DNA of 64,000 bases from Haloglycomyces albus DSM 45210 (GTDB taxonomy: Bacteria > Actinomycetota > Actinomycetes > Mycobacteriales > Micromonosporaceae). This document shows positions 1 to 64,000 of the stretch, piece after piece. The notes beneath the pieces are model-generated. The model was not told the DNA's origin. It saw only the letters and a program-made list of their open reading frames with translations, and ran no database searches. Every line of letters begins with the position of its first letter. Position 1 is the first letter of the stretch. Made by a program: the position numbers and the translations under genes. The DNA lies in the NCBI RefSeq assembly GCF_000527155.1, contig NZ_AZUQ01000001.1, positions 2,539,615 through 2,603,614 on the forward strand, read 5' to 3'.

Positions 1-13
1 GCGACGCAGACCT

Positions 14-31
14 CCGGATTTATCCGTGGGG
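14..31. repeat. 18-bp repeat, copy 1 (CRISPR-repeat-like)
   Basis: CCGGATTTATCCGTGGGG, identical to bases 251-268. It is itself partly self-complementary (CGGAT against ATCCG). The layout resembles a type I-E CRISPR repeat core (C-run, short palindrome, GGGG), but only two copies, 237 bp apart, are visible, so an array is not shown. Confidence 0.5.
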
Positions 32-206
32 TTAGTCGCTCACAACGGTGCGCGGTGGAATACTCGAGCCCGATGTAAGCCGCCCGCGCAATATCAGTAA
101 ACTGTATCCGGGCAACTGCGATAGCCAAGCAACCGCCTACGCCGCAGGGCTTGCGGTGTCAGCCTGTGGAGACCTCGCCGCCGGGCGGTCGACGAATCAG
201 GAACCA

Positions 207-268
207 ATGGCCCCGCGAGGGGACCATGCCAACCTTCGGGTTGGAATCCCCCGGATTTATCCGTGGGG
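207..268. other. Three consecutive hairpins
   Basis: Hairpin 1 (207-226) has a CCCC/GGGG core closed by a GCGA tetraloop. Hairpin 2 (229-244) has CCAACC paired with GGTTGG around a TTCG tetraloop. Hairpin 3 (248-268) contains the 18-bp repeat. GNRA and UUCG are the two classic stable RNA tetraloops, so a structured transcript is possible. No known RNA family is recognised. Confidence 0.35.
251..268. repeat. 18-bp repeat, copy 2 (CRISPR-repeat-like)
   Basis: Identical to bases 14-31. Here the preceding bases are CCC, so CCCC (248-251) can pair with GGGG (265-268) around the inner CGGAT/ATCCG arms, giving a longer hairpin at 248-268. No third copy is found at the 60-bp spacing expected of a type I-E array. 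Confidence 0.5.
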
Positions 269-463
269 AGGAGGTCAATGATCCGGGGTATTGGACATGG
301 GATCGTCGGCGCTTACTGGGTTCCGGAAGAAAGGGGACACTTCGACGTGTCTTGGCGAGGTCGTTCGTATTCCGGTCACCCAGGTGCCTTTTTAGGTGGC
401 CTTGACCGGTTAGTTTGCTTGAAGGGTGGTGTGCGCGAGGGTCGGACATGCCCCTCGACGGCG

Positions 464-1480
464 TCAGTATGGGCGGAACGATGCGGTGGGCGGCGCCGCG
501 GGTACGATCCAGTTCGTCTGTGCTCCGTGACGTAATTGTGAACCTTTGTGACGTCGACGGGAGGCCACGAGATGGGACGCGGCCTGTTCCCAATCCGGGT
601 AGGCGAATCCAATTCCGTCATCCGACAGCCGACCCGGCACGACCCGACGACTTTTCAACAGCAGTTCGGTATCCGACCTGAGCACCCACGCAGCGACTTC
701 GGTCATCCACTTGGCCGCGGGAAGTCCGATCGGCATTTTCCAAGCACGGCGCAGTATCCGCATGAAGTCGCGCTGAGGAATCGGATTCGGCGAAGCGAGA
801 TTGACGGGCCCACTAATCACGTTGTCCAAGAGGTGTTTGACGGCAGCGACGAAATCATCACCGTGAATCCAGGAAATATACTGCCGCCCACCTGCGACCG
901 AACCGCCCAGTCCCAGGCGGGATATCCACGATAGCCAATCGAAAATGCTGCCCTGATCGGGAGACATCACCATGGCAGCACGCAAGGCCACTTTTCGGGT
1001 CCGTGGGGTGTCGGCCGCCTTCTGTGTCGCCTCCCATTCCCGGGCAATACGGACGCTGAACTTCCAATAATCCGGTACATCCGGTTCGCGACCGCCCAAC
1101 GTTCCAGCCTCATCATGCGGGGATTCGAAGGTGTGCGCATATATCGTTGCAGTACTCATTTGCAACCACACCGCGGGTGGAGTCGGGGACTGTGCGATAG
1201 CGTCCCCCACGATGCGAGCACTATCGGTCCGCGATCGCATCATATCTCTGAGATTTTCGTCGGTATAGCGACACGAAACGCTCTTTCCGGCGAGGTTGAC
1301 AACCGCATCGGCGGTCTCGATACTGCGGGGCCAATCTCCGAAGGTTCGGCCGTCCCAATGAACTTCGTTGGGACGTTTCGGATTGCGGGTAAGTATGGTG
1401 ACCGTGTGGCCGTCGGACGTGAGGTGACGTTCGAGGAGTCGGCCCACGTGTCCGCTACCGCCGGGGAGAACGATGTGCAT
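464..1480 (-). CDS. TIGR01777-family epimerase (extended SDR)
   Basis: A 338-residue protein of the YfcH/TIGR01777 family, cytosolic NAD(P)-dependent SDR-like proteins of unknown substrate. The Rossmann motif GGSGHVG lies at residues 7-13, an S-T-A-T-I-Y segment stands where the family's active-site Ser/Tyr region falls, and the C-terminal part has the DUF1731 pattern (PAAKWMTEVAAWVLRSDTEL). The ATG at 1480 begins MHIVLPGG, the usual family N-terminus. Another ATG at 1498 adds six residues, and neither has a clear ribosome-binding site. About 30 residues after DUF1731 are extra. It is divergent from the Nudix gene. The family is well supported, the substrate unknown. Confidence 0.85.
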   Translation of the reverse strand: MHIVLPGGSGHVGRLLERHLTSDGHTVTILTRNPKRPNEVHWDGRTFGDWPRSIETADAVVNLAGKSVSCRYTDENLRDMMRSRTDSARIVGDAIAQSPTPPAVWLQMSTATIYAHTFESPHDEAGTLGGREPDVPDYWKFSVRIAREWEATQKAADTPRTRKVALRAAMVMSPDQGSIFDWLSWISRLGLGGSVAGGRQYISWIHGDDFVAAVKHLLDNVISGPVNLASPNPIPQRDFMRILRRAWKMPIGLPAAKWMTEVAAWVLRSDTELLLKSRRVVPGRLSDDGIGFAYPDWEQAASHLVASRRRHKGSQLRHGAQTNWIVPAAPPTASFRPY

Positions 1481-1660
1481 GCGATTAACTATAGCCATTT
1501 GTTTGAACAGGTCACAGGGTGGACGTGTGGAAACTTTGAGGAGAGTAATTAGGTACAAACGCCTAGGTGTTCGTCTGGTGGGCTCCGGCAATGGATTACG
1601 CTCAGGGCGCCCGTTGAACTATGCGGCCATGGTCCAGCGTGAAACCCTGAAGGAGCCTCT

Positions 1661-2209
1661 TTGATCACCAACGATCACATTGCCGAAACGACGTACCGGT
1701 ATCTTGAGAGTTACCCCGATGACAAGGAGGAACTGCAGCCGTTCCTTGACATCGTTGACGGTACCGAATCAGTAGCGACGCGCTCGCGGTTGGCCGGGCA
1801 CGCGACGGCCAGCGGCTTCGTGTTGGACGACGCCGGTCGAGTTCTTCATATCGAACATCGTGCTTTGGGAAGGCTGCTTCAGCCTGGGGGTCACATCGAG
1901 CCGAAGACCGATGAAACCTTGATCGGGGCCGCTCGTCGCGAGGTTGCCGAGGAGACCGGACTCGAGGCGATCGCACCGTTCGATGGTATAGAAACGCCTG
2001 TGTGCGTTGACATTCAACGTATCCCCGATTCTCCTGTGAAGAAGGAGCCGGAGCACTGGCATTTTGACTTTCAGTTCGTGTTCGTTCGTACTGACCACTC
2101 GGAGGTTCGCATTCAGGAATCGGAAGTAGCCGGGCACAGGTGGGTGCCACTGAACGAACTCGACAGTGTGAGGATTCAGCGTCGTATCCGGGCGATGCGG
2201 GGCGTGTGA
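1661..2209 (+). CDS. Nudix hydrolase
   Basis: A 182-residue cytosolic hydrolase of the Nudix superfamily, which cleaves nucleoside diphosphates linked to another moiety. The Nudix box spans about residues 77-101, ending in REVAEETGL, which supplies the metal-binding glutamates. The box is slightly expanded: two extra residues separate GGHIEP from the RE pair. The start is TTG at 1661, chosen because AAGGAG lies 5 bases upstream and the next in-frame starts lack such a site. The specific substrate cannot be read from the sequence. Confidence 0.85.
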   Translation: MITNDHIAETTYRYLESYPDDKEELQPFLDIVDGTESVATRSRLAGHATASGFVLDDAGRVLHIEHRALGRLLQPGGHIEPKTDETLIGAARREVAEETGLEAIAPFDGIETPVCVDIQRIPDSPVKKEPEHWHFDFQFVFVRTDHSEVRIQESEVAGHRWVPLNELDSVRIQRRIRAMRGV

Positions 2210-2372
2210 TCGGCCTTCGCTGCACATTCTTGGTGCTGGTCGCGAGCGAAAGGGTCAACGTTTATGCCGCGAACGGGATCAAGAAACAGAGTGGCTCCGG
2301 ATGCTCACATGAAAGCCAGGATGTTTTGGGTGAGGCGAGTTCGAAGTGCCTCACCCAACGAATGATCGTTGA

Positions 2373-2930
2373 CTAAGCCGATATGTCTTTCACCGCCGCG
2401 TCGAGAACGGACTCGAGTTTGGTCAGTACCTCCGCGTCGTGGTATTGACCGTCAGAGCCTTTAAGTGCCAGCGCGTTGCCCAAGCAGAGCTGCGCTTCCT
2501 CAACCGGTCGACCGCTGCTGTTGCGAACCATTTGACGCAGGTGCGGAAGGGCGTTGTCGCCGCCGCTCTTTCCCGGAGACGCCGTTATCGTCGCTGTTAC
2601 CGGTCGTGACAGCGGGGAAGCGTCCGGGAAATCCGCATTCGTCCGGGACAACCAGTCGAGTGCGTTTTTGACGACCCCAGAGGGGTAACCGTTGTAGGCG
2701 GGGGAGCTGATGATGAAGACGTCAGCGCGACCGACCGCACCGGCGAACTCACGGACGGCTTCGGGAATCGGGTCAACCTCCAGGTCCTCGCTGAACAGTG
2801 GAAGAACACCGGGGTCGAGAACCGTGGTTTGGTGGTCTTTTTTCTTAGCGAGGTGCTCGAGGGTGGCGATGACGGCTCGGTTGCCGGAGTCCTTGCGGAT
2901 GCTTCCGGCAATGAGGGCGATATTGGCCAT
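2373..2930 (-). CDS. NADPH-dependent FMN reductase family protein
   Basis: A 185-residue flavodoxin-fold reductase of the ChrR/SsuE/azoreductase type, expected to reduce FMN or quinone-like substrates with NAD(P)H. The phosphate-binding loop GSIRKDSGNRAV is near residues 8-19, and the family motif SPAYNGYPSGVVKNALDWLS lies mid-protein. The start at 2930 (MANIALI) is preceded by AAGGAG at a good distance, so the longer upstream frame is rejected. The gene stands alone. The substrate is not predictable. Confidence 0.88.
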   Translation of the reverse strand: MANIALIAGSIRKDSGNRAVIATLEHLAKKKDHQTTVLDPGVLPLFSEDLEVDPIPEAVREFAGAVGRADVFIISSPAYNGYPSGVVKNALDWLSRTNADFPDASPLSRPVTATITASPGKSGGDNALPHLRQMVRNSSGRPVEEAQLCLGNALALKGSDGQYHDAEVLTKLESVLDAAVKDISA

Positions 2931-3334
2931 CGAGGTCTCCTTCGTGCGTTTTCGGTCAGGGAAGTATGGATGTCGCCCGGCCATGGAAATTGTCATCGCC
3001 CCATGTGAAAACGATGCGTTTCCGTTTGTGTCTCACACCTGAACGGAATGAAAGTGCCGGACGGATCCAGGGTATCGGATTCCAACATCGCCTCCACTTC
3101 GGAGGAAACCCGCCGTTGTGACGACTCTTTACTGTCCGGTTCGGGGCGATTCAAAGATACCCGTGGAACGGGTGCGAGGCAAGTGGCCCTCTGGAAAGCG
3201 GATGAGACACCGAACGAGTGACGCACCGCACTGTGTGGCTTTGGAGATTAGGTGCTGACTCAGCTAAGTGGACTCATACTGTTCGTGACCGATGGCGAAG
3301 TCGTGATGCTGTGAAGGGAAGGGCTCGGTCGACG
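2931..3334. other. Divergent intergenic region, reductase / GMC oxidoreductase
   Basis: This stretch lies between two divergently transcribed genes and should hold both promoters. A small hairpin-like palindrome, AAACG-ATG-CGTTT, lies at 3009-3021 about 80 bases upstream of the reductase start. A 77-codon frame on the minus strand (2993-3226) has no recognisable features and is not called. Confidence 0.4.
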
Positions 3335-5197
3335 ATGGCAAAGGATTTCAATCGCCGAACGTTTCTGGGCGCCACTGGACTGACAGGATTGGCGGCAATC
3401 GATATACTGGGGATCGGTGACCCGGTCGATGCCACCGATGAGGCCCCGGAAGAGGTTGATTTCGTCGTAGTCGGCTCCGGCCCCGGCGGAACGCCGGTGG
3501 CGACTCGGCTGGCGCAGGAAGGCTTCACCGTCCTGGTCCTGGAGGCGGGCCCGCCCGCCGGGGATGACACTCTCTACAGCGTTCCGGCGCTGCACCATAA
3601 GATCGGTGCCACGGATACGGAGGTTCGGTGGGATTACTACGTTCGGCACTATACCGATCAGGAACTGAGCGAATCCAGCAGTCAATGGGTCGAAGGACGT
3701 GGAGTTCTATATCCGCGTGCGTCCACACTCGGTGGTTGCAGTGCGCATCATGCCATGATCACCATGTACCCGGAACCGTCGGATTGGACGCATATCCAGC
3801 GGGTCACGGGCGATGATTCCTGGCATCCGGAACGGATGTGGCAACACTGGGAGCGACTGCGGTCCTGGCAGCCCTTGGAACACTACGCCCTCAACGAGTT
3901 CGTTTCCATTGACCCACAAGTCGGAGCGCTCGTGGACGCCACTCTCAACGAAGTGGCCGAACTACCGGGCGGAGGGGTCACCGACGACTGGGAGGGTCTG
4001 AACGTCAAGGAGAATATTTCCAGTCGCAATCAAGGATTCTATCCACCCGAATTGGCCACCGATCACGGTCGACGAGTCTCCATGCGTGAACGACTGCGAT
4101 CGACGGCCCGGCAACATCCTGATCGTCTGTACATTGTGACCGACGCTCTGGCCGAAAGAATCCACCTCGACGGCGACTCCGAAACGACGCCGCGAGCGGT
4201 GGCCGTCGATTATCTGAAGGGGCGTCATCTATACGCCGCTTCGCCCGAGCACCGACCTATCGATGACGGGACCCGGACGTCCTCACGCCGGACGGTCAAG
4301 GTACACCGAGAGGTCATCGTCGCCGCGGGAGCGTATAACAGTCCGCAGCTTCTCATGTTGTCGGGAATCGGGCCGAAATCCCACCTCACCGGGCATGGGA
4401 TCGAGTGCCGTGTCGACCTCCCCGGCGTCGGTGCGAATCTCCAGGATCGCTACGAGGTTCCCGTCGTCACCGAACATCCCGACTTCATGCTGCTGTCGGC
4501 CTGTACTTTTGGCGAGGGCCTGTTCGACCCGTGCTTGAGCGAATGGGAGGCGATGCAGCGAACGCCTTTGGGTGAATTGACGTTCTATGGAACGAATGGA
4601 GCGATTGGGGCGGTCAAACGTCGCTACGGCGACGACGAACGCGCCCAGTTGTACGTCTTCGGGCTCCCAGTCGACTTCCGAGGCTATCGCCCCGGCTATG
4701 ACGACGGATACGTACACGACAAATTTACCTGGTTGATCCTGAAAGGGTTCGATTCCTCCCGGCAGGGAACCGTTCGGCTACGGTCGGCCGATCCGACCGA
4801 AACGCCCAGGATCAATCACCGCAAGTTCGACGACGGCGACCTGTCCGCACCTGATATCGACGCGCTCGTGGATTCCCTCCACATGGTGCGGCGGATCAAC
4901 GCGAACGCCGCGGTGGGAACCGAGGTGTGGCCGGGCGAATCGGTCGAGACCGAAGCCGAGATACGACGCTGGATTCGGCAGGAAGCCTGGGGGCATCATG
5001 CCTCCTGCACGAATCCCATCGGATCCGCTCCGGCGGAAGGCGCGGTTTTGGACGGTCGGTTCCGAGTCCACGGAGTCACAGGTCTGCGGGTCGTCGACGC
5101 GTCCAGCTTTCCTCGGATACCCGGCCTCTTCCTCTGGGCACCCACCGCGATCATTTCCGAAAAGGCAGGCGAGGACATCCTGACCGACCATTCCTGA
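3335..5197 (+). CDS. Tat-exported GMC-family FAD oxidoreductase
   Basis: A 620-residue flavoprotein of the glucose-methanol-choline oxidoreductase family. The N-terminus has a twin-arginine signal (NRRTFLG at residues 6-12, then a hydrophobic stretch), so the folded flavoenzyme is probably exported. The FAD motif GSGPGG is at 47-52, the GMC signature region contains STLGGCSAHHAMI, and the C-terminus has the conserved HHASCTNPIGSA segment with the catalytic-type histidines. The ATG at 3335 is chosen because it places the Tat signal at the N-terminus; a purine-rich GAAGGGAAGGG lies upstream. Substrate could be an alcohol or a sugar. It is distinct from the cytosolic BetA encoded at 54-56 kb. 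Confidence 0.85.
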   Translation: MAKDFNRRTFLGATGLTGLAAIDILGIGDPVDATDEAPEEVDFVVVGSGPGGTPVATRLAQEGFTVLVLEAGPPAGDDTLYSVPALHHKIGATDTEVRWDYYVRHYTDQELSESSSQWVEGRGVLYPRASTLGGCSAHHAMITMYPEPSDWTHIQRVTGDDSWHPERMWQHWERLRSWQPLEHYALNEFVSIDPQVGALVDATLNEVAELPGGGVTDDWEGLNVKENISSRNQGFYPPELATDHGRRVSMRERLRSTARQHPDRLYIVTDALAERIHLDGDSETTPRAVAVDYLKGRHLYAASPEHRPIDDGTRTSSRRTVKVHREVIVAAGAYNSPQLLMLSGIGPKSHLTGHGIECRVDLPGVGANLQDRYEVPVVTEHPDFMLLSACTFGEGLFDPCLSEWEAMQRTPLGELTFYGTNGAIGAVKRRYGDDERAQLYVFGLPVDFRGYRPGYDDGYVHDKFTWLILKGFDSSRQGTVRLRSADPTETPRINHRKFDDGDLSAPDIDALVDSLHMVRRINANAAVGTEVWPGESVETEAEIRRWIRQEAWGHHASCTNPIGSAPAEGAVLDGRFRVHGVTGLRVVDASSFPRIPGLFLWAPTAIISEKAGEDILTDHS

Positions 5198-5299
5198 ACC
5201 CCGCATCTCGCTTGTACCTTGACGCATCGCGTGTGAGGGTTGCCCTGCGATGAGGCGTTCTGCGATGCTGTGGTGTCCCACGACGGTTAGGAGTGTCGC

Positions 5300-6319
5300 A
5301 TGTATTCGGTGGAGCACGACGTCTTTCTGCTCGGTGGACGGCAGTCGCAACGGACGCCCGCAGAAACCCTGGGCGATCTCGTTGACTACAGTCGTGTGGC
5401 CGACCGGAGCGGGTTCGACACCGTTTGGTTCGCCGAGCATCACTTCATCGACTACGGATTGAATCCCGCCACGATGACCATGGCCTCGCACGTTCTGGCG
5501 GCCACCGACAACATCAACGTGGGAACGGCGGTCGTGATGCTCTCACAACATCACCCGGTCATGGTCGGAGAGCAGGTAGCACTCCTGGAGGCGCTCGCGC
5601 CGGGCCGTTTCCGTCTCGGCGTAGGTCGCGGCGGTCCCTGGGTCGACTTGGAGGTGTTCAATTCGAGTCTGGAGCGCTTCGAATCCGGGTTCCCCGAAGC
5701 GCTGGAGGTATTGCGGCGATGGTTGACCGCCGACGGCGACGTGTGGTTTGCCGGCGACCGTTTTTCCTTTCGTCCGGTGAGTCCCGTGCCCCCGCCGCCG
5801 TACCGCGAATCGGATCCGAATCTCATGTGGGTAGCGGCGACCGGTGAGCACACCGCCCGATTGGCGGGGCGAATGGGACTGCCGTTGTTGCTGGGGATGC
5901 ATACCGTCCCAGCCGACCACGAACACATGATCGACATATGGCGGCAGGAAGCGAGCGCCCACGGTCACGACGTCCACAGGGCCCAGCATGCCGCGGCCCT
6001 CCTCGCTCAGGTGGTGGACGGCCCCGGTGACCGTTCCCGACTGTGGCACCGGATGCGAACGTTGTTGGGATACACCGACCAGTATCAGTCGTTGCTGCGG
6101 CGTGGCAGCCCGAACCACGACGCGTACGTGGATTTTCTCCTCTCGCAACACGCCGTTGGCAGTGAACAGGAGGTTATGGAGAAGTTGACCGACGCCGCCG
6201 ACGCGTCGGGTGTGCGCCGGCAGCTCCTGTTCGTCGAGGGAATGGGTGATCCGAAAGCGGTGACGGACAACATCGCGACCCTGGGTAAGCTCATTTCCTT
6301 AGGCGGACCGCGATCGTGA
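5300..6319 (+). CDS. Luciferase-like (LLM class) flavin-dependent oxidoreductase
   Basis: A 339-residue TIM-barrel protein of the bacterial luciferase-like monooxygenase family, which uses FMN or F420. It has the family run FDTVWFAEHHF near residue 40, INVGTAVVML near 75, and RFRLGVGRGG near 105. The ATG at 5300 follows TTAGGAG. It is co-directional with the GMC gene 102 bp upstream, but a shared pathway is only a guess. The cofactor (FMN or F420) is undecided, though F420 use is common in actinomycetes. Confidence 0.85.
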   Translation: MYSVEHDVFLLGGRQSQRTPAETLGDLVDYSRVADRSGFDTVWFAEHHFIDYGLNPATMTMASHVLAATDNINVGTAVVMLSQHHPVMVGEQVALLEALAPGRFRLGVGRGGPWVDLEVFNSSLERFESGFPEALEVLRRWLTADGDVWFAGDRFSFRPVSPVPPPPYRESDPNLMWVAATGEHTARLAGRMGLPLLLGMHTVPADHEHMIDIWRQEASAHGHDVHRAQHAAALLAQVVDGPGDRSRLWHRMRTLLGYTDQYQSLLRRGSPNHDAYVDFLLSQHAVGSEQEVMEKLTDAADASGVRRQLLFVEGMGDPKAVTDNIATLGKLISLGGPRS

Positions 6320-6373
6320 TCGTGACCGAACTGATCTCGCGACACCATTGTGTGCAGTACCGTGAACGACGCT

Positions 6374-7303
6374 CTAGGTGTGCCGAAGGACCTTCTCCAG
6401 GTTGAGGACGCCGACTCGACTCTTCCACTGGACTCCGGCCTCGAATGCGTCGGCCAGAGCGGCTCGCATTGAGGAGTTGCGGGGGAGTTCGATCGGTGCG
6501 ACGGATTCGGGAAGAGCGTACACAAAGCGGTAGATATCGCCGGCGGCGTCCCTACCGGCGTTCTCCTCCGGACCGATGAGGTCGAAGAGTGATGCGAACG
6601 CGCGAATGTTCGATCGAGCCGGTAGCCAGTCGTTCAGCTGCGGATCCAGCAACCAGGAATCACAGGTCATCGTGATTTCTTCGGGAGCGGGGAACAGGTC
6701 CGGGAAGCTCTTGGGGAAGAATTCTCGGGCCAGGTGAACCGAGTCGGCGATCCGTTCCACACTCAGCGGTCCGCCCTCGCCCCGGATGTGCAGTCCCAAG
6801 TGTGGTTGGGTAGTGCTTCCCTCAATACAGAATTGCAAACGTCCCAGCTGATAGAGGCTGCCGCGAACGTGACAGGTGAACCAGAACGCGACATCGAGTC
6901 CGGCGCGTTGATAGAGGCGGCGATTGAGCCTGAGCTTTTCCCCGACGTCACTCATGACTCGGCGGGAATGGACCTGATTGACATTGTGCTGCCGGTGGTA
7001 GTTCACCATGTCGTCCAATGCCGCCAGAAGAGGATAGAGCCCCAACAGAGCGTCGGCCGGTGTACTCGACGGTAGTTTGGGCCACTGCCGCCACGCCGGT
7101 TCCCCCATGGTGGAAATAATGTCCTGGTAGAGGCGGTTGGCAAGAACAACCTGGTCGTCACTCAGGCGGTGGGCGGCGTCAGCGGCCTCCTGCGCATCCA
7201 ACACGTCCGCGTTGCACCATTCCAGCAACCTGTTGTACACCAGATCGGGGCTGGGGTGGTTGTACTGCTGACAGGCATCGGGCTCGGGGAGCTCGGTATT
7301 CAC
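6374..7303 (-). CDS. GNAT-like acyltransferase (NAT_N/GNAT_C type)
   Basis: A 309-residue protein resembling actinobacterial 'acyltransferase domain-containing' proteins with an N-terminal NAT_N-like helical domain and a C-terminal GNAT-like domain. The C-terminal half has the family patterns LGLHIRGEGGPLSVERI, then FFPKSFPDLFP, CDSWLLDPQL and LPARSNIRAF. The GTG at 7303 is chosen because CGGAGG lies 8 bases upstream and the longer frame has no site. The acyl donor and acceptor are unknown. It sits alone, convergent with the LLM gene. Confidence 0.7.
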   Translation of the reverse strand: MNTELPEPDACQQYNHPSPDLVYNRLLEWCNADVLDAQEAADAAHRLSDDQVVLANRLYQDIISTMGEPAWRQWPKLPSSTPADALLGLYPLLAALDDMVNYHRQHNVNQVHSRRVMSDVGEKLRLNRRLYQRAGLDVAFWFTCHVRGSLYQLGRLQFCIEGSTTQPHLGLHIRGEGGPLSVERIADSVHLAREFFPKSFPDLFPAPEEITMTCDSWLLDPQLNDWLPARSNIRAFASLFDLIGPEENAGRDAAGDIYRFVYALPESVAPIELPRNSSMRAALADAFEAGVQWKSRVGVLNLEKVLRHT

Positions 7304-7592
7304 GTCGGTTGCCTCCGTTGGTCGTCGGCGGGACAGGGTGGCATCACAGTCGGCTGCGACCTGGCGAGTCCATCGGTGATGAGAGCGCCAATGGTGTAAC
7401 GGCCAAACGTTCCACAATCAGTATGTCACCTCACGGCCGGGAAAACGAAGCCGACTTTTCAGCAGGGAAAGCCTCGGGCGACCCCAAACGAGCTTACGCC
7501 CAACGGCGGAGAGATCCGTACGACGGTATCGGTCGACATACCGCGCCTGGTCGCCGCCAAGTGTCACACCCCTGCTTGCTAGGGTGACGGTC

Positions 7593-7952
7593 ATGAATGC
7601 CACCAGGAACCCGAAACGGACCGGCATTGCCCGTCTGTTCACGCCGGGATGGATATTCCTGCACATTCTCGCGCTCACCTTGATCCCCATGTTTCTCTGG
7701 CTGGGGTATTGGCAACTCTCCCGCGCACAAGGTGGTAATGCTCTGAGCTGGGGATACGCCCTGGAGTGGCCGGTATTCGCCCTGTTCACCCTGGCCTTGT
7801 GGATACGCCAGATTCGGGCTGAAATGCGTACCGATCGAGCCGATAGGAAAGGTCAGCCGACTCCGGCGGAGCAGGATCAACCGCCTCCAATGCGCTCGCC
7901 GTGGGAGCGCGACATCATCGCAGCCAGGGAAAGAGAAGGTTCGGGTATTTAA
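7593..7952 (+). CDS. Small SURF1-like membrane protein
   Basis: A 119-residue protein with two predicted membrane segments (about residues 17-38 and 50-68) followed by a charged, proline-rich cytosolic tail. The first segment, ending LGYWQLSRAQ, resembles the N-terminus of SURF1, the cytochrome oxidase assembly factor, but the rest of SURF1 is absent. In actinomycetes such a protein commonly precedes a DUF3817 gene, as here. The ATG at 7593 was preferred to a GTG three codons earlier. The stop TAA is followed at once by the next ATG, so the pair is translationally coupled. Confidence 0.75.
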   Translation: MNATRNPKRTGIARLFTPGWIFLHILALTLIPMFLWLGYWQLSRAQGGNALSWGYALEWPVFALFTLALWIRQIRAEMRTDRADRKGQPTPAEQDQPPPMRSPWERDIIAAREREGSGI

Positions 7953-8309
7953 ATGAACGCACAGCTCAAGCGTTTTCGGATTGTCGCTTACATCGTCTCG
8001 TGCTTTTTGATCATCCTGATGTTCGTGGCCGTGCCGCTGCGTTACATATTCGGGATTGAGAGCCTGTCGACGGTTATCAGTCCCATTCACGGGCTGTTCT
8101 ACATGCTGTACCTGGTGCTGGGTTTTCAACTCGCACAGCAGGCCGAGTGGAAGTTTTGGCCCGAGACCGTGGGCCTTCTACTTGGAGGTACCGTTCCGAT
8201 CGGTTCGTTTTTTGTGGAGCGGTGGGCGCACCGGCGAATCCTGGAGGAACATCCCCAGGCCGCCGACCCCAAACCGGCGGAGGACGAAACCGCGCACAGT
8301 GCCAACTAG
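7953..8309 (+). CDS. DUF3817 integral membrane protein
   Basis: A 118-residue protein with three hydrophobic segments matching the actinobacterial DUF3817 pattern: LKRFRIVAYIVSCFLIILMF at the start, then the central HGLFYMLYLVLGFQLA and the final GGTVPIGSFFVERWAH. The family's function is unknown. The start codon directly abuts the stop of the preceding membrane protein gene, and a strong hairpin follows the stop. Confidence 0.88.
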   Translation: MNAQLKRFRIVAYIVSCFLIILMFVAVPLRYIFGIESLSTVISPIHGLFYMLYLVLGFQLAQQAEWKFWPETVGLLLGGTVPIGSFFVERWAHRRILEEHPQAADPKPAEDETAHSAN

Positions 8310-8337
8310 CCTCGACAATCGGCGACGATTTCAATGG

Positions 8338-8377
8338 TCAGTGGCCTGCCGACGGTATTGCGTCGGCAGGCCACTGA
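8338..8377. terminator. Bidirectional terminator hairpin
   Basis: A perfect 16-bp inverted repeat, TCAGTGGCCTGCCGAC at 8338-8353 and its complement at 8362-8377, with an 8-base loop. It lies between the convergent DUF3817 and MMPL genes. There is no long T-tract, but position and strength fit a two-way terminator. Confidence 0.8.
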
Positions 8378-8390
8378 CGGTAGTTCTCAC

Positions 8391-10547
8391 TTAACCGGAG
8401 ACCACTGATTCGCGACGGGGTTCGTTCTCATCGGTCGTCTCCGTTTCTCCTTCGGAAATCTGGTACCGCGAGTAGAGCCCGGCCAACGGGCTGGGAACCC
8501 ACCAGTTGACCTTCCCCAGCAGCCGCATGGTCGACGGCACCAATAGCATGCGCACGACCGTGGCATCGACGAAGATCCCCACGGCCATGCCGACACCCAT
8601 CATCTTCATGAATACGATGCCGCTGACGCCGAACGCACCGACGACCACAATGAGGATGGCCGCAGCGGCGGTGATGATCGATCCGGTCGCCTGGATGCCG
8701 TGCAGGACCGACGTTTCGTTGTCGGATCCCTTGTCCCATTCTTCCCGGACACGTGACAGCAGGAAAACCTCATAGTCGGTGGAGAGGGCGAACAGGATGA
8801 CCGCCATGAGAATCACCGCCGACGGGTCGACGTAACCGGAGGCGTCGAATCCCAGTAGATCCGACAGATGACCTTCCTGGAAAATCCAAATGCTGATCCC
8901 GACCGCCGCCGACAGCGACAGGATGTTCATCAACACCGCTTTGACGGGAAGAACGATCGACCCGAAAGCGAAGAACAGAATAACCAGCGTTACCAGGATG
9001 ATGAAACCCGCCGCCAACGGCAGCCCGTCGGAAATCGCGCCGAAGCTGTCGAACAGTTCGGCGGGCAATCCGGTGAGGTAAAGGTCGGAGCGATCGAGGC
9101 TGCGAACGTCGTCGACGATCTGTCGTGCATCGGCGCTGAACGGTTCGATGTCGTAGCCGACCTGGAACAGAGTGGCCGTATCGGTGCTGTCGACGACGTC
9201 GACGCGGGCGACGTTATCGATGGCACCGACCTCCGAGATCACCGATTCCGCCTGCTCGGGCCCCACCTCGGCCATGAGCGTGAACGTCGGTTGACCCGCG
9301 CCGGGGAAATCGGCCGCCAACTGTTCGGTGACCTGGCGAGACTCCGCGTCCTCCGGCATCATGCGTTCGTCCACTCCGCCGAATTTGATGCCCAGCAGTG
9401 GGGAGGCAAGGAACAGCAAGGCGACGGTCACGACCAACAGCACCGGCAACGGCCGTTTCATGACTCCGCGACCGACGGCGGACCACAATCCGGAGCCGTC
9501 CGCGTCCGCCTTCTCCTTATGCCAGGGGAGTCGCCCCTTATCGACCCGTTGTCCAAGGAGATACAGAAGGGCGGGGAGTACGAGGACGGCGCTGAGCATG
9601 GCGATGGCGACGGCGGACATGACACCGTAAGCGATGCCGTGCAGATAGGGGACGTCAATGAATAGTAGTCCCGCCATGGACAGGATAATGACGACCCCGG
9701 ATACGGTGACCGTTCGCCCTGCGGTGGAGACCGAATTGAGGATGGCGGAGGTCTTGCCGCGTCCGGAACGTAGCTCTTCGCGGAAACGTTTCAGAACGAA
9801 AAGGGAGTAGTCGATCGACATTCCCAATCCGATGATGGTGATGACGTTCGCGGCGAAAACCGATACATCGGTGTAATTGGCGATGACATGGGTGATGGTG
9901 AAACCGCCCAGGATCGCCAAACCACCGATGAGGATCGGCATGGAGGCGGCCACGAACGCACCGAAGACGATCAGGGTGATCACCAACAGAAGGGGCATGG
10001 AAATGATCTCGGCGAGAACCAAATCATCCTTGACCTGTGTGTTGATGTCGTTGAAGATCGCCGCGTTTCCACCTAGCCTGACCTCGAGGTCATCGGTATT
10101 ACGCAGTTGATCTTTAATGTCGGAATACTGGGCGGCGGCACTTTCCTGATCTTCGGCGGTCAGGTAGGCAACGGCATAGGTGGTGTTGCGGTCCTCGGAG
10201 ACGAAGCTTTCCTGGCCGGTGGAGAAATAAGAGCTCAGCCGGTCGATTTCGGGAATATCGGCGATGTCGCGGAGTGACTCCGTCGCCTCCTGCTCGAATT
10301 CGGGGTCGTCTACGGTGGCGTCGGTGGATTCATACAGGATGACGATGTCGCCGTCGACGCTACCGAATTCGTCGCGAATGGAGTCGGCGTCGGAGTTGAC
10401 GGGGGAGTCTTCAGGGAAGAAACCGCCGTCGGTGAACTTGTCGAATACCCCCATACCCCAGGTGCTTCCCAGGGCCGTGAGCGCCACGGCAGCGGCGATG
10501 ATGAACCAGCGTCCGGCTATGACGGCTCGTCCAATACGGGTGTACAT
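8391..10547 (-). CDS. MMPL/RND-superfamily transporter
   Basis: A 718-residue inner-membrane protein of the MMPL family, which exports lipids or drugs with proton-motive force. It has the duplicated RND architecture: one N-terminal membrane helix, an extracytoplasmic loop (about residues 35-165), five helices, a charged cytosolic linker near 330-350 (RVDKGRLPWHKEKADADG), another helix and loop, then five helices. The motif GLGMSIDYSLFVLKRFREE and its second copy ALSTDYEVFLLSRVREE carry the conserved D-Y of proton relay. It is divergent from a TetR gene across a 152-bp region with operator-like repeats, so TetR control is likely. Confidence 0.92.
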   Translation of the reverse strand: MYTRIGRAVIAGRWFIIAAAVALTALGSTWGMGVFDKFTDGGFFPEDSPVNSDADSIRDEFGSVDGDIVILYESTDATVDDPEFEQEATESLRDIADIPEIDRLSSYFSTGQESFVSEDRNTTYAVAYLTAEDQESAAAQYSDIKDQLRNTDDLEVRLGGNAAIFNDINTQVKDDLVLAEIISMPLLLVITLIVFGAFVAASMPILIGGLAILGGFTITHVIANYTDVSVFAANVITIIGLGMSIDYSLFVLKRFREELRSGRGKTSAILNSVSTAGRTVTVSGVVIILSMAGLLFIDVPYLHGIAYGVMSAVAIAMLSAVLVLPALLYLLGQRVDKGRLPWHKEKADADGSGLWSAVGRGVMKRPLPVLLVVTVALLFLASPLLGIKFGGVDERMMPEDAESRQVTEQLAADFPGAGQPTFTLMAEVGPEQAESVISEVGAIDNVARVDVVDSTDTATLFQVGYDIEPFSADARQIVDDVRSLDRSDLYLTGLPAELFDSFGAISDGLPLAAGFIILVTLVILFFAFGSIVLPVKAVLMNILSLSAAVGISIWIFQEGHLSDLLGFDASGYVDPSAVILMAVILFALSTDYEVFLLSRVREEWDKGSDNETSVLHGIQATGSIITAAAAILIVVVGAFGVSGIVFMKMMGVGMAVGIFVDATVVRMLLVPSTMRLLGKVNWWVPSPLAGLYSRYQISEGETETTDENEPRRESVVSG

Positions 10548-10644
10548 ATGTGCTCCTCGGGAGGTGGTGCATGACGTTAGCGCTTGACCTCAGGAACCGG
10601 TATCATGTGATCAGTGGCCATGACGCTAACGGTGTTAACAGTAA

Positions 10645-10675
10645 TGAATGGCGTTCATAATGTCAACGCCGTTCA
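10645..10675. promoter_or_regulatory. Putative TetR operator (inverted repeat)
   Basis: TGAATGGCGTT at 10645-10655 and AACGCCGTTCA at 10665-10675 form an 11-bp inverted repeat (10 of 11 matching) separated by 9 bases. It is just ahead of the TetR start at 10700 and in the region shared with the divergent MMPL promoter. A second inverted pair, CGTTAGCG near 10574 and CGCTAACG near 10624, may be an additional site. Confidence 0.6.
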
Positions 10676-10699
10676 CTTAAACTAGAACGTGAGAGTTTT

Positions 10700-11476
10700 G
10701 TGATATCGAACTCGTCGAATGGGATGACTCGACGTGAGAGGTTGCGTGCCGAGACGATCGCGACGATCAAGGACGTCGCTCGGCGACAACTGCATGAGCG
10801 CGGAGTCGACGGGATCTCTCTGCGCGGGATCGCTCGGGAGATGCGCATGTCCCCGGCTGCGATTTATCGCTACTTCGACGGAAGGGAAGCCCTGGTACGG
10901 GCGCTCTACTGCGATGTGTTTGACGATTTGAACGAGCGCACCCGGCGGGCCATGATCGCGGTCGGAGATGATCCGTACGGCCGTATGCGGCAGTGGGTAC
11001 GAGTATACCGAGAGTGGGCACTGGGCAGTAAATCCGAATTTGAGCTGTCCCTCTATGTCAGTACCGAATTCGGCAATCCGATGCTTGGCATGCGTGACCG
11101 GGAGTTCGACTCGCTGGACGACTTGGATCCGGTAACGGCGAAAACGGTGGAACACGCGTGGATGTGTGGGCAGGAGTACGCGCGTTGGTGGCGTCGACAA
11201 CGTGAGCAAGGAGTCGAGATTACCGCCTCGGGCGTCAACCTCGACCTATCGCCCGACCTGCGGCATGAAGTGGTGAATATGTGTGGCGCCTACATTGTGG
11301 GGACCGATGTCCCGGCCGAATTTCAATACCGTTTCGCGTCGGCGTGGGGCAGAATCTTCGGCCTCATCGCCATGGAGGTCTACCAGATACTTCCCGTGTT
11401 TTCCAACGTCGAGGAGTTCTATCGAATCGAGATGGCGTCCATTGCGGCCGATCTGGGAATCACTGGGAGCGATTGA
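10700..11476 (+). CDS. TetR-family transcriptional regulator
   Basis: A 258-residue repressor-type protein. The helix-turn-helix lies at about residues 35-65 (ISLRGIAREMRMSPAAIYRYF), and the rest is a ligand domain with the WHG-like actinobacterial TetR C-terminus. The start is GTG at 10700; an internal ATG nine codons on would also keep the DNA-binding domain. It faces away from the MMPL gene, the usual arrangement for a local repressor of an exporter. Confidence 0.88.
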   Translation: MISNSSNGMTRRERLRAETIATIKDVARRQLHERGVDGISLRGIAREMRMSPAAIYRYFDGREALVRALYCDVFDDLNERTRRAMIAVGDDPYGRMRQWVRVYREWALGSKSEFELSLYVSTEFGNPMLGMRDREFDSLDDLDPVTAKTVEHAWMCGQEYARWWRRQREQGVEITASGVNLDLSPDLRHEVVNMCGAYIVGTDVPAEFQYRFASAWGRIFGLIAMEVYQILPVFSNVEEFYRIEMASIAADLGITGSD

Positions 11477-11511
11477 CTCCGCATGGTTCCATAGATCGGC
11501 CGAGATCGCTG

Positions 11512-12741
11512 TCAGGAGTCAGCGGTGTAGGAACCTTGCAGAACTTCGTCCCAGCTGAGGTCCCAGGTGGTAATCCCGTCGCCTTGCGGCAGGGCGCGAT
11601 CCGTTCCGGAGACGATCACCGGGTCGCCCCATTTGACGAAGTCATAGAGCCATTCCGCTTCGGGGTCATCGAGGTTGATACAGCCGTGTGAGATATTGGT
11701 GTTTCCCAGCGCGTCTTCCTCAGCGGCCCACGGAGCACCGTGAATGTACTGTCCACTCCAGGTGAGGCGCATGGCCCATTTGACGTCCGTTTCGTAGTCG
11801 TAAAGATCGGAAACGAACTTGGATTCCTCTTCTCGGCTCATGATGACCATGTTTCCGCTGTACGACCGAGCGTCGTTTCCATCGATTCGGTCCTTGCCGA
11901 GCGAAATCGGCATGTTCTTGACCGAATAACCGTCACGCTGTACCGAGAGGTTCTTGGTGCTGTCGTCGGCTTCCATCAAGCGCAGTTCGGAATCGGTGGT
12001 GAATTGACCCTCGACGTCGACGTCGCCGAAATTGCCGTCTCCGAACGGAAAACCGCCCAAACCCAGTCGCCAGGACACCGTGGTTTCGGGCTTCCAGTAT
12101 TCCTTGGGACGGTATTCGAGTTTTGTGCCGTTGATCCAGTGCCAGGAGCCTTCCTGTGCCGGATTGGACACGACCTGGAGGCGTCGTTCCAGGTCGCGAC
12201 GGACATCTTCCGGAACCGAGTATCCTTCCAGGAACTCAAAGGCGACGACGGCGGCTTGACCGACGGTCGCGTTATTGGGGCTGTAGAACTGAATGGGAAT
12301 ACGGTTTCCCGGAGACGCCATAGTCTGGAAGGTCGAGCTTGCCTGCACTTCCTCCCCGTCGGCGTTGGTCGCCGTAACCGTGGCGGTGAAGGTGGTCTCG
12401 TAATTCAAGGGAGCTGCGGGCACCCAGCTGTCGCCGTCGGAGTGGAACTCCCCTTCAATCTGGTCACCGCTATCGGTAGTCAGACTGACGGCGGTGACTT
12501 CGCCGTCGGGATAATCCCAGCGGATTTCGGTCGAGGCGGCAGCCTCATTGTTGCCATCGGCAGGCGACAGGCCCATGTCCACCTGTGGTTCGTCGTCACC
12601 GCCGCTCGTGCCGTTGTCGACTTCGCCGCTGTCTGAGCAGGCGGCCAGTCCGGTCGCGGCCATTCCCGCGGCGCCGAATGCCAAGGCTTTTCGGCGACTG
12701 ACAGTCCCGCGCCCGAATGACGTGGATCGTTGTCTGGTCAT
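11512..12741 (-). CDS. L,D-transpeptidase lipoprotein (Ig-like plus YkuD domains)
   Basis: A 409-residue cell-envelope enzyme that forms 3-3 cross-links in peptidoglycan. A Tat-like SRRKAL precedes a hydrophobic stretch and a lipobox LAAC with the lipidated cysteine at residue 35. Two Ig-like domains follow, as in mycobacterial LdtMt2 (LppS type), then the YkuD domain with the catalytic SHGCINL motif (His 352, Cys 354). The ATG at 12741 places the signal peptide correctly; six extra codons are open upstream. It is convergent with the TetR gene. Consistent with the meso-DAP wall predicted from MurE. Confidence 0.9.
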   Translation of the reverse strand: MTRQRSTSFGRGTVSRRKALAFGAAGMAATGLAACSDSGEVDNGTSGGDDEPQVDMGLSPADGNNEAAASTEIRWDYPDGEVTAVSLTTDSGDQIEGEFHSDGDSWVPAAPLNYETTFTATVTATNADGEEVQASSTFQTMASPGNRIPIQFYSPNNATVGQAAVVAFEFLEGYSVPEDVRRDLERRLQVVSNPAQEGSWHWINGTKLEYRPKEYWKPETTVSWRLGLGGFPFGDGNFGDVDVEGQFTTDSELRLMEADDSTKNLSVQRDGYSVKNMPISLGKDRIDGNDARSYSGNMVIMSREEESKFVSDLYDYETDVKWAMRLTWSGQYIHGAPWAAEEDALGNTNISHGCINLDDPEAEWLYDFVKWGDPVIVSGTDRALPQGDGITTWDLSWDEVLQGSYTADS

Positions 12742-13049
12742 GCTGTAAACAGTACACACTCACGTTCTGTACGAGCCAATCACCAAGGTGAAAGACAATC
12801 TATTTGTTGAGGTGACCTAGTCAAAACGGTGGACTGGTCCGCCCCTCGACGGGCAGACGAGCCCTGGAATATCAACCGAACCGAGTCGCTCTTCATTGTG
12901 ATGTGGGGGGTTCGATCGGAGTGGAGCCAGTAAACAATGTCATCGCAGGTAGGAAGGTGTTCCGGTCGCCGCAGCCTTGAATGCGACATTGCGGCCAGAC
13001 TGGTTGACCGATGAAATTACGACAACGTACCGCTGGGCCCTTGATCTGG

Positions 13050-13394
13050 CGCAGCGCGTACATACGGCGGTAGGGCCGTTTGTACCTCTGCAGAACGCTC
13101 GACCACCACGCACGCCCCTGACGAAACCGGCGAGCTTCGAGCGAAGCGCAGAAGCGGTAGAGCTGCCTGTGATTCCTAAAGAGCGCTACCGTCGTTCCAT
13201 CCCCAGGGACGAGCCAACTGGCGAGCCGCTAACGACGTGCCGCAGGCGCGTGTGCAGCGGCGGTAGAGCTGGAGAAGAGCTCAGGTTGTTCCAGGTGCTT
13301 CAGATTTGCGCGAGGAGGACTCGTAGCGGCCTTGTGGCCGCAAGAGGCCCCCGCAGCGTAAATATGGAGTGCCTGGAACAACCTGAGCGGTCAC
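13050..13394 (-). repeat. Post-gene structured repeat, copy A
   Basis: About 345 bp homologous to 43873-44222 in inverted orientation. Read on the minus strand it starts GTGACCGC three bases after the stop of the upstream coiled-coil gene. It runs through a 110-bp hairpin (13388 to 13279) and then has three CTCTACCG-like blocks at 13268-13261, 13162-13155 and 13075-13068. The first block is followed by a GCCGCT/AGCGGC hairpin (13261 to 13225). Block spacing (106 and 87 bp) nearly equals that of copy B (104 and 86 bp). It encodes no recognisable protein. Confidence 0.8.
13279..13388. repeat. 110-bp palindromic hairpin of copy A
   Basis: The arms GCTCAGGTTGTTCCAGG (13279-13295) and its perfect complement (13372-13388) are 17 bp. 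Pairing continues inward imperfectly (ATTTGCGC against GCGTAAAT), then GGAGGACTC (13314-13322) against GAGGCCCCC (13344-13352), and ends in a central hairpin GCGGCC-TTGT-GGCCGC (13326-13341). It sits directly behind a gene and may end or stabilise its transcript. Confidence 0.85.
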
Positions 13395-13395
13395 C

Positions 13396-14403
13396 TTACC
13401 TCCAGGAGGTATGGACGTGGTTGGTGTGATCGGTGTTCGGGTCGCCGTTGGCGAGGTTGTAGTTGGTCCACCCAGTGGTGGGGGACCAGAACATTTTGTA
13501 CCAGATGACGTATTTGATGCCGAGGCGATCGGCGTTTTCCACGAACCAGGCGGCGAGGTTGTCACCGTACTGTTTGGCGGTGCCCGTGGCGACGCCTTTG
13601 AAGCCGCCTGGAGTCACGGAGTAGTCGCAGGCCTTTCCTTGGGGGTGGTCACCCCACGAGCCGTTGCGGAAACAGGCGGTGTAGCGGGTGAACCCCGCCA
13701 ATTGGGACTGGACCACGCCGTGCCTGGTGCGTGGGGAGATGCAGCCGTTGGTGGTGGGATCTGATTCGGAGCAGGATTCGTAGGGGAGCGAACCGTTGGG
13801 GTTCCGGGGTACGGCTTCGGGGGTGGGGAAGTTACCCGGCTCGGGGCCTACGGCGGAGTCTCCTCCGGCTCCTGCCATGGAGAGGGCGGCGGACTCTCGG
13901 GCCTCATCGAGTTCCTTGGTGAGCCGTTCCTGTTCGGCGATGTTTTCGTCCAGGTCGTCTTGGAGCGTGTCGATCTCCTGGATCCGTTTGATGAGTGTGT
14001 CGACACGCTCGGCTCGCGATTCGCCTAGGAAGTCGAGCATGGTCATCGCTTCCAGCATGTCGCGATTGTCGTCCGAGGCCAACATCGTCGTCAGGGAGTA
14101 CATGTCCGATTGCTGCAAGGCGATTCCAGCGAAATCGGCCAGCTCCTTTTTCAGCTCCTTTTGACGCTCTTCGGCGTCTTCCAATTCCGTTTCCAGGTCT
14201 TTTTCTTTTTGCTGGAGCTCCTCGAGCTTATCCATCGCTTCCAGATAGTCCGTAATCGCACTCGATAGTTCTTCCGATACGGAGTGTTCTTCCAGTTCGT
14301 CATCTTGGGCCAGCGATTGGGACGGCGGCAATAGAAACAAGACCAACAATAGGATTCCGGAAGTGAACACGGGTTTTCGGCTTCGGGTGCTCAAGCGAGT
14401 CAC
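13396..14403 (-). CDS. Secreted coiled-coil LAS-type peptidase-like protein
   Basis: A 335-residue secreted protein. A signal peptide occupies about residues 8-33 (VFTSGILLLVLFLLPPSQS), two coiled-coil stretches follow (about 45-95 and 115-180), then a linker and a C-terminal domain from about 230. That domain has H-P-Q-G-K-A-C-D-Y and a terminal D-H-T-N-H-V-H, the His/Asp and HxH pattern of zinc LAS-type enzymes. It resembles actinobacterial ARB_07466-like C-terminal proteins. Coiled coil plus hydrolase is the plan of PcsB/RipC-type wall hydrolases activated at division, and the gene is divergent from murE. GTG at 14403 is chosen for an AAAGGA upstream; the hydrolase role is inferred. Confidence 0.75.
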   Translation of the reverse strand: MTRLSTRSRKPVFTSGILLLVLFLLPPSQSLAQDDELEEHSVSEELSSAITDYLEAMDKLEELQQKEKDLETELEDAEERQKELKKELADFAGIALQQSDMYSLTTMLASDDNRDMLEAMTMLDFLGESRAERVDTLIKRIQEIDTLQDDLDENIAEQERLTKELDEARESAALSMAGAGGDSAVGPEPGNFPTPEAVPRNPNGSLPYESCSESDPTTNGCISPRTRHGVVQSQLAGFTRYTACFRNGSWGDHPQGKACDYSVTPGGFKGVATGTAKQYGDNLAAWFVENADRLGIKYVIWYKMFWSPTTGWTNYNLANGDPNTDHTNHVHTSWR

Positions 14404-14791
14404 GGCTGGTGGATCCTTTGAATAGACATGAGGATGAATCGGCTTGGGTACTAAGACTAGAGCGTGATCGAATTCCTTTCGCATAGGGGGTGCCAATCGC
14501 GGTTCTCGAGCGACTCTTTCGAGTAGGTGTCAGATTAATATTCTGTGCGCCAGAAGTAAAGACCCTCGTCAACAGGGGCGAATATTGCGATCGACAATAA
14601 CGGAACGAATCTTTTCGTTCACATAAAGAATGGAGAAAGGGGAGAGGCGGCAAGAATTCGATTGGAATCAAATTAATCTCGGGAAGGGGATTCTTTTGGG
14701 CCACTATCGTGTCGATCGCAGCCGTACAAAAAGCACCACGGTGTATGGTCAGGCGGTGTCATCGTTTTCGCAATCTCGGCAACGACCCGAA
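14404..14791. promoter_or_regulatory. Divergent promoter region, coiled-coil hydrolase / murE
   Basis: A 388-bp, relatively AT-rich gap between divergent genes, expected to carry the mur operon promoter. A hairpin GAACGAA-TCTT-TTCGTTC lies at 14603-14620. The open frame that extends upstream of murE (from 14630) is not needed for the protein and is probably leader. Confidence 0.5.
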
Positions 14792-16258
14792 ATGAGCAAA
14801 CCGTATCCACTGTCGGAATTGAATGATCTGCTGCCCGACGCGGCCGGGCACGCCGGAAACATTACCGGCGTCTCTTTGGCTTCTCAGCAAGTGCAGCCGG
14901 GGGACCTATACGCGGCCCTTCCCGGTTCACGTCGTCATGGCGCGGAGTTCACCTCCGACGCGGTATCGAGGGGAGCGGTCGCCGTTCTCACCGATCCACA
15001 AGGCGCGGACTTGATCGACGCCGACATTCCCGTCCTCGTCGCCGAGGATCCGCGTTCCTTGACGGGGGTTATCGCGGCTCGAGTGTGGGATCACCCCAGT
15101 ACCAAGCTCAATGTCATCGGCATCACCGGTACGAACGGAAAGACCTCCACCGCCTACCTGGCCGAACACTTGCTGGCGCGGTCCGGTCGGACTACCGGAA
15201 TCATCGGGACGGTGGAGACGCGCATTGGAGACGAAACGATCGACTCCAAGCGCACGACTCCCGAGGCCCCCGAATTGCAGGCCTTGTTTGCTCTGGCCGT
15301 GGAACGGGGAGTCACCGACCTGGTCATGGAGGTGTCGTCCCACGCCTTGGCGCTGGGCCGTGTGGAGGGAACTCGGTTCGCGGTCGCTGGCTTCACCATG
15401 TTCGGGACCGACCACCTTGACTTTCATAAGGACCGGGACGACTACTTCGCGCAGAAGCGCAAGCTGTTCGACGGCAGGGCGGTTAAGTCCGTCGTCAATG
15501 CCGACGACGCCTGGGCGCGTCGCCTCATCGGCGCCGGTGCCCGTACCTACGCGCGTGACGACGAGGCGGCGGATTACCTGGTCAGCGAGATTCGTGACGA
15601 AGGGTTTTCGCAGCGATTCCACGTGACCGGGCCCGACGGCGAGGTCGACACCGTCTTGCCGTTGCCCGGGCGGCATAATGTATTCAATGCCACATTGGCT
15701 ATGGCATTGCTTGACTCGCTTGGGATTTCACTCACGGAAAGCGGTCGACATCTGGCCGATTTCACGGGGATTCCCGGACGTATGGAACTGGTCAGCGGAG
15801 AGGCTCCGGTTCGCGGGGTCGTGGATTACGCCCATAAGCCCGAGGCCATCACCGCCGTTCTGCGAGAGCTGAAGGTCGGCACGCCCGGCCGCGTGATCGC
15901 CGTTCTCGGGGCGGGCGGCGATCGGGACCGGCATAAACGTCCACTCATGGGGCAAGCCGCGGCGGCTGAGGCGGACCTGGTCATCGTTACCGACGACAAC
16001 CCGCGTCAGGAAGATCCCGCTCAAATTCGCGGGGAGGTGGCCACGGCGGTCACCGGTGTCCCATGCCGTAATATCGCAGGGCGGGAAGTGGCCGTCCGGG
16101 AAGCGGTCTCCGTAGCCGATCCCGGGGACACCATCGCCCTCCTCGGCAAAGGGCACGAACGCTACACCGAGACCGCAGAAGGCATCGTCGAATCCGATGA
16201 CCGTCTCCTGCTCGCACAGGCACTGCAGGACGCCGGCTGGGAACCTACAACAGCATAG
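14792..16258 (+). CDS. murE: UDP-MurNAc-tripeptide synthetase MurE
   Basis: A 488-residue cytosolic Mur ligase that adds the third residue to UDP-MurNAc-L-Ala-D-Glu. The ATP loop GTNGKTS is at residues 113-119. The substrate motif DNPR at about 402-405 is the meso-diaminopimelate-specific form. The ATG at 14792 begins MSKPYPLSEL, the usual MurE N-terminus; the frame is open a further 54 codons upstream but without family similarity. The start has only a weak ribosome site, so it is less certain than the product. It is the first gene of a seven-gene wall operon. The genes normally before it (mraZ, rsmH, ftsL, ftsI) are absent. Confidence 0.95.
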   Translation: MSKPYPLSELNDLLPDAAGHAGNITGVSLASQQVQPGDLYAALPGSRRHGAEFTSDAVSRGAVAVLTDPQGADLIDADIPVLVAEDPRSLTGVIAARVWDHPSTKLNVIGITGTNGKTSTAYLAEHLLARSGRTTGIIGTVETRIGDETIDSKRTTPEAPELQALFALAVERGVTDLVMEVSSHALALGRVEGTRFAVAGFTMFGTDHLDFHKDRDDYFAQKRKLFDGRAVKSVVNADDAWARRLIGAGARTYARDDEAADYLVSEIRDEGFSQRFHVTGPDGEVDTVLPLPGRHNVFNATLAMALLDSLGISLTESGRHLADFTGIPGRMELVSGEAPVRGVVDYAHKPEAITAVLRELKVGTPGRVIAVLGAGGDRDRHKRPLMGQAAAAEADLVIVTDDNPRQEDPAQIRGEVATAVTGVPCRNIAGREVAVREAVSVADPGDTIALLGKGHERYTETAEGIVESDDRLLLAQALQDAGWEPTTA

Positions 16259-16268
16259 GAGTACGTGA

Positions 16269-17654
16269 ATGATCCCTATGACTTTGGCGGAAGTAGCCTC
16301 CATTGTGAATGGTGAGCTGTCCGATTCGAGTTTGGCCGACCGCATGGTTACCGGGAATGTAGAGTTCGATTCACGTAAAGTCGGTCCGGGAGACCTGTTC
16401 CTCGCGCTTGAGGGCAGTCGCGTCGACGGGCATGAATTCGCGGAGGACGTTGCCGCCTCCGGAGCGGTGGCCACCATCGCCACGAAGGACGTTCCCACGG
16501 CGGCCGTCTACGTCGGCGACGCGATCGCGGCCCTTACGAAATTGGCCTCGGTCGTGGCACGGCGGTCGGAAGCCGTCATCATCGGAGTGACCGGATCGAA
16601 CGGTAAGACCTCGACCAAGGATTTGATGGCGGCGCTGTGTGAATCACACGGCCCCACGGTGTCGACACGGGAGAACTTCAACAACGAACTCGGGCACCCC
16701 TACACCGTTTGCCAGGTTCAGCCCGAAACCCGCTATCTGGTTCTCGAAGTGTCGGCTCGCGGACTCGGGCACATCACTCACCTGACCGACATCGCACCGC
16801 CCGATATCGGTGTCGTCCTCAACGTCGGAATCTCCCACTTGGACGGATTCGGATCCATCGAAACCACTGCCAAGGCCAAAGGCGAACTTCCGGAATCCCT
16901 CGGCTCCGACGGGACGGCCGTACTCAACGCCGACGACGAACGAGTGGCAGCGATGCGCGCGCGAACCTCCGCCACCGTCCTCACCTACGGGTATCGACAA
17001 CCGGCCGCCGTCTCCGCCACCGCTCTCGAATCGCGCGACGGTCGGTACGCCTTCACCCTCACCACCCCGTCCGGCCAAGCCCACGTCGCCTTGCAGCTGT
17101 GGGGCGAACACCACGTCTCCAACGCCTTGGCGGCCGCCGGTGTCGCCCACACCCTCGGTATTCCCGTGTCCCAGACGGCCGACGTCCTCTCGTCCGCCGG
17201 GCGACGCTCCCAGAGGCGCATGGACGTGTTTACCAATGCCGACAACGTGACGGTCATCGACGACTCCTACAACGCCAACCCCGCCTCCATGGCCGGTGCG
17301 TTGCGGAGCCTCGCTGCCATCCCCACCTCCGGACGCCGGATCGCAGCGCTGGGCCTCATGGCCGACCTGGAAGAGCTCAGTCATTCCGAACACTCCTCGG
17401 TGGGAACCCTCGCGGCTCAACTCGGCATTGACGAGGTCATTGCCGTCGGTGAGGGAACCGAACCGATCGTGGCCGCGATCCGGGACGTTGCCACGTCAAC
17501 CCACGGCACCCACACGGGTGACCAAACCACCGCCATCGAACTAATACGCGACCGCGTTCGCCCCGGTGACACCGTCTTGGTGAAAGGCTCCCGCTATCGC
17601 ACCTGGGACATCGCCGATCATCTGCGCGGCGCACAGGAGGATCAAATCCAGTGA
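16269..17654 (+). CDS. murF: UDP-MurNAc-pentapeptide synthetase MurF
   Basis: A 461-residue Mur ligase that attaches D-Ala-D-Ala to UDP-MurNAc-tripeptide. The ATP-binding [12 protein letters not shown] lies near residues 104-115, and [10 protein letters not shown] and the [11 protein letters not shown] segment are typical of MurF. The ATG at 16269 follows AGGAG by 7 bases, 10 bp after murE. The stop overlaps the mraY start by four bases. Confidence 0.95.
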
Positions 17655-18760
17655 GAGCAGTCATCCTAGCGGCCTTCGCGGCGTTCGCACTGACAATGGT
17701 GCTGACGCCGTGGGCGGCTAAAGCATTCCGTCGTCTGAAAGCCGGACAACCCATCCGAACCGACGGCCCCCAAACCCACCTGACGAAGTCCGGCACCCCC
17801 ACCATGGGGGGAGTCGTCATCATCGTCACCGCGATTCTCGCCTTCCTACTGGGACACGTGGTTTTGATGGCGCTTCCCGACGCCAATACCTTTGAACGTC
17901 CACGAGGCATCACCGCCACGGGTGCGGTACTTGTGGGAATCTTCGCGCTCGCCGGTTTCGTCGGTTTCCTCGACGACTGGCTGAAAATTCGTAAGAAGAA
18001 CTCGGGCGGTATCTCGGGTCGAGCCAAAATCGCCGGTCTGTCGCTGTCGGCGGCGGGCGTCGGCGCGTTCGGCGCCTACTACACCGGATCGGTGGGCCAG
18101 ACGGTCTTCAGTCCCTACCTGTCCTTCACACAGGACATCACGTGGCTTCCGGTAACCAAGATCGGAATCGTCGTCCTGTTCGTCTTCATCGTCAACGCCG
18201 CGGGTAACGGTGCCAACCTCACCGACGGTTTGGACGGACTGCTGACCGGAACCTCGATCATGGTGTTCTCCGCCTACCTCGTCGTCGGTTTCTGGCAGTA
18301 CCGTCACTGGTGCGGGTCGCCGGACGGAGTTCTCAATCAAAGTTATTGCTACGACGTACGTGACCCCCTGGAAGTGGCACTCGTCGCCGGAGCAGTCGCC
18401 GGTGCGCTGTTCGGATTCCTCTGGTGGAACACCTCGCCTGCCACCATCTTCATGGGCGACTCCGGTTCGCTCGCTTTGGGTGCCCTGATAGCCGGGATGG
18501 CCTTCGCGACCAAAACGATCTTCCTGCTTCCGATCATCGGGGCTCTGTTCGTCATCGAAACGATGAGCCGAATCATTCAATTCACTTCATTCCGATTGAC
18601 CGGTAGACGTGTCTTCCGGATGGCCCCCATACACCACCACTTCGAACTCGCCGGTTGGTCAGAGGTCAACGTGGTGGTGAGATTCTGGATCATCGCCGGT
18701 ATCGGAATCGCCATGGGGCTGGGATTCTTTTTCGCCGACTTCCTTCGCGTCGCAGGATAG
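17651..18760 (+). CDS. mraY: Phospho-MurNAc-pentapeptide transferase MraY
   Basis: A 369-residue polytopic membrane enzyme (about ten helices) that transfers phospho-MurNAc-pentapeptide to undecaprenyl phosphate to make lipid I. It has the family motifs [14 protein letters not shown] with the aspartate pair, NLTDGLDGL, and MAPIHHHFE near the C-terminus. The start is GTG at 17651 in a GTGA overlap with the murF stop, indicating translational coupling. Confidence 0.96.
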
Positions 18761-18769
18761 GAGACTGCC

Positions 18770-20122
18770 ATGGACGGTGTCGCACAGTCAATACTCGTAG
18801 CGGGAACCGGAATCGCCGGAGCCGCGTCGGTACGTGCTCTGCTGGAATCGGGACGGGACGTCACCGTATACGACAGCAAGAATTCTCCGGTCGCGCAAAC
18901 CCTGTCCGAACAGGGAGCGAAGGTACACACCGGCGAGTGGGACAACGACTATCTGGCCGGTGCCGAACAGGTGATCGTCTCTCCCGGATTCCCACCGCAC
19001 CACCCGATCGTGCAGGCCGCCGAGAACGCCGATCTCGAGGTGTACAGCGAACCCGAGCTGGCGTGGCGACTGCGGCAGGCCGGAGCGGCTCCCTGGCTGG
19101 TCGTCACCGGTACGAACGGGAAGACCACCACGACGACCATGCTGTCGTCGATGCTGAGCGCCGCCGGATACTCCACCGCCCCACTCGGCAACATCGGACG
19201 CGCACTCGTGACCGAAGCGAACGGGCCCTACGACGTCCTGGCCATCGAACTGTCCAGTTACCAATTGCACTGGTCGCGGCTCATGTCACCACGGGCCGGA
19301 GTCATCCTGAACCTCGCCGACGACCATCTCAACTGGCACGGCGACTTCGACCGCTACGCCGAAGCGAAGACGGCGGCCTGGCGCGGTAGCGTCGCGGTGG
19401 TCAATCGGGACGACGCATTGGTGATACGCGCCTTGGACGACCGCCACGGCGAAACCATCGGGTTCACTTTGGAAGAACCACGGCCGGGCGACTTCGGAGT
19501 GGTGGACGGATATCTGGTCGACAACCGCTCCGGGCGACCCCGGCGCATATGTGCGACCAAGGAAATCCGCCCGGCGGGTTCGCACAACGTCGCCAACGCA
19601 CTGGCGGCGGCCGCGCTCGCTTCCACGGTCGGCTGCGAGGTGGAGGCGATGGGGCAGGGGCTGCGGTCGTATAGCCCCGAGCCGCACCGTAACGTCACGA
19701 TAGCTCATATGGACGGCGTGGCATGGGTGGACGATTCGAAGGCCACCAACCCGCACGCGGCAGCGGCCGCTCTGGACGCGTATGAGTCTCTGGTGTGGAT
19801 CGCCGGCGGACAGTTGAAAGGGGTGGACGTCAGTGAGTTGGTGCAGCGCTACGCTCCTAAAATGCGTGGCGCGGTTCTGATCGGTTCCGACCGTGCGGCC
19901 GTGGCCGAGGCGTTTGCGCGACATGCTCCTGACGTGCCGATCAGAGTCTTGGAGTCAGTGGACCAAACGGTGGTGGCCGAAGCGGTGGCCGCTGCGGCCG
20001 GATTCGCTCAGGCGGGCGATACGGTGGTTCTTTCTCCCGCTGCGGCATCCTTGGACATGTTCGACAGCTATGCTCAACGTGGTGAGATGTTCGCGAGCGC
20101 CGTGCGTGAGTTCCTCTCCTGA
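18770..20122 (+). CDS. murD: UDP-MurNAc-L-Ala:D-Glu ligase MurD
   Basis: A 450-residue cytosolic ligase that adds D-glutamate to UDP-MurNAc-L-alanine. The ATP loop TGTNGKTTT is near residues 116-124, with SSYQL and the DDSKATNPHAA motif downstream. The ATG at 18770 follows a GGAG 9 bp after mraY. Operon order between mraY and ftsW is the standard one. Confidence 0.95.
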   Translation: MDGVAQSILVAGTGIAGAASVRALLESGRDVTVYDSKNSPVAQTLSEQGAKVHTGEWDNDYLAGAEQVIVSPGFPPHHPIVQAAENADLEVYSEPELAWRLRQAGAAPWLVVTGTNGKTTTTTMLSSMLSAAGYSTAPLGNIGRALVTEANGPYDVLAIELSSYQLHWSRLMSPRAGVILNLADDHLNWHGDFDRYAEAKTAAWRGSVAVVNRDDALVIRALDDRHGETIGFTLEEPRPGDFGVVDGYLVDNRSGRPRRICATKEIRPAGSHNVANALAAAALASTVGCEVEAMGQGLRSYSPEPHRNVTIAHMDGVAWVDDSKATNPHAAAAALDAYESLVWIAGGQLKGVDVSELVQRYAPKMRGAVLIGSDRAAVAEAFARHAPDVPIRVLESVDQTVVAEAVAAAAGFAQAGDTVVLSPAAASLDMFDSYAQRGEMFASAVREFLS

Positions 20123-20185
20123 ATCGGGAACGTCGACGAGGTTCCGCAGGCGTTCGTAAGTCGTGGCTAGTAGACGAATGAGTGG

Positions 20186-21493
20186 GTGGAACGAGTGCGA
20201 GAACAGGGCACCTCGACGCGGACGCCGCGTGAGGAAGCGTCGGACGAGAGACGTGGTGCGACGGTAACGGGCCTGTTCTCCTCGCTGCGTGGCCTATTGA
20301 ATCGCCCCTTGGCATCGTATTACCTGCTGTTGACGTCGTCGGCACTGTTGTTGGCCATCGGTCTGGTCATGGTTTTCTCCGCGACCATGGTCAAGGCCTA
20401 TGACGACTACGGAAACGCCTTCAACGCCATCATTCTGCAAGTGTCGTGGGCGCTCGTCGGTGTGGTGGCCTTTTGGCTGGCGCAGCGGTTGCCCGCTAAA
20501 ACCTATCGAGCTCTGTCCCGCCCACTGTTGGTCCTGTCACTGGTGATCGGCTTGGCGTTGATGTTCTTTCCCGACCAGGGCAGCGAGACGATCGGAACCG
20601 ACGACCGTTGGATTCACATCGGTCCGGTTCAGTTGCAACCGTCGGAGTTCGCCAAATTCGCTTTGTTGCTGTGGGTGTCCGACATCCTGGTGCGACTGGG
20701 CGGTCGTATCGTCAGCTGGAAGGATTTGGCGTTCCCGCTCTTTCCTCTGACCGGTCTGGTCTTGATCGTGGTCGGTTACTCGGACCTGGGTACGATGCTG
20801 ATTCTGGTATCGATCTTTATGGGGCTCCTGTGGAACTCCGGCGTTCCCTTGCGGTTCTTGGGAATTATCATGTCGCTGGCCTTGGCCTCCTCCGTCATTC
20901 TGATCTTTATGGAGGGAAGGCGGATGGAGCGTCTGATGTCGTTTCGCAATTCCTCGGATTACTCGGATACGATCGGCTACCAAGCCGTACAGGGCTACTA
21001 TGCCATCGCCGACGGAGGTTGGTTTGGAGTCGGACTGGGAGAGAGTCGACAGAAGTGGGATTGGCTGCCCAACGGGCACAATGACTTTATTCTGGCCCTC
21101 ATTGCCGAGGAGTTGGGAGTGGTGGGGTGCCTGATCATTCTCGGGCTCTTCGGACTGTTCCTGTACACCGGATTTCGGATTGCCCGCCGCAGTGACGACG
21201 AGTTCCGTTCGCTGGTGGCCGGCGGGGTGACCATCTGGATCGGGGCGCAGACGTTCATCAACATCGGAGGGGTCTTGGGTCTGATCCCCATCACCGGAGT
21301 GCCCTTGCCGTTCATCTCCGACGGCGGTACGGCGTTGGTGGTCGTGCTGGGTGCGGTGGGCATGTTGGCGGGCTTTGCCCGCGCCGAACCGGAGGCGGCC
21401 CGCACTTTGCGAGCGCGTAACCCCTCTCGGTGGAGTCGACTTCTGTGGGCACCGCTCCCACCGCTTCCGGCGGAGGAGTCACGTCGACATTGA
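20186..21493 (+). CDS. ftsW: Cell-division lipid II polymerase FtsW (SEDS family)
   Basis: A 435-residue SEDS-family membrane glycosyltransferase that builds septal peptidoglycan. The N-terminal ~45 residues are charged and cytosolic, then about ten helices begin at RPLASYYLLL. The signature region WDWLPNGHNDFILALIAEEL is present, as is the C-terminal GVPLPFISDGGTALV. The start is GTG at 20186; another GTG three codons later is possible. Its normal partner transpeptidase FtsI is not encoded in this cluster, so it must lie elsewhere in the genome. Confidence 0.94.
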   Translation: MERVREQGTSTRTPREEASDERRGATVTGLFSSLRGLLNRPLASYYLLLTSSALLLAIGLVMVFSATMVKAYDDYGNAFNAIILQVSWALVGVVAFWLAQRLPAKTYRALSRPLLVLSLVIGLALMFFPDQGSETIGTDDRWIHIGPVQLQPSEFAKFALLLWVSDILVRLGGRIVSWKDLAFPLFPLTGLVLIVVGYSDLGTMLILVSIFMGLLWNSGVPLRFLGIIMSLALASSVILIFMEGRRMERLMSFRNSSDYSDTIGYQAVQGYYAIADGGWFGVGLGESRQKWDWLPNGHNDFILALIAEELGVVGCLIILGLFGLFLYTGFRIARRSDDEFRSLVAGGVTIWIGAQTFINIGGVLGLIPITGVPLPFISDGGTALVVVLGAVGMLAGFARAEPEAARTLRARNPSRWSRLLWAPLPPLPAEESRRH

Positions 21494-21727
21494 CGGCGAA
21501 CGTGTTGGGTACGCGTCGTGGAAAATCGCAACTACCACGTTCGCCACTCTGAACGATCCCGCGCCGCTCGCCCCTACTTCCGGTGAGGAACATAGGATGG
21601 GATTGGCGGGACGGGTCTCGCCCGTGGCGTTCCAGCGTGCCTCGGTGAGGGACACGGTCCGGTCCCGTTCGGCGAAGCACTGTGGAGTGAGGCGGCCCGG
21701 TGAAACGGAATTATAGAAGGAAACACC

Positions 21728-22837
21728 GTGACAGAACTTAACTCGATCGTCCTCGCGGGTGGAGGCACTGGCGGGCACATATACCCTCTGTTGGCTTTTG
21801 CGGATTGCTTGCGGCGTCACAATCCGAACATTCGAATTACTTGCCTGGGCACCGAAAAGGGCTTGGAAGGGGATCTGATTCCCAATGCGGGTTACGATTT
21901 GCGTATGATCCCGGCGCATCAGTTGCCTCGTAAGATAAACATGGATCTTTTGTTGACCGCTCCCCGCATGTTGAAGGCCATGCGGGCGACGCGTGCGGTC
22001 ATGGATGAGGTAGAGGCCGACGCTATCGTCGGTTTCGGGGGATACGTCGCCGTTCCGGCCTATCTGGCGGCGTGGCGTCGCAAGACCCCGACGGTGATCT
22101 TCGAATTCAACGATCCGCCGGGGATCGCCAATAAACTGGGGTTGAAGTTGACCGATGATCTGGCTCTCGGTTTCCCACATCTTCCGCAGGTTGATCCGAT
22201 TCTGGCGGAGGGAACCATCACGGGCGTTCCCCTGCGTCCGGCGATTTCACAACTGGACCGCGATGCGATGCGTGTGCGTGCCCGTGAGCACTTCGGTCTG
22301 GATCCCAATGCCACCACTTTGTTCGTCTACGGTGGTAGTCAGGGGGCGCGTTCCATCAATCAGGCGATCAGCGGTGCCGCTCCCGCGCTGACGGCCAATG
22401 GAATTCAGGTTCTGCACATCATCGGTGCCCGTCGGGACGAGCCGGTGGAGGTGCCGTCGAACCTTCCCTTGCCGTATGTGACGCTTCCGTACTTGAAGGA
22501 GATGGAGTTGGGCTACGCTGCCGCCGACATGGTCGTCGGTCGTGGCGGTTCGATGACCGTCGCGGAGGTGACGGCGTTGGGCTTGCCCACGGTTTTCGTT
22601 CCCATGCCGTGGGGTAACCGCGAACAGTACCGTACGGCCGGCCCCGTGGTGGCCGCGGGCGGGGCGATTTTCTGCGATGATGAGGATCTCAGTCCTAACT
22701 GGGTAGCGGAGGAACTTGTGCCGCTGCTGATCGACCGGGATAAACTACAGGCGATGGCGCACGCCTCTGCGGGCTTTGGACGTAGGGACGGCGACGAAGC
22801 ACTACGTCAGTACACATTGAAAGCGATAAACCGATAA
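21728..22837 (+). CDS. murG: UDP-GlcNAc:lipid I transferase MurG
   Basis: A 369-residue peripheral membrane glycosyltransferase that converts lipid I to lipid II. The N-terminal glycine-rich loop GGGTGGHIYP is at residues 11-20, and the second domain has YGGSQGARSIN and GRGGSMTVAEV. The GTG at 21728 follows AAGGA. A 234-bp gap separates it from ftsW; no gene is seen there, and it may carry an internal promoter. Confidence 0.95.
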   Translation: MTELNSIVLAGGGTGGHIYPLLAFADCLRRHNPNIRITCLGTEKGLEGDLIPNAGYDLRMIPAHQLPRKINMDLLLTAPRMLKAMRATRAVMDEVEADAIVGFGGYVAVPAYLAAWRRKTPTVIFEFNDPPGIANKLGLKLTDDLALGFPHLPQVDPILAEGTITGVPLRPAISQLDRDAMRVRAREHFGLDPNATTLFVYGGSQGARSINQAISGAAPALTANGIQVLHIIGARRDEPVEVPSNLPLPYVTLPYLKEMELGYAAADMVVGRGGSMTVAEVTALGLPTVFVPMPWGNREQYRTAGPVVAAGGAIFCDDEDLSPNWVAEELVPLLIDRDKLQAMAHASAGFGRRDGDEALRQYTLKAINR

Positions 22838-22840
22838 GAC

Positions 22841-24256
22841 ATGGCCAACGATCCCAATAACCTGGCATCACCCATCGATGACGGTCTGACCGCAGAAGAC
22901 CTCGGGCACGTTTATTTCATAGGTGTCGGAGGGGTGGGCATGAACGGGCTGGCACGCCTGTACGCCACTCGCGGTATTGCCTCCAGCGGTGCCGAGCTGA
23001 CCGATTGGCCGAATCTTCCCGAGTTGGAGCGGCAGGGTTTGACTCTGCACCGCAGTCACGGTGTCGACAATCTCGACGGCGTCGACACCGTGGTGCGTTC
23101 GACGGCCATCAACGACGATCATCTGGAGATCCGCGCGGCCCGGGAACGTGGGCTGCGGATCATGCATCGATCGGAGGCGCTGGCGGCCGCCATGACCGGC
23201 CGTAAATCCATTGTCGTCACCGGAACGCATGGGAAGACCACCACCACCGCGATTACGGTGCAGATGCTGGCGCACGCCGGTCTGGATCCGTCCTTTGTCA
23301 ACGGCGGGGAAATGATCGATTCCTATACCGGTGGTCACGGTCAGGGGGAGTACTTCGTCGCCGAAGCCGACGAGTCGGATCGATCGTTCTTGCGGTATCG
23401 GCCGTTCATCTCGGTCGTGACCAATATCGACGCCGATCATCTGAACGTGTACGGGTCCATGGAGGCGCTGGAAGAGGGTTTCGCCCGGTTTGCACGCCAT
23501 ACCGACCCCGAAGGGGTGTCGATCGTGTGTGCCGACAACGCCGGTACGGCCGCTTTGGCGGAAGCGTTGCGCCGGGAAGGCCGCAGGGTGATGACCTATG
23601 GAGTATCGGCCGACGCCGACGTTACATTGTCCAATGTGACCTCTGGACGCGACGGGATCCACTACGACGTGTCGTATCAGGGCCATGATCTGGGTACGGT
23701 TTCCATGGGGATGCCGGGGAAGCACATTGCCTTGAACTCCGCCGCCGCGGTGGCCACTGGACTTGCCATCGGGATGGAGTTCTCCGACATCGCCAAAGGC
23801 ATCGGGGCGTTCAGCGGAGTGAAACGCCGTTTTGAAAAACGCGGCACCGTTGACGGGGTGGCCGTTTACGACGAATACGCCTATCACCCCACATCCATGC
23901 GGGAGGCCATCGCGACGCTGAAAGAGGCGGCGCGACCAGGGCGGCTGATCGTCGTATTCCTACCGTATCGAGGTTATCGCACCATCCAAATGCGCCCTGA
24001 GCTCGCCGAAGCCCTGTCGGGTGCGGACGCGGTCGTCGGGATGGAAATCTTCGCTCCCGGGGAGGACATTCCCGAGGGCAACGGCGGTGACGTCCTCCTC
24101 GATGCGGTGGAATTGCCGGACGAGGCGAAGGTGTTCGAGCCGGAATGGGACGAGGTTCCCCGTCGAGCCCTGGAACTGGCACGGGACGGCGATCTCATTG
24201 TCACCATGGGAGCGCCCCCGGTTTCGCTCCTGCCCGATCGAATCTTGGAAGGGTGA
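22841..24256 (+). CDS. murC: UDP-MurNAc:L-Ala ligase MurC
   Basis: A 471-residue Mur ligase that adds L-alanine to UDP-MurNAc. The N-terminal YFIGVGGVGMNGLA and the ATP loop TGTHGKTTTT are clear, with EADESDRSF and the DEYAYHP motif downstream. It starts four bases after the murG stop, and its own stop overlaps the methyltransferase start (GTGA). In most actinobacteria murB or ftsQ follows; here neither does. Confidence 0.95.
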   Translation: MANDPNNLASPIDDGLTAEDLGHVYFIGVGGVGMNGLARLYATRGIASSGAELTDWPNLPELERQGLTLHRSHGVDNLDGVDTVVRSTAINDDHLEIRAARERGLRIMHRSEALAAAMTGRKSIVVTGTHGKTTTTAITVQMLAHAGLDPSFVNGGEMIDSYTGGHGQGEYFVAEADESDRSFLRYRPFISVVTNIDADHLNVYGSMEALEEGFARFARHTDPEGVSIVCADNAGTAALAEALRREGRRVMTYGVSADADVTLSNVTSGRDGIHYDVSYQGHDLGTVSMGMPGKHIALNSAAAVATGLAIGMEFSDIAKGIGAFSGVKRRFEKRGTVDGVAVYDEYAYHPTSMREAIATLKEAARPGRLIVVFLPYRGYRTIQMRPELAEALSGADAVVGMEIFAPGEDIPEGNGGDVLLDAVELPDEAKVFEPEWDEVPRRALELARDGDLIVTMGAPPVSLLPDRILEG

Positions 24257-25047
24257 GCAGTCAGGTGATTGACCTCGAAGGTGAGGGCGGCGTCGCTTCC
24301 GGTCGCGCGGCGGTGGTCTGGTCGGTTCTATCTCGCGAGCTCGATCGATATCTGGCCGACGTCGACGGCCGTTCGGCTCGCATCATCGATGTCGGGGGCG
24401 GGTCGGGGGCCTTCGCGGTACCGCTCGCCCGGCTGGGACATGACGTTACCGTGGTCGACCCCTCGGCAAGCGCTCTGGCGTCGCTGGCGCAACGGGCCGA
24501 AGAGGCCGAAGTGGAGCACAGGATCAACGCCCTGCAAGCGGACATGGACGAGCTCGCCGATGTGGTACCCGCCGAGAGCGCCGACCTGGTTCTCTGCCAC
24601 AGCGTTCTGGAATCGGTCGACGATCCGGAGGTCGCACTGGAAGCCTTGGCCTCAGTCGTGGTGGAAGGCGGGGCCGTGTCGCTCCTGGTCGCCAATCGGG
24701 TGGCCATGGTCCTGGCCAAGACGCTGAGCGGACAGTTCCGAGCGGCGGAACGGATACTGCACGATCGTGACGGCACGAACGGTTCCGACGACGTGATGCG
24801 ACATCGCTACGAGACGGCGACCCTCACCGCGCTGGTCGGATCCGCCGGTCTGGTCACCGAACAGGTACACGGAGTCGGCGTAGTGGACGACTACCTCCCC
24901 ATCGCCGTTTCCGGCCGCGACGCCGACTCACCCGCCGATCTGATGGACTTGGAACGCACCGTCGCAGCGCGGGTTCCGTTCCGAGACATCGCCTCACGAC
25001 TCCATCTCTTGGCGCGCAAACCGATTCAACGGCGCAGCATACGGTGA
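24253..25047 (+). CDS. SAM-dependent methyltransferase
   Basis: A 264-residue class I methyltransferase. The SAM-binding motif I reads IIDVGGGSGAFAVPLA, followed by VTVVDPSASAL (motif II) and LVLCHSVLESVDDPE. The start GTG at 24253 overlaps the murC stop; a second GTG at 24265 is also possible. In Streptomyces, as I recall, a similar methyltransferase lies near dinB and DUF3040 upstream of mraZ, so this gene probably belongs to that block rather than to wall synthesis. Substrate unknown. Confidence 0.85.
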   Translation: MSSQVIDLEGEGGVASGRAAVVWSVLSRELDRYLADVDGRSARIIDVGGGSGAFAVPLARLGHDVTVVDPSASALASLAQRAEEAEVEHRINALQADMDELADVVPAESADLVLCHSVLESVDDPEVALEALASVVVEGGAVSLLVANRVAMVLAKTLSGQFRAAERILHDRDGTNGSDDVMRHRYETATLTALVGSAGLVTEQVHGVGVVDDYLPIAVSGRDADSPADLMDLERTVAARVPFRDIASRLHLLARKPIQRRSIR

Positions 25048-25090
25048 CGAGCTACTTTCGTCGCCCCTGTGGGAACGGTAGACTACGCCC

Positions 25091-26251
25091 ATGGCTCACC
25101 ACGACGAGTTGACGGCACACTACGGCCACGGGGCACTGTCGGACCTACTTCCCTCCGCCTTGAGTCTGTTGGGAGTGCCCGGCGAATCCGATCGCATCGG
25201 TCTCCACGAACAGGTCGGGGACCCGGAAAAGCTGGTCATACTCCTATTGGACGGTTTCGGCTACCACCTGTGGGAGGAAGCCGGACGGACCAGCGACACC
25301 TTCGCGCAGGCCCAATCCGGTCGACTGGGAACCTGGCGTGCTCTCACCGCGACCTCCCCGTCGTCCACCCCCATCTCACTCGCCTCTCTGGCCACCGGAA
25401 CCACGCCGGGCGAACACGGAATCCTAGGGTTCACCAACCTCAACCCGACCAACGGCGAGCCGTTCACCTACATCTACTGGAATCGCGACACCGACCCCGA
25501 CCCGCGCAGCTGGCAACCGCAACCCACCATCGGGCAACGCGCCCGGAACTCCGACGTCGACGTCACGATCGTCTGCGACGGCGATTTCCGCGATCAACCC
25601 TTCTCCGAGGCCATATACGCCGGAAGCACCTGGATACCCGCTCGTCGGCCGGACGAGATCATCACCGGAGTCCGTGAAGCCCTCCGCGAACCCGGGCCAG
25701 GGATCGTATTCGCCTACCTCTCCGATATCGATACGCTCGGCCACGTGTACGGCGTCGGCTCCGACGCCTGGCACGGAGCCGTCGACGAAGCCTCCCAAGC
25801 AGTAGAAGGAATCTGCGAATCCCTCCCGCCGACAGCGGCACTACTGGTCACCGCCGACCACGGTATGGTCAACGTCGACCAGCGCCTGCACCTCGACCAG
25901 CACCCCGAACTTCTCGACGGAATCCAGGCCGTCTGCGGCGACCCCCGCACCCGCTACCTCCACACCGTCTCGCCCCAGGCCGCCGTCGACGTCGCCGCCA
26001 CCTGGAACGAACACATCGGCTCCCGGGGCCGTATCCTCACCCGCGACGAAGCCATCGACCTCGGCTGGTTCGGTCCCGTCGCCGACAGTCACCGCTCACG
26101 GATAGGCGACCTGGTCGTACTCTGCCACGACGACTTCGCCGTCGTCGGTGTGGACAGTGAACCCGACGCCGTCTCGGCGTTGATCGGCCAGCACGGCGGC
26201 ATGACCGCCGCCGAAATGCACATTCCGCTCTGGTCGTTCACCCGACGATAA
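25091..26251 (+). CDS. Alkaline-phosphatase-superfamily nucleotide pyrophosphatase/phosphodiesterase
   Basis: A 386-residue hydrolase of the type I phosphodiesterase/nucleotide pyrophosphatase branch. The first metal-binding motif ILLLDGFGYHL, the nucleophile segment TPISLASLATGTTPGEHGILG, then DIDTLGHVYG and TADHGMV give the expected two-metal ligand set. No signal peptide is visible, so it is probably cytosolic. ATG at 25091. It lies between the methyltransferase and dinB. Substrate not assignable. Confidence 0.88.
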   Translation: MAHHDELTAHYGHGALSDLLPSALSLLGVPGESDRIGLHEQVGDPEKLVILLLDGFGYHLWEEAGRTSDTFAQAQSGRLGTWRALTATSPSSTPISLASLATGTTPGEHGILGFTNLNPTNGEPFTYIYWNRDTDPDPRSWQPQPTIGQRARNSDVDVTIVCDGDFRDQPFSEAIYAGSTWIPARRPDEIITGVREALREPGPGIVFAYLSDIDTLGHVYGVGSDAWHGAVDEASQAVEGICESLPPTAALLVTADHGMVNVDQRLHLDQHPELLDGIQAVCGDPRTRYLHTVSPQAAVDVAATWNEHIGSRGRILTRDEAIDLGWFGPVADSHRSRIGDLVVLCHDDFAVVGVDSEPDAVSALIGQHGGMTAAEMHIPLWSFTRR

Positions 26252-26307
26252 ACCTGACCACCCACGGTTAACACAACGCTGTCGGGGGCGAGCGCTACGA
26301 TCGAGAC

Positions 26308-27543
26308 GTGAACGCCTCTGCCCAATACATCGGACCTGACCTGCCCGATGACGGCCTCGGTATCATGCACGTGGACATGGACGCCTTCTTTGCCTCCGTA
26401 GAGCAGGTCAAAAACCCGGCGCTGCGCGGGCAACCGGTCATCGTCTGCGGCCTCGGCCCGCGTGGAGTCGTCTCGGCCGCCTCGTACGAAGCCCGCCGTT
26501 TCGGAGTGCATTCCGCCATGCCCACCTCCATCGCCCGCCGCCGCTGCCCCCACGGCGTCTTCATGAAACCCACCGGATCCTACGGCGACATCTCCCGAGA
26601 GATCATGGCGATCTTCCGCGGATACACACCTCACGTTCAGCCGCTCTCGGTCGACGAGGCCTTCCTTGACGTCTCCGGCGCTCGCCGACTCATCGGAACC
26701 CCCGGGCACATCGCGCGCGAAATACGCGCTCGCATCCGAACCGATCACCGTCTCACCTGCACCGTCGGAATCGCCTCCACCCCGTTCCTCGCCAAACTCG
26801 CCAGCGAACACGCCAAGCCCGACGGGCTCGGAATCGTGCCCCGGGAAACGGAACTGCGCTTTCTACACCCGCTACCTCTCACTACCATATGGGGAGTGGG
26901 TCAGAAGACCAGCGCCAAACTCGAACGACTCGGTCTGCGTACCGTCGGCGACATCGCCGCCATGGCCCCAGAACGCCTCCGCTCCGCGGTGGGACGGGCC
27001 GCCGCCGACCACCTCCATGCCCTCGCCCACAACCACGACGGTCGGGCCGTCTCCACCGAACGCGTCGAAAAATCCATCAGCTCGGAACACACCTTCGACT
27101 ATGATGCCGAAACCGAACGCGAATGGGGACCGATCCTGCTGGACCTGTCGCGAAAGGTCGCCGCACGGGCACGTCGAGCGGGGTACTCCGGACGTGGAGT
27201 CACCGTCAAAATCCGTTTCGGCGACTTCACCACGCTCACCCGTTCCCGCATGCGGACGGTCGCCACCGACGTCGGTAAAGACATTCACACCACGGCCCTG
27301 GGAATCGCCCGTGACAACGTCACCAGACCCGTGCGGCTGATCGGGGTGCGCCTGGACCACCTCGGTTCCAGCGCTCACCTGGGACGCCAGGTGCTACTCG
27401 GGGAACCGGAACACGGTTGGCGCGACATCGAACGAACCATGGACGCCGTCGTCGGCAAATGGGGGAAAGGCACCATCACCGCCGCCAGCCGCATTACCCC
27501 AGAGCCTCCCTCGTCCACTACGCGATCTGACGTAGACGAGTGA
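26308..27543 (+). CDS. dinB: DNA polymerase IV (Y family)
   Basis: A 411-residue translesion polymerase. Catalytic acids lie in MHVDMDAFFASVEQ near residue 21 and in LSVDEAFLDV near 115. The TVGIASTPFLAKLASEHAKPDG palm/finger motif and helix-hairpin-helix LTTIWGVGQKT follow. The start is GTG at 26308. No SOS box is evident in the short upstream gap. Confidence 0.93.
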   Translation: MNASAQYIGPDLPDDGLGIMHVDMDAFFASVEQVKNPALRGQPVIVCGLGPRGVVSAASYEARRFGVHSAMPTSIARRRCPHGVFMKPTGSYGDISREIMAIFRGYTPHVQPLSVDEAFLDVSGARRLIGTPGHIAREIRARIRTDHRLTCTVGIASTPFLAKLASEHAKPDGLGIVPRETELRFLHPLPLTTIWGVGQKTSAKLERLGLRTVGDIAAMAPERLRSAVGRAAADHLHALAHNHDGRAVSTERVEKSISSEHTFDYDAETEREWGPILLDLSRKVAARARRAGYSGRGVTVKIRFGDFTTLTRSRMRTVATDVGKDIHTTALGIARDNVTRPVRLIGVRLDHLGSSAHLGRQVLLGEPEHGWRDIERTMDAVVGKWGKGTITAASRITPEPPSSTTRSDVDE

Positions 27544-27591
27544 CGATCGTGAACCGATTCGCCGCCGGTGACGGAACTTTAGAGTGGAAGC

Positions 27592-28752
27592 GTGAACAAG
27601 CCCGACTGGATGGATAGAACAATGCGGCGGCTCCAATCGCCCTACGTCGGCGACAGCGCGCTCGCGCTCCTGCTCGGCGCCGTGACCGCAGTGGCGACCA
27701 TACCCGCCAGCGACGGCAACGGCGATGGATCGTTGCGCTGGACGACCTTCGCGCTCATCGCACTTGCCGCGCTCCCCTTGGTCTGGAGACAGAGCCGTCC
27801 GACCGCGTCTACCGTCGCCGTTTGCGCGGCGACCTGGATGTACCTCTGGTTCGGCCATCCCATAGGGCCGGTGTTCATACTGCCCACCGTCGCGGTCTTC
27901 TCATACGCCTTCAACGTGTCGCGTCGACGCGCCTGGTGGGTGCTGAGCATCCTGACCGTGGCGACGTATCTGGCGTTGAAGATTTCAATCGACCGCGCGT
28001 GGACGGTGTCTCTAAGCGGAGAATTGGAACTGGCCTGGGCCGTCGCCATTTATCTTCTGTGGACGGTCTTTCCCGTCATGACGGCGAGTATCTGGTGGGG
28101 AGCGCAGCGCTCGCGTGAGCAGGTCGCGGCAGCGGAACGGCGCGGTCAACGAGCACAGGAGAGAGTGGATTTGGCGCGCGACATCCATGACGTCGTCGGG
28201 CATTCGCTCGCCGTGGTCACCATGAACGCGCAGGTCGCTTTGCATCGGCTGGATAAACCCGGGAGCGATCCGCGTCTCCACCTGGAGGCGATCCGGGATT
28301 CCAGTACGGCAGCGCTGCAGGACCTTCGCCAAACCGTTGCTTTTCTGCGGGAAGGCGATCGCGCCGATCAGGTGGCCGTCCGCACCATGGAGGATTTGCC
28401 GACCCTGTTCGAACAGGTGGAGGCCGCGGGTCTGCACGTCGTCTCGCAGATAGATCCCACCGAGGACGTCTCGGCGGTCGTGACTACGACGGTCTACCGG
28501 ATCGTACAGGAATCGGTGACCAACGTACTGCGCCACTCGCGGGCCACCGAGGTGAGAGTGAAGGTTTCCTGCCGGGATTCCCAGGTGAACGTCGACATCT
28601 CCGATTCCGGCCCCGCTCGTGATGCGCGCACGTCTCAATCCGGGCGCGGTATCGAAGGGATGCGTGAAAGAGTCGATGCGGTGGGCGGTAAGCTGAAAAC
28701 CACTGCGTCCTCGGACGGGTTCACCGTCAACGCGGTGGTGCCACGGCAATAG
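27592..28752 (+). CDS. Sensor histidine kinase, NarL/HisKA_3 type
   Basis: A 386-residue membrane kinase. About five or six hydrophobic segments fill the first 180 residues, then a coiled linker leads to the dimerisation box RDIHDVVGHSLAVV with the phosphorylated histidine. The ATPase domain ends with GRGIEGMRERVDAVGGKL. The GTG at 27592 follows GGAAG. The response regulator gene starts 18 bp after it, so the two form a pair. An MMPL exporter follows and is the likely target. Confidence 0.92.
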   Translation: MNKPDWMDRTMRRLQSPYVGDSALALLLGAVTAVATIPASDGNGDGSLRWTTFALIALAALPLVWRQSRPTASTVAVCAATWMYLWFGHPIGPVFILPTVAVFSYAFNVSRRRAWWVLSILTVATYLALKISIDRAWTVSLSGELELAWAVAIYLLWTVFPVMTASIWWGAQRSREQVAAAERRGQRAQERVDLARDIHDVVGHSLAVVTMNAQVALHRLDKPGSDPRLHLEAIRDSSTAALQDLRQTVAFLREGDRADQVAVRTMEDLPTLFEQVEAAGLHVVSQIDPTEDVSAVVTTTVYRIVQESVTNVLRHSRATEVRVKVSCRDSQVNVDISDSGPARDARTSQSGRGIEGMRERVDAVGGKLKTTASSDGFTVNAVVPRQ

Positions 28753-28770
28753 TCGGTCAGGAGGAAAGCG

Positions 28771-29439
28771 ATGCCCACGACGGTGGTGATGGCCGACGAC
28801 CAAGGACTCATCCGGATGGCACTCAGTACCCTTATAGCGGGTGAGTCGGACCTGGATCTGGTCGCGGAGGTCGCCGACGGCGAGGCCGCGTGGGAGGCGA
28901 TCCGACGGCTACGGCCGAATGTGGCGCTATTGGACATTCGCATGCCGCGCCTGGACGGAATTCAAGTATTGCGTCGTATTGCCGAGACACCGGATCTGAA
29001 CGATACTCGGGTCGTCATGATGACCACCTTCGACATCGACGAGTACATCTTCGACGCGGTGCGGGCGGGCGCCGCCGGATACGTTATGAAAGACACCGAC
29101 CCCGCCGAAATCCTGCAGGCCCTACGGCTCGCCGCCGCGGGAGATTCACTATTGTCTCCGACCGTGGCGCGTAAGCTCATCGACGCCTACTCCGCGTCGC
29201 ACCCGGAACGGCACCGCAATCCACATCCCCGGCTCGGGGAGTTGACCGACCGGGAACATGAAATCCTCCGCTGGGTGGCCACCGGTCTACCCAATGAGGA
29301 CATTTCCGACCAGCTGTACATCAGCCCCGCTACGGTCCGTACGCACGTAGGGCGCATTCTCACCAAACTCAATGCCCGCGATCGCGCCGCGTTGGTGGCC
29401 ATCGCCTATCAGGCGGGCCTCGACGTACCCGCCGTCTAA
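28771..29439 (+). CDS. Response regulator, NarL/LuxR family
   Basis: A 222-residue two-component regulator. The receiver domain has the acidic pocket ADDQ near the N-terminus and the phospho-acceptor in NVALLDIRMPRLDG near residue 55. The C-terminal LuxR helix-turn-helix (LTDREHEILRWVATGLPNEDISDQLYISPATVRTHVGRIL) ends the protein. ATG at 28771 after GGAGGAA. Partner of the upstream kinase. Confidence 0.94.
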   Translation: MPTTVVMADDQGLIRMALSTLIAGESDLDLVAEVADGEAAWEAIRRLRPNVALLDIRMPRLDGIQVLRRIAETPDLNDTRVVMMTTFDIDEYIFDAVRAGAAGYVMKDTDPAEILQALRLAAAGDSLLSPTVARKLIDAYSASHPERHRNPHPRLGELTDREHEILRWVATGLPNEDISDQLYISPATVRTHVGRILTKLNARDRAALVAIAYQAGLDVPAV

Positions 29440-29606
29440 CACCTCGCCCCATATTCGCGTTTCCACTCGACCGCGTTGGGAAAACCGATGGAAACGCATG
29501 GGACTACGTCGAGGCGCGTAGCCAAATGACGTCCACGCTTCGATGCCAACACCTTTGCGATCGGCGACTCTCGAAGGGAACAACCGATCATGCGAGAGGA
29601 AACGCT

Positions 29607-31706
29607 GTGAAACCCTTTTCCACCATCCTGAACCCGGCGGGCCGATGGGGCCGGTGGTTGACCATGGCCGCCTGGGTGGTTCTGGCGATGATCGCCATCG
29701 CCCTGGCTCCGAAGGTCAGTGAGGTCGAGACCGACGACCAGGTCAATTTCCTACCGAGCGGTGCCGATTCCACCGCGGCGGCCACAATCCAGGGGGAGGA
29801 GTTCGACGATGGAACCGAAGGGCTCGTCGTCCTCTACCGCAATGCCGACGGCATTACCGACGAAAAACAAACCGCCTTCACCGACGCGAGCGACGAGGCG
29901 ATCAATCTGTCGGAGATGACCGACGGTTCGACCGCAGCACGCCCGTCCTCCGACGGGGACGCACTTCTGACGAATCTACCGGTGGACGGCGAACTGGCCG
30001 ACGAACATCATGCGCAGCTGGTAGAGGAGGTCGACCGGATCTATCTCGATCATGGCCTCGACGTCGCCTTCACCGGCTCCGTCGCCGTCAGCGCCGACCT
30101 GGAATCCGCCTTCGGTCAGCTTGACGGTCCCCTGCTCATGATGAGCGTGGCGGTGGTAACGATCGTGCTGCTATTGTCGTATCGATCGCCGTTTCTGCTC
30201 GTCATCCCCTTGGTCTGCATCGGCGTCGCCTCGCAGATCGCCAGCGCCGTCACCTACCTCCTCGGCGTCGCCGGATTCACCGTAACTCCCCAGAACACCG
30301 GAATTCTCACCGTCATCGTCTTCGGCGCCGCCACCAACTACGCTCTGCTCATCACCGCTCGGTACCGCGAACAGGTCACCATCAGCCCCAACCGAACCGA
30401 AGCGATGCGTCAAGCCCTGCGCAAAGCCATTCCCTCGATCGTCGCGTCATCGGCGACAGTGGTCATGGCGCTGGCCGTCCTCGGTCTGGCCGATATGGCC
30501 AATACCCGGTCCCTCGGACCGGTACTGATCGGAGCGGTCATGGCCGCCGTGGCGACCATGACGACGCTCTTTCCCGCCCTTGTGGTGGGCATTCCCGAAC
30601 GGGTGCTGTTCTGGCCGATCAAACCGCACGCCACGCCGCGTCGTGAGCGAGTCGGACTATGGCGGCGCCTGTCCGGGGGCATCTCTTCCGCACCGAAGAC
30701 GGTAGCGGCCGCGACCCTCGTCGGCCTGGCCGTACTGACACTCGGCTGGCTCGACCTCGAATCGAACAAGGCCGAGTTCGGCTCGCTGCGAAACGAACCC
30801 GAATCGGTCCAGACGGCCGAGACGATTGCGGAGAAATACCCGGACACTCCCCATGACGTCGTCGACCTCTATGTCCGCGACGGTGACGCCGACGCCATAG
30901 AAAACGTCGTCTCCGAAACCAACGGAATCGATACGGTCGGAGAAAGCGAGTCCAGCGGCGGTTGGACACACCTGTCAGCCGAATTGAGTTCCGACGCCGA
31001 CAGCGACGCGGCGACCGTCACGATCGACCGACTGCGTGACGCCATCGCCTCCGAAGGTCTGACCGCTCACGTGGGAGGAAACGCGGTCGCGCAAATGGAC
31101 GTCTACAGCGCCTCGGTATCCGACCTGTATGTGATCCTGCCTCTGATCCTCCTGGCCGTGGGGCTGGTCCTCCTGGTGCTACTGCGGGCGGTGACGGCAG
31201 CGGTCATTCTGACGATCTGCACGACGATCTCATTCGGCGTGGCAGTGGGAGCCTCTGCGCTCGTCCTGCCGCTCCTGGGCCTCGGCGGTGTCGGACCGGA
31301 CTTCTTCCTCTACGGTTTCCTGTTCGTCGTCGCCATGGGAGTGGACTACACCGTCTTCCTTACCAACCGGATTCGCGAAGAGGTACCCGAACATGGAACC
31401 CGGTCGGCCGTGGGGATCGGACTTGTCTCCACCGGAGGCGTCATCACCTCGGCCGGACTGGTCGTCGCGGCGACGTTCGCGGTGTTGTCGACCATGCCGA
31501 TCCTGGCGCTCGCCCAGATCGGGGTCATCGTCGCGATGGGAGTGGTCGTGGACGCGTTCATTATTCGCAGCCTGCTCGTCCCGGCTCTTATCACCGCGTT
31601 GGGGGAGCGTACGTGGTGGCCACGGCGTCTACGGACGGAACCGAGCCATTCCGGTCCGGACCGGAAGTCGGAAACCTCGTCCGAATTGGCGGAGTTGCGA
31701 GCATAA
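29607..31706 (+). CDS. MMPL/RND-superfamily transporter
   Basis: A 699-residue exporter with the duplicated RND-like arrangement of about 12 helices and two large extracytoplasmic loops (about residues 30-180 and 410-500). The first half has GAATNYALLITARYREQ and the second AMGVDYTVFLTNRIREE, with the proton-relay aspartate present only in the second. The GTG at 29607 follows GAGGA; the longer frame from 29526 is unsupported. It lies 167 bp after the response regulator, which suggests a sensor-controlled efflux module. Confidence 0.9.
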   Translation: MKPFSTILNPAGRWGRWLTMAAWVVLAMIAIALAPKVSEVETDDQVNFLPSGADSTAAATIQGEEFDDGTEGLVVLYRNADGITDEKQTAFTDASDEAINLSEMTDGSTAARPSSDGDALLTNLPVDGELADEHHAQLVEEVDRIYLDHGLDVAFTGSVAVSADLESAFGQLDGPLLMMSVAVVTIVLLLSYRSPFLLVIPLVCIGVASQIASAVTYLLGVAGFTVTPQNTGILTVIVFGAATNYALLITARYREQVTISPNRTEAMRQALRKAIPSIVASSATVVMALAVLGLADMANTRSLGPVLIGAVMAAVATMTTLFPALVVGIPERVLFWPIKPHATPRRERVGLWRRLSGGISSAPKTVAAATLVGLAVLTLGWLDLESNKAEFGSLRNEPESVQTAETIAEKYPDTPHDVVDLYVRDGDADAIENVVSETNGIDTVGESESSGGWTHLSAELSSDADSDAATVTIDRLRDAIASEGLTAHVGGNAVAQMDVYSASVSDLYVILPLILLAVGLVLLVLLRAVTAAVILTICTTISFGVAVGASALVLPLLGLGGVGPDFFLYGFLFVVAMGVDYTVFLTNRIREEVPEHGTRSAVGIGLVSTGGVITSAGLVVAATFAVLSTMPILALAQIGVIVAMGVVVDAFIIRSLLVPALITALGERTWWPRRLRTEPSHSGPDRKSETSSELAELRA

Positions 31707-32105
31707 TGTGGTCATAGGCGGGGAAGAGCTGCCGCATGTCCTTGCAGTTCACCCCGCCGCCCGAGGGGTACATCCGAGGTGGGCACGGGGGTGCTGAACA
31801 GCGATGGTGTAGTGACCGATGACGATAACCGCGCAGACGGCGACCCTGTTCGCAGTGGTTTCATCAGTGTTGTTAATTTAGGGCCGTTGAGGCCGAAATC
31901 GGGTCATGGCAGGAAATGAGCGGAAATTTCGCTTGTTAAGTGTCTTCCACTTAATGCCTGAGCCTCGTAAACTTGAAATATCCACTGAAGGGGTAACCTT
32001 TTGGTGAACGTTACTGATTTTCGACCGGAGACCGCCACAGTGGTACGAGGTTGGCAATCAGCGACTGGTGAACCGGTTGGATCGACACGCTACAGGAGGA
32101 GTGCC
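31707..32105. promoter_or_regulatory. Intergenic region upstream of DUF3040 gene
   Basis: A 399-bp gap, AT-rich from about 31860 to 32000. It contains an inverted repeat TTAAGTG (31936-31942) and CACTTAA (31948-31954) with a 5-base spacer, which could be an operator. No gene is seen. In related genomes mraZ usually sits close to DUF3040, but there is no mraZ here. Confidence 0.45.
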
Positions 32106-32519
32106 ATGCCGCTCTCCGAACACGAACAAAGGATCTTCGACGAAATCGAGCAAAACCTGTCGGAGGACCCCCAATTCGCGTCCGCGGTACGCGCCTATGA
32201 CCCGACACGGGTGACTCGAAAGAAGCTGATCGCGTCGGCGTTGATCAGCCTGCTTGGTTTGGGCGTTGTGATCGGCGGAGTCATCGCGGGTTCCGGCGAA
32301 CTGTGGATTACGCTGACCGGCGCGATCATCATGTTCGGCGGTCTGGTGTTCGCCCTCTGGACACAACGCAAGGGTTCGACGGGCAAGCTGTCAGTGGTAG
32401 ACACCGACGGTAACCGTCGTCCGGCTCCAAAACCGAGCAAGGGTCCCAAACCGGACGGCTTCACTACTCGCATGGAAGAAAGGTGGCGGAGACGTCGCGA
32501 AGACGGTGGGATGTTTTAG
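32106..32519 (+). CDS. DUF3040 membrane protein
   Basis: A 137-residue actinobacterial protein starting MPLSEHEQRIFDEIEQNL, the hallmark of DUF3040. Two membrane helices (about residues 40-60 and 65-82) follow, then a basic tail. The ATG at 32106 is preceded by AGGAGGAG. DUF3040 genes usually lie beside dinB and the division cluster, and here dinB is 5 kb upstream with a two-component/MMPL block between. Function unknown. Confidence 0.9.
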   Translation: MPLSEHEQRIFDEIEQNLSEDPQFASAVRAYDPTRVTRKKLIASALISLLGLGVVIGGVIAGSGELWITLTGAIIMFGGLVFALWTQRKGSTGKLSVVDTDGNRRPAPKPSKGPKPDGFTTRMEERWRRRREDGGMF

Positions 32520-32856
32520 CGGCCGACCGTCGCGAGCTCGCAGCGGGGGTCGATTCCGACCCATCGGCACCGAGCGGTGATGGCCGGGCGGCGATGTCGT
32601 ACTCGATCGGCGTTGATCAGCCATCCGGCCACGTGACCGGTCAACCGCGGTACTGCGGAGTGCGGGTCCGTCTCGATCAGGTTTGAGGCGCGATCGCATT
32701 CTGTCGATCGGTCATAGACGTTTGTGGTGCGGAAACCAAACCAGTCTCGTGTCGGCTGGTCTCTTACCAAGGGTTCACGAGCGCACCGGAAGATGTAAAT
32801 ATGGGGGTGACCGCGTTGGTCACCCCCATATAACGTCCTGCGTGCGGCCGACGGAT
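32520..32856. other. Intergenic region, DUF3040 / DUF4191
   Basis: 337 bp between convergent genes. Apart from the terminator at 32800-32830 I see nothing; short open frames here have no family features. Confidence 0.5.
32800..32830. terminator. Bidirectional terminator hairpin
   Basis: A perfect 13-bp stem, TATGGGGGTGACC at 32800-32812 and its complement at 32818-32830, with the 5-base loop GCGTT, between the convergent DUF3040 and DUF4191 genes. Confidence 0.8.
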
Positions 32857-33552
32857 TTACTTTCCGCGCAACATGGCCCGACGGGAGCCCTTGGCGGCGT
32901 TCGCACTGTTCGGCATGGGTCCTTTCGGCATGCTCATGCCCATCCCGAGGGCGTCCAGACGACGGGCCACCTGGTTGGCCTCTTTGCTGGAAATGTTGGG
33001 TGGCAGTTTCCGCATCGCTTTACGTAGTTCTTTGACCGAGATGTCGTCATTTCCGGATTCACCGACCATGAAGGTGTAGATCGGCGTGGAGCCGACGACA
33101 CGTGACAGCCGCTTTTTCTCTTGCCCAAGAAGCTTGCGGACTTTGCCGCCGCCCTCCGCCAAGAGGACCACCCCGGGTTTTCCGACAGCGCGATGCACGA
33201 ACTGGGTCTGCGACACTGCGGCGACTCCCGCCTTGATGTGCCATCCCCGCATGTTCTGGATCAGTGCGTAGGCGGCTCCGGGTTGATCGACCGCCTCGTT
33301 GTCCACGACCTTCTGGGTACGCACATTGAGAATGATCAACGCTGCCAGAAGTGCGATGAAGAATGAAGACGCGAACCAGAAGGGGGACCAACTTGCGAAC
33401 ACCACCAAAGCGGCGACGGCCAAGAACGGCAACAGCAGAGCGATTGCTTCGGCCGGCATGAACCATTTGTCCCGCTTGGCGGTGAACTTGATGGCCATCC
33501 CGATGGTCTTCAGTTTGTCTTTAAAGGTTTCTTTCTGCTGTTGCTTCGCCAT
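32857..33552 (-). CDS. DUF4191 membrane protein
   Basis: A 231-residue protein with two adjacent hydrophobic helices (about residues 38-75) and a cytosolic domain with GVVLLAEGGGKVRKLLGQEKKRL. It matches the actinobacterial DUF4191 family (Rv2219 type), which neighbours lipA in mycobacteria as it does here. Function unknown. It is transcribed in the same direction as lipA, 276 bp away. Confidence 0.85.
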   Translation of the reverse strand: MAKQQQKETFKDKLKTIGMAIKFTAKRDKWFMPAEAIALLLPFLAVAALVVFASWSPFWFASSFFIALLAALIILNVRTQKVVDNEAVDQPGAAYALIQNMRGWHIKAGVAAVSQTQFVHRAVGKPGVVLLAEGGGKVRKLLGQEKKRLSRVVGSTPIYTFMVGESGNDDISVKELRKAMRKLPPNISSKEANQVARRLDALGMGMSMPKGPMPNSANAAKGSRRAMLRGK

Positions 33553-33732
33553 AATCCCAGTCTACGTCAGGTCTCTCGTGGTCGTGTCGGCCGCGTGGCG
33601 TTTAACCTGGCGTTCAATGCCCCTCACTGTGGCAATGTGCCGGTTCCGTCACGGACTCCCATCATCGCCTGCCGAGCCCGATACGTGCCACCCGTACGGT
33701 GGTGAATCGTCGCTCATCGCGCGAGGGGAGCC

Positions 33733-33758
33733 ATCGGCACGGCCTAGTCCGTGCCGAT
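33733..33758. terminator. Hairpin after lipA
   Basis: ATCGGCACGG at 33733-33742 and its perfect complement at 33749-33758 with a 6-base loop, about 70 bases past the lipA stop on the minus strand. Probable terminator or processing hairpin between lipA and the DUF4191 gene. Confidence 0.6.
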
Positions 33759-33828
33759 CAGGCGCGCCCTGTCCTCGACTCCGCTCCGGCTGCGGCAGGA
33801 TCGGAGTTTCGTACAGGTCAGGTGTATT

Positions 33829-34764
33829 TTACGCGGCCGCCTGTTCCCGAGCTTCCATGGCCTCCTTGTAGAGACGCCCGGCGCGATAGGAGGACCGCAC
33901 CAGGGGACCGCTCATGACGCCCGAGAAGCCGACTTCTTTGGCGAAATCCGACAACTCGATGAATTCCTCCGGTTTGACCCAGCGGTCCACCGGGTGGTGG
34001 CGTTCGGTGGGACGGAGGTACTGCGTGATCGTGATCAGCTCGCAGCCGGCGTTGTGGAGGTCGCGGAGGGCCTGTTCGATCTCGTGGCGCTCCTCGCCCA
34101 TGCCCAGAATCAGGTTCGACTTGGTGACCAGGCCTTCCTCGCGGGCCTTGGTGATGACGCCGAGGGACCGGTCATAGTCAAACGCCGGGCGGATGCGTTT
34201 GAAGACCCGGGGAACCGTCTCGACGTTGTGTGCGAGCACTTCCGGGCGGGAGGAGAAGACTTCGGCCAGTTGATCGGGTTCGGCGTTGAAGTCGGGGATG
34301 AGAAGCTCGACGCCACAGCCGGGGATGGCGGAGTGGATCTGACGTACGGTTTCGGCGTACAGCCACGATCCGCCGTCGTCCAGGTCGTCTCGCGCCACGC
34401 CGGTGACGGTGGCGTACCGCAGCTCCATCTTCCGGACGGACTCGGCGACCTTGAGCGGTTCGGTTTTGTCCAGCGGTGACGGTTTACCGGTGTCGATCTG
34501 ACAGAAGTCGCAGCGGCGCGTGCACTGTGAGCCACCGATAAGGAAGGTGGCCTCACGGTCTTCCCAACATTCGTAGATGTTGGGACAGCCCGCTTCCTGA
34601 CAGACGGTGTGCAGTCCTTCGCTTTTGACGAGGGAGCGCAGTTCGTTGAATTGAGGCCCGGTTTTCGCCTTGACCTTGATCCAGGACGGTTTTCGCTCGA
34701 TCGGGGTCTCGGCGTTGCGGGCTTCGATCCGTAGCATTCGGCGTTCTGGTTTTGGAGAACTCAC
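33829..34764 (-). CDS. lipA: Lipoyl synthase
   Basis: A 311-residue radical-SAM enzyme that inserts two sulfurs into protein-bound octanoyl groups. The auxiliary cluster motif C-x4-C-x5-C is [12 protein letters not shown], and the radical-SAM cluster motif C-x3-C-x2-C is CTRRCDFC. The C-terminal serine ligand lies in [11 protein letters not shown]. The start is GTG at 34764 with GGAGG just upstream. Its product would serve the E2 partner of the AceE pyruvate dehydrogenase encoded at 46-49 kb. The usual neighbour lipB is absent. Confidence 0.96.
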
Positions 34765-35023
34765 CCCTCCACCGTAACCCGAAACAGTGATGGAGGTCTG
34801 TGCCCTAACCGTGATTAGGATCGCTCTTGAACCGTTGTTACCTGCCGGTATCGAGCAACGTCAGCTCAAAGGGGATCGGCGCCGGGGTGTCGATACAGGT
34901 TGTGGAGACCAGTGCCTGCGCTGTGAGCGGAGTCCTCGGCGCTCGTCCGTTGAGGTGGGATGTATCGGTGCCTTGGTCTAATGGAGTGACGGAGAACGGG
35001 ACGAGCATCGCCGGGAGGGCACA

Positions 35024-35860
35024 TTGGAACTGGTACACCAGGGCAAGGTACGAGACGTTTACGCCGACGGCGACGATCTGATCCTGGTCGCGTCCGACCG
35101 CGTCAGCGTCTACGACGTCGTGCTGCCGACGCCGATTCCGGATAAAGGGAAACTGTTGACGCAGCTGAGCCTGTGGTGGTTCGAACAGTTGGCCGACGTC
35201 ATCGACAACCACATCGTGTCCGCCGAGGACGTGCCGCCCGAATTTCGCGGCCGTGCCGTCCGCGTGCGGCGATTGCGAATGTTGCCGGTGGAGGCGATCG
35301 TCCGCGGCTATCTCACGGGTTCGGGTCTCGCCGATTATCAAAAGACCGGTTCGGTCTGCGGAATCGCTCTTCCGCAAGGTCTTATGGAAGCGTCCCGGCT
35401 AGCCGAGCCGATTTTCACCCCTACCACGAAAGCCGCTGTCGGGGAACACGATCAGCCGATCGATTTCGCGTCTTTGCGAGAGACGGTGGGCGTTGACCTG
35501 GCGGAACGAATTCGGGAACGCACCCTCGAGATTTACCGCCGGGGTGCCGCGACGGCATGGGAGCGTGGCATCGTCATCGCCGACACCAAACTGGAATTCG
35601 GTCTCGACGATAATGATCGCCTGGTACTGGCCGATGAACTGCTCACTTCGGACTCCTCGCGTTTCTGGGACGCCGCCGAATGGAAGGAAGGGCACAGGCA
35701 GGCCTCGTTCGACAAACAGAATGTACGCGACTGGATTCGGTCGACCGGATGGCAACCGGGCGATGAGGTTCCCGAGATTCCCACACATGTCGTATCTCTG
35801 ACACATGACAAGTATGTAGCCGCATATGAGCGTATAACCGGGCTCCCGTGGCGTGGATGA
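35024..35860 (+). CDS. purC: SAICAR synthase
   Basis: A 278-residue cytosolic enzyme that joins CAIR and aspartate in purine synthesis. The N-terminal HQGKVRDVYADGDDLILVASDRVSVYD and the later VEAIVRGYLTGSG and IADTKLEFG are signature segments. The start is TTG at 35024, chosen for the GGGAGG 5 bases upstream. No other pur genes are near. Confidence 0.96.
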   Translation: MELVHQGKVRDVYADGDDLILVASDRVSVYDVVLPTPIPDKGKLLTQLSLWWFEQLADVIDNHIVSAEDVPPEFRGRAVRVRRLRMLPVEAIVRGYLTGSGLADYQKTGSVCGIALPQGLMEASRLAEPIFTPTTKAAVGEHDQPIDFASLRETVGVDLAERIRERTLEIYRRGAATAWERGIVIADTKLEFGLDDNDRLVLADELLTSDSSRFWDAAEWKEGHRQASFDKQNVRDWIRSTGWQPGDEVPEIPTHVVSLTHDKYVAAYERITGLPWRG

Positions 35861-36020
35861 TCGCGTTGGGGCGTAGTATGGCGGTGTTTGCCGCTGTGGG
35901 ACTGTAGAATGCGAATCAGCTCTGCCCCTCCCCGAGCTGTTCGGGTGAAGACGAGGTTCGCGCTTGCGTCATGGCTCCATATGTGCCCCAGGCGAAGAAC
36001 CAGCGATTTGTGGAGGAAAT

Positions 36021-37910
36021 ATGTGTGGCTTCGTGGTGAAGATCGGTCGGAACGCGCCCAATGATCGGGTCCGCTTTGAGGAGAATCTGGGCCTGATTCA
36101 CCACCGCGGGCCCGACGAGACGGACGTCAAGGAAACGGCGGATACGGTCCTGTGGGGATTCCAGAGGCTTTCCATTATCGACGTCGATACCTCACACCAG
36201 CCGATGACCCGAGGTGATGGCAAGTACACCATTACTTTCAACGGTGAAATCTACAATTACGTTGAGCTTCGTGAAGAGCTCATGGAACGCCACGGTCTGG
36301 AGTTTGAAACCAAGGGCGACACCGAGGTGATTCTGGCGGGATATGAGGCGTGGGGGCCCGACGTTCTGCAACGTCTGCGCGGTATGTTCGCCTTCGTCAT
36401 TTACGATCGCGACGCCAACCTGATGTTCGTCGCTCGTGACCAATTTGGAATCAAGCCGCTGTACTGGACCTATGAAGACAGCGATATCTGGTTCTCCTCG
36501 GAGAAGAAGGCGCTGCCCGGACGCGGTTCCCGGGATGACGTCGATCCCCGTCAGGTCGGCCACTACGTGACCTACCAGTATCCACCGGAGCCGGGAACGA
36601 TGCACAGTTCGATTCGGCGTCTTGAGGCCGGGCACTACGCACTGTTCCGCCCCGGAGCGGAGATGCGACCACAACGTTACTTCCGCCCCATGTTCCATCC
36701 CAAGCCCGTCGGAAACGTCGAGGCCCTGCATGAGGAGATCGCCGAGGCTCTGCGCGATTCGGTGCGGATGCACATGCGCTCCGACGTGCCGGTGGGGGCC
36801 CTGCTTTCCAGCGGAATCGACTCGAATGCCATCGTGGCCCTGTCGCGGGAGATCAATCCCGATATTCTGACTTTCACCGCGTTCTTCGACGGCCTCGACG
36901 CCGATCCCAATCTTCCCGATGAACTGACCGTGGCGCAGCAATCGGCCTCGGAACTGGGCGTCCGCAATATTCCCGCGCCGGTGACGTTCCAGAACGTCAT
37001 GGCGGAGTTGCCGCGCATCGTGTGGCATTTGGACGATCCGGTGGCCGATCCGGCCATTGTTCCGCTGTACTTCGTGACCAAGACCGCCGCCGAGAACGTA
37101 ACGGTCGCCCTCGGTGGCGAAGGTGCGGATGAGCTCTTCGGAGGCTATACGATTTATCGGGAACCGCACTCGTTGAAGTCCATCAGCAAGCTGCCTTCGG
37201 GTGCGAAGAACATCTTGAATCGGGCCTCGCACGCCCTTCCTTCGGGAGTGAAGGGAAAGAGCTTCCTGGAACGCGGCACCATGGAGTTGGAAGACCGCTT
37301 CATCGGTAACGCCAAGATCTTCACCGGTGCCGAAAAGGAGGGCATTCTCCGTTCCCCGGCCGAACACTACCGTTCGGTGACGGACGAACTGTGGGAGGAG
37401 ACGGCTCACCTCGATCCGACTTCCCGCATGCAGTACGTCGACCTGCACACCTGGATGCGCGGTGACATCCTTGTCAAAGCCGACCGCATGTCCATGGCTC
37501 ACAGCCTGGAAGTGCGGGTTCCCTTCCTGGACAAACGCGTCTGGGAGATCGCCGAGCGGATACCGGTGGAACACCGCCTGCAGGGCGGGCAGACGAAGGT
37601 GGCGTTGCGCCAAGCGGTCAAGCGGATCGTTCCGCCCGCGATCGTGGAGCGTCCCAAGATGGGTTTCCCGACCCCGTACCGTCAGTGGCTCGCCGGCCCC
37701 ATGTTCGATTGGGTCGATCAGCTGTTCGCACAGAGCCAGGCCGGGCATCTGCTCAATTTGGACTATGCCCGTCAGATGCTGCGAGACCACCGCGAAGGCA
37801 ACGGCGACCACGCGCGCAAAGTCTGGACGGTCATGATCTTCTGCATTTGGTACAGCCAGTTGGACGCCCGCGCGGCGGGACAAGACGCTCACGAACCCGC
37901 GGTGATGTAG
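36021..37910 (+). CDS. asnB: Glutamine-hydrolysing asparagine synthase
   Basis: A 629-residue cytosolic enzyme with an N-terminal glutaminase domain (catalytic Cys 2, MCGFVVK) and a C-terminal synthetase domain. IHHRGPDET and the SSGIDSNAIVAL ATP-pyrophosphatase loop are clear, as is GGEGADELFGGY. The ATG at 36021 follows GGAGGAAAT and places the nucleophilic cysteine at position 2; the longer frame from 35964 would destroy that and is rejected. The osmC gene follows after 9 bp, so an operon is likely. Confidence 0.95.
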   Translation: MCGFVVKIGRNAPNDRVRFEENLGLIHHRGPDETDVKETADTVLWGFQRLSIIDVDTSHQPMTRGDGKYTITFNGEIYNYVELREELMERHGLEFETKGDTEVILAGYEAWGPDVLQRLRGMFAFVIYDRDANLMFVARDQFGIKPLYWTYEDSDIWFSSEKKALPGRGSRDDVDPRQVGHYVTYQYPPEPGTMHSSIRRLEAGHYALFRPGAEMRPQRYFRPMFHPKPVGNVEALHEEIAEALRDSVRMHMRSDVPVGALLSSGIDSNAIVALSREINPDILTFTAFFDGLDADPNLPDELTVAQQSASELGVRNIPAPVTFQNVMAELPRIVWHLDDPVADPAIVPLYFVTKTAAENVTVALGGEGADELFGGYTIYREPHSLKSISKLPSGAKNILNRASHALPSGVKGKSFLERGTMELEDRFIGNAKIFTGAEKEGILRSPAEHYRSVTDELWEETAHLDPTSRMQYVDLHTWMRGDILVKADRMSMAHSLEVRVPFLDKRVWEIAERIPVEHRLQGGQTKVALRQAVKRIVPPAIVERPKMGFPTPYRQWLAGPMFDWVDQLFAQSQAGHLLNLDYARQMLRDHREGNGDHARKVWTVMIFCIWYSQLDARAAGQDAHEPAVM

Positions 37911-37919
37911 GGGGCGATC

Positions 37920-38390
37920 ATGAAGCATGAGTACGATTTGACCGTCACGTGGACCGGAAACACCGGTGAGGGAACACGCAGCTATCGTTCCTTCGAGCGT
38001 GACCACACGATAGCGGCGGCCGGGAAACCGACGCTGCGGGGCAGTGCGGATCCGAGTTTTCGCGGTAGTGCCGAGCGGTGGAACCCCGAGGAACTGCTGT
38101 TGGCGTCTCTCTCTGAGTGCCACATGATGTCCTATTTGGCGTTGTGCTCGCAGCAGGGAGTCGTGGTGACGGCCTATCACGATGAGGCGCTTGGAACGAT
38201 GGAGACCGGTCGTGAGGGTGGCCGATTCACCCGAGCCTTGCTACGCCCCGTCGTGACCCTGGCCGAATCGACCAATGCGGACCTGCAGTTGCGAGCCAAG
38301 GCGGGAGCGCTACACGTGGAGGCTCACCGGCAGTGCTTCATCGCCAATTCGGTGAACTTTCCCGTCGACTGCGAACCGACGTTCCATTAA
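37920..38390 (+). CDS. OsmC-family protein
   Basis: A 156-residue OsmC/Ohr-like thiol peroxidase family member. ERWNPEELLLASLSECHMMSYL carries the first conserved Glu and Cys region, and near the C-terminus EAHRQCFIANSVN has the second cysteine. ATG at 37920, 9 bp after asnB. Role: likely reduction of organic hydroperoxides or osmotic-stress protection. Confidence 0.88.
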   Translation: MKHEYDLTVTWTGNTGEGTRSYRSFERDHTIAAAGKPTLRGSADPSFRGSAERWNPEELLLASLSECHMMSYLALCSQQGVVVTAYHDEALGTMETGREGGRFTRALLRPVVTLAESTNADLQLRAKAGALHVEAHRQCFIANSVNFPVDCEPTFH

Positions 38391-38401
38391 GGCCTAAAAA
38401 A

Positions 38402-38427
38402 TCCGGTGCGGGCATTCCCGCACCGGA
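38402..38427 (-). terminator. Rho-independent terminator of the fab operon
   Basis: An 11-bp perfect stem (TCCGGTGCGGG at 38402-38412, complement at 38417-38427) with a CATT loop. On the minus strand it is followed by TTTTTT, giving a classic intrinsic terminator 19 bases after the fabF stop. It also separates osmC from fabF. Confidence 0.9.
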
Positions 38428-38445
38428 GGTAAGTCGACGGTCGTG

Positions 38446-39666
38446 TTACTGCGCCTTGCGGAACAGCAAGGTGGCATTGTGGCCACCGAAACCGAATGAA
38501 TTGTTGATGACCGCTTCCAGGTCGACCTTACGCGCCTCGCCGGTGACGACCTCGAGGTTGAGATCCTCGTCAGGATGGTCGAGGTTCAAAGTGGGCGGAA
38601 TAAGGCCGTTGTAGATGGCCAGGACCGAAGCGATCGATTCCACCGCGCCGGCGGCGCCGAGAAGGTGACCGGTCATGGATTTCGTGCTGCTTAGTAGCAC
38701 GTGGTCGCCGATGATTGAGTTGACGGCCTTGACTTCGGCCATATCGCCGATCGGCGTCGAGGTCGCGTGAGCGTTGACGTGGCCGACTTGCGACGCCTCG
38801 ATTCCGGCCTGCTCAATGGCCATGCGCATGGCGCGCCCGCCCCCGGTGCCTTCGGGATCCGGGGCGACGATGTCATAGCCGTCAGAGGTCATTCCACTAC
38901 CACCGAGTACAGCGTAAATACGCGCACCACGGGCTTCGGCGTGCTCCCTCGTCTCAAGAATGAGCGCACCGGCGCCTTCACCCATGACAAAGCCGTCACG
39001 GTCGCGATCCCAGGGGCGCGAGGCCTTGGTGGGCTCGTCGTTGCGCGTCGACATGGCCTTCATGGTGGTGAAGCCCGCATACGGCAGGGGAGCGATGACC
39101 GCTTCCGTGCCACCCGCGATCGCCACGTCAGCGCGACCGGAGCGGATGATGTCGGCGGCCCAGGCAATGGCCTCAGCGGAGGTGGCGCAGGCGCTCGTGG
39201 GGGCGTGTACCCCGGCGAGGGCCTTGTATTCGAGACCGACCCAGGCGGCGGGACCGTTGGGCATCAACATCGGCACGGTGAACGGGGAAACCCGGCGGGG
39301 GCCCTTCTGCTCCAGGATGTCGTCCTGTTCCAGGGTGGTCTGCACGCCGCCGATGCCGGAACCGTATACCACGCTGAGTCGTTCGCGATTCAGATCGTCG
39401 CCAAGCCCGGCGTCTTCCCATGCCTCACCGGAGGCGATGAGCGCGAGTTGTTCGGAGCGGTCCAACCGACGTAGCCGAATCCGTGGAAGTACTTCGGACG
39501 GCTCTACTGCCAGGGTCGCACCGATCTTGCTGGGCATGTCCTCCACCCAGTCGAATTCGAGCGCCCGAACCCCGGATCGACCGGAGGTGAGTGATTCCCA
39601 CGTCTCGGTGGCGTTCCCTCCCAAAGGAGTGGTGGCTCCGAGACCTGTGACGACTATTTCTGACAA
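38446..39666 (-). CDS. fabF: 3-oxoacyl-ACP synthase II (KAS II)
   Basis: A 406-residue condensing enzyme that elongates acyl-ACP in type II fatty-acid synthesis. The active-site cysteine lies in SACATSAEAIAWA, with the two histidines in VNAHATSTPIGDMAE and FGFGGHNATLLF. The start is TTG at 39666, chosen because AAAGGG lies 6 bases upstream; nine upstream codons are open but do not match the family. Last gene of fasR-fabD-fabH-acpP-fabF. Confidence 0.94.
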   Translation of the reverse strand: MSEIVVTGLGATTPLGGNATETWESLTSGRSGVRALEFDWVEDMPSKIGATLAVEPSEVLPRIRLRRLDRSEQLALIASGEAWEDAGLGDDLNRERLSVVYGSGIGGVQTTLEQDDILEQKGPRRVSPFTVPMLMPNGPAAWVGLEYKALAGVHAPTSACATSAEAIAWAADIIRSGRADVAIAGGTEAVIAPLPYAGFTTMKAMSTRNDEPTKASRPWDRDRDGFVMGEGAGALILETREHAEARGARIYAVLGGSGMTSDGYDIVAPDPEGTGGGRAMRMAIEQAGIEASQVGHVNAHATSTPIGDMAEVKAVNSIIGDHVLLSSTKSMTGHLLGAAGAVESIASVLAIYNGLIPPTLNLDHPDEDLNLEVVTGEARKVDLEAVINNSFGFGGHNATLLFRKAQ

Positions 39667-39717
39667 GATTAACCCTTTACGCTGTAGTTGCAATCAATGC
39701 ATTGCGAGGCCATCGCG

Positions 39718-39756
39718 GAGGCTTGTTCTCGTGTTTCGACGGCGAGAACAAGCCTC
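39718..39756. promoter_or_regulatory. Intercistronic hairpin acpP-fabF
   Basis: A perfect 14-bp inverted repeat, GAGGCTTGTTCTCG at 39718-39731 and its complement at 39743-39756, lies between acpP and fabF. It may be an attenuator or an mRNA-stability element that lets acpP be made in excess of the synthases. Confidence 0.7.
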
Positions 39757-39774
39757 GCAATCGCACGGAGTGAA

Positions 39775-40026
39775 TTACTCCTGGTGCTCGGTGATGTACT
39801 TGACGGCGTCACCGACGGTTTTCAGGTTCTGAACCTCGTCGTCGGGAATCTTGACGCCGAACTTCTCTTCGGCCGCCACTACGACTTCGACCATGGCCAG
39901 GCTGTCCACGTCCAGGTCGTCGGTGAAAGACTTGTCCTCGGAGACGTCATCCGGGTTGACACCGGCGACCTCTTCGAGAATGTCGGAGAGACCTTCGCGA
40001 AGTTCTTCTGGGCTGTTTTTCGACAT
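39775..40026 (-). CDS. acpP: Acyl carrier protein
   Basis: An 83-residue acidic carrier for fatty-acid synthesis. The serine that takes phosphopantetheine is in the DSL motif of DDLDVDSLAMVE. ATG at 40026 with AGGAAACCC upstream. It lies 27 bp after fabH. Confidence 0.95.
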   Translation of the reverse strand: MSKNSPEELREGLSDILEEVAGVNPDDVSEDKSFTDDLDVDSLAMVEVVVAAEEKFGVKIPDDEVQNLKTVGDAVKYITEHQE

Positions 40027-40053
40027 GTATTGGGTTTCCTCTCACTTGTATAT

Positions 40054-41010
40054 TTAGGGGCAGTAGATGACTTGCCCGGCGTAGGTAAGCCCTCCACCGA
40101 ACCCGAACAACAGGATCGGGTCGCCGGTTTTGAGCGATCCTGACTCTACGATCTTCGACAACGCCATGGGCACGGAGGCTGATGACGTGTTGCCGGAGTA
40201 GATGATGTCTTCAGCGACAATGCAGTTGTCATTGAAGTCCAATCGGCGGGCAATGCCCTGAATTATCCTAAGGTTCGCTTGATGAGGCACGAACGCGGCC
40301 AGGTCCTTGATTTCGACTCCAGCACGTTTTGCGGTCTCCTCGATCAAGGGAGCCAAGGAAGTGGTAGCCCACCGGAAAACGGTTTGACCCGCTTGTTTGA
40401 TGAACGGGACGTCGTGTTCGATGCGAATCACATCGCTCATTTCCGGACGTGAACCCCATACGGTGTCACCGACGGCCGTACTGGGATCGTCGGTGCCCTC
40501 CATGATCACGGCTCCGGCGGCGTCACCGAACAGGACACAGGTGGACCGGTCGTCCCAGTCGGTGAAGTCGGTGAGTTTTTCAACACCGACCACCAAGGCG
40601 CGCTTGGCGGAACCGGCACGGATACCGTCATTGGCCAGGCCGACGGCGTATTCGAAACCCGAACATGCCGTATTGATGTCGATGGCGGCCGGTCCGGACG
40701 GAATGTCCAGCGCGTGCGCCACACGACATGCGGTATTGGGGGAGCGGTCGATGGCCGAAGTGGTGGCGACGTACACCGAGTCGATGTCCTCCGCGCTGTA
40801 GCCGTACTTGTCCAGCACGTCCTGCGACGCGCGGATGGCCATATCGGCGACCATTTCGTCCTTGGCCGCGATCCGGCGCTCCTTGATCCCAACCCGGGAG
40901 GTGATCCACTCGTCGGAGGTATCGACCAGGTCCGCGAGGTCCGCATTGGTGAGGACTCTCTCCGGCTGGTAATGGCCGATGCCAACGACACGTGCGAACT
41001 GTGTAGCCAC
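40054..41010 (-). CDS. fabH: 3-oxoacyl-ACP synthase III (KAS III)
   Basis: A 318-residue enzyme that starts fatty-acid synthesis by condensing acyl-CoA with malonyl-ACP. The catalytic cysteine is in INTACSGFEYA, the histidine in FVPHQANLRII and the asparagine in SGNTSSAS. The start is GTG at 41010, overlapping the fabD stop by one base (TAGTG), with AAAGGAG upstream. In actinomycetes FabH often takes branched primers, but specificity is not readable here. Confidence 0.95.
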   Translation of the reverse strand: MATQFARVVGIGHYQPERVLTNADLADLVDTSDEWITSRVGIKERRIAAKDEMVADMAIRASQDVLDKYGYSAEDIDSVYVATTSAIDRSPNTACRVAHALDIPSGPAAIDINTACSGFEYAVGLANDGIRAGSAKRALVVGVEKLTDFTDWDDRSTCVLFGDAAGAVIMEGTDDPSTAVGDTVWGSRPEMSDVIRIEHDVPFIKQAGQTVFRWATTSLAPLIEETAKRAGVEIKDLAAFVPHQANLRIIQGIARRLDFNDNCIVAEDIIYSGNTSSASVPMALSKIVESGSLKTGDPILLFGFGGGLTYAGQVIYCP

Positions 41011-41945
41011 TATTCTCCTTTGATGCCCTGGAGGTGGGCGTTGACCGTTGCGGAATCGGCGGGGGTGTTGACGTTGAATCGCTCTACGCCCTTCATGCCC
41101 CGTTTCGCCAGCCCGGTGAGCGTACCGGCCGGAGCGAGTTCGGCGACGGCGTCGACCCCCATACCTACCAGTGTATCCATGCACGCGTCCCAGCGCACTG
41201 GCGCGGTCACTTGAGCCACGAGCCGTTCCAGCATTTCAGAGCCGGACGTGACGACTGTACCGTCGCGGTTGGACAATAGCGGACGTTTCGGATCCTGTGG
41301 CGCCAATTGCCCGGCGAACTGTTCCAAGGCGGCCTGCGCGGGCTTCATGTACGGGGTGTGGAACGCTCCGGCGACCTTGATCCCGATGACGCGGGCCTTC
41401 TCCGGCGGGTTGGCGGTGAGCGTTTCGATGGCGGCGGTGGAACCGGCCGCCACGATCTGACCGGCTCCATTACGGTTCGCCGGATAGGCGTCCGCTTTTT
41501 CGATCGCGGCGAGGACGTCGGCCTCTCGCCCGCCGATGACCGCTGCCATCGTCGTCGGTTCGTTCCCGCAGGCTCGGGCCATTTCTCGGCCTCGAACCGC
41601 GGCGAACTGCACGGCTTCATCGGCGGTGAGGACGCCGGCGAGCGCGGCGGCGGTGATTTCACCGACCGAGTGACCGGCGAGTGCCCCGATGTCGGGGATG
41701 GGGAGTCCCTCGGAGGTGATCAGACCGGCGGCGGTCAACAGTGGTTGGGTATTGGCCGTGTCGGTGATCTCAGCGTTGTCGGCCTCGGTACCCAGATGAA
41801 TCAGGTCGATTCCAATCTGTTCCGACCAACGGCGTAGACGCTGTTCGACTTCGGCATCGGCTTCTATCCATGGCTTGAGGAATCCGGGCTTCTGGCTTCC
41901 CTGCCCGGGCGCGAGTATGGCAAACACGTTTCGATTGTCGCCCAC
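41010..41945 (-). CDS. fabD: Malonyl-CoA:ACP transacylase
   Basis: A 311-residue acyltransferase that loads malonate onto ACP. The N-terminal LAPGQGSQKPG and the active-site GHSVG motif (GALAGHSVGEITAA) are present, with the conserved Arg/His region GAFHTPYM. The start at 41945 is a GTG without a good ribosome site; a GTG six codons on is the alternative. First structural gene of the fab operon, 75 bp after fasR. Confidence 0.94.
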   Translation of the reverse strand: MGDNRNVFAILAPGQGSQKPGFLKPWIEADAEVEQRLRRWSEQIGIDLIHLGTEADNAEITDTANTQPLLTAAGLITSEGLPIPDIGALAGHSVGEITAAALAGVLTADEAVQFAAVRGREMARACGNEPTTMAAVIGGREADVLAAIEKADAYPANRNGAGQIVAAGSTAAIETLTANPPEKARVIGIKVAGAFHTPYMKPAQAALEQFAGQLAPQDPKRPLLSNRDGTVVTSGSEMLERLVAQVTAPVRWDACMDTLVGMGVDAVAELAPAGTLTGLAKRGMKGVERFNVNTPADSATVNAHLQGIKGE

Positions 41946-41981
41946 AATCGCGTGAAAACCGAAACTCCTGATCTACTGAAA

Positions 41982-42001
41982 CCTACGAAGAAGTTTGTAG
42001 G
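41982..42001. promoter_or_regulatory. Inverted repeat upstream of fabD
   Basis: CCTACGAA (41982-41989) can pair with TTTGTAGG (41994-42001), with one G-T pair and a 4-base spacer, between fasR and fabD. It could be a FasR-binding site or a short transcript hairpin. In Streptomyces FasR acts at the fabD promoter, so an operator is expected about here. Confidence 0.4.
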
Positions 42002-42020
42002 CATCCTCTAAGTGCCGGGT

Positions 42021-43190
42021 TTAACTGCTGCTAGCACCGGGTGTCTGGTTCGTTCCCAGACGCCCTATGGCCAATCCCACACGCAGGGCAAAGTTATCGT
42101 GCGGCTTGGAAGGGTTGAATCCGGTGACCTCTTCGATGCGCTTCAGACGGTACCGGACGGTATTGGGGTGGACGTACAACTCCCGGGACGCCCCCTCGAG
42201 CACACCTCCGCTCGACACGAAGGCGTCCATGGTTTCCAACAGTTCGCCCCCGGAGCGCTTCAGTTTGAGATACACCCCGTCGCGCAGCTGACGTCGCGCA
42301 TTGTCGTCACTCGCGATGGCTCGCTCGGGGAGCAGCTCGTTGGCGTGCACCGGACGCGGCGCCTCCGGCCACGCCACGGCGGCCCGATGTCCGGTTACCG
42401 CTGCGGAAGCGGACTCGGTGGCCTCGCTCAAACCGTTGGCGGTGGGTCCGATGACCACCGGTCCGTCACCGAACAGCCCCAGGACCTCGTCGACGACGAC
42501 GGTCGGGTTGTCGGCGTTACCGAGGAGAACGATGAGGCGACGGCCGTGTACACCGGCGAGTACGTCGAGCCCGTGCCGACGAGCGGCACGCTGCACCGAG
42601 TGTAGTACGAGCGAAGCCTCGCCTCCAGGCGAATTACCGACGACGACGGTGACCGACTTCGTCTCCGACCATCCCAAGGCGGCGGCGCGACCCATGAGGT
42701 CGTCCCCGGCATCGCCGCGCAGGAGGGCGTCGACCAACATCGCCTGCAGTCGAGCGTCCCACGCACCGCGTGTTTCGGCGGCGCGCGCGTAGACACGGGC
42801 GGCGGCAAAGGCGATTTCTCGGGAGAAGCGCAGAACGGCGTCCTGTAGAGCGGCCTCCTCGCCCTCGGCGGCCAATTGAGGTACCTGCTCTTCGACGACG
42901 TCGATGACAATCTGGATGAGCGCCACGGTCTGCTGCAGACTAATGGCCCGCGCCAGCCGTACCGGAGCCGCTTCGAAGACTTCGTCAGACGAGCCGAGGT
43001 CTTGGCCCTCAGAGCGCAACCACTGCAAAAACTGGTTGACCCCTGCCTCGGCCACCACCGTCACCATGGTGCGTTGTTGTTCGGGAAGATCGCGGAACCA
43101 CGACAGACGTTCGTGCATCTGCGCGACCGATTGAGTGGAGAGTGCCGAGGAAGAGCGCTCAATATTGTGAATTGTTGCCGCCAAGTCCAT
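42021..43190 (-). CDS. fasR: PucR-type activator of fatty-acid synthesis (FasR-like)
   Basis: A 389-residue regulator with a C-terminal PucR/CdaR helix-turn-helix (YVHPNTVRYRLKRIEEVTG). The N-terminal two-thirds has no enzyme motif. In Streptomyces coelicolor the same gene order, fasR-fabD-fabH-acpP-fabF, is under FasR activation, so position and domain together support the name. ATG at 43190. Confidence 0.88.
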   Translation of the reverse strand: MDLAATIHNIERSSSALSTQSVAQMHERLSWFRDLPEQQRTMVTVVAEAGVNQFLQWLRSEGQDLGSSDEVFEAAPVRLARAISLQQTVALIQIVIDVVEEQVPQLAAEGEEAALQDAVLRFSREIAFAAARVYARAAETRGAWDARLQAMLVDALLRGDAGDDLMGRAAALGWSETKSVTVVVGNSPGGEASLVLHSVQRAARRHGLDVLAGVHGRRLIVLLGNADNPTVVVDEVLGLFGDGPVVIGPTANGLSEATESASAAVTGHRAAVAWPEAPRPVHANELLPERAIASDDNARRQLRDGVYLKLKRSGGELLETMDAFVSSGGVLEGASRELYVHPNTVRYRLKRIEEVTGFNPSKPHDNFALRVGLAIGRLGTNQTPGASSS

Positions 43191-43500
43191 ACCCTATAGC
43201 GTGCCAGACGCCGTTGACGACCGTGCGGGCCGTCCCGGTTAAACGCCCGAAAACGCGGTGTGCTCGCCTTTTCAGGTCGATGTAACGCCACATTGAGTGG
43301 CGCGAGCGATCCTGGCGGTGGTGTTTGACAGTAAGTCAAGCTGTCGATACCATTCGCGAACGATCCGCTCCGAAGCACGTGAGAATCCCCGTCGTTCTTG
43401 CCGACCGCTCTTGGATGGAATGAAAGCGCCGTCAGTTTCGTTTCGCGGGTGGTACTACTTGAATGCTGTTTTATCGAATTAAACGAAAGTGAGTCACTAA
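43191..43500. promoter_or_regulatory. Divergent region fasR / trxA
   Basis: 310 bp between divergent genes. It contains an inverted repeat CGCCAC (43286-43291) and GTGGCG (43297-43302) with a 5-base spacer, plus a promoter candidate toward trxA listed next. Confidence 0.5.
43325..43353 (+). promoter_or_regulatory. Candidate vegetative promoter of trxA
   Basis: TTGACA at 43325-43330 and TACCAT at 43348-43353 with a 17-base spacer fit a sigma-70-like promoter. It would give a leader of about 140 bases before the trxA ATG. Confidence 0.5.
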
Positions 43501-43869
43501 ATGGCAACCGTTGAATTGACCAAAGAGAACTTTGAAGAGATCATCACGACCAAGGACATGGTGTTGGTTGACTGGTGGGCCGAATGGTGTGGTCCGTGCA
43601 AACAGTTCGCACCGGTTTATGAGAAATCGAGTGAGGACCACGAGGATATTGTCTTCGGGAAAATCGACACCGAAGCGCAGCAGGAGCTCGCCTCCGCCGC
43701 CGACATTCAGTCCATCCCGACCTTGATGGCGTTCCGGGAAGGCATCCTGCTGTATTCCAACCCGGGCGCGATTCCCTCTGAAGCTTTGGAAGATCTGATT
43801 GGGCAGATGAAGGCACTCGACATGGACGACGTTCGCAAGCAGATTGCCGACCAAGAAGAAGAGGAGTAG
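43501..43869 (+). CDS. trxA: Thioredoxin
   Basis: A 122-residue thioredoxin with the redox motif WCGPC (Cys 30 and Cys 33) in DWWAEWCGPCKQFAP, and the cis-proline in QSIPTLMAF. It is slightly longer than typical TrxA because of an acidic C-terminal tail. No thioredoxin reductase is adjacent. ATG at 43501 after AAAGTGAG. Structured repeat B begins 4 bases after the stop. Confidence 0.93.
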   Translation: MATVELTKENFEEIITTKDMVLVDWWAEWCGPCKQFAPVYEKSSEDHEDIVFGKIDTEAQQELASAADIQSIPTLMAFREGILLYSNPGAIPSEALEDLIGQMKALDMDDVRKQIADQEEEE

Positions 43870-43872
43870 GAA

Positions 43873-44222
43873 GTGACCGCTCAGGTTGCCCCAGGTACTC
43901 CATATTTGCGCTGTGGGGGATTCTCACGACCTGAAGGTCGCGACGAATCCTCCTCGCGCAAATCTGCAGTACCTGGAACAACCTGAGCTCCTCTCCAGCT
44001 CTACCGCCGCTGCGCACGCGCTGCGCGCGCTGCTAGCGGCTCGCCAGTTGGCATATCTGTGGGAAATGTGCGGTGGTTGAGCTCGTTGAACGGCAGAGGC
44101 GCCTCTACCGCTTCTTCGCTTCGGTCGAAACTCGCCACTTGCCATGTGGTTTGTGTAGTAGTCTTTTTCTTCCTGAACCTTCAGGCAGCTCTACTGCCGC
44201 ATCACGGTAATGCGCTCGCGGC
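43873..44222 (+). repeat. Post-gene structured repeat, copy B
   Basis: About 350 bp homologous to copy A (13394 down to 13050). It starts GTGACCGC 4 bases after the trxA stop. It then has a 110-bp hairpin (43879-43988) and three blocks, CTCTACCG at 43999-44006 and 44103-44110, and CTCTACTG at 44189-44196. Block 1 continues into a GCCGCT/AGCGGC hairpin (44006-44040), and block 3 into a GCCGC/GCGGC hairpin ending at 44222. Hairpin start to block 1 is exactly 120 bases in both copies. Confidence 0.8.
43879..43988. repeat. 110-bp palindromic hairpin of copy B
   Basis: The outer arms are 43879-43895 and 43972-43988, with two mismatches caused by TT to CC in the gene-proximal arm. Inner pairing includes ATTTGCGC with GCGCAAAT, GGGGGATTC (43915-43923) with GAATCCTCC (43945-43953), and a central hairpin CGACC-TGAA-GGTCG (43927-43940). 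The last two helices differ from copy A by paired changes. Confidence 0.85.
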
Positions 44223-44395
44223 TTCAGGCTGGAATGTTTGGTATGAAGGTTTTTGCTGGTAACACGGGCAGTATTACTCTTTGGCCATGCCGTAGCACGT
44301 ACGGTCAGGTCTGAGAGTGTGCCGTACCGGCGAATCGCCACAATTGCTTTGGGTTTGACTGAGCCGTGTTGACCGTTTGCTTCTGCCGGCCGCAC

Positions 44396-44449
44396 TCCGG
44401 ATATCTCTGTGAAGGATTCGTCTAATGACAGGGGTATCCGGATTTTTTT
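44396..44449 (+). terminator. T-tailed hairpin
   Basis: TCCGGATA (44396-44403) pairs with TATCCGGA (44435-44442), followed by a run of seven T. The loop is long (31 bases). It would stop transcripts coming from trxA through repeat B before the next gene. Confidence 0.6.
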
Positions 44450-44590
44450 GTGTCAAATTCGCAGCACATCATTGATATGAGGGTCGTTGAATAGATCGAT
44501 TCTAAATATAGAAACTATATTAACTAATAGTTATTATCTACTGTGACAAGGTATTATGTACATTACTTCTGGACTAAGTGGACTTATTAT

Positions 44591-44607
44591 ATACCCCTAT
44601 AGGGTAT
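44591..44607. promoter_or_regulatory. CsoR/CstR-like operator
   Basis: ATACCC-CTATA-GGGTAT is a palindrome of 6-base arms with a 5-base spacer, embedded in AT-rich DNA 66 bases upstream of the reductase GTG. The arms and spacing match the C/G-tract operators bound by CsoR-family copper or persulfide sensors, as I recall them. No csoR gene is in the window. Confidence 0.55.
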
Positions 44608-44673
44608 TGCTTTCATTTATTATTTAATTAACATTAGTGTTAGTTTTTGTCCATGCCGCAGTAGGAGATTGCC

Positions 44674-46125
44674 GTGAATGTACGTATCACCTTGTCTCCC
44701 CGAATAAAACGCCTGCTCACTTTGTTGCACGTCGTCAGTGCCATGGTCTGGCTGACATATGTACTATTCGTCGCGCTCCTGGCCCTCCATGCCAAACTGT
44801 CCAGTAACACCTCCACGGCGGCTGGAGTATATGAAGTCCTGTATTACTTCAATACGCTTGGTGGGGTAGGAACCGGAGCAATCTCGGTATTGACCCTCCT
44901 GACAGGCGTTGCCTTGAGCGTATGCACTCCATGGGGACTGGTGAAATACTGGTGGATACTTCTGAAGCTCGCGATAACCGGTTCGGTCATCGTGTTCGGG
45001 TTGTTCGTCCTTCGTACCTCCATCCGCTATCTTGCCACCACATCGGGCGAGTCCTCGCCGCATGCGACCCAGGCGCTGGACTCACTGCTGTGGGGCTCGA
45101 CGGGGGTATTCGCCCTCCTGCTATGTGCGGCCACGGTTTCCTACCTGAAGCCGTGGGGAACCGTCCGCACCCCCTCTGCACCAGTCGATCGAGGTGTCGG
45201 CAATCGGATTCCCGTCCGTGTTCGTCGGAAGTACGGTTTGACGTCCACAATTCAGTCACTTGAACTCGTCGGTCTTGACCGCCGGTTGCTTCCACGGTTC
45301 ACGCCCGGCGCCCACATTGCCGTCCACCTCCCGTCGGGGCGAACTCGTCACTATTCCCTCTGCTCGTCACCTCGCGATCGGACGTATTACCGCATAGCGG
45401 TCCTGCGGGACGAAGGCGGCCGAGGAGGATCTCAGGAGGTGCACCACCTGCCGGAAGGAAGCGAGTTGACCATCGACCCGCCCCGCAATGCCTTTCCACT
45501 GCGACTTCATCCCAAATACGTGTTCGTGGCCGGTGGAATCGGTATAACGCCGCTGTTGACCATGGTGGAGCAAGTAGACGAGCTGGGTCTTGACTGGGAA
45601 CTGGTGTATACCGCCCGACAACCGACGTCGCTTGCCTACGCTCACGAACTCTATGGCCGATGGCCGGGCCGGGTCAGCCTGTACTGCACGAGCGCGGGGC
45701 CCCGACCGAACCTCATCGAACTGCTGTCCCGACAACCGTCCCGTACCGGGATCTACAGCTGCGGTCCGGCTGCGTTGCTGCATAACCTACGAGACTTTGC
45801 CACGACCCTGCGCCCCGACCTTGAGCTCCACACCGAGCAATTCAACGGCTCCACCACGAACCGAGAACGCCACGAATTCAATATCCAGACCGATAAGCAG
45901 AACACGATCATCAACGTTCCGGCCCAATCCACTGCTCTCGACGCTCTGAACGAGACAGGAGTCGCCATAGAAAGCTCCTGCGGCACAGGAATCTGTGGAA
46001 CCTGCAAGGTGCCGGTCATCGAAGGCGACCCGCTTCATCCCGACGGCATCGACGGACCAAGTGAGAACCGGGCGTTCTACCCGTGTGTAAGTCGGGCGGA
46101 CGGAACGATAGTGTTGGACGTTTAA
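44674..46125 (+). CDS. Membrane-anchored flavin/2Fe-2S reductase fusion
   Basis: A 483-residue fusion. Residues 1-155 form four membrane helices of CopD/DUF2269-like character (LLTLLHVVSAMVWLTYV first). Residues 180-380 are a ferredoxin-NADP reductase module with the flavin motif RHYSLCSS, the nucleotide motif VFVAGGIGITPLLTM and YSCGP. Residues 395-483 are a plant-type ferredoxin domain with C-x4-C-x2-C (CGTGICGTC) and a distant cysteine in FYPC. The cytosolic part resembles phthalate dioxygenase reductase. Fusing it to a four-helix anchor is unusual, and no oxygenase partner is adjacent. The GTG at 44674 follows TAGGAG. Electron acceptor unknown. Confidence 0.85.
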   Translation: MNVRITLSPRIKRLLTLLHVVSAMVWLTYVLFVALLALHAKLSSNTSTAAGVYEVLYYFNTLGGVGTGAISVLTLLTGVALSVCTPWGLVKYWWILLKLAITGSVIVFGLFVLRTSIRYLATTSGESSPHATQALDSLLWGSTGVFALLLCAATVSYLKPWGTVRTPSAPVDRGVGNRIPVRVRRKYGLTSTIQSLELVGLDRRLLPRFTPGAHIAVHLPSGRTRHYSLCSSPRDRTYYRIAVLRDEGGRGGSQEVHHLPEGSELTIDPPRNAFPLRLHPKYVFVAGGIGITPLLTMVEQVDELGLDWELVYTARQPTSLAYAHELYGRWPGRVSLYCTSAGPRPNLIELLSRQPSRTGIYSCGPAALLHNLRDFATTLRPDLELHTEQFNGSTTNRERHEFNIQTDKQNTIINVPAQSTALDALNETGVAIESSCGTGICGTCKVPVIEGDPLHPDGIDGPSENRAFYPCVSRADGTIVLDV

Positions 46126-46132
46126 CGTGTCT

Positions 46133-46184
46133 CGCCGTTGAAAAGGGGGTCACGATCATTGTCGTGACCCCCTTTTCAACGGCG
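46133..46184. terminator. Strong bidirectional terminator
   Basis: A perfect 23-bp stem (46133-46155 and 46162-46184) with a 6-base loop and AAAA/TTTT runs inside the arms, between the convergent reductase and aceE genes. Confidence 0.88.
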
Positions 46185-46194
46185 AAAGTAGTCG

Positions 46195-48933
46195 CTAGGA
46201 ATCGCCCCCGGCTTCACCGGCATCCGCCGCTGTCGGGTCGGTGATCTTGTATTGCTCTGCCGCCTGAACGGCCAGCTCCGGCTTCACTTCACCGGCGGCC
46301 GCCAAACGCTGCAATACCGCGACCACGGTCGACTCCGCGTCGATGTTGAAGTGCCGACGCAAAGCACCGCGCGTATCGGAATGTCCGAAACCGTCGGTAC
46401 CCAAAGACGTATAGTCTCCCGGCACCCACCGGCTGATCAAGTCCGGCACGGCGATTTGATAGTCCGTGACGGCGACGAACGGTCCCGATGCCTGCGACAG
46501 CTGCTGTGTCACGAACGGCGTGCGGCGCTCGCGGTCCGGGTGGCGCAGGGCCTCGTTCTCGGCGTCCATGGCGTCACGGTTCAATTCACCCCAGGACGTG
46601 ACCGACCAGACGTCGGCCGAGACGCCCCATTCTGCCGCCAGGAGGTCGGCGGCCCTCTGCGCCGCCGGCATGGCCGAACCGGACGTGAGGATCTGAGCCT
46701 TGGGGCCGTCCGCGTCGTTGGCGCGGACGCGGTGTATACCTTTGAGGATTCCCTGGAGATCAGCGTCCTCGGGCTCAGCGGGCTGTTCGATCGGCTCATT
46801 GTAGACGGTCAGATAGTAGATGACGTTTTCTTGCGTCTCACCGTACATTCGCTCCAAGCCGTCGCGCATAATGTGGCCGATTTCGTAGCCATACGACGGA
46901 TCATAGGACCGCACAGCCGGGTTGGTGTGCGCCAACAATAGGGAATGGCCGTCCTCGTGCTGTAGACCCTCACCGTTCAGCGTGGTCCGACCGGCGGTGG
47001 CTCCGACGAGGAAACCACGGGTCATCTGGTCGGTGGCGGCCCAGATCGAGTCGGCGGTCCGCTGGAATCCGAACATAGAGTAGAAGATGTAGAAGGGAAT
47101 CATCGGTTCGCCGTGCGTCTCATAGGACGTACCGGCGGCGGTGAAGGCCGCCATCGATCCGGCTTCGTTGATGCCCTGGTGCCACAACTGACCCTGCTTG
47201 GACTCCTTGTACGACAGGAACAGGTCACGGTCCACCGGCGTGTAGTTCTGCCCGACGCTGGAGTAGATCTTGTTGGTGGAGAACATGGCGTCCATACCGA
47301 AGGTACGTGCCTCATCGGGAATGATGGGAACCCAGCGCTTGCCGGTTTCCTTGTCCTTCATGAGGTCCTTGAGAACGCGAACCAGCGCCATGGTCGTGGC
47401 CGCCTTCTGCTTACCCGATCCGCGTTTGGCCGCCTTATACGCGGAATCTCCGGGTAGCGACAGCGGAATGTGCGTGGTCCGCCGCTCGGGAATATGTCCA
47501 CCTTGATCAGCGAGGCGTTGCTGAATGTACTCCGCTTCCTCACTGCCTTCGGCCGGTTTCAGGTACGGCACGGTGTAGGGGTTTTCCTCGATGACGTTGT
47601 CGCTGATGTCCATGCCGAGGGTGTCGCGGAATCCCTTGATGTCGTCAATGGCCATCTTCTTCATCTGGTGAGTGGCGTTGCGACCCTGGAACGACGGTCC
47701 CAGAGTCATGCCCTTCACCGTGTGGGCCAGGATAACGGTCGGTTGTCCCTTATGCTCCACTGCGGCGCGGTAGGCGGCGTAAACCTTCCGGTCGTCATTG
47801 CCGCCTCGTTTCATGCTCCAGATCTGTTCATCGGACAGGTGTTCGACGAGTTGTAGAGCACGTGGATCGCGCGAGAAGAATTCATCGCGGATGAAGCCGC
47901 CGGATTCGGCGCGCAGGGTCTGGAAGTCACCGTCAGGCAGGGTGTTCATGAGGTTGAGCAGCGCACCGGTCGTATCGGCTTCCAGAATCGGGTCCCAGTC
48001 CCGGCCCCAGATGACTTTGAGGACGTTCCAGCCGGCGCCCTTGAAAGTGGCTTCCAATTCCTGAACGATTTTGCTGTTACCGCGAACCGGTCCGTCCAAA
48101 CGCTGCAGGTTGCAGTTGATGACGAACGTCAGGTTGTCGAGGTTGTTGTTGGCCGCGTATTGCAGGGCTCCACGCGACTCCGGTTCGTCCATCTCACCGT
48201 CACCGAGGAAGGCCCAGACGCGCTGATCCGAGGTGTCCCGGACGCCACGGTCTTGCAAGTACCGGTTGAACCACGCTTGATTGATCGCGCTGATCGGCCC
48301 CAGGCCCATGGAAACGGTGGGGAACTGCCAATAGTTCGACATCAGGCGCGGGTGCGGATAGGAGGGAAGTCCGCCCTGAGGACGCGACAGTTCTTGGCGG
48401 AAACCGTCCAAGTCGTCTTCGGTGAGACGCCCTTCGATATAGGAGCGGGCGTACATCCCCGGCGAGCCGTGACCCTGGAAGTAGATCTGGTCGCCGCCGC
48501 CCGGATGGCGACGTCCACGGAAGAAGTGGTTGTATCCGACCTCGTACAGGTTGGCCGCCGAAGCATAAGTGGAGATATGGCCGCCCACTCCGACACCCGG
48601 GCGCTGCGCGCGGTGGACGGTCATGGCGGCATTCCATCGGACGAAGTTCTGAATACGCTGTTCGATCGCTTCGTCACCGGGGTAGTGTGGCTCGTCCGCG
48701 GCCGGGATCGTGTTGACAAAATCGGTGACCGTCGGAGACGACGGGAGATCCACCTTCTTGTCTTCGGCGTGATCGATCAATCGTTGCATGATGTAGCGGG
48801 CCCGATCGGACCCGGCGGTGCTGATCAAGCCGTCAAGTGAGGCCAACCATTCGTTGGTCTCTTCCGGGTCGGCGTCGGGTACACCGTTGGGTGTCACATC
48901 GCTGACGTCAGAGCGGTTGTTATCCGTTGTCAC
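46195..48933 (-). CDS. aceE: Pyruvate dehydrogenase E1, homodimeric type
   Basis: A 912-residue thiamine-diphosphate enzyme that decarboxylates pyruvate and passes acetyl to lipoyl-E2. The ThDP motif [14 protein letters not shown] is present, as are the [22 protein letters not shown] segment and [13 protein letters not shown]. Length equals the actinobacterial AceE norm. GTG at 48933 is preferred because GAGGTA lies 7 bases upstream; an in-frame ATG at 48951 is the alternative, and the long upstream frame is not part of the protein. E2/E3 genes are not in the window. It is divergent from a peroxiredoxin. Confidence 0.95.
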
Positions 48934-49326
48934 GGGCTTTACCTCGTTCATTAAGAGTCGTGAAGCCACTGGACCGTCGGCGAGCCTGCGCACCTCTGCA
49001 GGTAACGACGGTTCTGTGTCTTCGATAAAGGCAAGGTGTCTGTAGATTCTTACATCCTCAGTCGAATCTACCGCGCACTCCCACGTTATCGCAGTGTTCA
49101 TGGGACCTGGGCCACAGCAATTCGGCCGGAATAACTCGATCCAGCTCACAACGGTGCCGCACCCGTCATTCGCGATATGCACAACAGGTCCCGCGACGTT
49201 GAAGCGATACGGTGAACAAATGACTGTTTCTCCCATGAACGTTCTGTGCGCCAGGGACGATCACCCGTAGGCGGCGGGAGAGACAATCATGCGCAATGAC
49301 CGGACAATGGAAGGAGAGGCACGAGC
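48934..49326. promoter_or_regulatory. Divergent region aceE / ahpE with inverted repeat
   Basis: 393 bp between divergent genes. GTAGATTC (49042-49049) and GAATCTAC (49064-49071) form a perfect 8-bp inverted repeat spaced by 14 bases, about 110 bases ahead of aceE, and may be an operator. The open frame extending aceE upstream across this region is not considered coding. Confidence 0.5.
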
Positions 49327-49791
49327 ATGCCACTCGAAGTAGGTCAGACGGCACCCGCCTTCACTCTCAAAGACCAGAACAACCAGGAAGTGTCGCTTTC
49401 TGATTTCAAAGGCGAGAAGAACGTCTTGCTGGTGTTTTACCCCTTCGCCTTCACCGGTGTCTGTGAAGGGGAACTGTGCGGAATCCGCGACAACCTGTCC
49501 AATTACGACAACGACGACACCGCGGTTCTGACCGTGTCCATCGATTCCCCGTTCGCTCACAAGGTGTGGGCCGAGCGTGAAGACTTCACCTTCCCGTTGC
49601 TGTCGGATTTCTGGCCGCACGGCGAGGTCGCTCAAGCCTTTGGCGTCTTCAACGACGAGAAGGGAATGGCCAATCGCGGGACCTTCGTCATCGACAAGGA
49701 GGGCGTGGTTCGTTTCAGTGAAATGAACATGCCCGGTGACGCTCGTGACCAGAGCGGATGGCAGAAGGCTCTGGAAGAGCTGTCGTCTTAA
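49327..49791 (+). CDS. ahpE: AhpE-type peroxiredoxin
   Basis: A 154-residue peroxiredoxin of the actinobacterial AhpE group. The peroxidatic cysteine is Cys 46 in PFAFTGVCEGELCGIRD, with the Thr and later Arg of the active site. A further cysteine at 51 is worth noting because mycobacterial AhpE is described as a 1-Cys enzyme. ATG at 49327. It lies opposite aceE. Confidence 0.9.
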   Translation: MPLEVGQTAPAFTLKDQNNQEVSLSDFKGEKNVLLVFYPFAFTGVCEGELCGIRDNLSNYDNDDTAVLTVSIDSPFAHKVWAEREDFTFPLLSDFWPHGEVAQAFGVFNDEKGMANRGTFVIDKEGVVRFSEMNMPGDARDQSGWQKALEELSS

Positions 49792-49877
49792 AACGGAATA
49801 GACGTATGTAGGGCATCGTTGAGCGTCGCTGGACGCGAATCTCAACGATGCCTCTTTTGTGTGGACGGCCTGTCACT

Positions 49878-50384
49878 TCAGATGGAACTCGGCCTGTCGC
49901 TGCGGTGGAGTTTACGCAGGAGACGATCGAGCTCCCGACGCTCCGCATCGTCCAGCGGAGACAGGACCTCGTCCAGGTATTCCACCTCGTCGCGAACGGC
50001 TCCTTCCACGGCCTGCCGCCCCTTTTCGGTAAGACGAACCCGCAGGGCACGACGATCGTCCGGATCGGGGAGCCGTTCGATCAGTCCGGAACGTTCCAGC
50101 TTGTCCAGGCGACCGGTGAGGCCGCCCGAAGTGAGCATGAGAGTGGAGCCGATTTGTTTGGGTGACAAGGTATAAGGTTCCCCACTGCGATACAGCGAAG
50201 CGGCCACGTCGAATTCGGTACGCCCCAGACCGTGAAGGCGGAAGATCTCCTCCAGGTGGGCACTGACCACCAGCCGTGAGACCCGGTGGAGCCGTCCGAT
50301 GGTTCCCATGGCGTCGGTCGTCAGATCGGGTAGTTCACGATTCCACTGGGCAACGATGTCGTCAACGGCGTCTGAATGATTCAC
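49878..50384 (-). CDS. MarR-family regulator
   Basis: A 168-residue winged-helix repressor-type protein. The DNA-binding region LSPKQIGSTLMLTSGGLTGRLDKLERSGLIER and the wing DPDDRRALRVRLTEKG are typical. The start is GTG at 50384. It is divergent from an EamA transporter, and a 26-bp palindrome lies between. Confidence 0.9.
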   Translation of the reverse strand: MNHSDAVDDIVAQWNRELPDLTTDAMGTIGRLHRVSRLVVSAHLEEIFRLHGLGRTEFDVAASLYRSGEPYTLSPKQIGSTLMLTSGGLTGRLDKLERSGLIERLPDPDDRRALRVRLTEKGRQAVEGAVRDEVEYLDEVLSPLDDAERRELDRLLRKLHRSDRPSSI

Positions 50385-50443
50385 ACCCCCATGATTCCAG
50401 GTCCATTCGGTGTTAGCTGACTCATCCCTAAGTATCTTGTATA

Positions 50444-50469
50444 AAACTAATTTAGTACTAAGATAGTTT
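50444..50469. promoter_or_regulatory. Putative MarR operator
   Basis: A 26-bp dyad: AAACTA at 50444-50449 matches TAGTTT at 50464-50469, around a perfect TAGTACTA core at 50453-50460. It lies 60 bp before the MarR start and 53 bp before the transporter ATG, in AT-rich DNA suited to both promoters. Confidence 0.7.
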
Positions 50470-50521
50470 AATCGAAGCTAAATCAGCGCCACGGCAAACG
50501 GTGCCACCGAAAGGAAACCGC

Positions 50522-51424
50522 ATGCTCAACCGACCCATCGACCTGATCATCACCGCTCTCGCCCCCGTCATGTGGGGCACCACCTACGCCGTCACCACCG
50601 AATTCCTTCCCGCCGACCACCCCCTCACCACCGCCCTCATACGGGCGCTCCCCGCCGGACTCCTCCTAGTCCTCATCGCCCGCCGACTCCCTCAAGGAAG
50701 CTGGTGGTGGAAATCAGCGGTCATCGGCACCCTCAACATCGCCGCGTTCTTCGCTTTGCTCTTCATCGCCGCCTACCGGCTACCCGGCGGAGTCGCCGCC
50801 GTCGCGAGCGCGGTCGGCCCACTCGCCGCCGCCGGAGCGAGCATCATCATTCTGCGCAGCCACATCCGCCCCCGAACCTGGATACTGGGCATCACCGGAA
50901 TATTCGGGGTGGCACTCGTATCGCTCACCGCCGAAGCACGGCTCGACCTCCTCGGCGTCCTGGCCGGAATATCGGGAGCCGCCGGAATGGCCGTCTCCAC
51001 CGTGCTCACCAAACGCTGGGGACAACCCCACAACACCGGACCCGCCGCGCTTGCCGGCTGGCAACTCACCTGGGGCGGGTTGGTGCTCCTACCCTTCGCC
51101 CTCCTCATCGAAGGAAGCCCACCAGAACCAACCAGCGTCAACCTCCTCGGATACCTCTACCTCGGACTCGTCAACACCGCCCTCGGCTACTGGCTCTGGT
51201 TCCGAGGAATCAGCCGCCTCAACCCCGTATCCCTCACCTTCCTCGGAATAGGATCCCCACTCACCGCAGCACTGGTCGGCTGGATCGCCCTAGGAGAAAC
51301 CTTCACCCTCCCGCAGGCACTCGGCTTCCTCATCGCCATCACCGCGACAGTGGCCGCCCAAACCACCCCACAACGTCAACGCCCCGCTCTCGACACCAAA
51401 ACCCTCGAACCCGCCAGCGCATAA
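50522..51424 (+). CDS. EamA-family (DMT) transporter
   Basis: A 300-residue membrane protein with ten hydrophobic helices in two EamA repeats, like RhtA/YdcZ-type metabolite exporters. The first repeat starts PIDLIITALAPVMWGTTYAV, and the second has LTWGGLVLLPFALL and LGYWLWFRGISRLNPVSLTFL. The ATG at 50522 follows AAAGGAAA; a start seven codons earlier is less likely. It is probably repressed by the divergent MarR and forms an operon with the next gene. Its codon use is especially rich in C-ending codons. Confidence 0.9.
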   Translation: MLNRPIDLIITALAPVMWGTTYAVTTEFLPADHPLTTALIRALPAGLLLVLIARRLPQGSWWWKSAVIGTLNIAAFFALLFIAAYRLPGGVAAVASAVGPLAAAGASIIILRSHIRPRTWILGITGIFGVALVSLTAEARLDLLGVLAGISGAAGMAVSTVLTKRWGQPHNTGPAALAGWQLTWGGLVLLPFALLIEGSPPEPTSVNLLGYLYLGLVNTALGYWLWFRGISRLNPVSLTFLGIGSPLTAALVGWIALGETFTLPQALGFLIAITATVAAQTTPQRQRPALDTKTLEPASA

Positions 51425-51436
51425 GGAGAACGAACA

Positions 51437-52069
51437 ATGAAAATCGCCGTACTCGGAGCAAACGGAAAAACCGGCGCACGTATCGCCGCAGAGGCCACCA
51501 CGCGCGGACATGACGTCACCGGAGTCGTTCGATCATCACCAAGAGAGGCGCTCGCGAAGGTGGATTATCGAATCGGGGACGCGACCTCGGCGGATCAGGT
51601 CGCGGACTTGGCCGCGATGCACGACATTGTGGTCCATGCGGTTCGTCCGCCGCTGGGGCAAGAGGACGCCTACGATTCGATGATGGTGAACATCCTGGAA
51701 GGTGTGCGGGGGAGTGCAACTCGCCTGTTGGTGGTGGGAGGTGCCGCTTGCCTCAGGGTGCCGGATTCGGGACTGCTGGTGGTGGAGGATGAGCGCTACG
51801 TCAAACCGGAGTTTCGCCCCATACCGGAGGCCAGCCTGCGTCAATGGAGAATCTGCGCGGCTTCTGACGTGGAATCGCTGACCTATATGAGTCCGCCTGC
51901 GGAGTTCCGTCCCGGAGAACGTACGGGACGCTACCGATTGGGAACCGATTACATGGTGACCGATGCCGAGGGACGTGGCTTCATCACGATGGAGGACTAT
52001 GCCGTAGCCATGGTGGATGAGGTGGAAAGCCCTCAATCGGAGGGACGCCTTATGACCGTTGGCTACTAG
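51437..52069 (+). CDS. NAD(P)-binding SDR-like protein
   Basis: A 210-residue protein with the Rossmann start KIAVLGANGKTGARIAAEA and the atypical-SDR/NmrA-like body. ATG at 51437, 12 bp after the transporter stop and preceded by AAGGAG, so the two are co-transcribed. A detoxification or redox-sensor role is plausible, but the substrate is unknown. Confidence 0.85.
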   Translation: MKIAVLGANGKTGARIAAEATTRGHDVTGVVRSSPREALAKVDYRIGDATSADQVADLAAMHDIVVHAVRPPLGQEDAYDSMMVNILEGVRGSATRLLVVGGAACLRVPDSGLLVVEDERYVKPEFRPIPEASLRQWRICAASDVESLTYMSPPAEFRPGERTGRYRLGTDYMVTDAEGRGFITMEDYAVAMVDEVESPQSEGRLMTVGY

Positions 52070-52105
52070 AAACGCTCGTCAGGAATTGTCGCGGCGTATG
52101 TAGAA

Positions 52106-52130
52106 GAGGGCCGGGCTATGCCCGGCCCTC
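52106..52130. terminator. Bidirectional terminator hairpin
   Basis: An 11-bp perfect stem, GAGGGCCGGGC (52106-52116) with its complement (52120-52130) and a 3-base loop, between the convergent SDR and betT genes. Confidence 0.8.
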
Positions 52131-52141
52131 GCCTCTATTCG

Positions 52142-54253
52142 CTAGTGGTTACTGTTTTCCGGTAGGTCCGGATCACCGAAGGTGACGTCGTCGGGAAGCG
52201 GATTGGATCCAGGTGCCTCTCGGCTGAGACGCAGGAACTCCAAGTGATGTTCGTAGTGGTCCAACATATCGCTGATCAGCTGGTTGGACGTATACCCCAT
52301 GACGTCGTAGCCCTGGTTACCCTCGGTGAGGTGTACTTCCAGCCGCCAGTATTCCTGTGTTTCCGAGACCATACCCATGGCAAAGCCGGGCACTTCGGCC
52401 GATTCGGGCTGAATGGCGTATTCGAAGTGCTGTTCGGTGCCCATGCCCACCTGTAGTTCGAGGTAGGGCAGTCCGGTCGACTCCAAGGTGGTTTGGGTGA
52501 CCAGGGTTTCCACGCCCTGCTGCTCCAATTCATTGGCGACGGACTCGAAGGCGGGGCGGGCTGTGGTCTCCAGGTACCGAATGACCTGTCGTTTACCCGG
52601 ATAGCTCATGGTGCGGCTGACACGTTGCCGCCACGTACGACTACTGCCACGGTCCACAGTGGAACGTTCGGCCACCGAAGCGTGATAGGAGGCCCGCTTG
52701 GCTTCGGTACGTAGGGATTCCACTCGTAGGGCCTTCCAAAGTCCGAAGCCGATCAGGTACAGCACAAACGAGAACGGTAGCCCCATGATCACCGTGGCGT
52801 TTTGCAGTGCTGTGATTCCGTCGACCAACAGCATGGCGATGGTGAGCAGACCGAGAACCACCGACCAGAAGATGCGCATCCAAGGCTTGGCATCCTTGCG
52901 TGGATCGCTCAGTTTGGTAGTGAAGTTCCCCAGCACGATGGCGCCGGAGTCCGCCGAGGTGACGTAGAACAGCAGCCCCACGAAGGTCGCCAGTCCGGCA
53001 ATGAAGGTGACTCCCGGATACTGCGCCAGGAGATTGTAGAAGCCCTCCTCGGGTACCGCCATGGTGGTTTCTCCGAACTCCTCGTCACCGCCGCGTACCT
53101 GGTTGATCGCGGCGTTACCGAAGATCGCCAGGAACATCAAAGTGAAGAGGAACGGAATGATCATGGCCGCACCCACGAATTGACGGATGGTGCGTCCACG
53201 GGAGATCTTGGCCAAAAAGAGCCCGACGAAGGGTGCCCAGGCGATCCACCAGGCCCAGAAGAAGAGGGTCCACAGTCCCATCCATTCGGGATTGGGATCA
53301 TAGGCCATAGTGTCCAGCGTCATACCGGGGAACATGGAGACGTAGTCGCCGACGTTCAGCACCAGTTTGTTGAGTAGATCGATCGGTCCTTCAACGATCA
53401 TGATGTAGACCATCAGACCGATGGCGAGGATGACGTTGAGCTCGGACAGGCGACGAATTCCCTTATCGATACCGGCGACCGCCGAGGCGGTGGCCATGAG
53501 GACCGCCACCAAAATGATCGCTACCTGCATCAGCGTGTTCTGCGGCAGGTCGAAGAGGAAATTGAGACCGTAATTCAGCTGGACGACACCGATTCCCAGG
53601 CTGACGGCTACCCCGAAGGTGGTTCCCAGGACGGCGGCAATGTCCACCGCGTCTCCGACACGGCCTTGAACGCGTTTTCCAAAGATGGGAAAGAGGGCCG
53701 AGCGGATGGTCAAGGGCAGCTGGTGCCGGAAGGCGAAGTACGCCAGGGCGATACCCATGAGCGTGTACATTGCCCAACCGGTGAGCCCGTAGTGGAACAA
53801 TGTCCAGACGATCGCCTCACGGGCGGCCTCCACGGTCTGCCCTTCGATCTGTGGTGGCGCCATGTATTGCGTGACCGGTTCGGCGACGGAGAAGAACATC
53901 AGGTCGATACCGATACCGGCGGCGAACAACATGGCCGCCCAGGCGAAGACGCTGAAATCGGGCGTGGCGTGATCCGGTCCCAGCTTGACCCTGCCGTAGC
54001 GGGAGAAGGCCAGAACGAGGACGAAGATGACGACGAGAGTTCCGGTTAGGAAGTAATACCAGCCGAAGTACTCGGAGACCCAGCCGACGGCGGTTCCGAT
54101 CACGTTGTTGGCGGCGTCGGGGGCAATGATGCTCCAGAGGCTGAAGAGTACTAGGGCGATGGCCGAACCGTAAAAAACGGCCGGCTTGATTCTGTCTTTC
54201 TTATCCGTTCCATTGGCCGGTGTGGCCAAGGTATCGGTCTCATTATCGGGCAC
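52142..54253 (-). CDS. betT: Choline/betaine BCCT transporter with long C-tail
   Basis: A 703-residue BCCT-family importer with about 12 membrane helices (residues 25-510). The family signature FFWAWWIAWAPFVGLFLAKISRGRTIR is complete. The C-terminal ~180 residues (about 525-703) are cytosolic, as in BetT proteins in which this tail sets osmotic activation. The start is GTG at 54253 after AAGGAG. It lies directly behind betA, so choline is the likely substrate. Confidence 0.92.
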   Translation of the reverse strand: MPDNETDTLATPANGTDKKDRIKPAVFYGSAIALVLFSLWSIIAPDAANNVIGTAVGWVSEYFGWYYFLTGTLVVIFVLVLAFSRYGRVKLGPDHATPDFSVFAWAAMLFAAGIGIDLMFFSVAEPVTQYMAPPQIEGQTVEAAREAIVWTLFHYGLTGWAMYTLMGIALAYFAFRHQLPLTIRSALFPIFGKRVQGRVGDAVDIAAVLGTTFGVAVSLGIGVVQLNYGLNFLFDLPQNTLMQVAIILVAVLMATASAVAGIDKGIRRLSELNVILAIGLMVYIMIVEGPIDLLNKLVLNVGDYVSMFPGMTLDTMAYDPNPEWMGLWTLFFWAWWIAWAPFVGLFLAKISRGRTIRQFVGAAMIIPFLFTLMFLAIFGNAAINQVRGGDEEFGETTMAVPEEGFYNLLAQYPGVTFIAGLATFVGLLFYVTSADSGAIVLGNFTTKLSDPRKDAKPWMRIFWSVVLGLLTIAMLLVDGITALQNATVIMGLPFSFVLYLIGFGLWKALRVESLRTEAKRASYHASVAERSTVDRGSSRTWRQRVSRTMSYPGKRQVIRYLETTARPAFESVANELEQQGVETLVTQTTLESTGLPYLELQVGMGTEQHFEYAIQPESAEVPGFAMGMVSETQEYWRLEVHLTEGNQGYDVMGYTSNQLISDMLDHYEHHLEFLRLSREAPGSNPLPDDVTFGDPDLPENSNH

Positions 54254-54339
54254 TTTTTGCTCCTTATATAGTTGTTGCCCCGCAGAAGCGAACCGCCCGT
54301 GGTCGACGGTCGGTGACGGTCGGCCACGGGCGTGGGCAC

Positions 54340-56001
54340 TTAGCCTTGAGAAGCACTCTTATCGTGTTGGTAGTACGGCACGTCGGAAGCGGGCAAGGGC
54401 GTATTGCCGAGAACGAGGTCCGCCGCCTTCTCCGCCAGCATCATGACCGGGGCATAGATATTGCCGTTGGTCAGATACGGCATTGCGGAGGCGTCGACGA
54501 CCCGAAGGCCCTCGAGACCGTGAACCTTCATCGACAGTGGATCGACGACCGCGTCGTCGCCGACGCCCATCTTTGCCGTACACGACGGGTGGTAGGCCGT
54601 CTCGGCGTCCTTGGCGACCCAATCCAGGATTTCCTTGTCGCTCTGGACACCCGGCCCCGGGCTCAGCTCGCCCGCGTCGTATTCCTTGAACGCGTCCTGA
54701 GCCATGATTTCCCGGCCCACCCGGATGGCCTCGATCCATTCCTTTCTGTCGTTGGGGGTGGAAAGGTAGTTGAACCGCAGCCTCGGCTTCTCCTTCGGGT
54801 TGTCGGACTTGATCTTCACGTCCCCACGCACGTCGGAGTACATAGGTCCGATATGGATTTGATAGCCGTGCTTGGCGTCCACCTTGGTTCCGTCGTAACG
54901 GACCGCGATGGGCAGGAAGTGGAACATCAGGTTGGGGTAGTCCACGACGTCGTTGCCGCGAACGAACCCGCCTGCCTCGAAGTGGTTGGTGGCCGCCGGG
55001 CCACGTTGACCCCACAGCCACTGCATACCGATGATCGGGTAGTACAGCGGGTTGTAGATGGGGTTGTAGCTGACGGGCTGGGACGAGGCGTGTTGAATAT
55101 AGGCCTCCAGGTGGTCCTGGAGGTTCTCGCCCACACCTGGCAATTCATGGCGCGGTTTGATGCCGACCGATTGCAGGTGTTCGGGGTCGCCGATACCCGA
55201 CAGCTGTAGTAGCTGCGGTGTGTTGATGGAGCCGCCCGACAGGACGACTTCACCGGCCAAGACGGTGTGGTTGATACCGGCTCGGCGATATTGAACGCCG
55301 ACGGCCCGCTTCCCCTTCATAAGGACCTTGGTGACTCGTGAGAGCGTGGTGAGCTCCAGGTTCGGGCGGTCTTTAATCGGGTGATAGTAGGCTCGGGCGC
55401 TCGACCAGCGACGACCGTTTTTGATGTTGCGGTCGAAGTGCTGGAAACCTTCTTGCTGGTAGCCGTTGACGTCCCGAGTGATCGGGTAGCCGGCCTGTTC
55501 GGCGGACTTCAAGAAGGCCTTGAACAGCGGATTGGCGGCGGGGCCGCGTTCCAGCCACAGAGGACCTTCGTCGCTGCGCCAGTCGTCGGGACCGACGGTC
55601 AGGTTCTCCATCCGCTTGAAGTATGGCAGGCAGTGCGCATAGTCCCACGTCTCCATGCCGGGGTCGGCGGCCCAGCGTTCCAGGTCCATGGGGTTACCGC
55701 GTTGGAAGATCATACCGTTGATGGACGACGACCCTCCGAGAACCTTTCCGCGTCCGTGGTAGACGCGACGGCCCCCCATGTACGGCTCCGGCTCTGATTC
55801 GTAGCGCCAGTCGTAGAGCGGATTACCGATGATCTGGGTCAGGGCGGCCGGCATGTGGATGAAGATGTCCCAAATCCAGTCTGTACGGCCCGCCTCGATC
55901 ATGAGGACCTTGTTGGTGGGGTCCTCCGACAATCGATTGGCGAGCACGCAGCCTGCGGAACCGCCTCCGACGATGATGTAATCGTATTTCTTGACCGCCA
56001 T
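54340..56001 (-). CDS. betA: Choline dehydrogenase
   Basis: A 553-residue GMC flavoprotein that oxidises choline to betaine aldehyde. The FAD loop [20 protein letters not shown] starts the protein, [18 protein letters not shown] is the GMC signature, and [11 protein letters not shown] carries the active-site histidine. Its ATG overlaps the betB stop by one base (TAATG), giving tight coupling. No signal peptide, unlike the GMC enzyme at 3-5 kb. Confidence 0.94.
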
Positions 56002-57479
56002 TAGTCGTCCTTTCCTTCAAACCAACGCATGGGCTCGGGACTGATGTTCTGCCAGATGTGCTTGGTTTCGCGGTATTCGTCGAGACCGTGATGCCCCAGC
56101 TCGCGGCCGACACCCGATTTACCGAATCCGCCCCATTCAGCCTGTGGAACGTAGGGGTGGAAGTCGTTGATCCAGATCGTTCCGTGGCGCATGGCGGAGG
56201 AGACGCGCTGAGCTTTGGAGGCGTCGGACGTCCATACGCCTCCGGCCAGACCGTATTCGGTGTCGTTGGCCAGCGCGATGGCTTCGTCTTCGGTCGTGAA
56301 CGTCTCCACCGATAGAACGGGCCCGAATACCTCTTCGCGGACGATCGTCATGTCGCGATTGCAGTCGTCGAAGATGGTCGGTTCCAGGAAGTATCCGTCG
56401 GTCAACGCCGGGTCGTCGGGGCGTTTACCGCCACAGACCAGTGTGGCGCCCTCGTCGATCGCGGTTTGAATGTAGTTCTCCACCTTCTCGCGGTGCTCCC
56501 GCGAGACCATGGGACCTACCTCGACGCCTTCGTCCTGCCCGCGTCCAAGCTTGACCTTCCGAGCCCTGTCGGCCACGGCGGAAATGAAGTCGTCCTTGAT
56601 CGATTCTTCGATGATCAGTCGTGCTCCAGCCGAGCAGACCTGTCCGGAGTGGAAGAAGGAAGCGTTCAGGGCGTAATCGACCGCCGTTTCGAAGTCGGCG
56701 TCGGCGAAGACCACGTTCGGGTTTTTACCGCCCAGCTCCAGAGCGATGTTCTTGACGTCGGCGGCGGCCGCGGCCATGATGCGTTTACCCGTGTGGAGCC
56801 CGCCCGTGAACGACACCATGTCCACGTCGGGGTGTTCGGTCATGGGAGCGCCGGTGGTGGCTCCACCACCGAGCACCAGGTTGACCACTCCGGCAGGAAC
56901 TCCGGAGGCCTCGATGATCTTGACCAATTCGATCGTCGCCAGTGGGGTGACTTCGGAGGGTTTAATGACACACGTGTTTCCCGCCGCGAGTGCCGGAGCG
57001 AGCTTCCACGACATCTGTAGGAGGGGGTAGTTCCACGGCGCGATGAGGGAACAGACACCGATCGGCTCGTAGACGATGCGGCTGACGGTGTTCGGGACAC
57101 CGGTGTCGGTGACGCGTCCGGAGTCCTTATCGGCCATGTCGGCGTAGTAACGGAAGACGTTGGTGATGTCGTCGACGTCCGTTTCCGCTTCCAAGAGCGT
57201 CTTACCGGTATCGAGTGATTCGATGCGGGTCAGCTCACTCTTCCGGTTCTGCAATTCGGAGGCGACGGCGCGCAGACAGTCCCCGCGCTCGGAAGCGGGA
57301 GTCTGTCGCCACGGGCCGGAATCAAAGGCCTCGCGGGCGGCTTTGACCGCGGCGTTGACGTCGTCGGAGTCGGCTTCGGCCACTGTGGCCAGTGGTTGGT
57401 CGTTGGCTGGGTCAAGGACGGTTCGGGTGGCGTCGTTGATCGCGTCGACCCACTTCCCGTTTATAAATAGGTCAGGCAT
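56001..57479 (-). CDS. betB: Betaine-aldehyde dehydrogenase
   Basis: A 492-residue NAD(P)-dependent aldehyde dehydrogenase that makes glycine betaine. The NAD-binding [21 protein letters not shown], the glutamate in [17 protein letters not shown] and the catalytic cysteine in [12 protein letters not shown] are present. ATG at 57479. First gene of betB-betA-betT; the regulator BetI is not seen. Confidence 0.94.
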
Positions 57480-58049
57480 AGTCCCTAGTGTCTAAACTTT
57501 GGTTGAGTTAATGGCGGAAATACCAAAACCATCGCAAATTTCTGGTCTGGCCTCCTCTGGGCAATGCTCGCCACTCTACCGAGCTACTGCGAGTAATGGA
57601 CACATTACCTTTACGCCGTAGTATGGGTCTCTAAAATGACAAAAGTGTGAGCACACGAGCTTATGAATGCGCGTGTTTCCTGTGGTGGGAACCATATTCG
57701 GGTTATCTACAGGGGAATGTGTACGGTTTCGGAAACTGTAAAGCGGTGTCCTCGGGGATTTCAGAGATGGGGATGTAATTCAGACATTAAGGCTGCTCGG
57801 TCGATTCAGAAAGGCAATTAACAATTGCTTTGGCATAGAACCGGCGTCCCAAGGCAATTTTACGTAATTAAACGTTTTCTCTATTGTGGCGCAAGATAAT
57901 TGCCGTATAAGAGCCATGGCGAGGCCTGATTCGGTGACATGACGGAAATGCCGGAACCAGATCGAAGCGAGCGCGACACGTTCCCGGGCGCGATGCGGAC
58001 CCGGACCGTTTCGCATATAGATACCTACCGTATATATGGCGGAGCTTCG
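57480..58049. promoter_or_regulatory. 570-bp region upstream of betB
   Basis: AT-rich, with no gene. It has several related motifs: a hairpin GCAATT-AAC-AATTGC at 57814-57828, a GGCAATT near 57852 and an AATTGCC near 57897-57903. These may be operators for osmotic control of bet genes, or belong to the remnant gene at 58 kb. Confidence 0.4.
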
Positions 58050-58523
58050 TCATGAGCCGACGGACCTCTGATCTCGGTGGAGGCGAGCGGCCTGTTTCAA
58101 CAGGTGGGTTCGCTCTACTGAGCTGGCGGTGTTTTCGGCCGCAGCAACATACAGCCGTGCCGCTTCCGCCGGGTTCCCGGCGTGTTCGTGGAGATAAGCG
58201 GACACCGCGTTGCGACGCGGTACGGCGGAGCCGAGTTTGTCCACCAAACGCAGTGCCACCAGGGGGCCGTCAACGTGGCCGACGGCAACCGCCCGATTCA
58301 AGGTGATGACGGGATTGTTCGGGACCAGCCGCACGAGTTCGTCGTACCATTTCAGAATTTGCGGCCAGTCGGTTTCGTCGGCCGACGCCGCATCGTCGTG
58401 TAGGGCGGCAATTGCCGCCTGCGCCTGGTATTCGCCCAGCTGATCGCTTGCTAGAGCATATTGCAGAATATCGACTCCTTCGGCGATGATCGCGGTGTTC
58501 CACCGTGATCGGTCCTGTTCCGG
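58050..58523 (-). pseudogene. Truncated ECF42-type sigma factor (C-terminal remnant)
   Basis: About 157 codons match the C-terminal TPR-like half of ECF42 (DUF6596) sigma factors: SRWNTAIIAEGVDILQ, AAIAALHDDAASADETDWPQIL and LVPNNPVITLNRAVAVGHVDGP. The sigma-2 and sigma-4 DNA-binding domains, about 200 residues, are missing. The frame runs on to 58613 with unrelated sequence and then meets the methyltransferase gene. No YCII-domain partner is present. This looks like a broken gene. Confidence 0.75.
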
Positions 58524-58609
58524 GCGGCACCTCTTGCCGCCGACCCCGGAGACGACGCCGGACCTCGGTTCTCGACGTTTTGTACCGACTGCTTTCAAAT
58601 TTTTTGCGA

Positions 58610-59356
58610 TCACCGTCGACTATACGGTCGACCAGCGGTAACGTACGCGAATCCCGCCAGGTCCCGGTACCCCTCGAGCCACATTCGACGATGTTCATCG
58701 GCAAACCGACGATACGTATCCGCCTCTGCGGCGTTCGGACAATTGATCAGATAGTGCTCCCAATCTGCAAGGAATCCAGATTCGAAATCATCCATTTCGC
58801 CTCGCTCGACCGCTTCTAGTCGCAGAGGCCGAAATCCAGCATCAATGACGGCATCGGTGAGTTCCGGGAGATCACACATCTCGTCTCCGCTCGCTTCCTC
58901 CCACAAGCGGGCAAGTTCCTCGGGTGTGGGGCGTCGTTCCCAGATCATGTCCCCGAAAAGTAGACGACCACCTGGTTTAACCAGTGGATGCAACTTTCTC
59001 AAGGCCGTTTGAGGGTCGCTCCAGATGTGTGAGGCGCCTATGCATATGACAAGATCGGCCGGTTCCGTCCAAGTGGAGGCATCTCGGTCGATGAATTCAA
59101 CTTGGTCGCTAAGGCCGCGTTTCCGTGCGTTTGAACGGGCCCGGTCCAGCAACCGGTTGTCATTGTCGAGTCCTATACCTGTGGAGCTAGGGGACGCTTC
59201 GAGAAGGCTGAGGAGCAGTTCTCCCCAGCCGCAACCGAAGTCGATGATCCGGGGCGGGTTGTCTTTGGAAAGTGAACGGACGAGCCGCTCGGCACGCCAG
59301 GGGGCGAGCGGCGAATTGAATGTGAGGTGCGCATACTGCGTTGGCTTGTCAGACAT
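58610..59356 (-). CDS. SAM-dependent methyltransferase
   Basis: A 248-residue class I methyltransferase. The SAM site reads IIDFGCGWGELLLSLLE, then GIGLDNDNRLLDRAR and LVICIGASHIWSDP. The ATG at 59356 (MSDKPTQY) is the second of two adjacent ATGs. Substrate unknown. Its 3' end lies against the sigma-factor remnant. Confidence 0.85.
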   Translation of the reverse strand: MSDKPTQYAHLTFNSPLAPWRAERLVRSLSKDNPPRIIDFGCGWGELLLSLLEASPSSTGIGLDNDNRLLDRARSNARKRGLSDQVEFIDRDASTWTEPADLVICIGASHIWSDPQTALRKLHPLVKPGGRLLFGDMIWERRPTPEELARLWEEASGDEMCDLPELTDAVIDAGFRPLRLEAVERGEMDDFESGFLADWEHYLINCPNAAEADTYRRFADEHRRMWLEGYRDLAGFAYVTAGRPYSRR

Positions 59357-59620
59357 CACGGTTCAGAATATGTTTACCCTGATCGATATTCCAGTGATTT
59401 TCCCTTTCGGCGCTGATCCAGTGTCAGCCTGATGACCAACAGAATCCGACGACCTGCGGAGCGTTTCCAGCCGCTATGGCGAAATCGTGTCTGTTGCCGT
59501 GGGGCATAACCAGATATACGTGTTGTGTCATGAAGTTCAGACTCTGCTCATTGCACCCGCGCGTTCCCTCGGTGAGGGTAGGGCTTCCGATGTAAGGATC
59601 GTGAGCGGCCACTGTACGCC

Positions 59621-60187
59621 TCAATTGGATACACCCAACATGTCGATGAAGGCCGTCAGCTTATCGACCAGATAGTCGTGCAGTGATTGATCGGCGCGAA
59701 AAGCCCACCATGTCAATGATCCCTGCCAGTACGCCGCCATCGCGTATCCGATGCCGCTCGGAGCATTGGGAATCGAGGCGAAACGTGATTCGAGTGCCGC
59801 CGTCAAATTGGATTCCCACGTGACACCACGCGCGCGGAGGACCGGGTCGCGGACATCCTCACGGAGGAGAAGCAGGCCGTCTCCGTAGGCGTCGATACCA
59901 CCATAGTCCCCGGACAGCCCGATCAGCAGGTCGACAGCTCCATGCGGAGTGAGGGGAGTGGAGGAAGCGAGTTTTCGGGTCAGTGCCTCCAACTCGTCCC
60001 ATGCGTGTAGCAAGGTGCGCTGGGTGAGCGTGGCTTTATTGGTAAAGCGCTGAACAAGCGTTGCGGCGGAGAGGCCGCAGTGACTCCCGAGCGCTGAGAA
60101 GGTCAATCCGCTGACTCCGTGTTTATGTACCAGGTCAAGGGCGGTATCCAGTACCTGTTCATCAGTCAATGTTTTAGGTCGTACCAT
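59621..60187 (-). CDS. TetR-family regulator
   Basis: A 188-residue TetR repressor. The helix-turn-helix is VSGLTFSALGSHCGLSAATLVQRF at about residues 24-47. ATG at 60187. It is divergent from a short-chain dehydrogenase across a 52-bp gap that holds a perfect palindrome. Confidence 0.9.
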   Translation of the reverse strand: MVRPKTLTDEQVLDTALDLVHKHGVSGLTFSALGSHCGLSAATLVQRFTNKATLTQRTLLHAWDELEALTRKLASSTPLTPHGAVDLLIGLSGDYGGIDAYGDGLLLLREDVRDPVLRARGVTWESNLTAALESRFASIPNAPSGIGYAMAAYWQGSLTWWAFRADQSLHDYLVDKLTAFIDMLGVSN

Positions 60188-60195
60188 TCATGTAG

Positions 60196-60217
60196 TATAA
60201 ACGAACGTTCGTTTATA
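60196..60217. promoter_or_regulatory. TetR operator, perfect 22-bp palindrome
   Basis: The half-site TATAAACGAAC at 60196-60206 is exactly mirrored to 60217. It sits 9 bases ahead of the TetR ATG and 23 bases ahead of the dehydrogenase ATG, so one site would control both. Confidence 0.85.
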
Positions 60218-60239
60218 AACTTGACCGGAGGGATCCGAA

Positions 60240-61148
60240 ATGAATTTGAATGGAAAAATCGCGCTGGTTGCGGGTGCCACTCGCGGAGGCGGGAAAGGTA
60301 TCGCGACCGAACTCGGTGCGGCGGGAGCCACGGTATACGTCACCGGTCGCACGACCTCCCCGCACTCCTCCGAATACAATCGGCCCGAGACGATCAAGCA
60401 AACCGCGGAAGCCGTGGAACAAGCGGGTGGCGTCGGTATCGCCGTTCCCGTCGATCACCTCGTACCCGAACAAGTACGCGCGCTGGTAGACCGTATCCGC
60501 GATGAACAGGGGCGGTTGGACATACTCGTCAACAATGTATGGGGAGGGGAGAACCTCTTCGAGTTCGACAGTCCGGTGTGGGAACACGATCTGGAAAACG
60601 GGCTCCACCTGCTGCGTTTGGGAGTCGACACCCACCTCATCACCGCGCACTTCGCGCTTCCGCTACTCATTGAAAACCCTGGTGGATTGCTCGTCGAAGT
60701 TACTGATGGCACAACGGAATACAACAACCGGAACTATCGCAACAGCCCTTTCTACGACGTGGCGAAGGTAGCGATCAATCGGATGGGCTGGTTGCATGCG
60801 AAGGACCTAGAATCATACGAAGCGACCTCCGTATCCATCACCCCAGGCTGGATGCGCTCCGAGATGATGCTTGAAGGCTTTGGAGTCAGCGAGGAGAACT
60901 GGCGCGATGCCATTACCCGGGTGCCGGATTTCGCCATTTCGGAAACCCCACGATTCGTGGGGCGCGCTGTCGCGGCTTTGGCCGCCGACCCCGAGCGTTC
61001 ACGATGGAATGGGCAGTCGATGTCGAGTGGCGGACTTGCCAAGGAGTACGGATTTACCGACTTGGACGGTTCACAGCCGGACGCATGGGCGTACATCGCG
61101 GACATCCAGGAATCGGGAAAAACGCTCGACGCTTCCGGTTACCGCTGA
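60240..61148 (+). CDS. Short-chain dehydrogenase/reductase
   Basis: A 302-residue SDR. The cofactor motif is AGATRGGGKGIA near residue 12, the NN motif is DILVNNVWGGE, and the catalytic Tyr-x3-Lys is in FYDVAKVAINRMG. ATG at 60240 after GGAGGG. Probably induced by a ligand of the divergent TetR. Substrate unknown. Confidence 0.92.
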   Translation: MNLNGKIALVAGATRGGGKGIATELGAAGATVYVTGRTTSPHSSEYNRPETIKQTAEAVEQAGGVGIAVPVDHLVPEQVRALVDRIRDEQGRLDILVNNVWGGENLFEFDSPVWEHDLENGLHLLRLGVDTHLITAHFALPLLIENPGGLLVEVTDGTTEYNNRNYRNSPFYDVAKVAINRMGWLHAKDLESYEATSVSITPGWMRSEMMLEGFGVSEENWRDAITRVPDFAISETPRFVGRAVAALAADPERSRWNGQSMSSGGLAKEYGFTDLDGSQPDAWAYIADIQESGKTLDASGYR

Positions 61149-61308
61149 TCTGTGAGGTTACATCCCGTCCAGTAGTGTGGCGATGCAGTGAGGTTCCGTG
61201 ATGATGACCGACTCATGATCGATTCGTGATTCCGAATGCCAGTCTGTTTCTGTCAGCTGAGGATACGGTGTTCAGCACCGTTAAACAAGGACAAGGAACA
61301 GAAGCGTT

Positions 61309-61650
61309 ATGGACGGAGAGTACGGGGTTGACGGACCCTTCAGCGTTTATGTCGACACGGAACGGGTCCGCACCGGTGCCGACAAATATCAGCAACTGAG
61401 CAGTGACTTCAGCATCGTTGAAAGCTATATTGGGAATACCGACGGAGACTCGTCGTTTTTCGGTGCCGTCGGAGAACCCTTCATGGATTGCTATTTCGAT
61501 GCTGCGGAGAAGACCGAGGACATGCTCACCCGGCTCGGAGTCGGTGGTGAAGGGCTCGGGAGACTCATCTCCCACTGCTGCGACAGGATCGAGGAGTCTG
61601 ACAAGAGTTCGGCGGCTACGATGAACAAGCTCTTGGAGGACCTGGTCTGA
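61309..61650 (+). CDS. WXG100/ESX-like small helical protein
   Basis: A 113-residue acidic, largely helical protein with the size and hydrophobic spacing of actinobacterial type VII (ESX) substrates or chaperone-like partners. A canonical W-x-G is absent, and two adjacent cysteines (HCCDR) occur near residue 90. The stop overlaps the next ATG by one base. ATG at 61309. Assigned from size and context only. Confidence 0.55.
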   Translation: MDGEYGVDGPFSVYVDTERVRTGADKYQQLSSDFSIVESYIGNTDGDSSFFGAVGEPFMDCYFDAAEKTEDMLTRLGVGGEGLGRLISHCCDRIEESDKSSAATMNKLLEDLV

Positions 61651-62615
61651 TGGGCGAGTGGGAAGGTGAAGCGGTCGACCTTTCAGACGCTCCGAAACAA
61701 GCTGACGAGTGGGAATGGGGCGAGAACCCACTCAGCGTCGAGAGCTGGGAAGACGGCGCATGGTTCGGCGCCGGACAATTGCCGGCCGTCGGAGGCCTGG
61801 TCAAGTTCTATAAGACCAACGTCCACGACGGAAAAGCGAACGAGGTTTTCCAGGAGCTGTTTGACGGTGAGGACGTTATACAGAACCTCATCGAACTCCA
61901 AATCATGTTCACTGACCTTGGAAAGGAGATGTTTGCCCTTGTCAACGACGTCAAAGCGTTGGCTAATGCGGACATAGGCGACATCGTCGGATGGCTCGTG
62001 GCGGCAGGGCTTGAAGGCCTAACCAAATGGGTTCAGCCGATCGAAGACGCCTGGGGATACGTCGTCGGTAACCCTCGACGACTGAAAACCGCAAAAGATA
62101 TGTGGGACAGTGCTTCTGAATCGCTAAAGACATTGGCCGGCGAATACGCCGAGACGGCTACGAATACGGTAGACGCGGCATGGATGGGCTATAGCAATAC
62201 AGGTGCACAAACGCGGACCAAGGACTTCGTTGAGGCCATTGAAGCCACGGCCGGTATAGCCACCCTCCTAGGTATGGTCGTCGATCTTTTCGCGGATTTC
62301 TCTAACCGGCTCATCAGCTTTATCAACAATGTCATCGTGGACCTGATTGCGACCCTGGTCGATGCGCTTAAAGACGGCCTCACTAAAGGGCCGTATGCGG
62401 CGATCACGGTCTCAGTCGACGTGGAGATCATTCTCGCCAAAACCGGCCTTGAACTCACTTCTCTCGTTCTACGTGCGGCGACGATCTTCCTCGCCGGCGC
62501 CGAACTGACGAATCAGGTTGCCGAAAAATACGAAGCTGCGTCGGATCTATTGGACTTCCTGGAGAACGTCCCGGCTACATACGACACGCTCGCCTCACAA
62601 GACGGGAAGGAGTGA
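61650..62615 (+). CDS. Large helical protein of ESX-like cluster
   Basis: A 321-residue protein with an N-terminal Trp- and Glu-rich stretch (DEWEWGENPLSVESWEDGAW), a long helical middle (about 70-220) and a hydrophobic region (about 195-285) that could be two or three membrane or amphipathic helices. It resembles the WXG100-like cargo-type proteins of type VII clusters, but no toxin domain is recognised. ATG at 61650 in a TGATG overlap with the previous gene. Confidence 0.6.
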   Translation: MGEWEGEAVDLSDAPKQADEWEWGENPLSVESWEDGAWFGAGQLPAVGGLVKFYKTNVHDGKANEVFQELFDGEDVIQNLIELQIMFTDLGKEMFALVNDVKALANADIGDIVGWLVAAGLEGLTKWVQPIEDAWGYVVGNPRRLKTAKDMWDSASESLKTLAGEYAETATNTVDAAWMGYSNTGAQTRTKDFVEAIEATAGIATLLGMVVDLFADFSNRLISFINNVIVDLIATLVDALKDGLTKGPYAAITVSVDVEIILAKTGLELTSLVLRAATIFLAGAELTNQVAEKYEAASDLLDFLENVPATYDTLASQDGKE

Positions 62616-62619
62616 CGAA

Positions 62620-62913
62620 GTGGACGACAAGAGACGCCTACCCGCGCCGGAAGCTCTCGCCAGCACCCGTGAGAAGCTCGCAAGTGTCGCAAGTTCGATC
62701 GAAGCGGAAGCCTCCGATGACGCGCGATCGATCGTTGTGCGGTGCAAACCGGGCGGTGTGGTTTCAGATATAGCCTTCACCGCGCGGGCGTTCCGCACGG
62801 ACGGTCATGACCTGAGTGAACGAATTATGGGCCTGGTTCGTGAGGCGCGTTCGCTGGCCGATCGAGAGCTAGCGGAAACCGCTGCCGCTGTATTCGAGAA
62901 CGAAGGGATATAG
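62620..62913 (+). CDS. YbaB/EbfC-like protein 1
   Basis: A 97-residue protein with the YbaB/EbfC fold pattern: an N-terminal helix (ALASTREKLASVASSIEAEA), a beta unit SIVVRCKPGGVVSDIAF and a C-terminal helix. YbaB proteins bind DNA, and diverged forms are common beside ESX genes in actinomycetes. GTG at 62620 after AAGGAG. Confidence 0.7.
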   Translation: MDDKRRLPAPEALASTREKLASVASSIEAEASDDARSIVVRCKPGGVVSDIAFTARAFRTDGHDLSERIMGLVREARSLADRELAETAAAVFENEGI

Positions 62914-62921
62914 GCATTGCG

Positions 62922-63242
62922 ATGTATAATCATACGAGCACGGCGGCCGATGGGAGGTCGCTCATCCGAGATCTGGAGCAGACGCAGCAGAATCTGCGCG
63001 GCCAGGTTGAAGCTCTGGAGGAATTCCGCGAGTCGTTGCGCGAACTGGAAACAACCGAGAGCGATGAAGAGGGAACGGTTTTCGTTACTATTGGTGATGG
63101 CAACGTCATCACGGCTCTGGATATCTCGCCGGACGGATTCCGCAAGAGAGAGGCGCTTGGGCGGATCCTGACGGTCACGATCGACCGCGCACAAAAGCGA
63201 CATGAAAAAAGCATGCGCGACAACCATCCCGATCGGCACTAG
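62922..63242 (+). CDS. YbaB/EbfC-like protein 2
   Basis: A 106-residue protein of the same plan: helix SLIRDLEQTQQNLRGQVEALEEF, strands GTVFVTIGDGNVITALDIS and a final helix. ATG at 62922, 8 bp after the first copy. The two may form a heterodimer. Confidence 0.7.
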   Translation: MYNHTSTAADGRSLIRDLEQTQQNLRGQVEALEEFRESLRELETTESDEEGTVFVTIGDGNVITALDISPDGFRKREALGRILTVTIDRAQKRHEKSMRDNHPDRH

Positions 63243-63268
63243 GCGGGTCGTCAGGCAGCAGGGCACCA

Positions 63269-63285
63269 TTCCCAAAAAATGGGAA
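63269..63285. terminator. Weak hairpin after the ESX-like operon
   Basis: TTCCCA (63269-63274) and TGGGAA (63280-63285) with an AAAAA loop, between the last YbaB-like gene and the SARP gene. A weak stem, so termination is uncertain. Confidence 0.35.
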
Positions 63286-63347
63286 GCTCTGGCAAGTCTC
63301 ACTTACCGTTGTTAGGGACACTGTCTCCCAACGGGAAAGGCATTCTG

Positions 63348-64000
63348 TTGCTGCACGTCCGTCTGGTCGGCGCTTTCAAGGTTTATATAGCAGGCATGGA
63401 GATTCGGATTCCAGGGCGGCATGCTCCTTCGGTGCTCGCATTCCTCGCTCTACAGGACGGTACTCCGGTGCATCATGATCGGATCGCACAACTATTGTGG
63501 TCCGATCAGCCGCCGCCGACCGCTTACCGGCAGATCTCCAACGTCCTGTCAAACCTGCGCCGACACCTCTTGGGGCACGGTTTCGACGGGCTCTCCTCTC
63601 GGAACCGGTTCGCCAGATTGGAGGATGCCGACACGGATATTCGCATGATCGACGCGGACATCGAGTCCGGTAGAAAATCCTTCGCGGAGTGCGACTATGA
63701 AGCGGCACTGACGACTCTGGAACGAGTTGTGGAATCCATTCCGAACAAACCGTTTGCCGAGTTGGACGCGGAACCGTTCACGCCGGAAGCGACTAGGCTT
63801 CTGCGAGTTCGCGAGTCGCTAAGGCATGACGTCGTCGATTGTTTGATTGAAAGGCGGCAACTTGAAAGGGCGGTTCGCGAAGCACGAGAGGTCGTCGACG
63901 ACAATCCTGTGTCTGGGAAGGCTGCACGTCTGCTGATAAAGGCATTGCATGTCAGTGGAGATCGGAGTGAAGCTCTACACGTCTTCGAAGAACATCGGCA
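63348..64000 (+). CDS. SARP/AfsR-family regulator, 5' part only
   Basis: An open frame of 217 codons running off the window. It begins with a winged-helix domain (VRLVGAFKVYIAGMEIRIPGRHAPSVLAFLAL, then RIAQLLWSDQPP and RQISNVLSNLRRHL) followed by the bacterial transcriptional activation domain with TPR-like helices (LLIKALHVSGDRSEALHVFEEH). This is the DNA-binding plus BTAD pair of SARP/AfsR regulators. The start is TTG at 63348 after GGGAAAGG; a 4-bp hairpin TCCC-AAC-GGGA overlaps that site. It may control the ESX-like genes just upstream. Confidence 0.85.
   Translation, partial: MLHVRLVGAFKVYIAGMEIRIPGRHAPSVLAFLALQDGTPVHHDRIAQLLWSDQPPPTAYRQISNVLSNLRRHLLGHGFDGLSSRNRFARLEDADTDIRMIDADIESGRKSFAECDYEAALTTLERVVESIPNKPFAELDAEPFTPEATRLLRVRESLRHDVVDCLIERRQLERAVREAREVVDDNPVSGKAARLLIKALHVSGDRSEALHVFEEHR

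Follow-up and report, generated by a model that had tools for sequence, protein, structure and literature searches.

Palindromic intergenic repeats are common, and it is seldom clear whether pairing in DNA, single-stranded DNA (ssDNA) or RNA keeps the palindrome, or how copies reach stop codons. The enterobacterial repeat ERIC (127 bp) is an intergenic, imperfect palindrome of a little over 100 bp, and the attC sites of integrons, whose core is GTTRRRY, are recognized by their structure, with one strand folding better than the other. REPs, with a palindrome of 20–40 bp (PMC3733652), are dispersed mostly between co-directional or convergent genes, near the upstream 3′ end (PMC3733652, PMC12306157). 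In the two species diagrammed in one report, those between convergent genes lie mostly less than 20 bp from 3′ ends and those between co-directional genes near the 3′ end of the upstream gene; a further passage of the same report allows that some hosts may have lost their REPtrons (PMC3733652). A passage of a second report cites other work in which E. coli REPs at most 15 nt from a stop codon are reported to stall ribosomes, although by the count of the second report itself only 446 of 4,072 E. coli REPs lie so near (PMC12306157). BOX elements are composite, with end modules and a variable number of tandem middle modules, and in Streptococcus suis the boxB modules are common to two sets of end modules; the passage describing them also cites ERIC as an orientation-dependent trigger of transcript cleavage (PMC3049150).

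The element described here occurs twice in the window, i.e., the whole stretch of 64,000 nucleotides that was analysed (Haloglycomyces albus DSM 45210, contig NZ_AZUQ01000001.1, positions 2,539,615 to 2,603,614). It runs from a GT-rich left end, often eroded, through the edge GTGACCGCT, a hairpin of ~110 nt and the edge AGCTCYTYTCCAGCTCTACCGC into tandem units of ~85–105 bp, of which mostly 1–3 are detectable and which decay away from the hairpin. Two hairpins, H1 and H2, have both edges in common and no evident sequence likeness to each other. We consider it probable that these are about 54 dispersed composite palindromic repeats of the REP/ERIC/BOX kind, restricted to one lineage, and their dispersal probably occurred by transposition or recombination.

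The likeness to REPs and BIMEs lies in dispersed palindromes that sit mostly between co-directional or convergent genes, near the upstream 3′ end. Membership of the GTAG-tagged, RAYT-mobilized REPs was rejected on size, GTAG and RAYT alike: the hairpin has ~110 nt, its edges (GTGACCGCT and AGCTCYTYTCC) show no GTAG, and the H. albus genome gave no match to Y1_Tnp (RAYT-type). Tandem decaying units and two unrelated hairpins with common edges are further differences from REPs; CTAC is found beside a small hairpin inside the units. Like ERIC, the element is a little over 100 bp, intergenic and an imperfect palindrome, and it has the MITE/ERIC trait of being short with a highly base-paired fold; it differs from ERIC in that no inverted right end was found and tandem units are attached, a distinction drawn without sequence comparison. 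BOX is likewise composite, and the S. suis sets that share boxB modules resemble H1 and H2 sharing units (PMC3049150). However, both ends of BOX are defined modules (boxA and boxC), whereas here the hairpin end alone is fixed, the units decay into unique sequence and no second end module was found beyond them. Integron attC or other ssDNA-folded sites, with their one-strand folding, would look like this element, but no cassette genes lie between the units, which by eye lack the GTTRRRY core. Two features are unusual relative to the known kind: one frame accepts exchangeable hairpin bodies, and pairing is specific to the strand opposite to the preceding gene. Two unrelated hairpins in one frame with an equal wobble pattern form an internal control that sets strand-specific folding against simple DNA palindromy, and about 54 copies in one genome make the strand-folding question testable.

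The two window copies and their family

A first-pass annotation had reported two homologous gene-free regions in the window, each beginning just past a stop codon, and both are present where it placed them. Copy 1 (minus strand) starts at 13394, one base after the TAA (13396–13398) of the open reading frame 13396–14496, and copy 2 (plus strand) starts at 43873, three bases after the TAG that ends trxA (43501–43869), whose product is a thioredoxin in Pfam and NCBIfam profile searches. The gene before copy 1 had been labeled a hydrolase; this label was not confirmed, as the product matched no Pfam family at 1e-4 and had only weak NCBIfam matches far below cut-off, several of which are coiled-coil proteins. 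When aligned, both copies consist of a stop codon, 1–3 bases, GTGACC, a 110-bp hairpin, GAGCTCYTCTCC and units starting with AGCTCTACCGC, as follows:

13389–13394, minus strand: left edge GTGACC of copy 1, one base after TAA 13396–13398; the edge GTGACCGCT is common to H1 and H2, with single-base variants
13279–13388, minus strand: H1 hairpin of copy 1, 110 bp, from the fold and the reverse-strand structure
13165–13270, minus strand: unit 1 of copy 1, starting with AGCTCTACCGC; unit HMM 86 bits including the next start motif
13067–13164, minus strand: unit 2 of copy 1 with the motif that opens a third, degenerate unit; unit HMM 65 bits
43873–43878, plus strand: left edge GTGACC of copy 2, three bases after the trxA stop codon 43867–43869
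43879–43988, plus strand: H1 hairpin of copy 2, 110 bp, from the fold and the reverse-strand structure
43997–44100, plus strand: unit 1 of copy 2; unit HMM 73 bits including the next start motif
44101–44197, plus strand: unit 2 of copy 2 (weaker) with the start of a decayed third; unit HMM 48 bits, the third 3.4 bits

The equal length of the hairpins and the spacing of the CTCTACCG blocks (106/87 in copy 1 and 104/86 in copy 2) agree with the earlier description, as do the exchange of the loop helix (GCGGCC/GGCCGC for CGACC/GGTCG) and that of the next helix (CTC/GAG for TTC/GAA). That the two form an inverted pair is incidental, since the window holds 2 of about 54 hairpins that occur on both strands genome-wide. 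The 331 bases of copy 1 fold with a z-score of -5.4 against shuffled sequence, which together with the 91 BLAST pieces described below puts the observation far beyond chance. No Rfam model matched the window at gathering scores.

The genome of the window is a single contig of 3,535,419 bases (3.54 Mb). When searched with the 331-base copy 1, it returned 91 BLAST pieces, many of them self-matches of the palindrome, and an HMM made from the BLAST hits found 40 full hairpins and one half in the fetched stretches. A pattern spanning the junction of hairpin and unit occurred at 50 places with at most 3 mismatches, against 0 for a control pattern; junction and left-edge searches (for the left edge, among the matches listed) yielded one further H1 (985099) and eleven H2 copies, and a query with the second hairpin added a twelfth, 2083725. 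The many copies anticipated by the annotation were thus found in its own genome, with about 54 hairpins (42 H1, one of them a half, and 12 H2), a total that may lack degenerate copies. Context statistics are based on the 53 entries known before the twelfth H2 was found, with the half copy and its nested copy counted separately. One half of the chromosome has 19 minus-strand and 14 plus-strand entries, the other 9 and 11, respectively; with the origin assumed near base 1, no replication-strand bias was seen.

A spread through related actinomycetes was not supported. The H1 covariance model matched the window's own genome alone (1/354 genomes of the family, 1/397 of the order) in overlapping sets searched with strict filters, under which copies with another hairpin body would escape. 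The absence of further copies from related genomes, named by the annotation as counting against its reading, is therefore what was found for the H1 model in 353 other genomes of the family and 396 of the order. Similarly, a DNA search of relatives matched 1/61 genomes, the own one, in a set without a second genome of the genus, and no match was found in plasmids, phages or viral contigs (the viral scan used one exact pattern). A scan of genome contigs with trxA returned 80 loci from other genera, which entered none of the results given here. In the literature, a limited search by title and start of abstract, which is no proof of absence in print, gave no fitting actinobacterial counterpart. 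The best reading is that the family is lineage-restricted.

Hairpins and tandem units

H2 starts with CACAGCACGTTGCCTAGCGG, and its left edge GTGACCGCT(C)AG and right edge CTGAGCTCCTCTCCAGCTCTACCGC are as in H1, with small variants. The outer stem of H1 has two sub-types, A with CAGCTTGCCCCAGG and B with GGGGGCTGCTGAGG and variants, and the opposite arm changes along; the outlier is 1777338, an entry that follows a tRNA gene. The interior of the hairpin is inverted in 3407964 (H1) and 3212377 (H2), two H2 copies have hairpins shortened to about 75–80 nt, and identical hairpins occur at distant loci.

Unit matches lie on the same strand as the hairpin, 60–700 nt downstream of it, in 52/52 cases. 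With weak hits counted, at least one unit HMM hit was obtained in 50 of the 52 copies examined, with 1 to 5 hits per array. The median score falls outward by rank from 72.5 bits (n = 50) to 46.8 (n = 39) and 19.2 (n = 21), with a model that favors first units, having been trained on 30 first, 11 second and 2 later units. Since the units decay and the last match ends at a widely varying place within the unit, the right end of the element appears not to be fixed, whereas the left end is. First units with a TTC loop accompany 6/9 B hairpins and 5/30 typed A hairpins (Fisher p 0.008; two A copies not typed), and therefore hairpin and first unit tend to travel together.

An RNAalifold consensus of a mixed unit alignment, sub-types together, was poor on both strands. 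Unit arrays that had seemed to stand alone are in fact preceded by the different hairpin, H2, and the category of 'solo' arrays was rejected. The units carry GGTAGAGC, as in a tRNA D-arm; an origin from tRNA was rejected, as ARAGORN detected no tRNA at 7/8 scanned loci, and the only two tRNA genes that it reported at the remaining locus (L168) lie outside the element.

Strand-specific pairing

From the paired changes between the two window copies, the annotation had proposed that pairing is preserved, and the H1 copies bear this out: on the reverse strand, antisense to the preceding gene, 15 of 42 pairs are changed on both sides, a number reached by 0/500 shuffles. In the reverse-strand H1 alignment, which leaves out the inverted 3407964, 985099 and the half copy, 99.1% of the cells of these 42 pairs are paired; the structures are RNAalifold consensus structures of the same alignments, which favors such percentages. 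Wobble intermediates are present on this strand (GC 19/GU 17; UG 29/CG 8/UA 2; GU 28/GC 9/AU 2), and the view that there are none and that conversion took place at the DNA level only was rejected once they were seen. On the forward strand, 14/37 pairs are changed on both sides and one-sided changes that keep pairing are nearly absent. The number of pair types was reached by 26/500 shuffles on the reverse strand, a weak signal, and by 469/500 on the forward strand, no signal at all. One-sided minority variants, scored on the pairs of the reverse structure, give a reverse-strand G.U in 13 cases, A.C in 4 and another mismatch in 13.

Folding energies differ in the same direction. The H1 hairpins have a mean of -79.2 kcal/mol on the reverse and -61.5 kcal/mol on the forward strand, and the reverse fold is better in 39/40, the exception being the inverted copy 3407964, which is nearly equal on both strands; the structure conservation index (SCI) is 0.95 vs 0.74 for the 40 copies and 0.92 vs 0.75 without the inverted copy. 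For H2, of which 11/12 copies were folded, the means are -79.3 and -58.5 kcal/mol, the reverse fold is better in 10/11 (exception, the inverted copy 3212377) and the SCI is 0.77 vs 0.71. When the pairing score gives G.U and A.C equal weight, A.C outnumbers G.U on the forward strand in 41/41 H1 and 10/11 H2 copies, with the half copy left out and the two short H2 copies cut. The hairpins pair clearly better on the antisense strand, where the A.C mismatches of the forward strand become G.U pairs. As the copies are related, per-copy counts are not independent, and the independent units are the two unrelated hairpins plus the sub-types. The units go weakly the opposite way, with a slightly better forward fold in 33/43.

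Strand-specific pairing of this kind suggests that what is selected is a single-stranded molecule, RNA or ssDNA, folded from the antisense strand. Strand-biased deamination may also cause the asymmetry but would account for it less completely. The hairpins had been offered as a 3′ structured RNA of the preceding gene, and the better pairing on the opposite strand (39/40 H1, 10/11 H2) goes against this and disfavors an element of that gene's 3′-UTR.

A rather different function for the same strand would be that the copies are genes for hairpin RNAs, in which the hairpin-proximal unit is, or contains, a promoter and an RNA of ~110 nt ends antisense to the 3′ end of the neighboring gene. The strand-specific pairing in two unrelated hairpins and the wobble intermediates on the antisense strand agree with such genes, as does CGGTAGAGCT, which is conserved a short way 5′ of the hairpin when the antisense strand is read. 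We nevertheless regard them as unlikely, given that no conserved -35 is seen by eye, loop types of differing length occupy that place, no U-run lies past the hairpin on the antisense strand, the units fold slightly better forward, and folding of ssDNA would yield the same asymmetry.

Position, entry and mobility

According to a home-made, coding-score gene finder, 39 of the 53 entries follow a co-oriented gene, and in 29 of these 39 the stop codon lies at most 10 nt from the first T of the element, whose own TGA is the stop codon of the gene in 13/53 entries, all among the 29. The preference for stop codons suggested by the two window copies is thereby borne out: 11.6% of 3′-side intergenic bases lie that close to a stop codon in the 35 element-free window gaps that have a 3′ side (binomial p ~1e-19). 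Selection against insertion elsewhere may contribute to the excess. The entries comprise 17 convergent, 33 co-directional and 3 divergent contexts, against 9, 34 and 10 window gaps, respectively. Some entries away from stop codons follow apparent terminators, i.e., a hairpin with a T-run (2838446 and 1344714).

The proximity to stop codons (29/39 within 10 nt) could indicate a host element at the 3′ end of the preceding gene on the forward strand, such as a terminator, a 3′-end protector or a translation brake. Even the forward RNA has a folding energy of about -61 kcal/mol, and E. coli REPs at such distances are among those reported to stall ribosomes (passage in PMC12306157). Forward pairing is, however, the worse of both strands, and 14/53 entries have no co-oriented preceding gene. 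Moreover, no T-run that would support a terminator function follows the hairpin. The facing copies 2083725 (H2, plus) and 2084502 (H1, minus) lie between rplR and rpsE (2083725–2084703, locus L175), genes that are normally adjacent in the spc ribosomal operon, and a strong terminator would be harmful there unless a promoter follows. Such a host element seems quite unlikely.

A functionless DNA palindrome, with arms and copies homogenized through hairpin-initiated gene conversion or template switching that leaves units to decay with distance, would account for whole helix arms swapped as blocks, inverted interiors in 3407964 and 3212377, unit decay and identical hairpins at distant loci. It is very unlikely, since a strand-neutral process would not be expected to give both unrelated hairpins a consistent bias of A.C over G.U, or to yield, on one strand, variants in which G.U has become G-C or A-U. 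Strand-biased deamination could mimic part of this pattern.

How copies arrive may be read from nine loci in which a truncated older left part lies directly upstream of an intact copy in the same orientation. At 1098040, an older H1 hairpin breaks off at its loop apex and is followed by TTTGGTGGG and then the new copy; the relics at the other loci measure 33, 28 or about 9–14 nt, the last in most of them and too short to type. The right half of the older hairpin was absent on the same strand within 3 kb downstream at 9/9 loci, a palindromic self-match of a facing intact copy being set aside, and for this reason simple insertion does not explain the layered loci. We infer that replacement, or one-ended insertion closed by recombination between units, would do so. 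Because of the relics, the string TTTGGTTGGTGGG is taken as part of the left end, often eroded or merged into the last codons of the gene. The left end (TTTGGTTGGTGGGTGACC) together with the edge is recognizable (at most 4 mismatches of 22) in only 21/53 entries. At 1488129–1488194 (L182), three tandem 22-bp repeats TGACCGCTCTTTGGTGGGTGGG, each corresponding to left edge plus left end, are followed directly by an intact copy. A stretch on the downstream side of the nested copy 1098040 (L164, about 4100–5000) resembles, by eye, a broken IS transposase.

As dispersed repeats of the REP/ERIC/BOX kind, the elements would be mobile or recently mobile and non-autonomous, joining DNA by the left end with no fixed right end. 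Copies would be tolerated where neither a gene is cut nor a promoter parted from its gene, above all behind stop codons, and the hairpin would be kept because the reverse strand needs to fold in single-stranded form, either as RNA or as ssDNA while the element moves. Once in place, the element may act like REP, ERIC or BOX, giving the message a strong terminal hairpin and, in 13/53 entries, the gene its stop codon. A more specific proposal, which we consider doubtful, is that the selected molecule in these multi-copy elements is the antisense-strand hairpin of ~110 nt, either an RNA or a folded ssDNA intermediate of transposition; that the hairpin body is an exchangeable cartridge, with two unrelated sequences in one slot between shared edges; and that each new copy enters at a stop codon, through its hairpin-side end alone, and pushes older copies outward.

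The annotation had listed a non-autonomous mobile element among its possibilities. As a kind it is the most likely one, and neither PF01797 nor PF00078 links a mover to it: Y1_Tnp (RAYT, PF01797) matched 0/1 own and 5/14 control genomes, and RVT_1 (PF00078) 0/1 and 3/14, so that SINE-like retroposition by a reverse transcriptase of the genome itself was rejected. The profile PF04986 (IS91/Helitron-type rolling circle) matched none of the control genomes and is uninformative. A MITE with inverted ends was rejected for lack of a right-hand inverted end, as the best right-side match of the inverted left end was at shuffled level in 41 copies, a set that excluded the half copy and the members of facing pairs.

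With the exception of the nested half copy 1097973, all neighboring pairs less than 3 kb apart (6/6) face each other, with the hairpins outermost:

183275 and 186183
1488195 and 1488902
2083725 and 2084502
2093048 and 2095471
2178951 and 2180167
3407964 and 3410209

The pairs beginning at 183275, 2093048 and 3407964 have one or two predicted genes between them and in this resemble small composite units. At locus L167, the genes 4062–4868 and 5567–6646 encode paralogous secreted proteins, which resemble AA10 lytic polysaccharide monooxygenases, one inside and one outside the pair 3407964/3410209.
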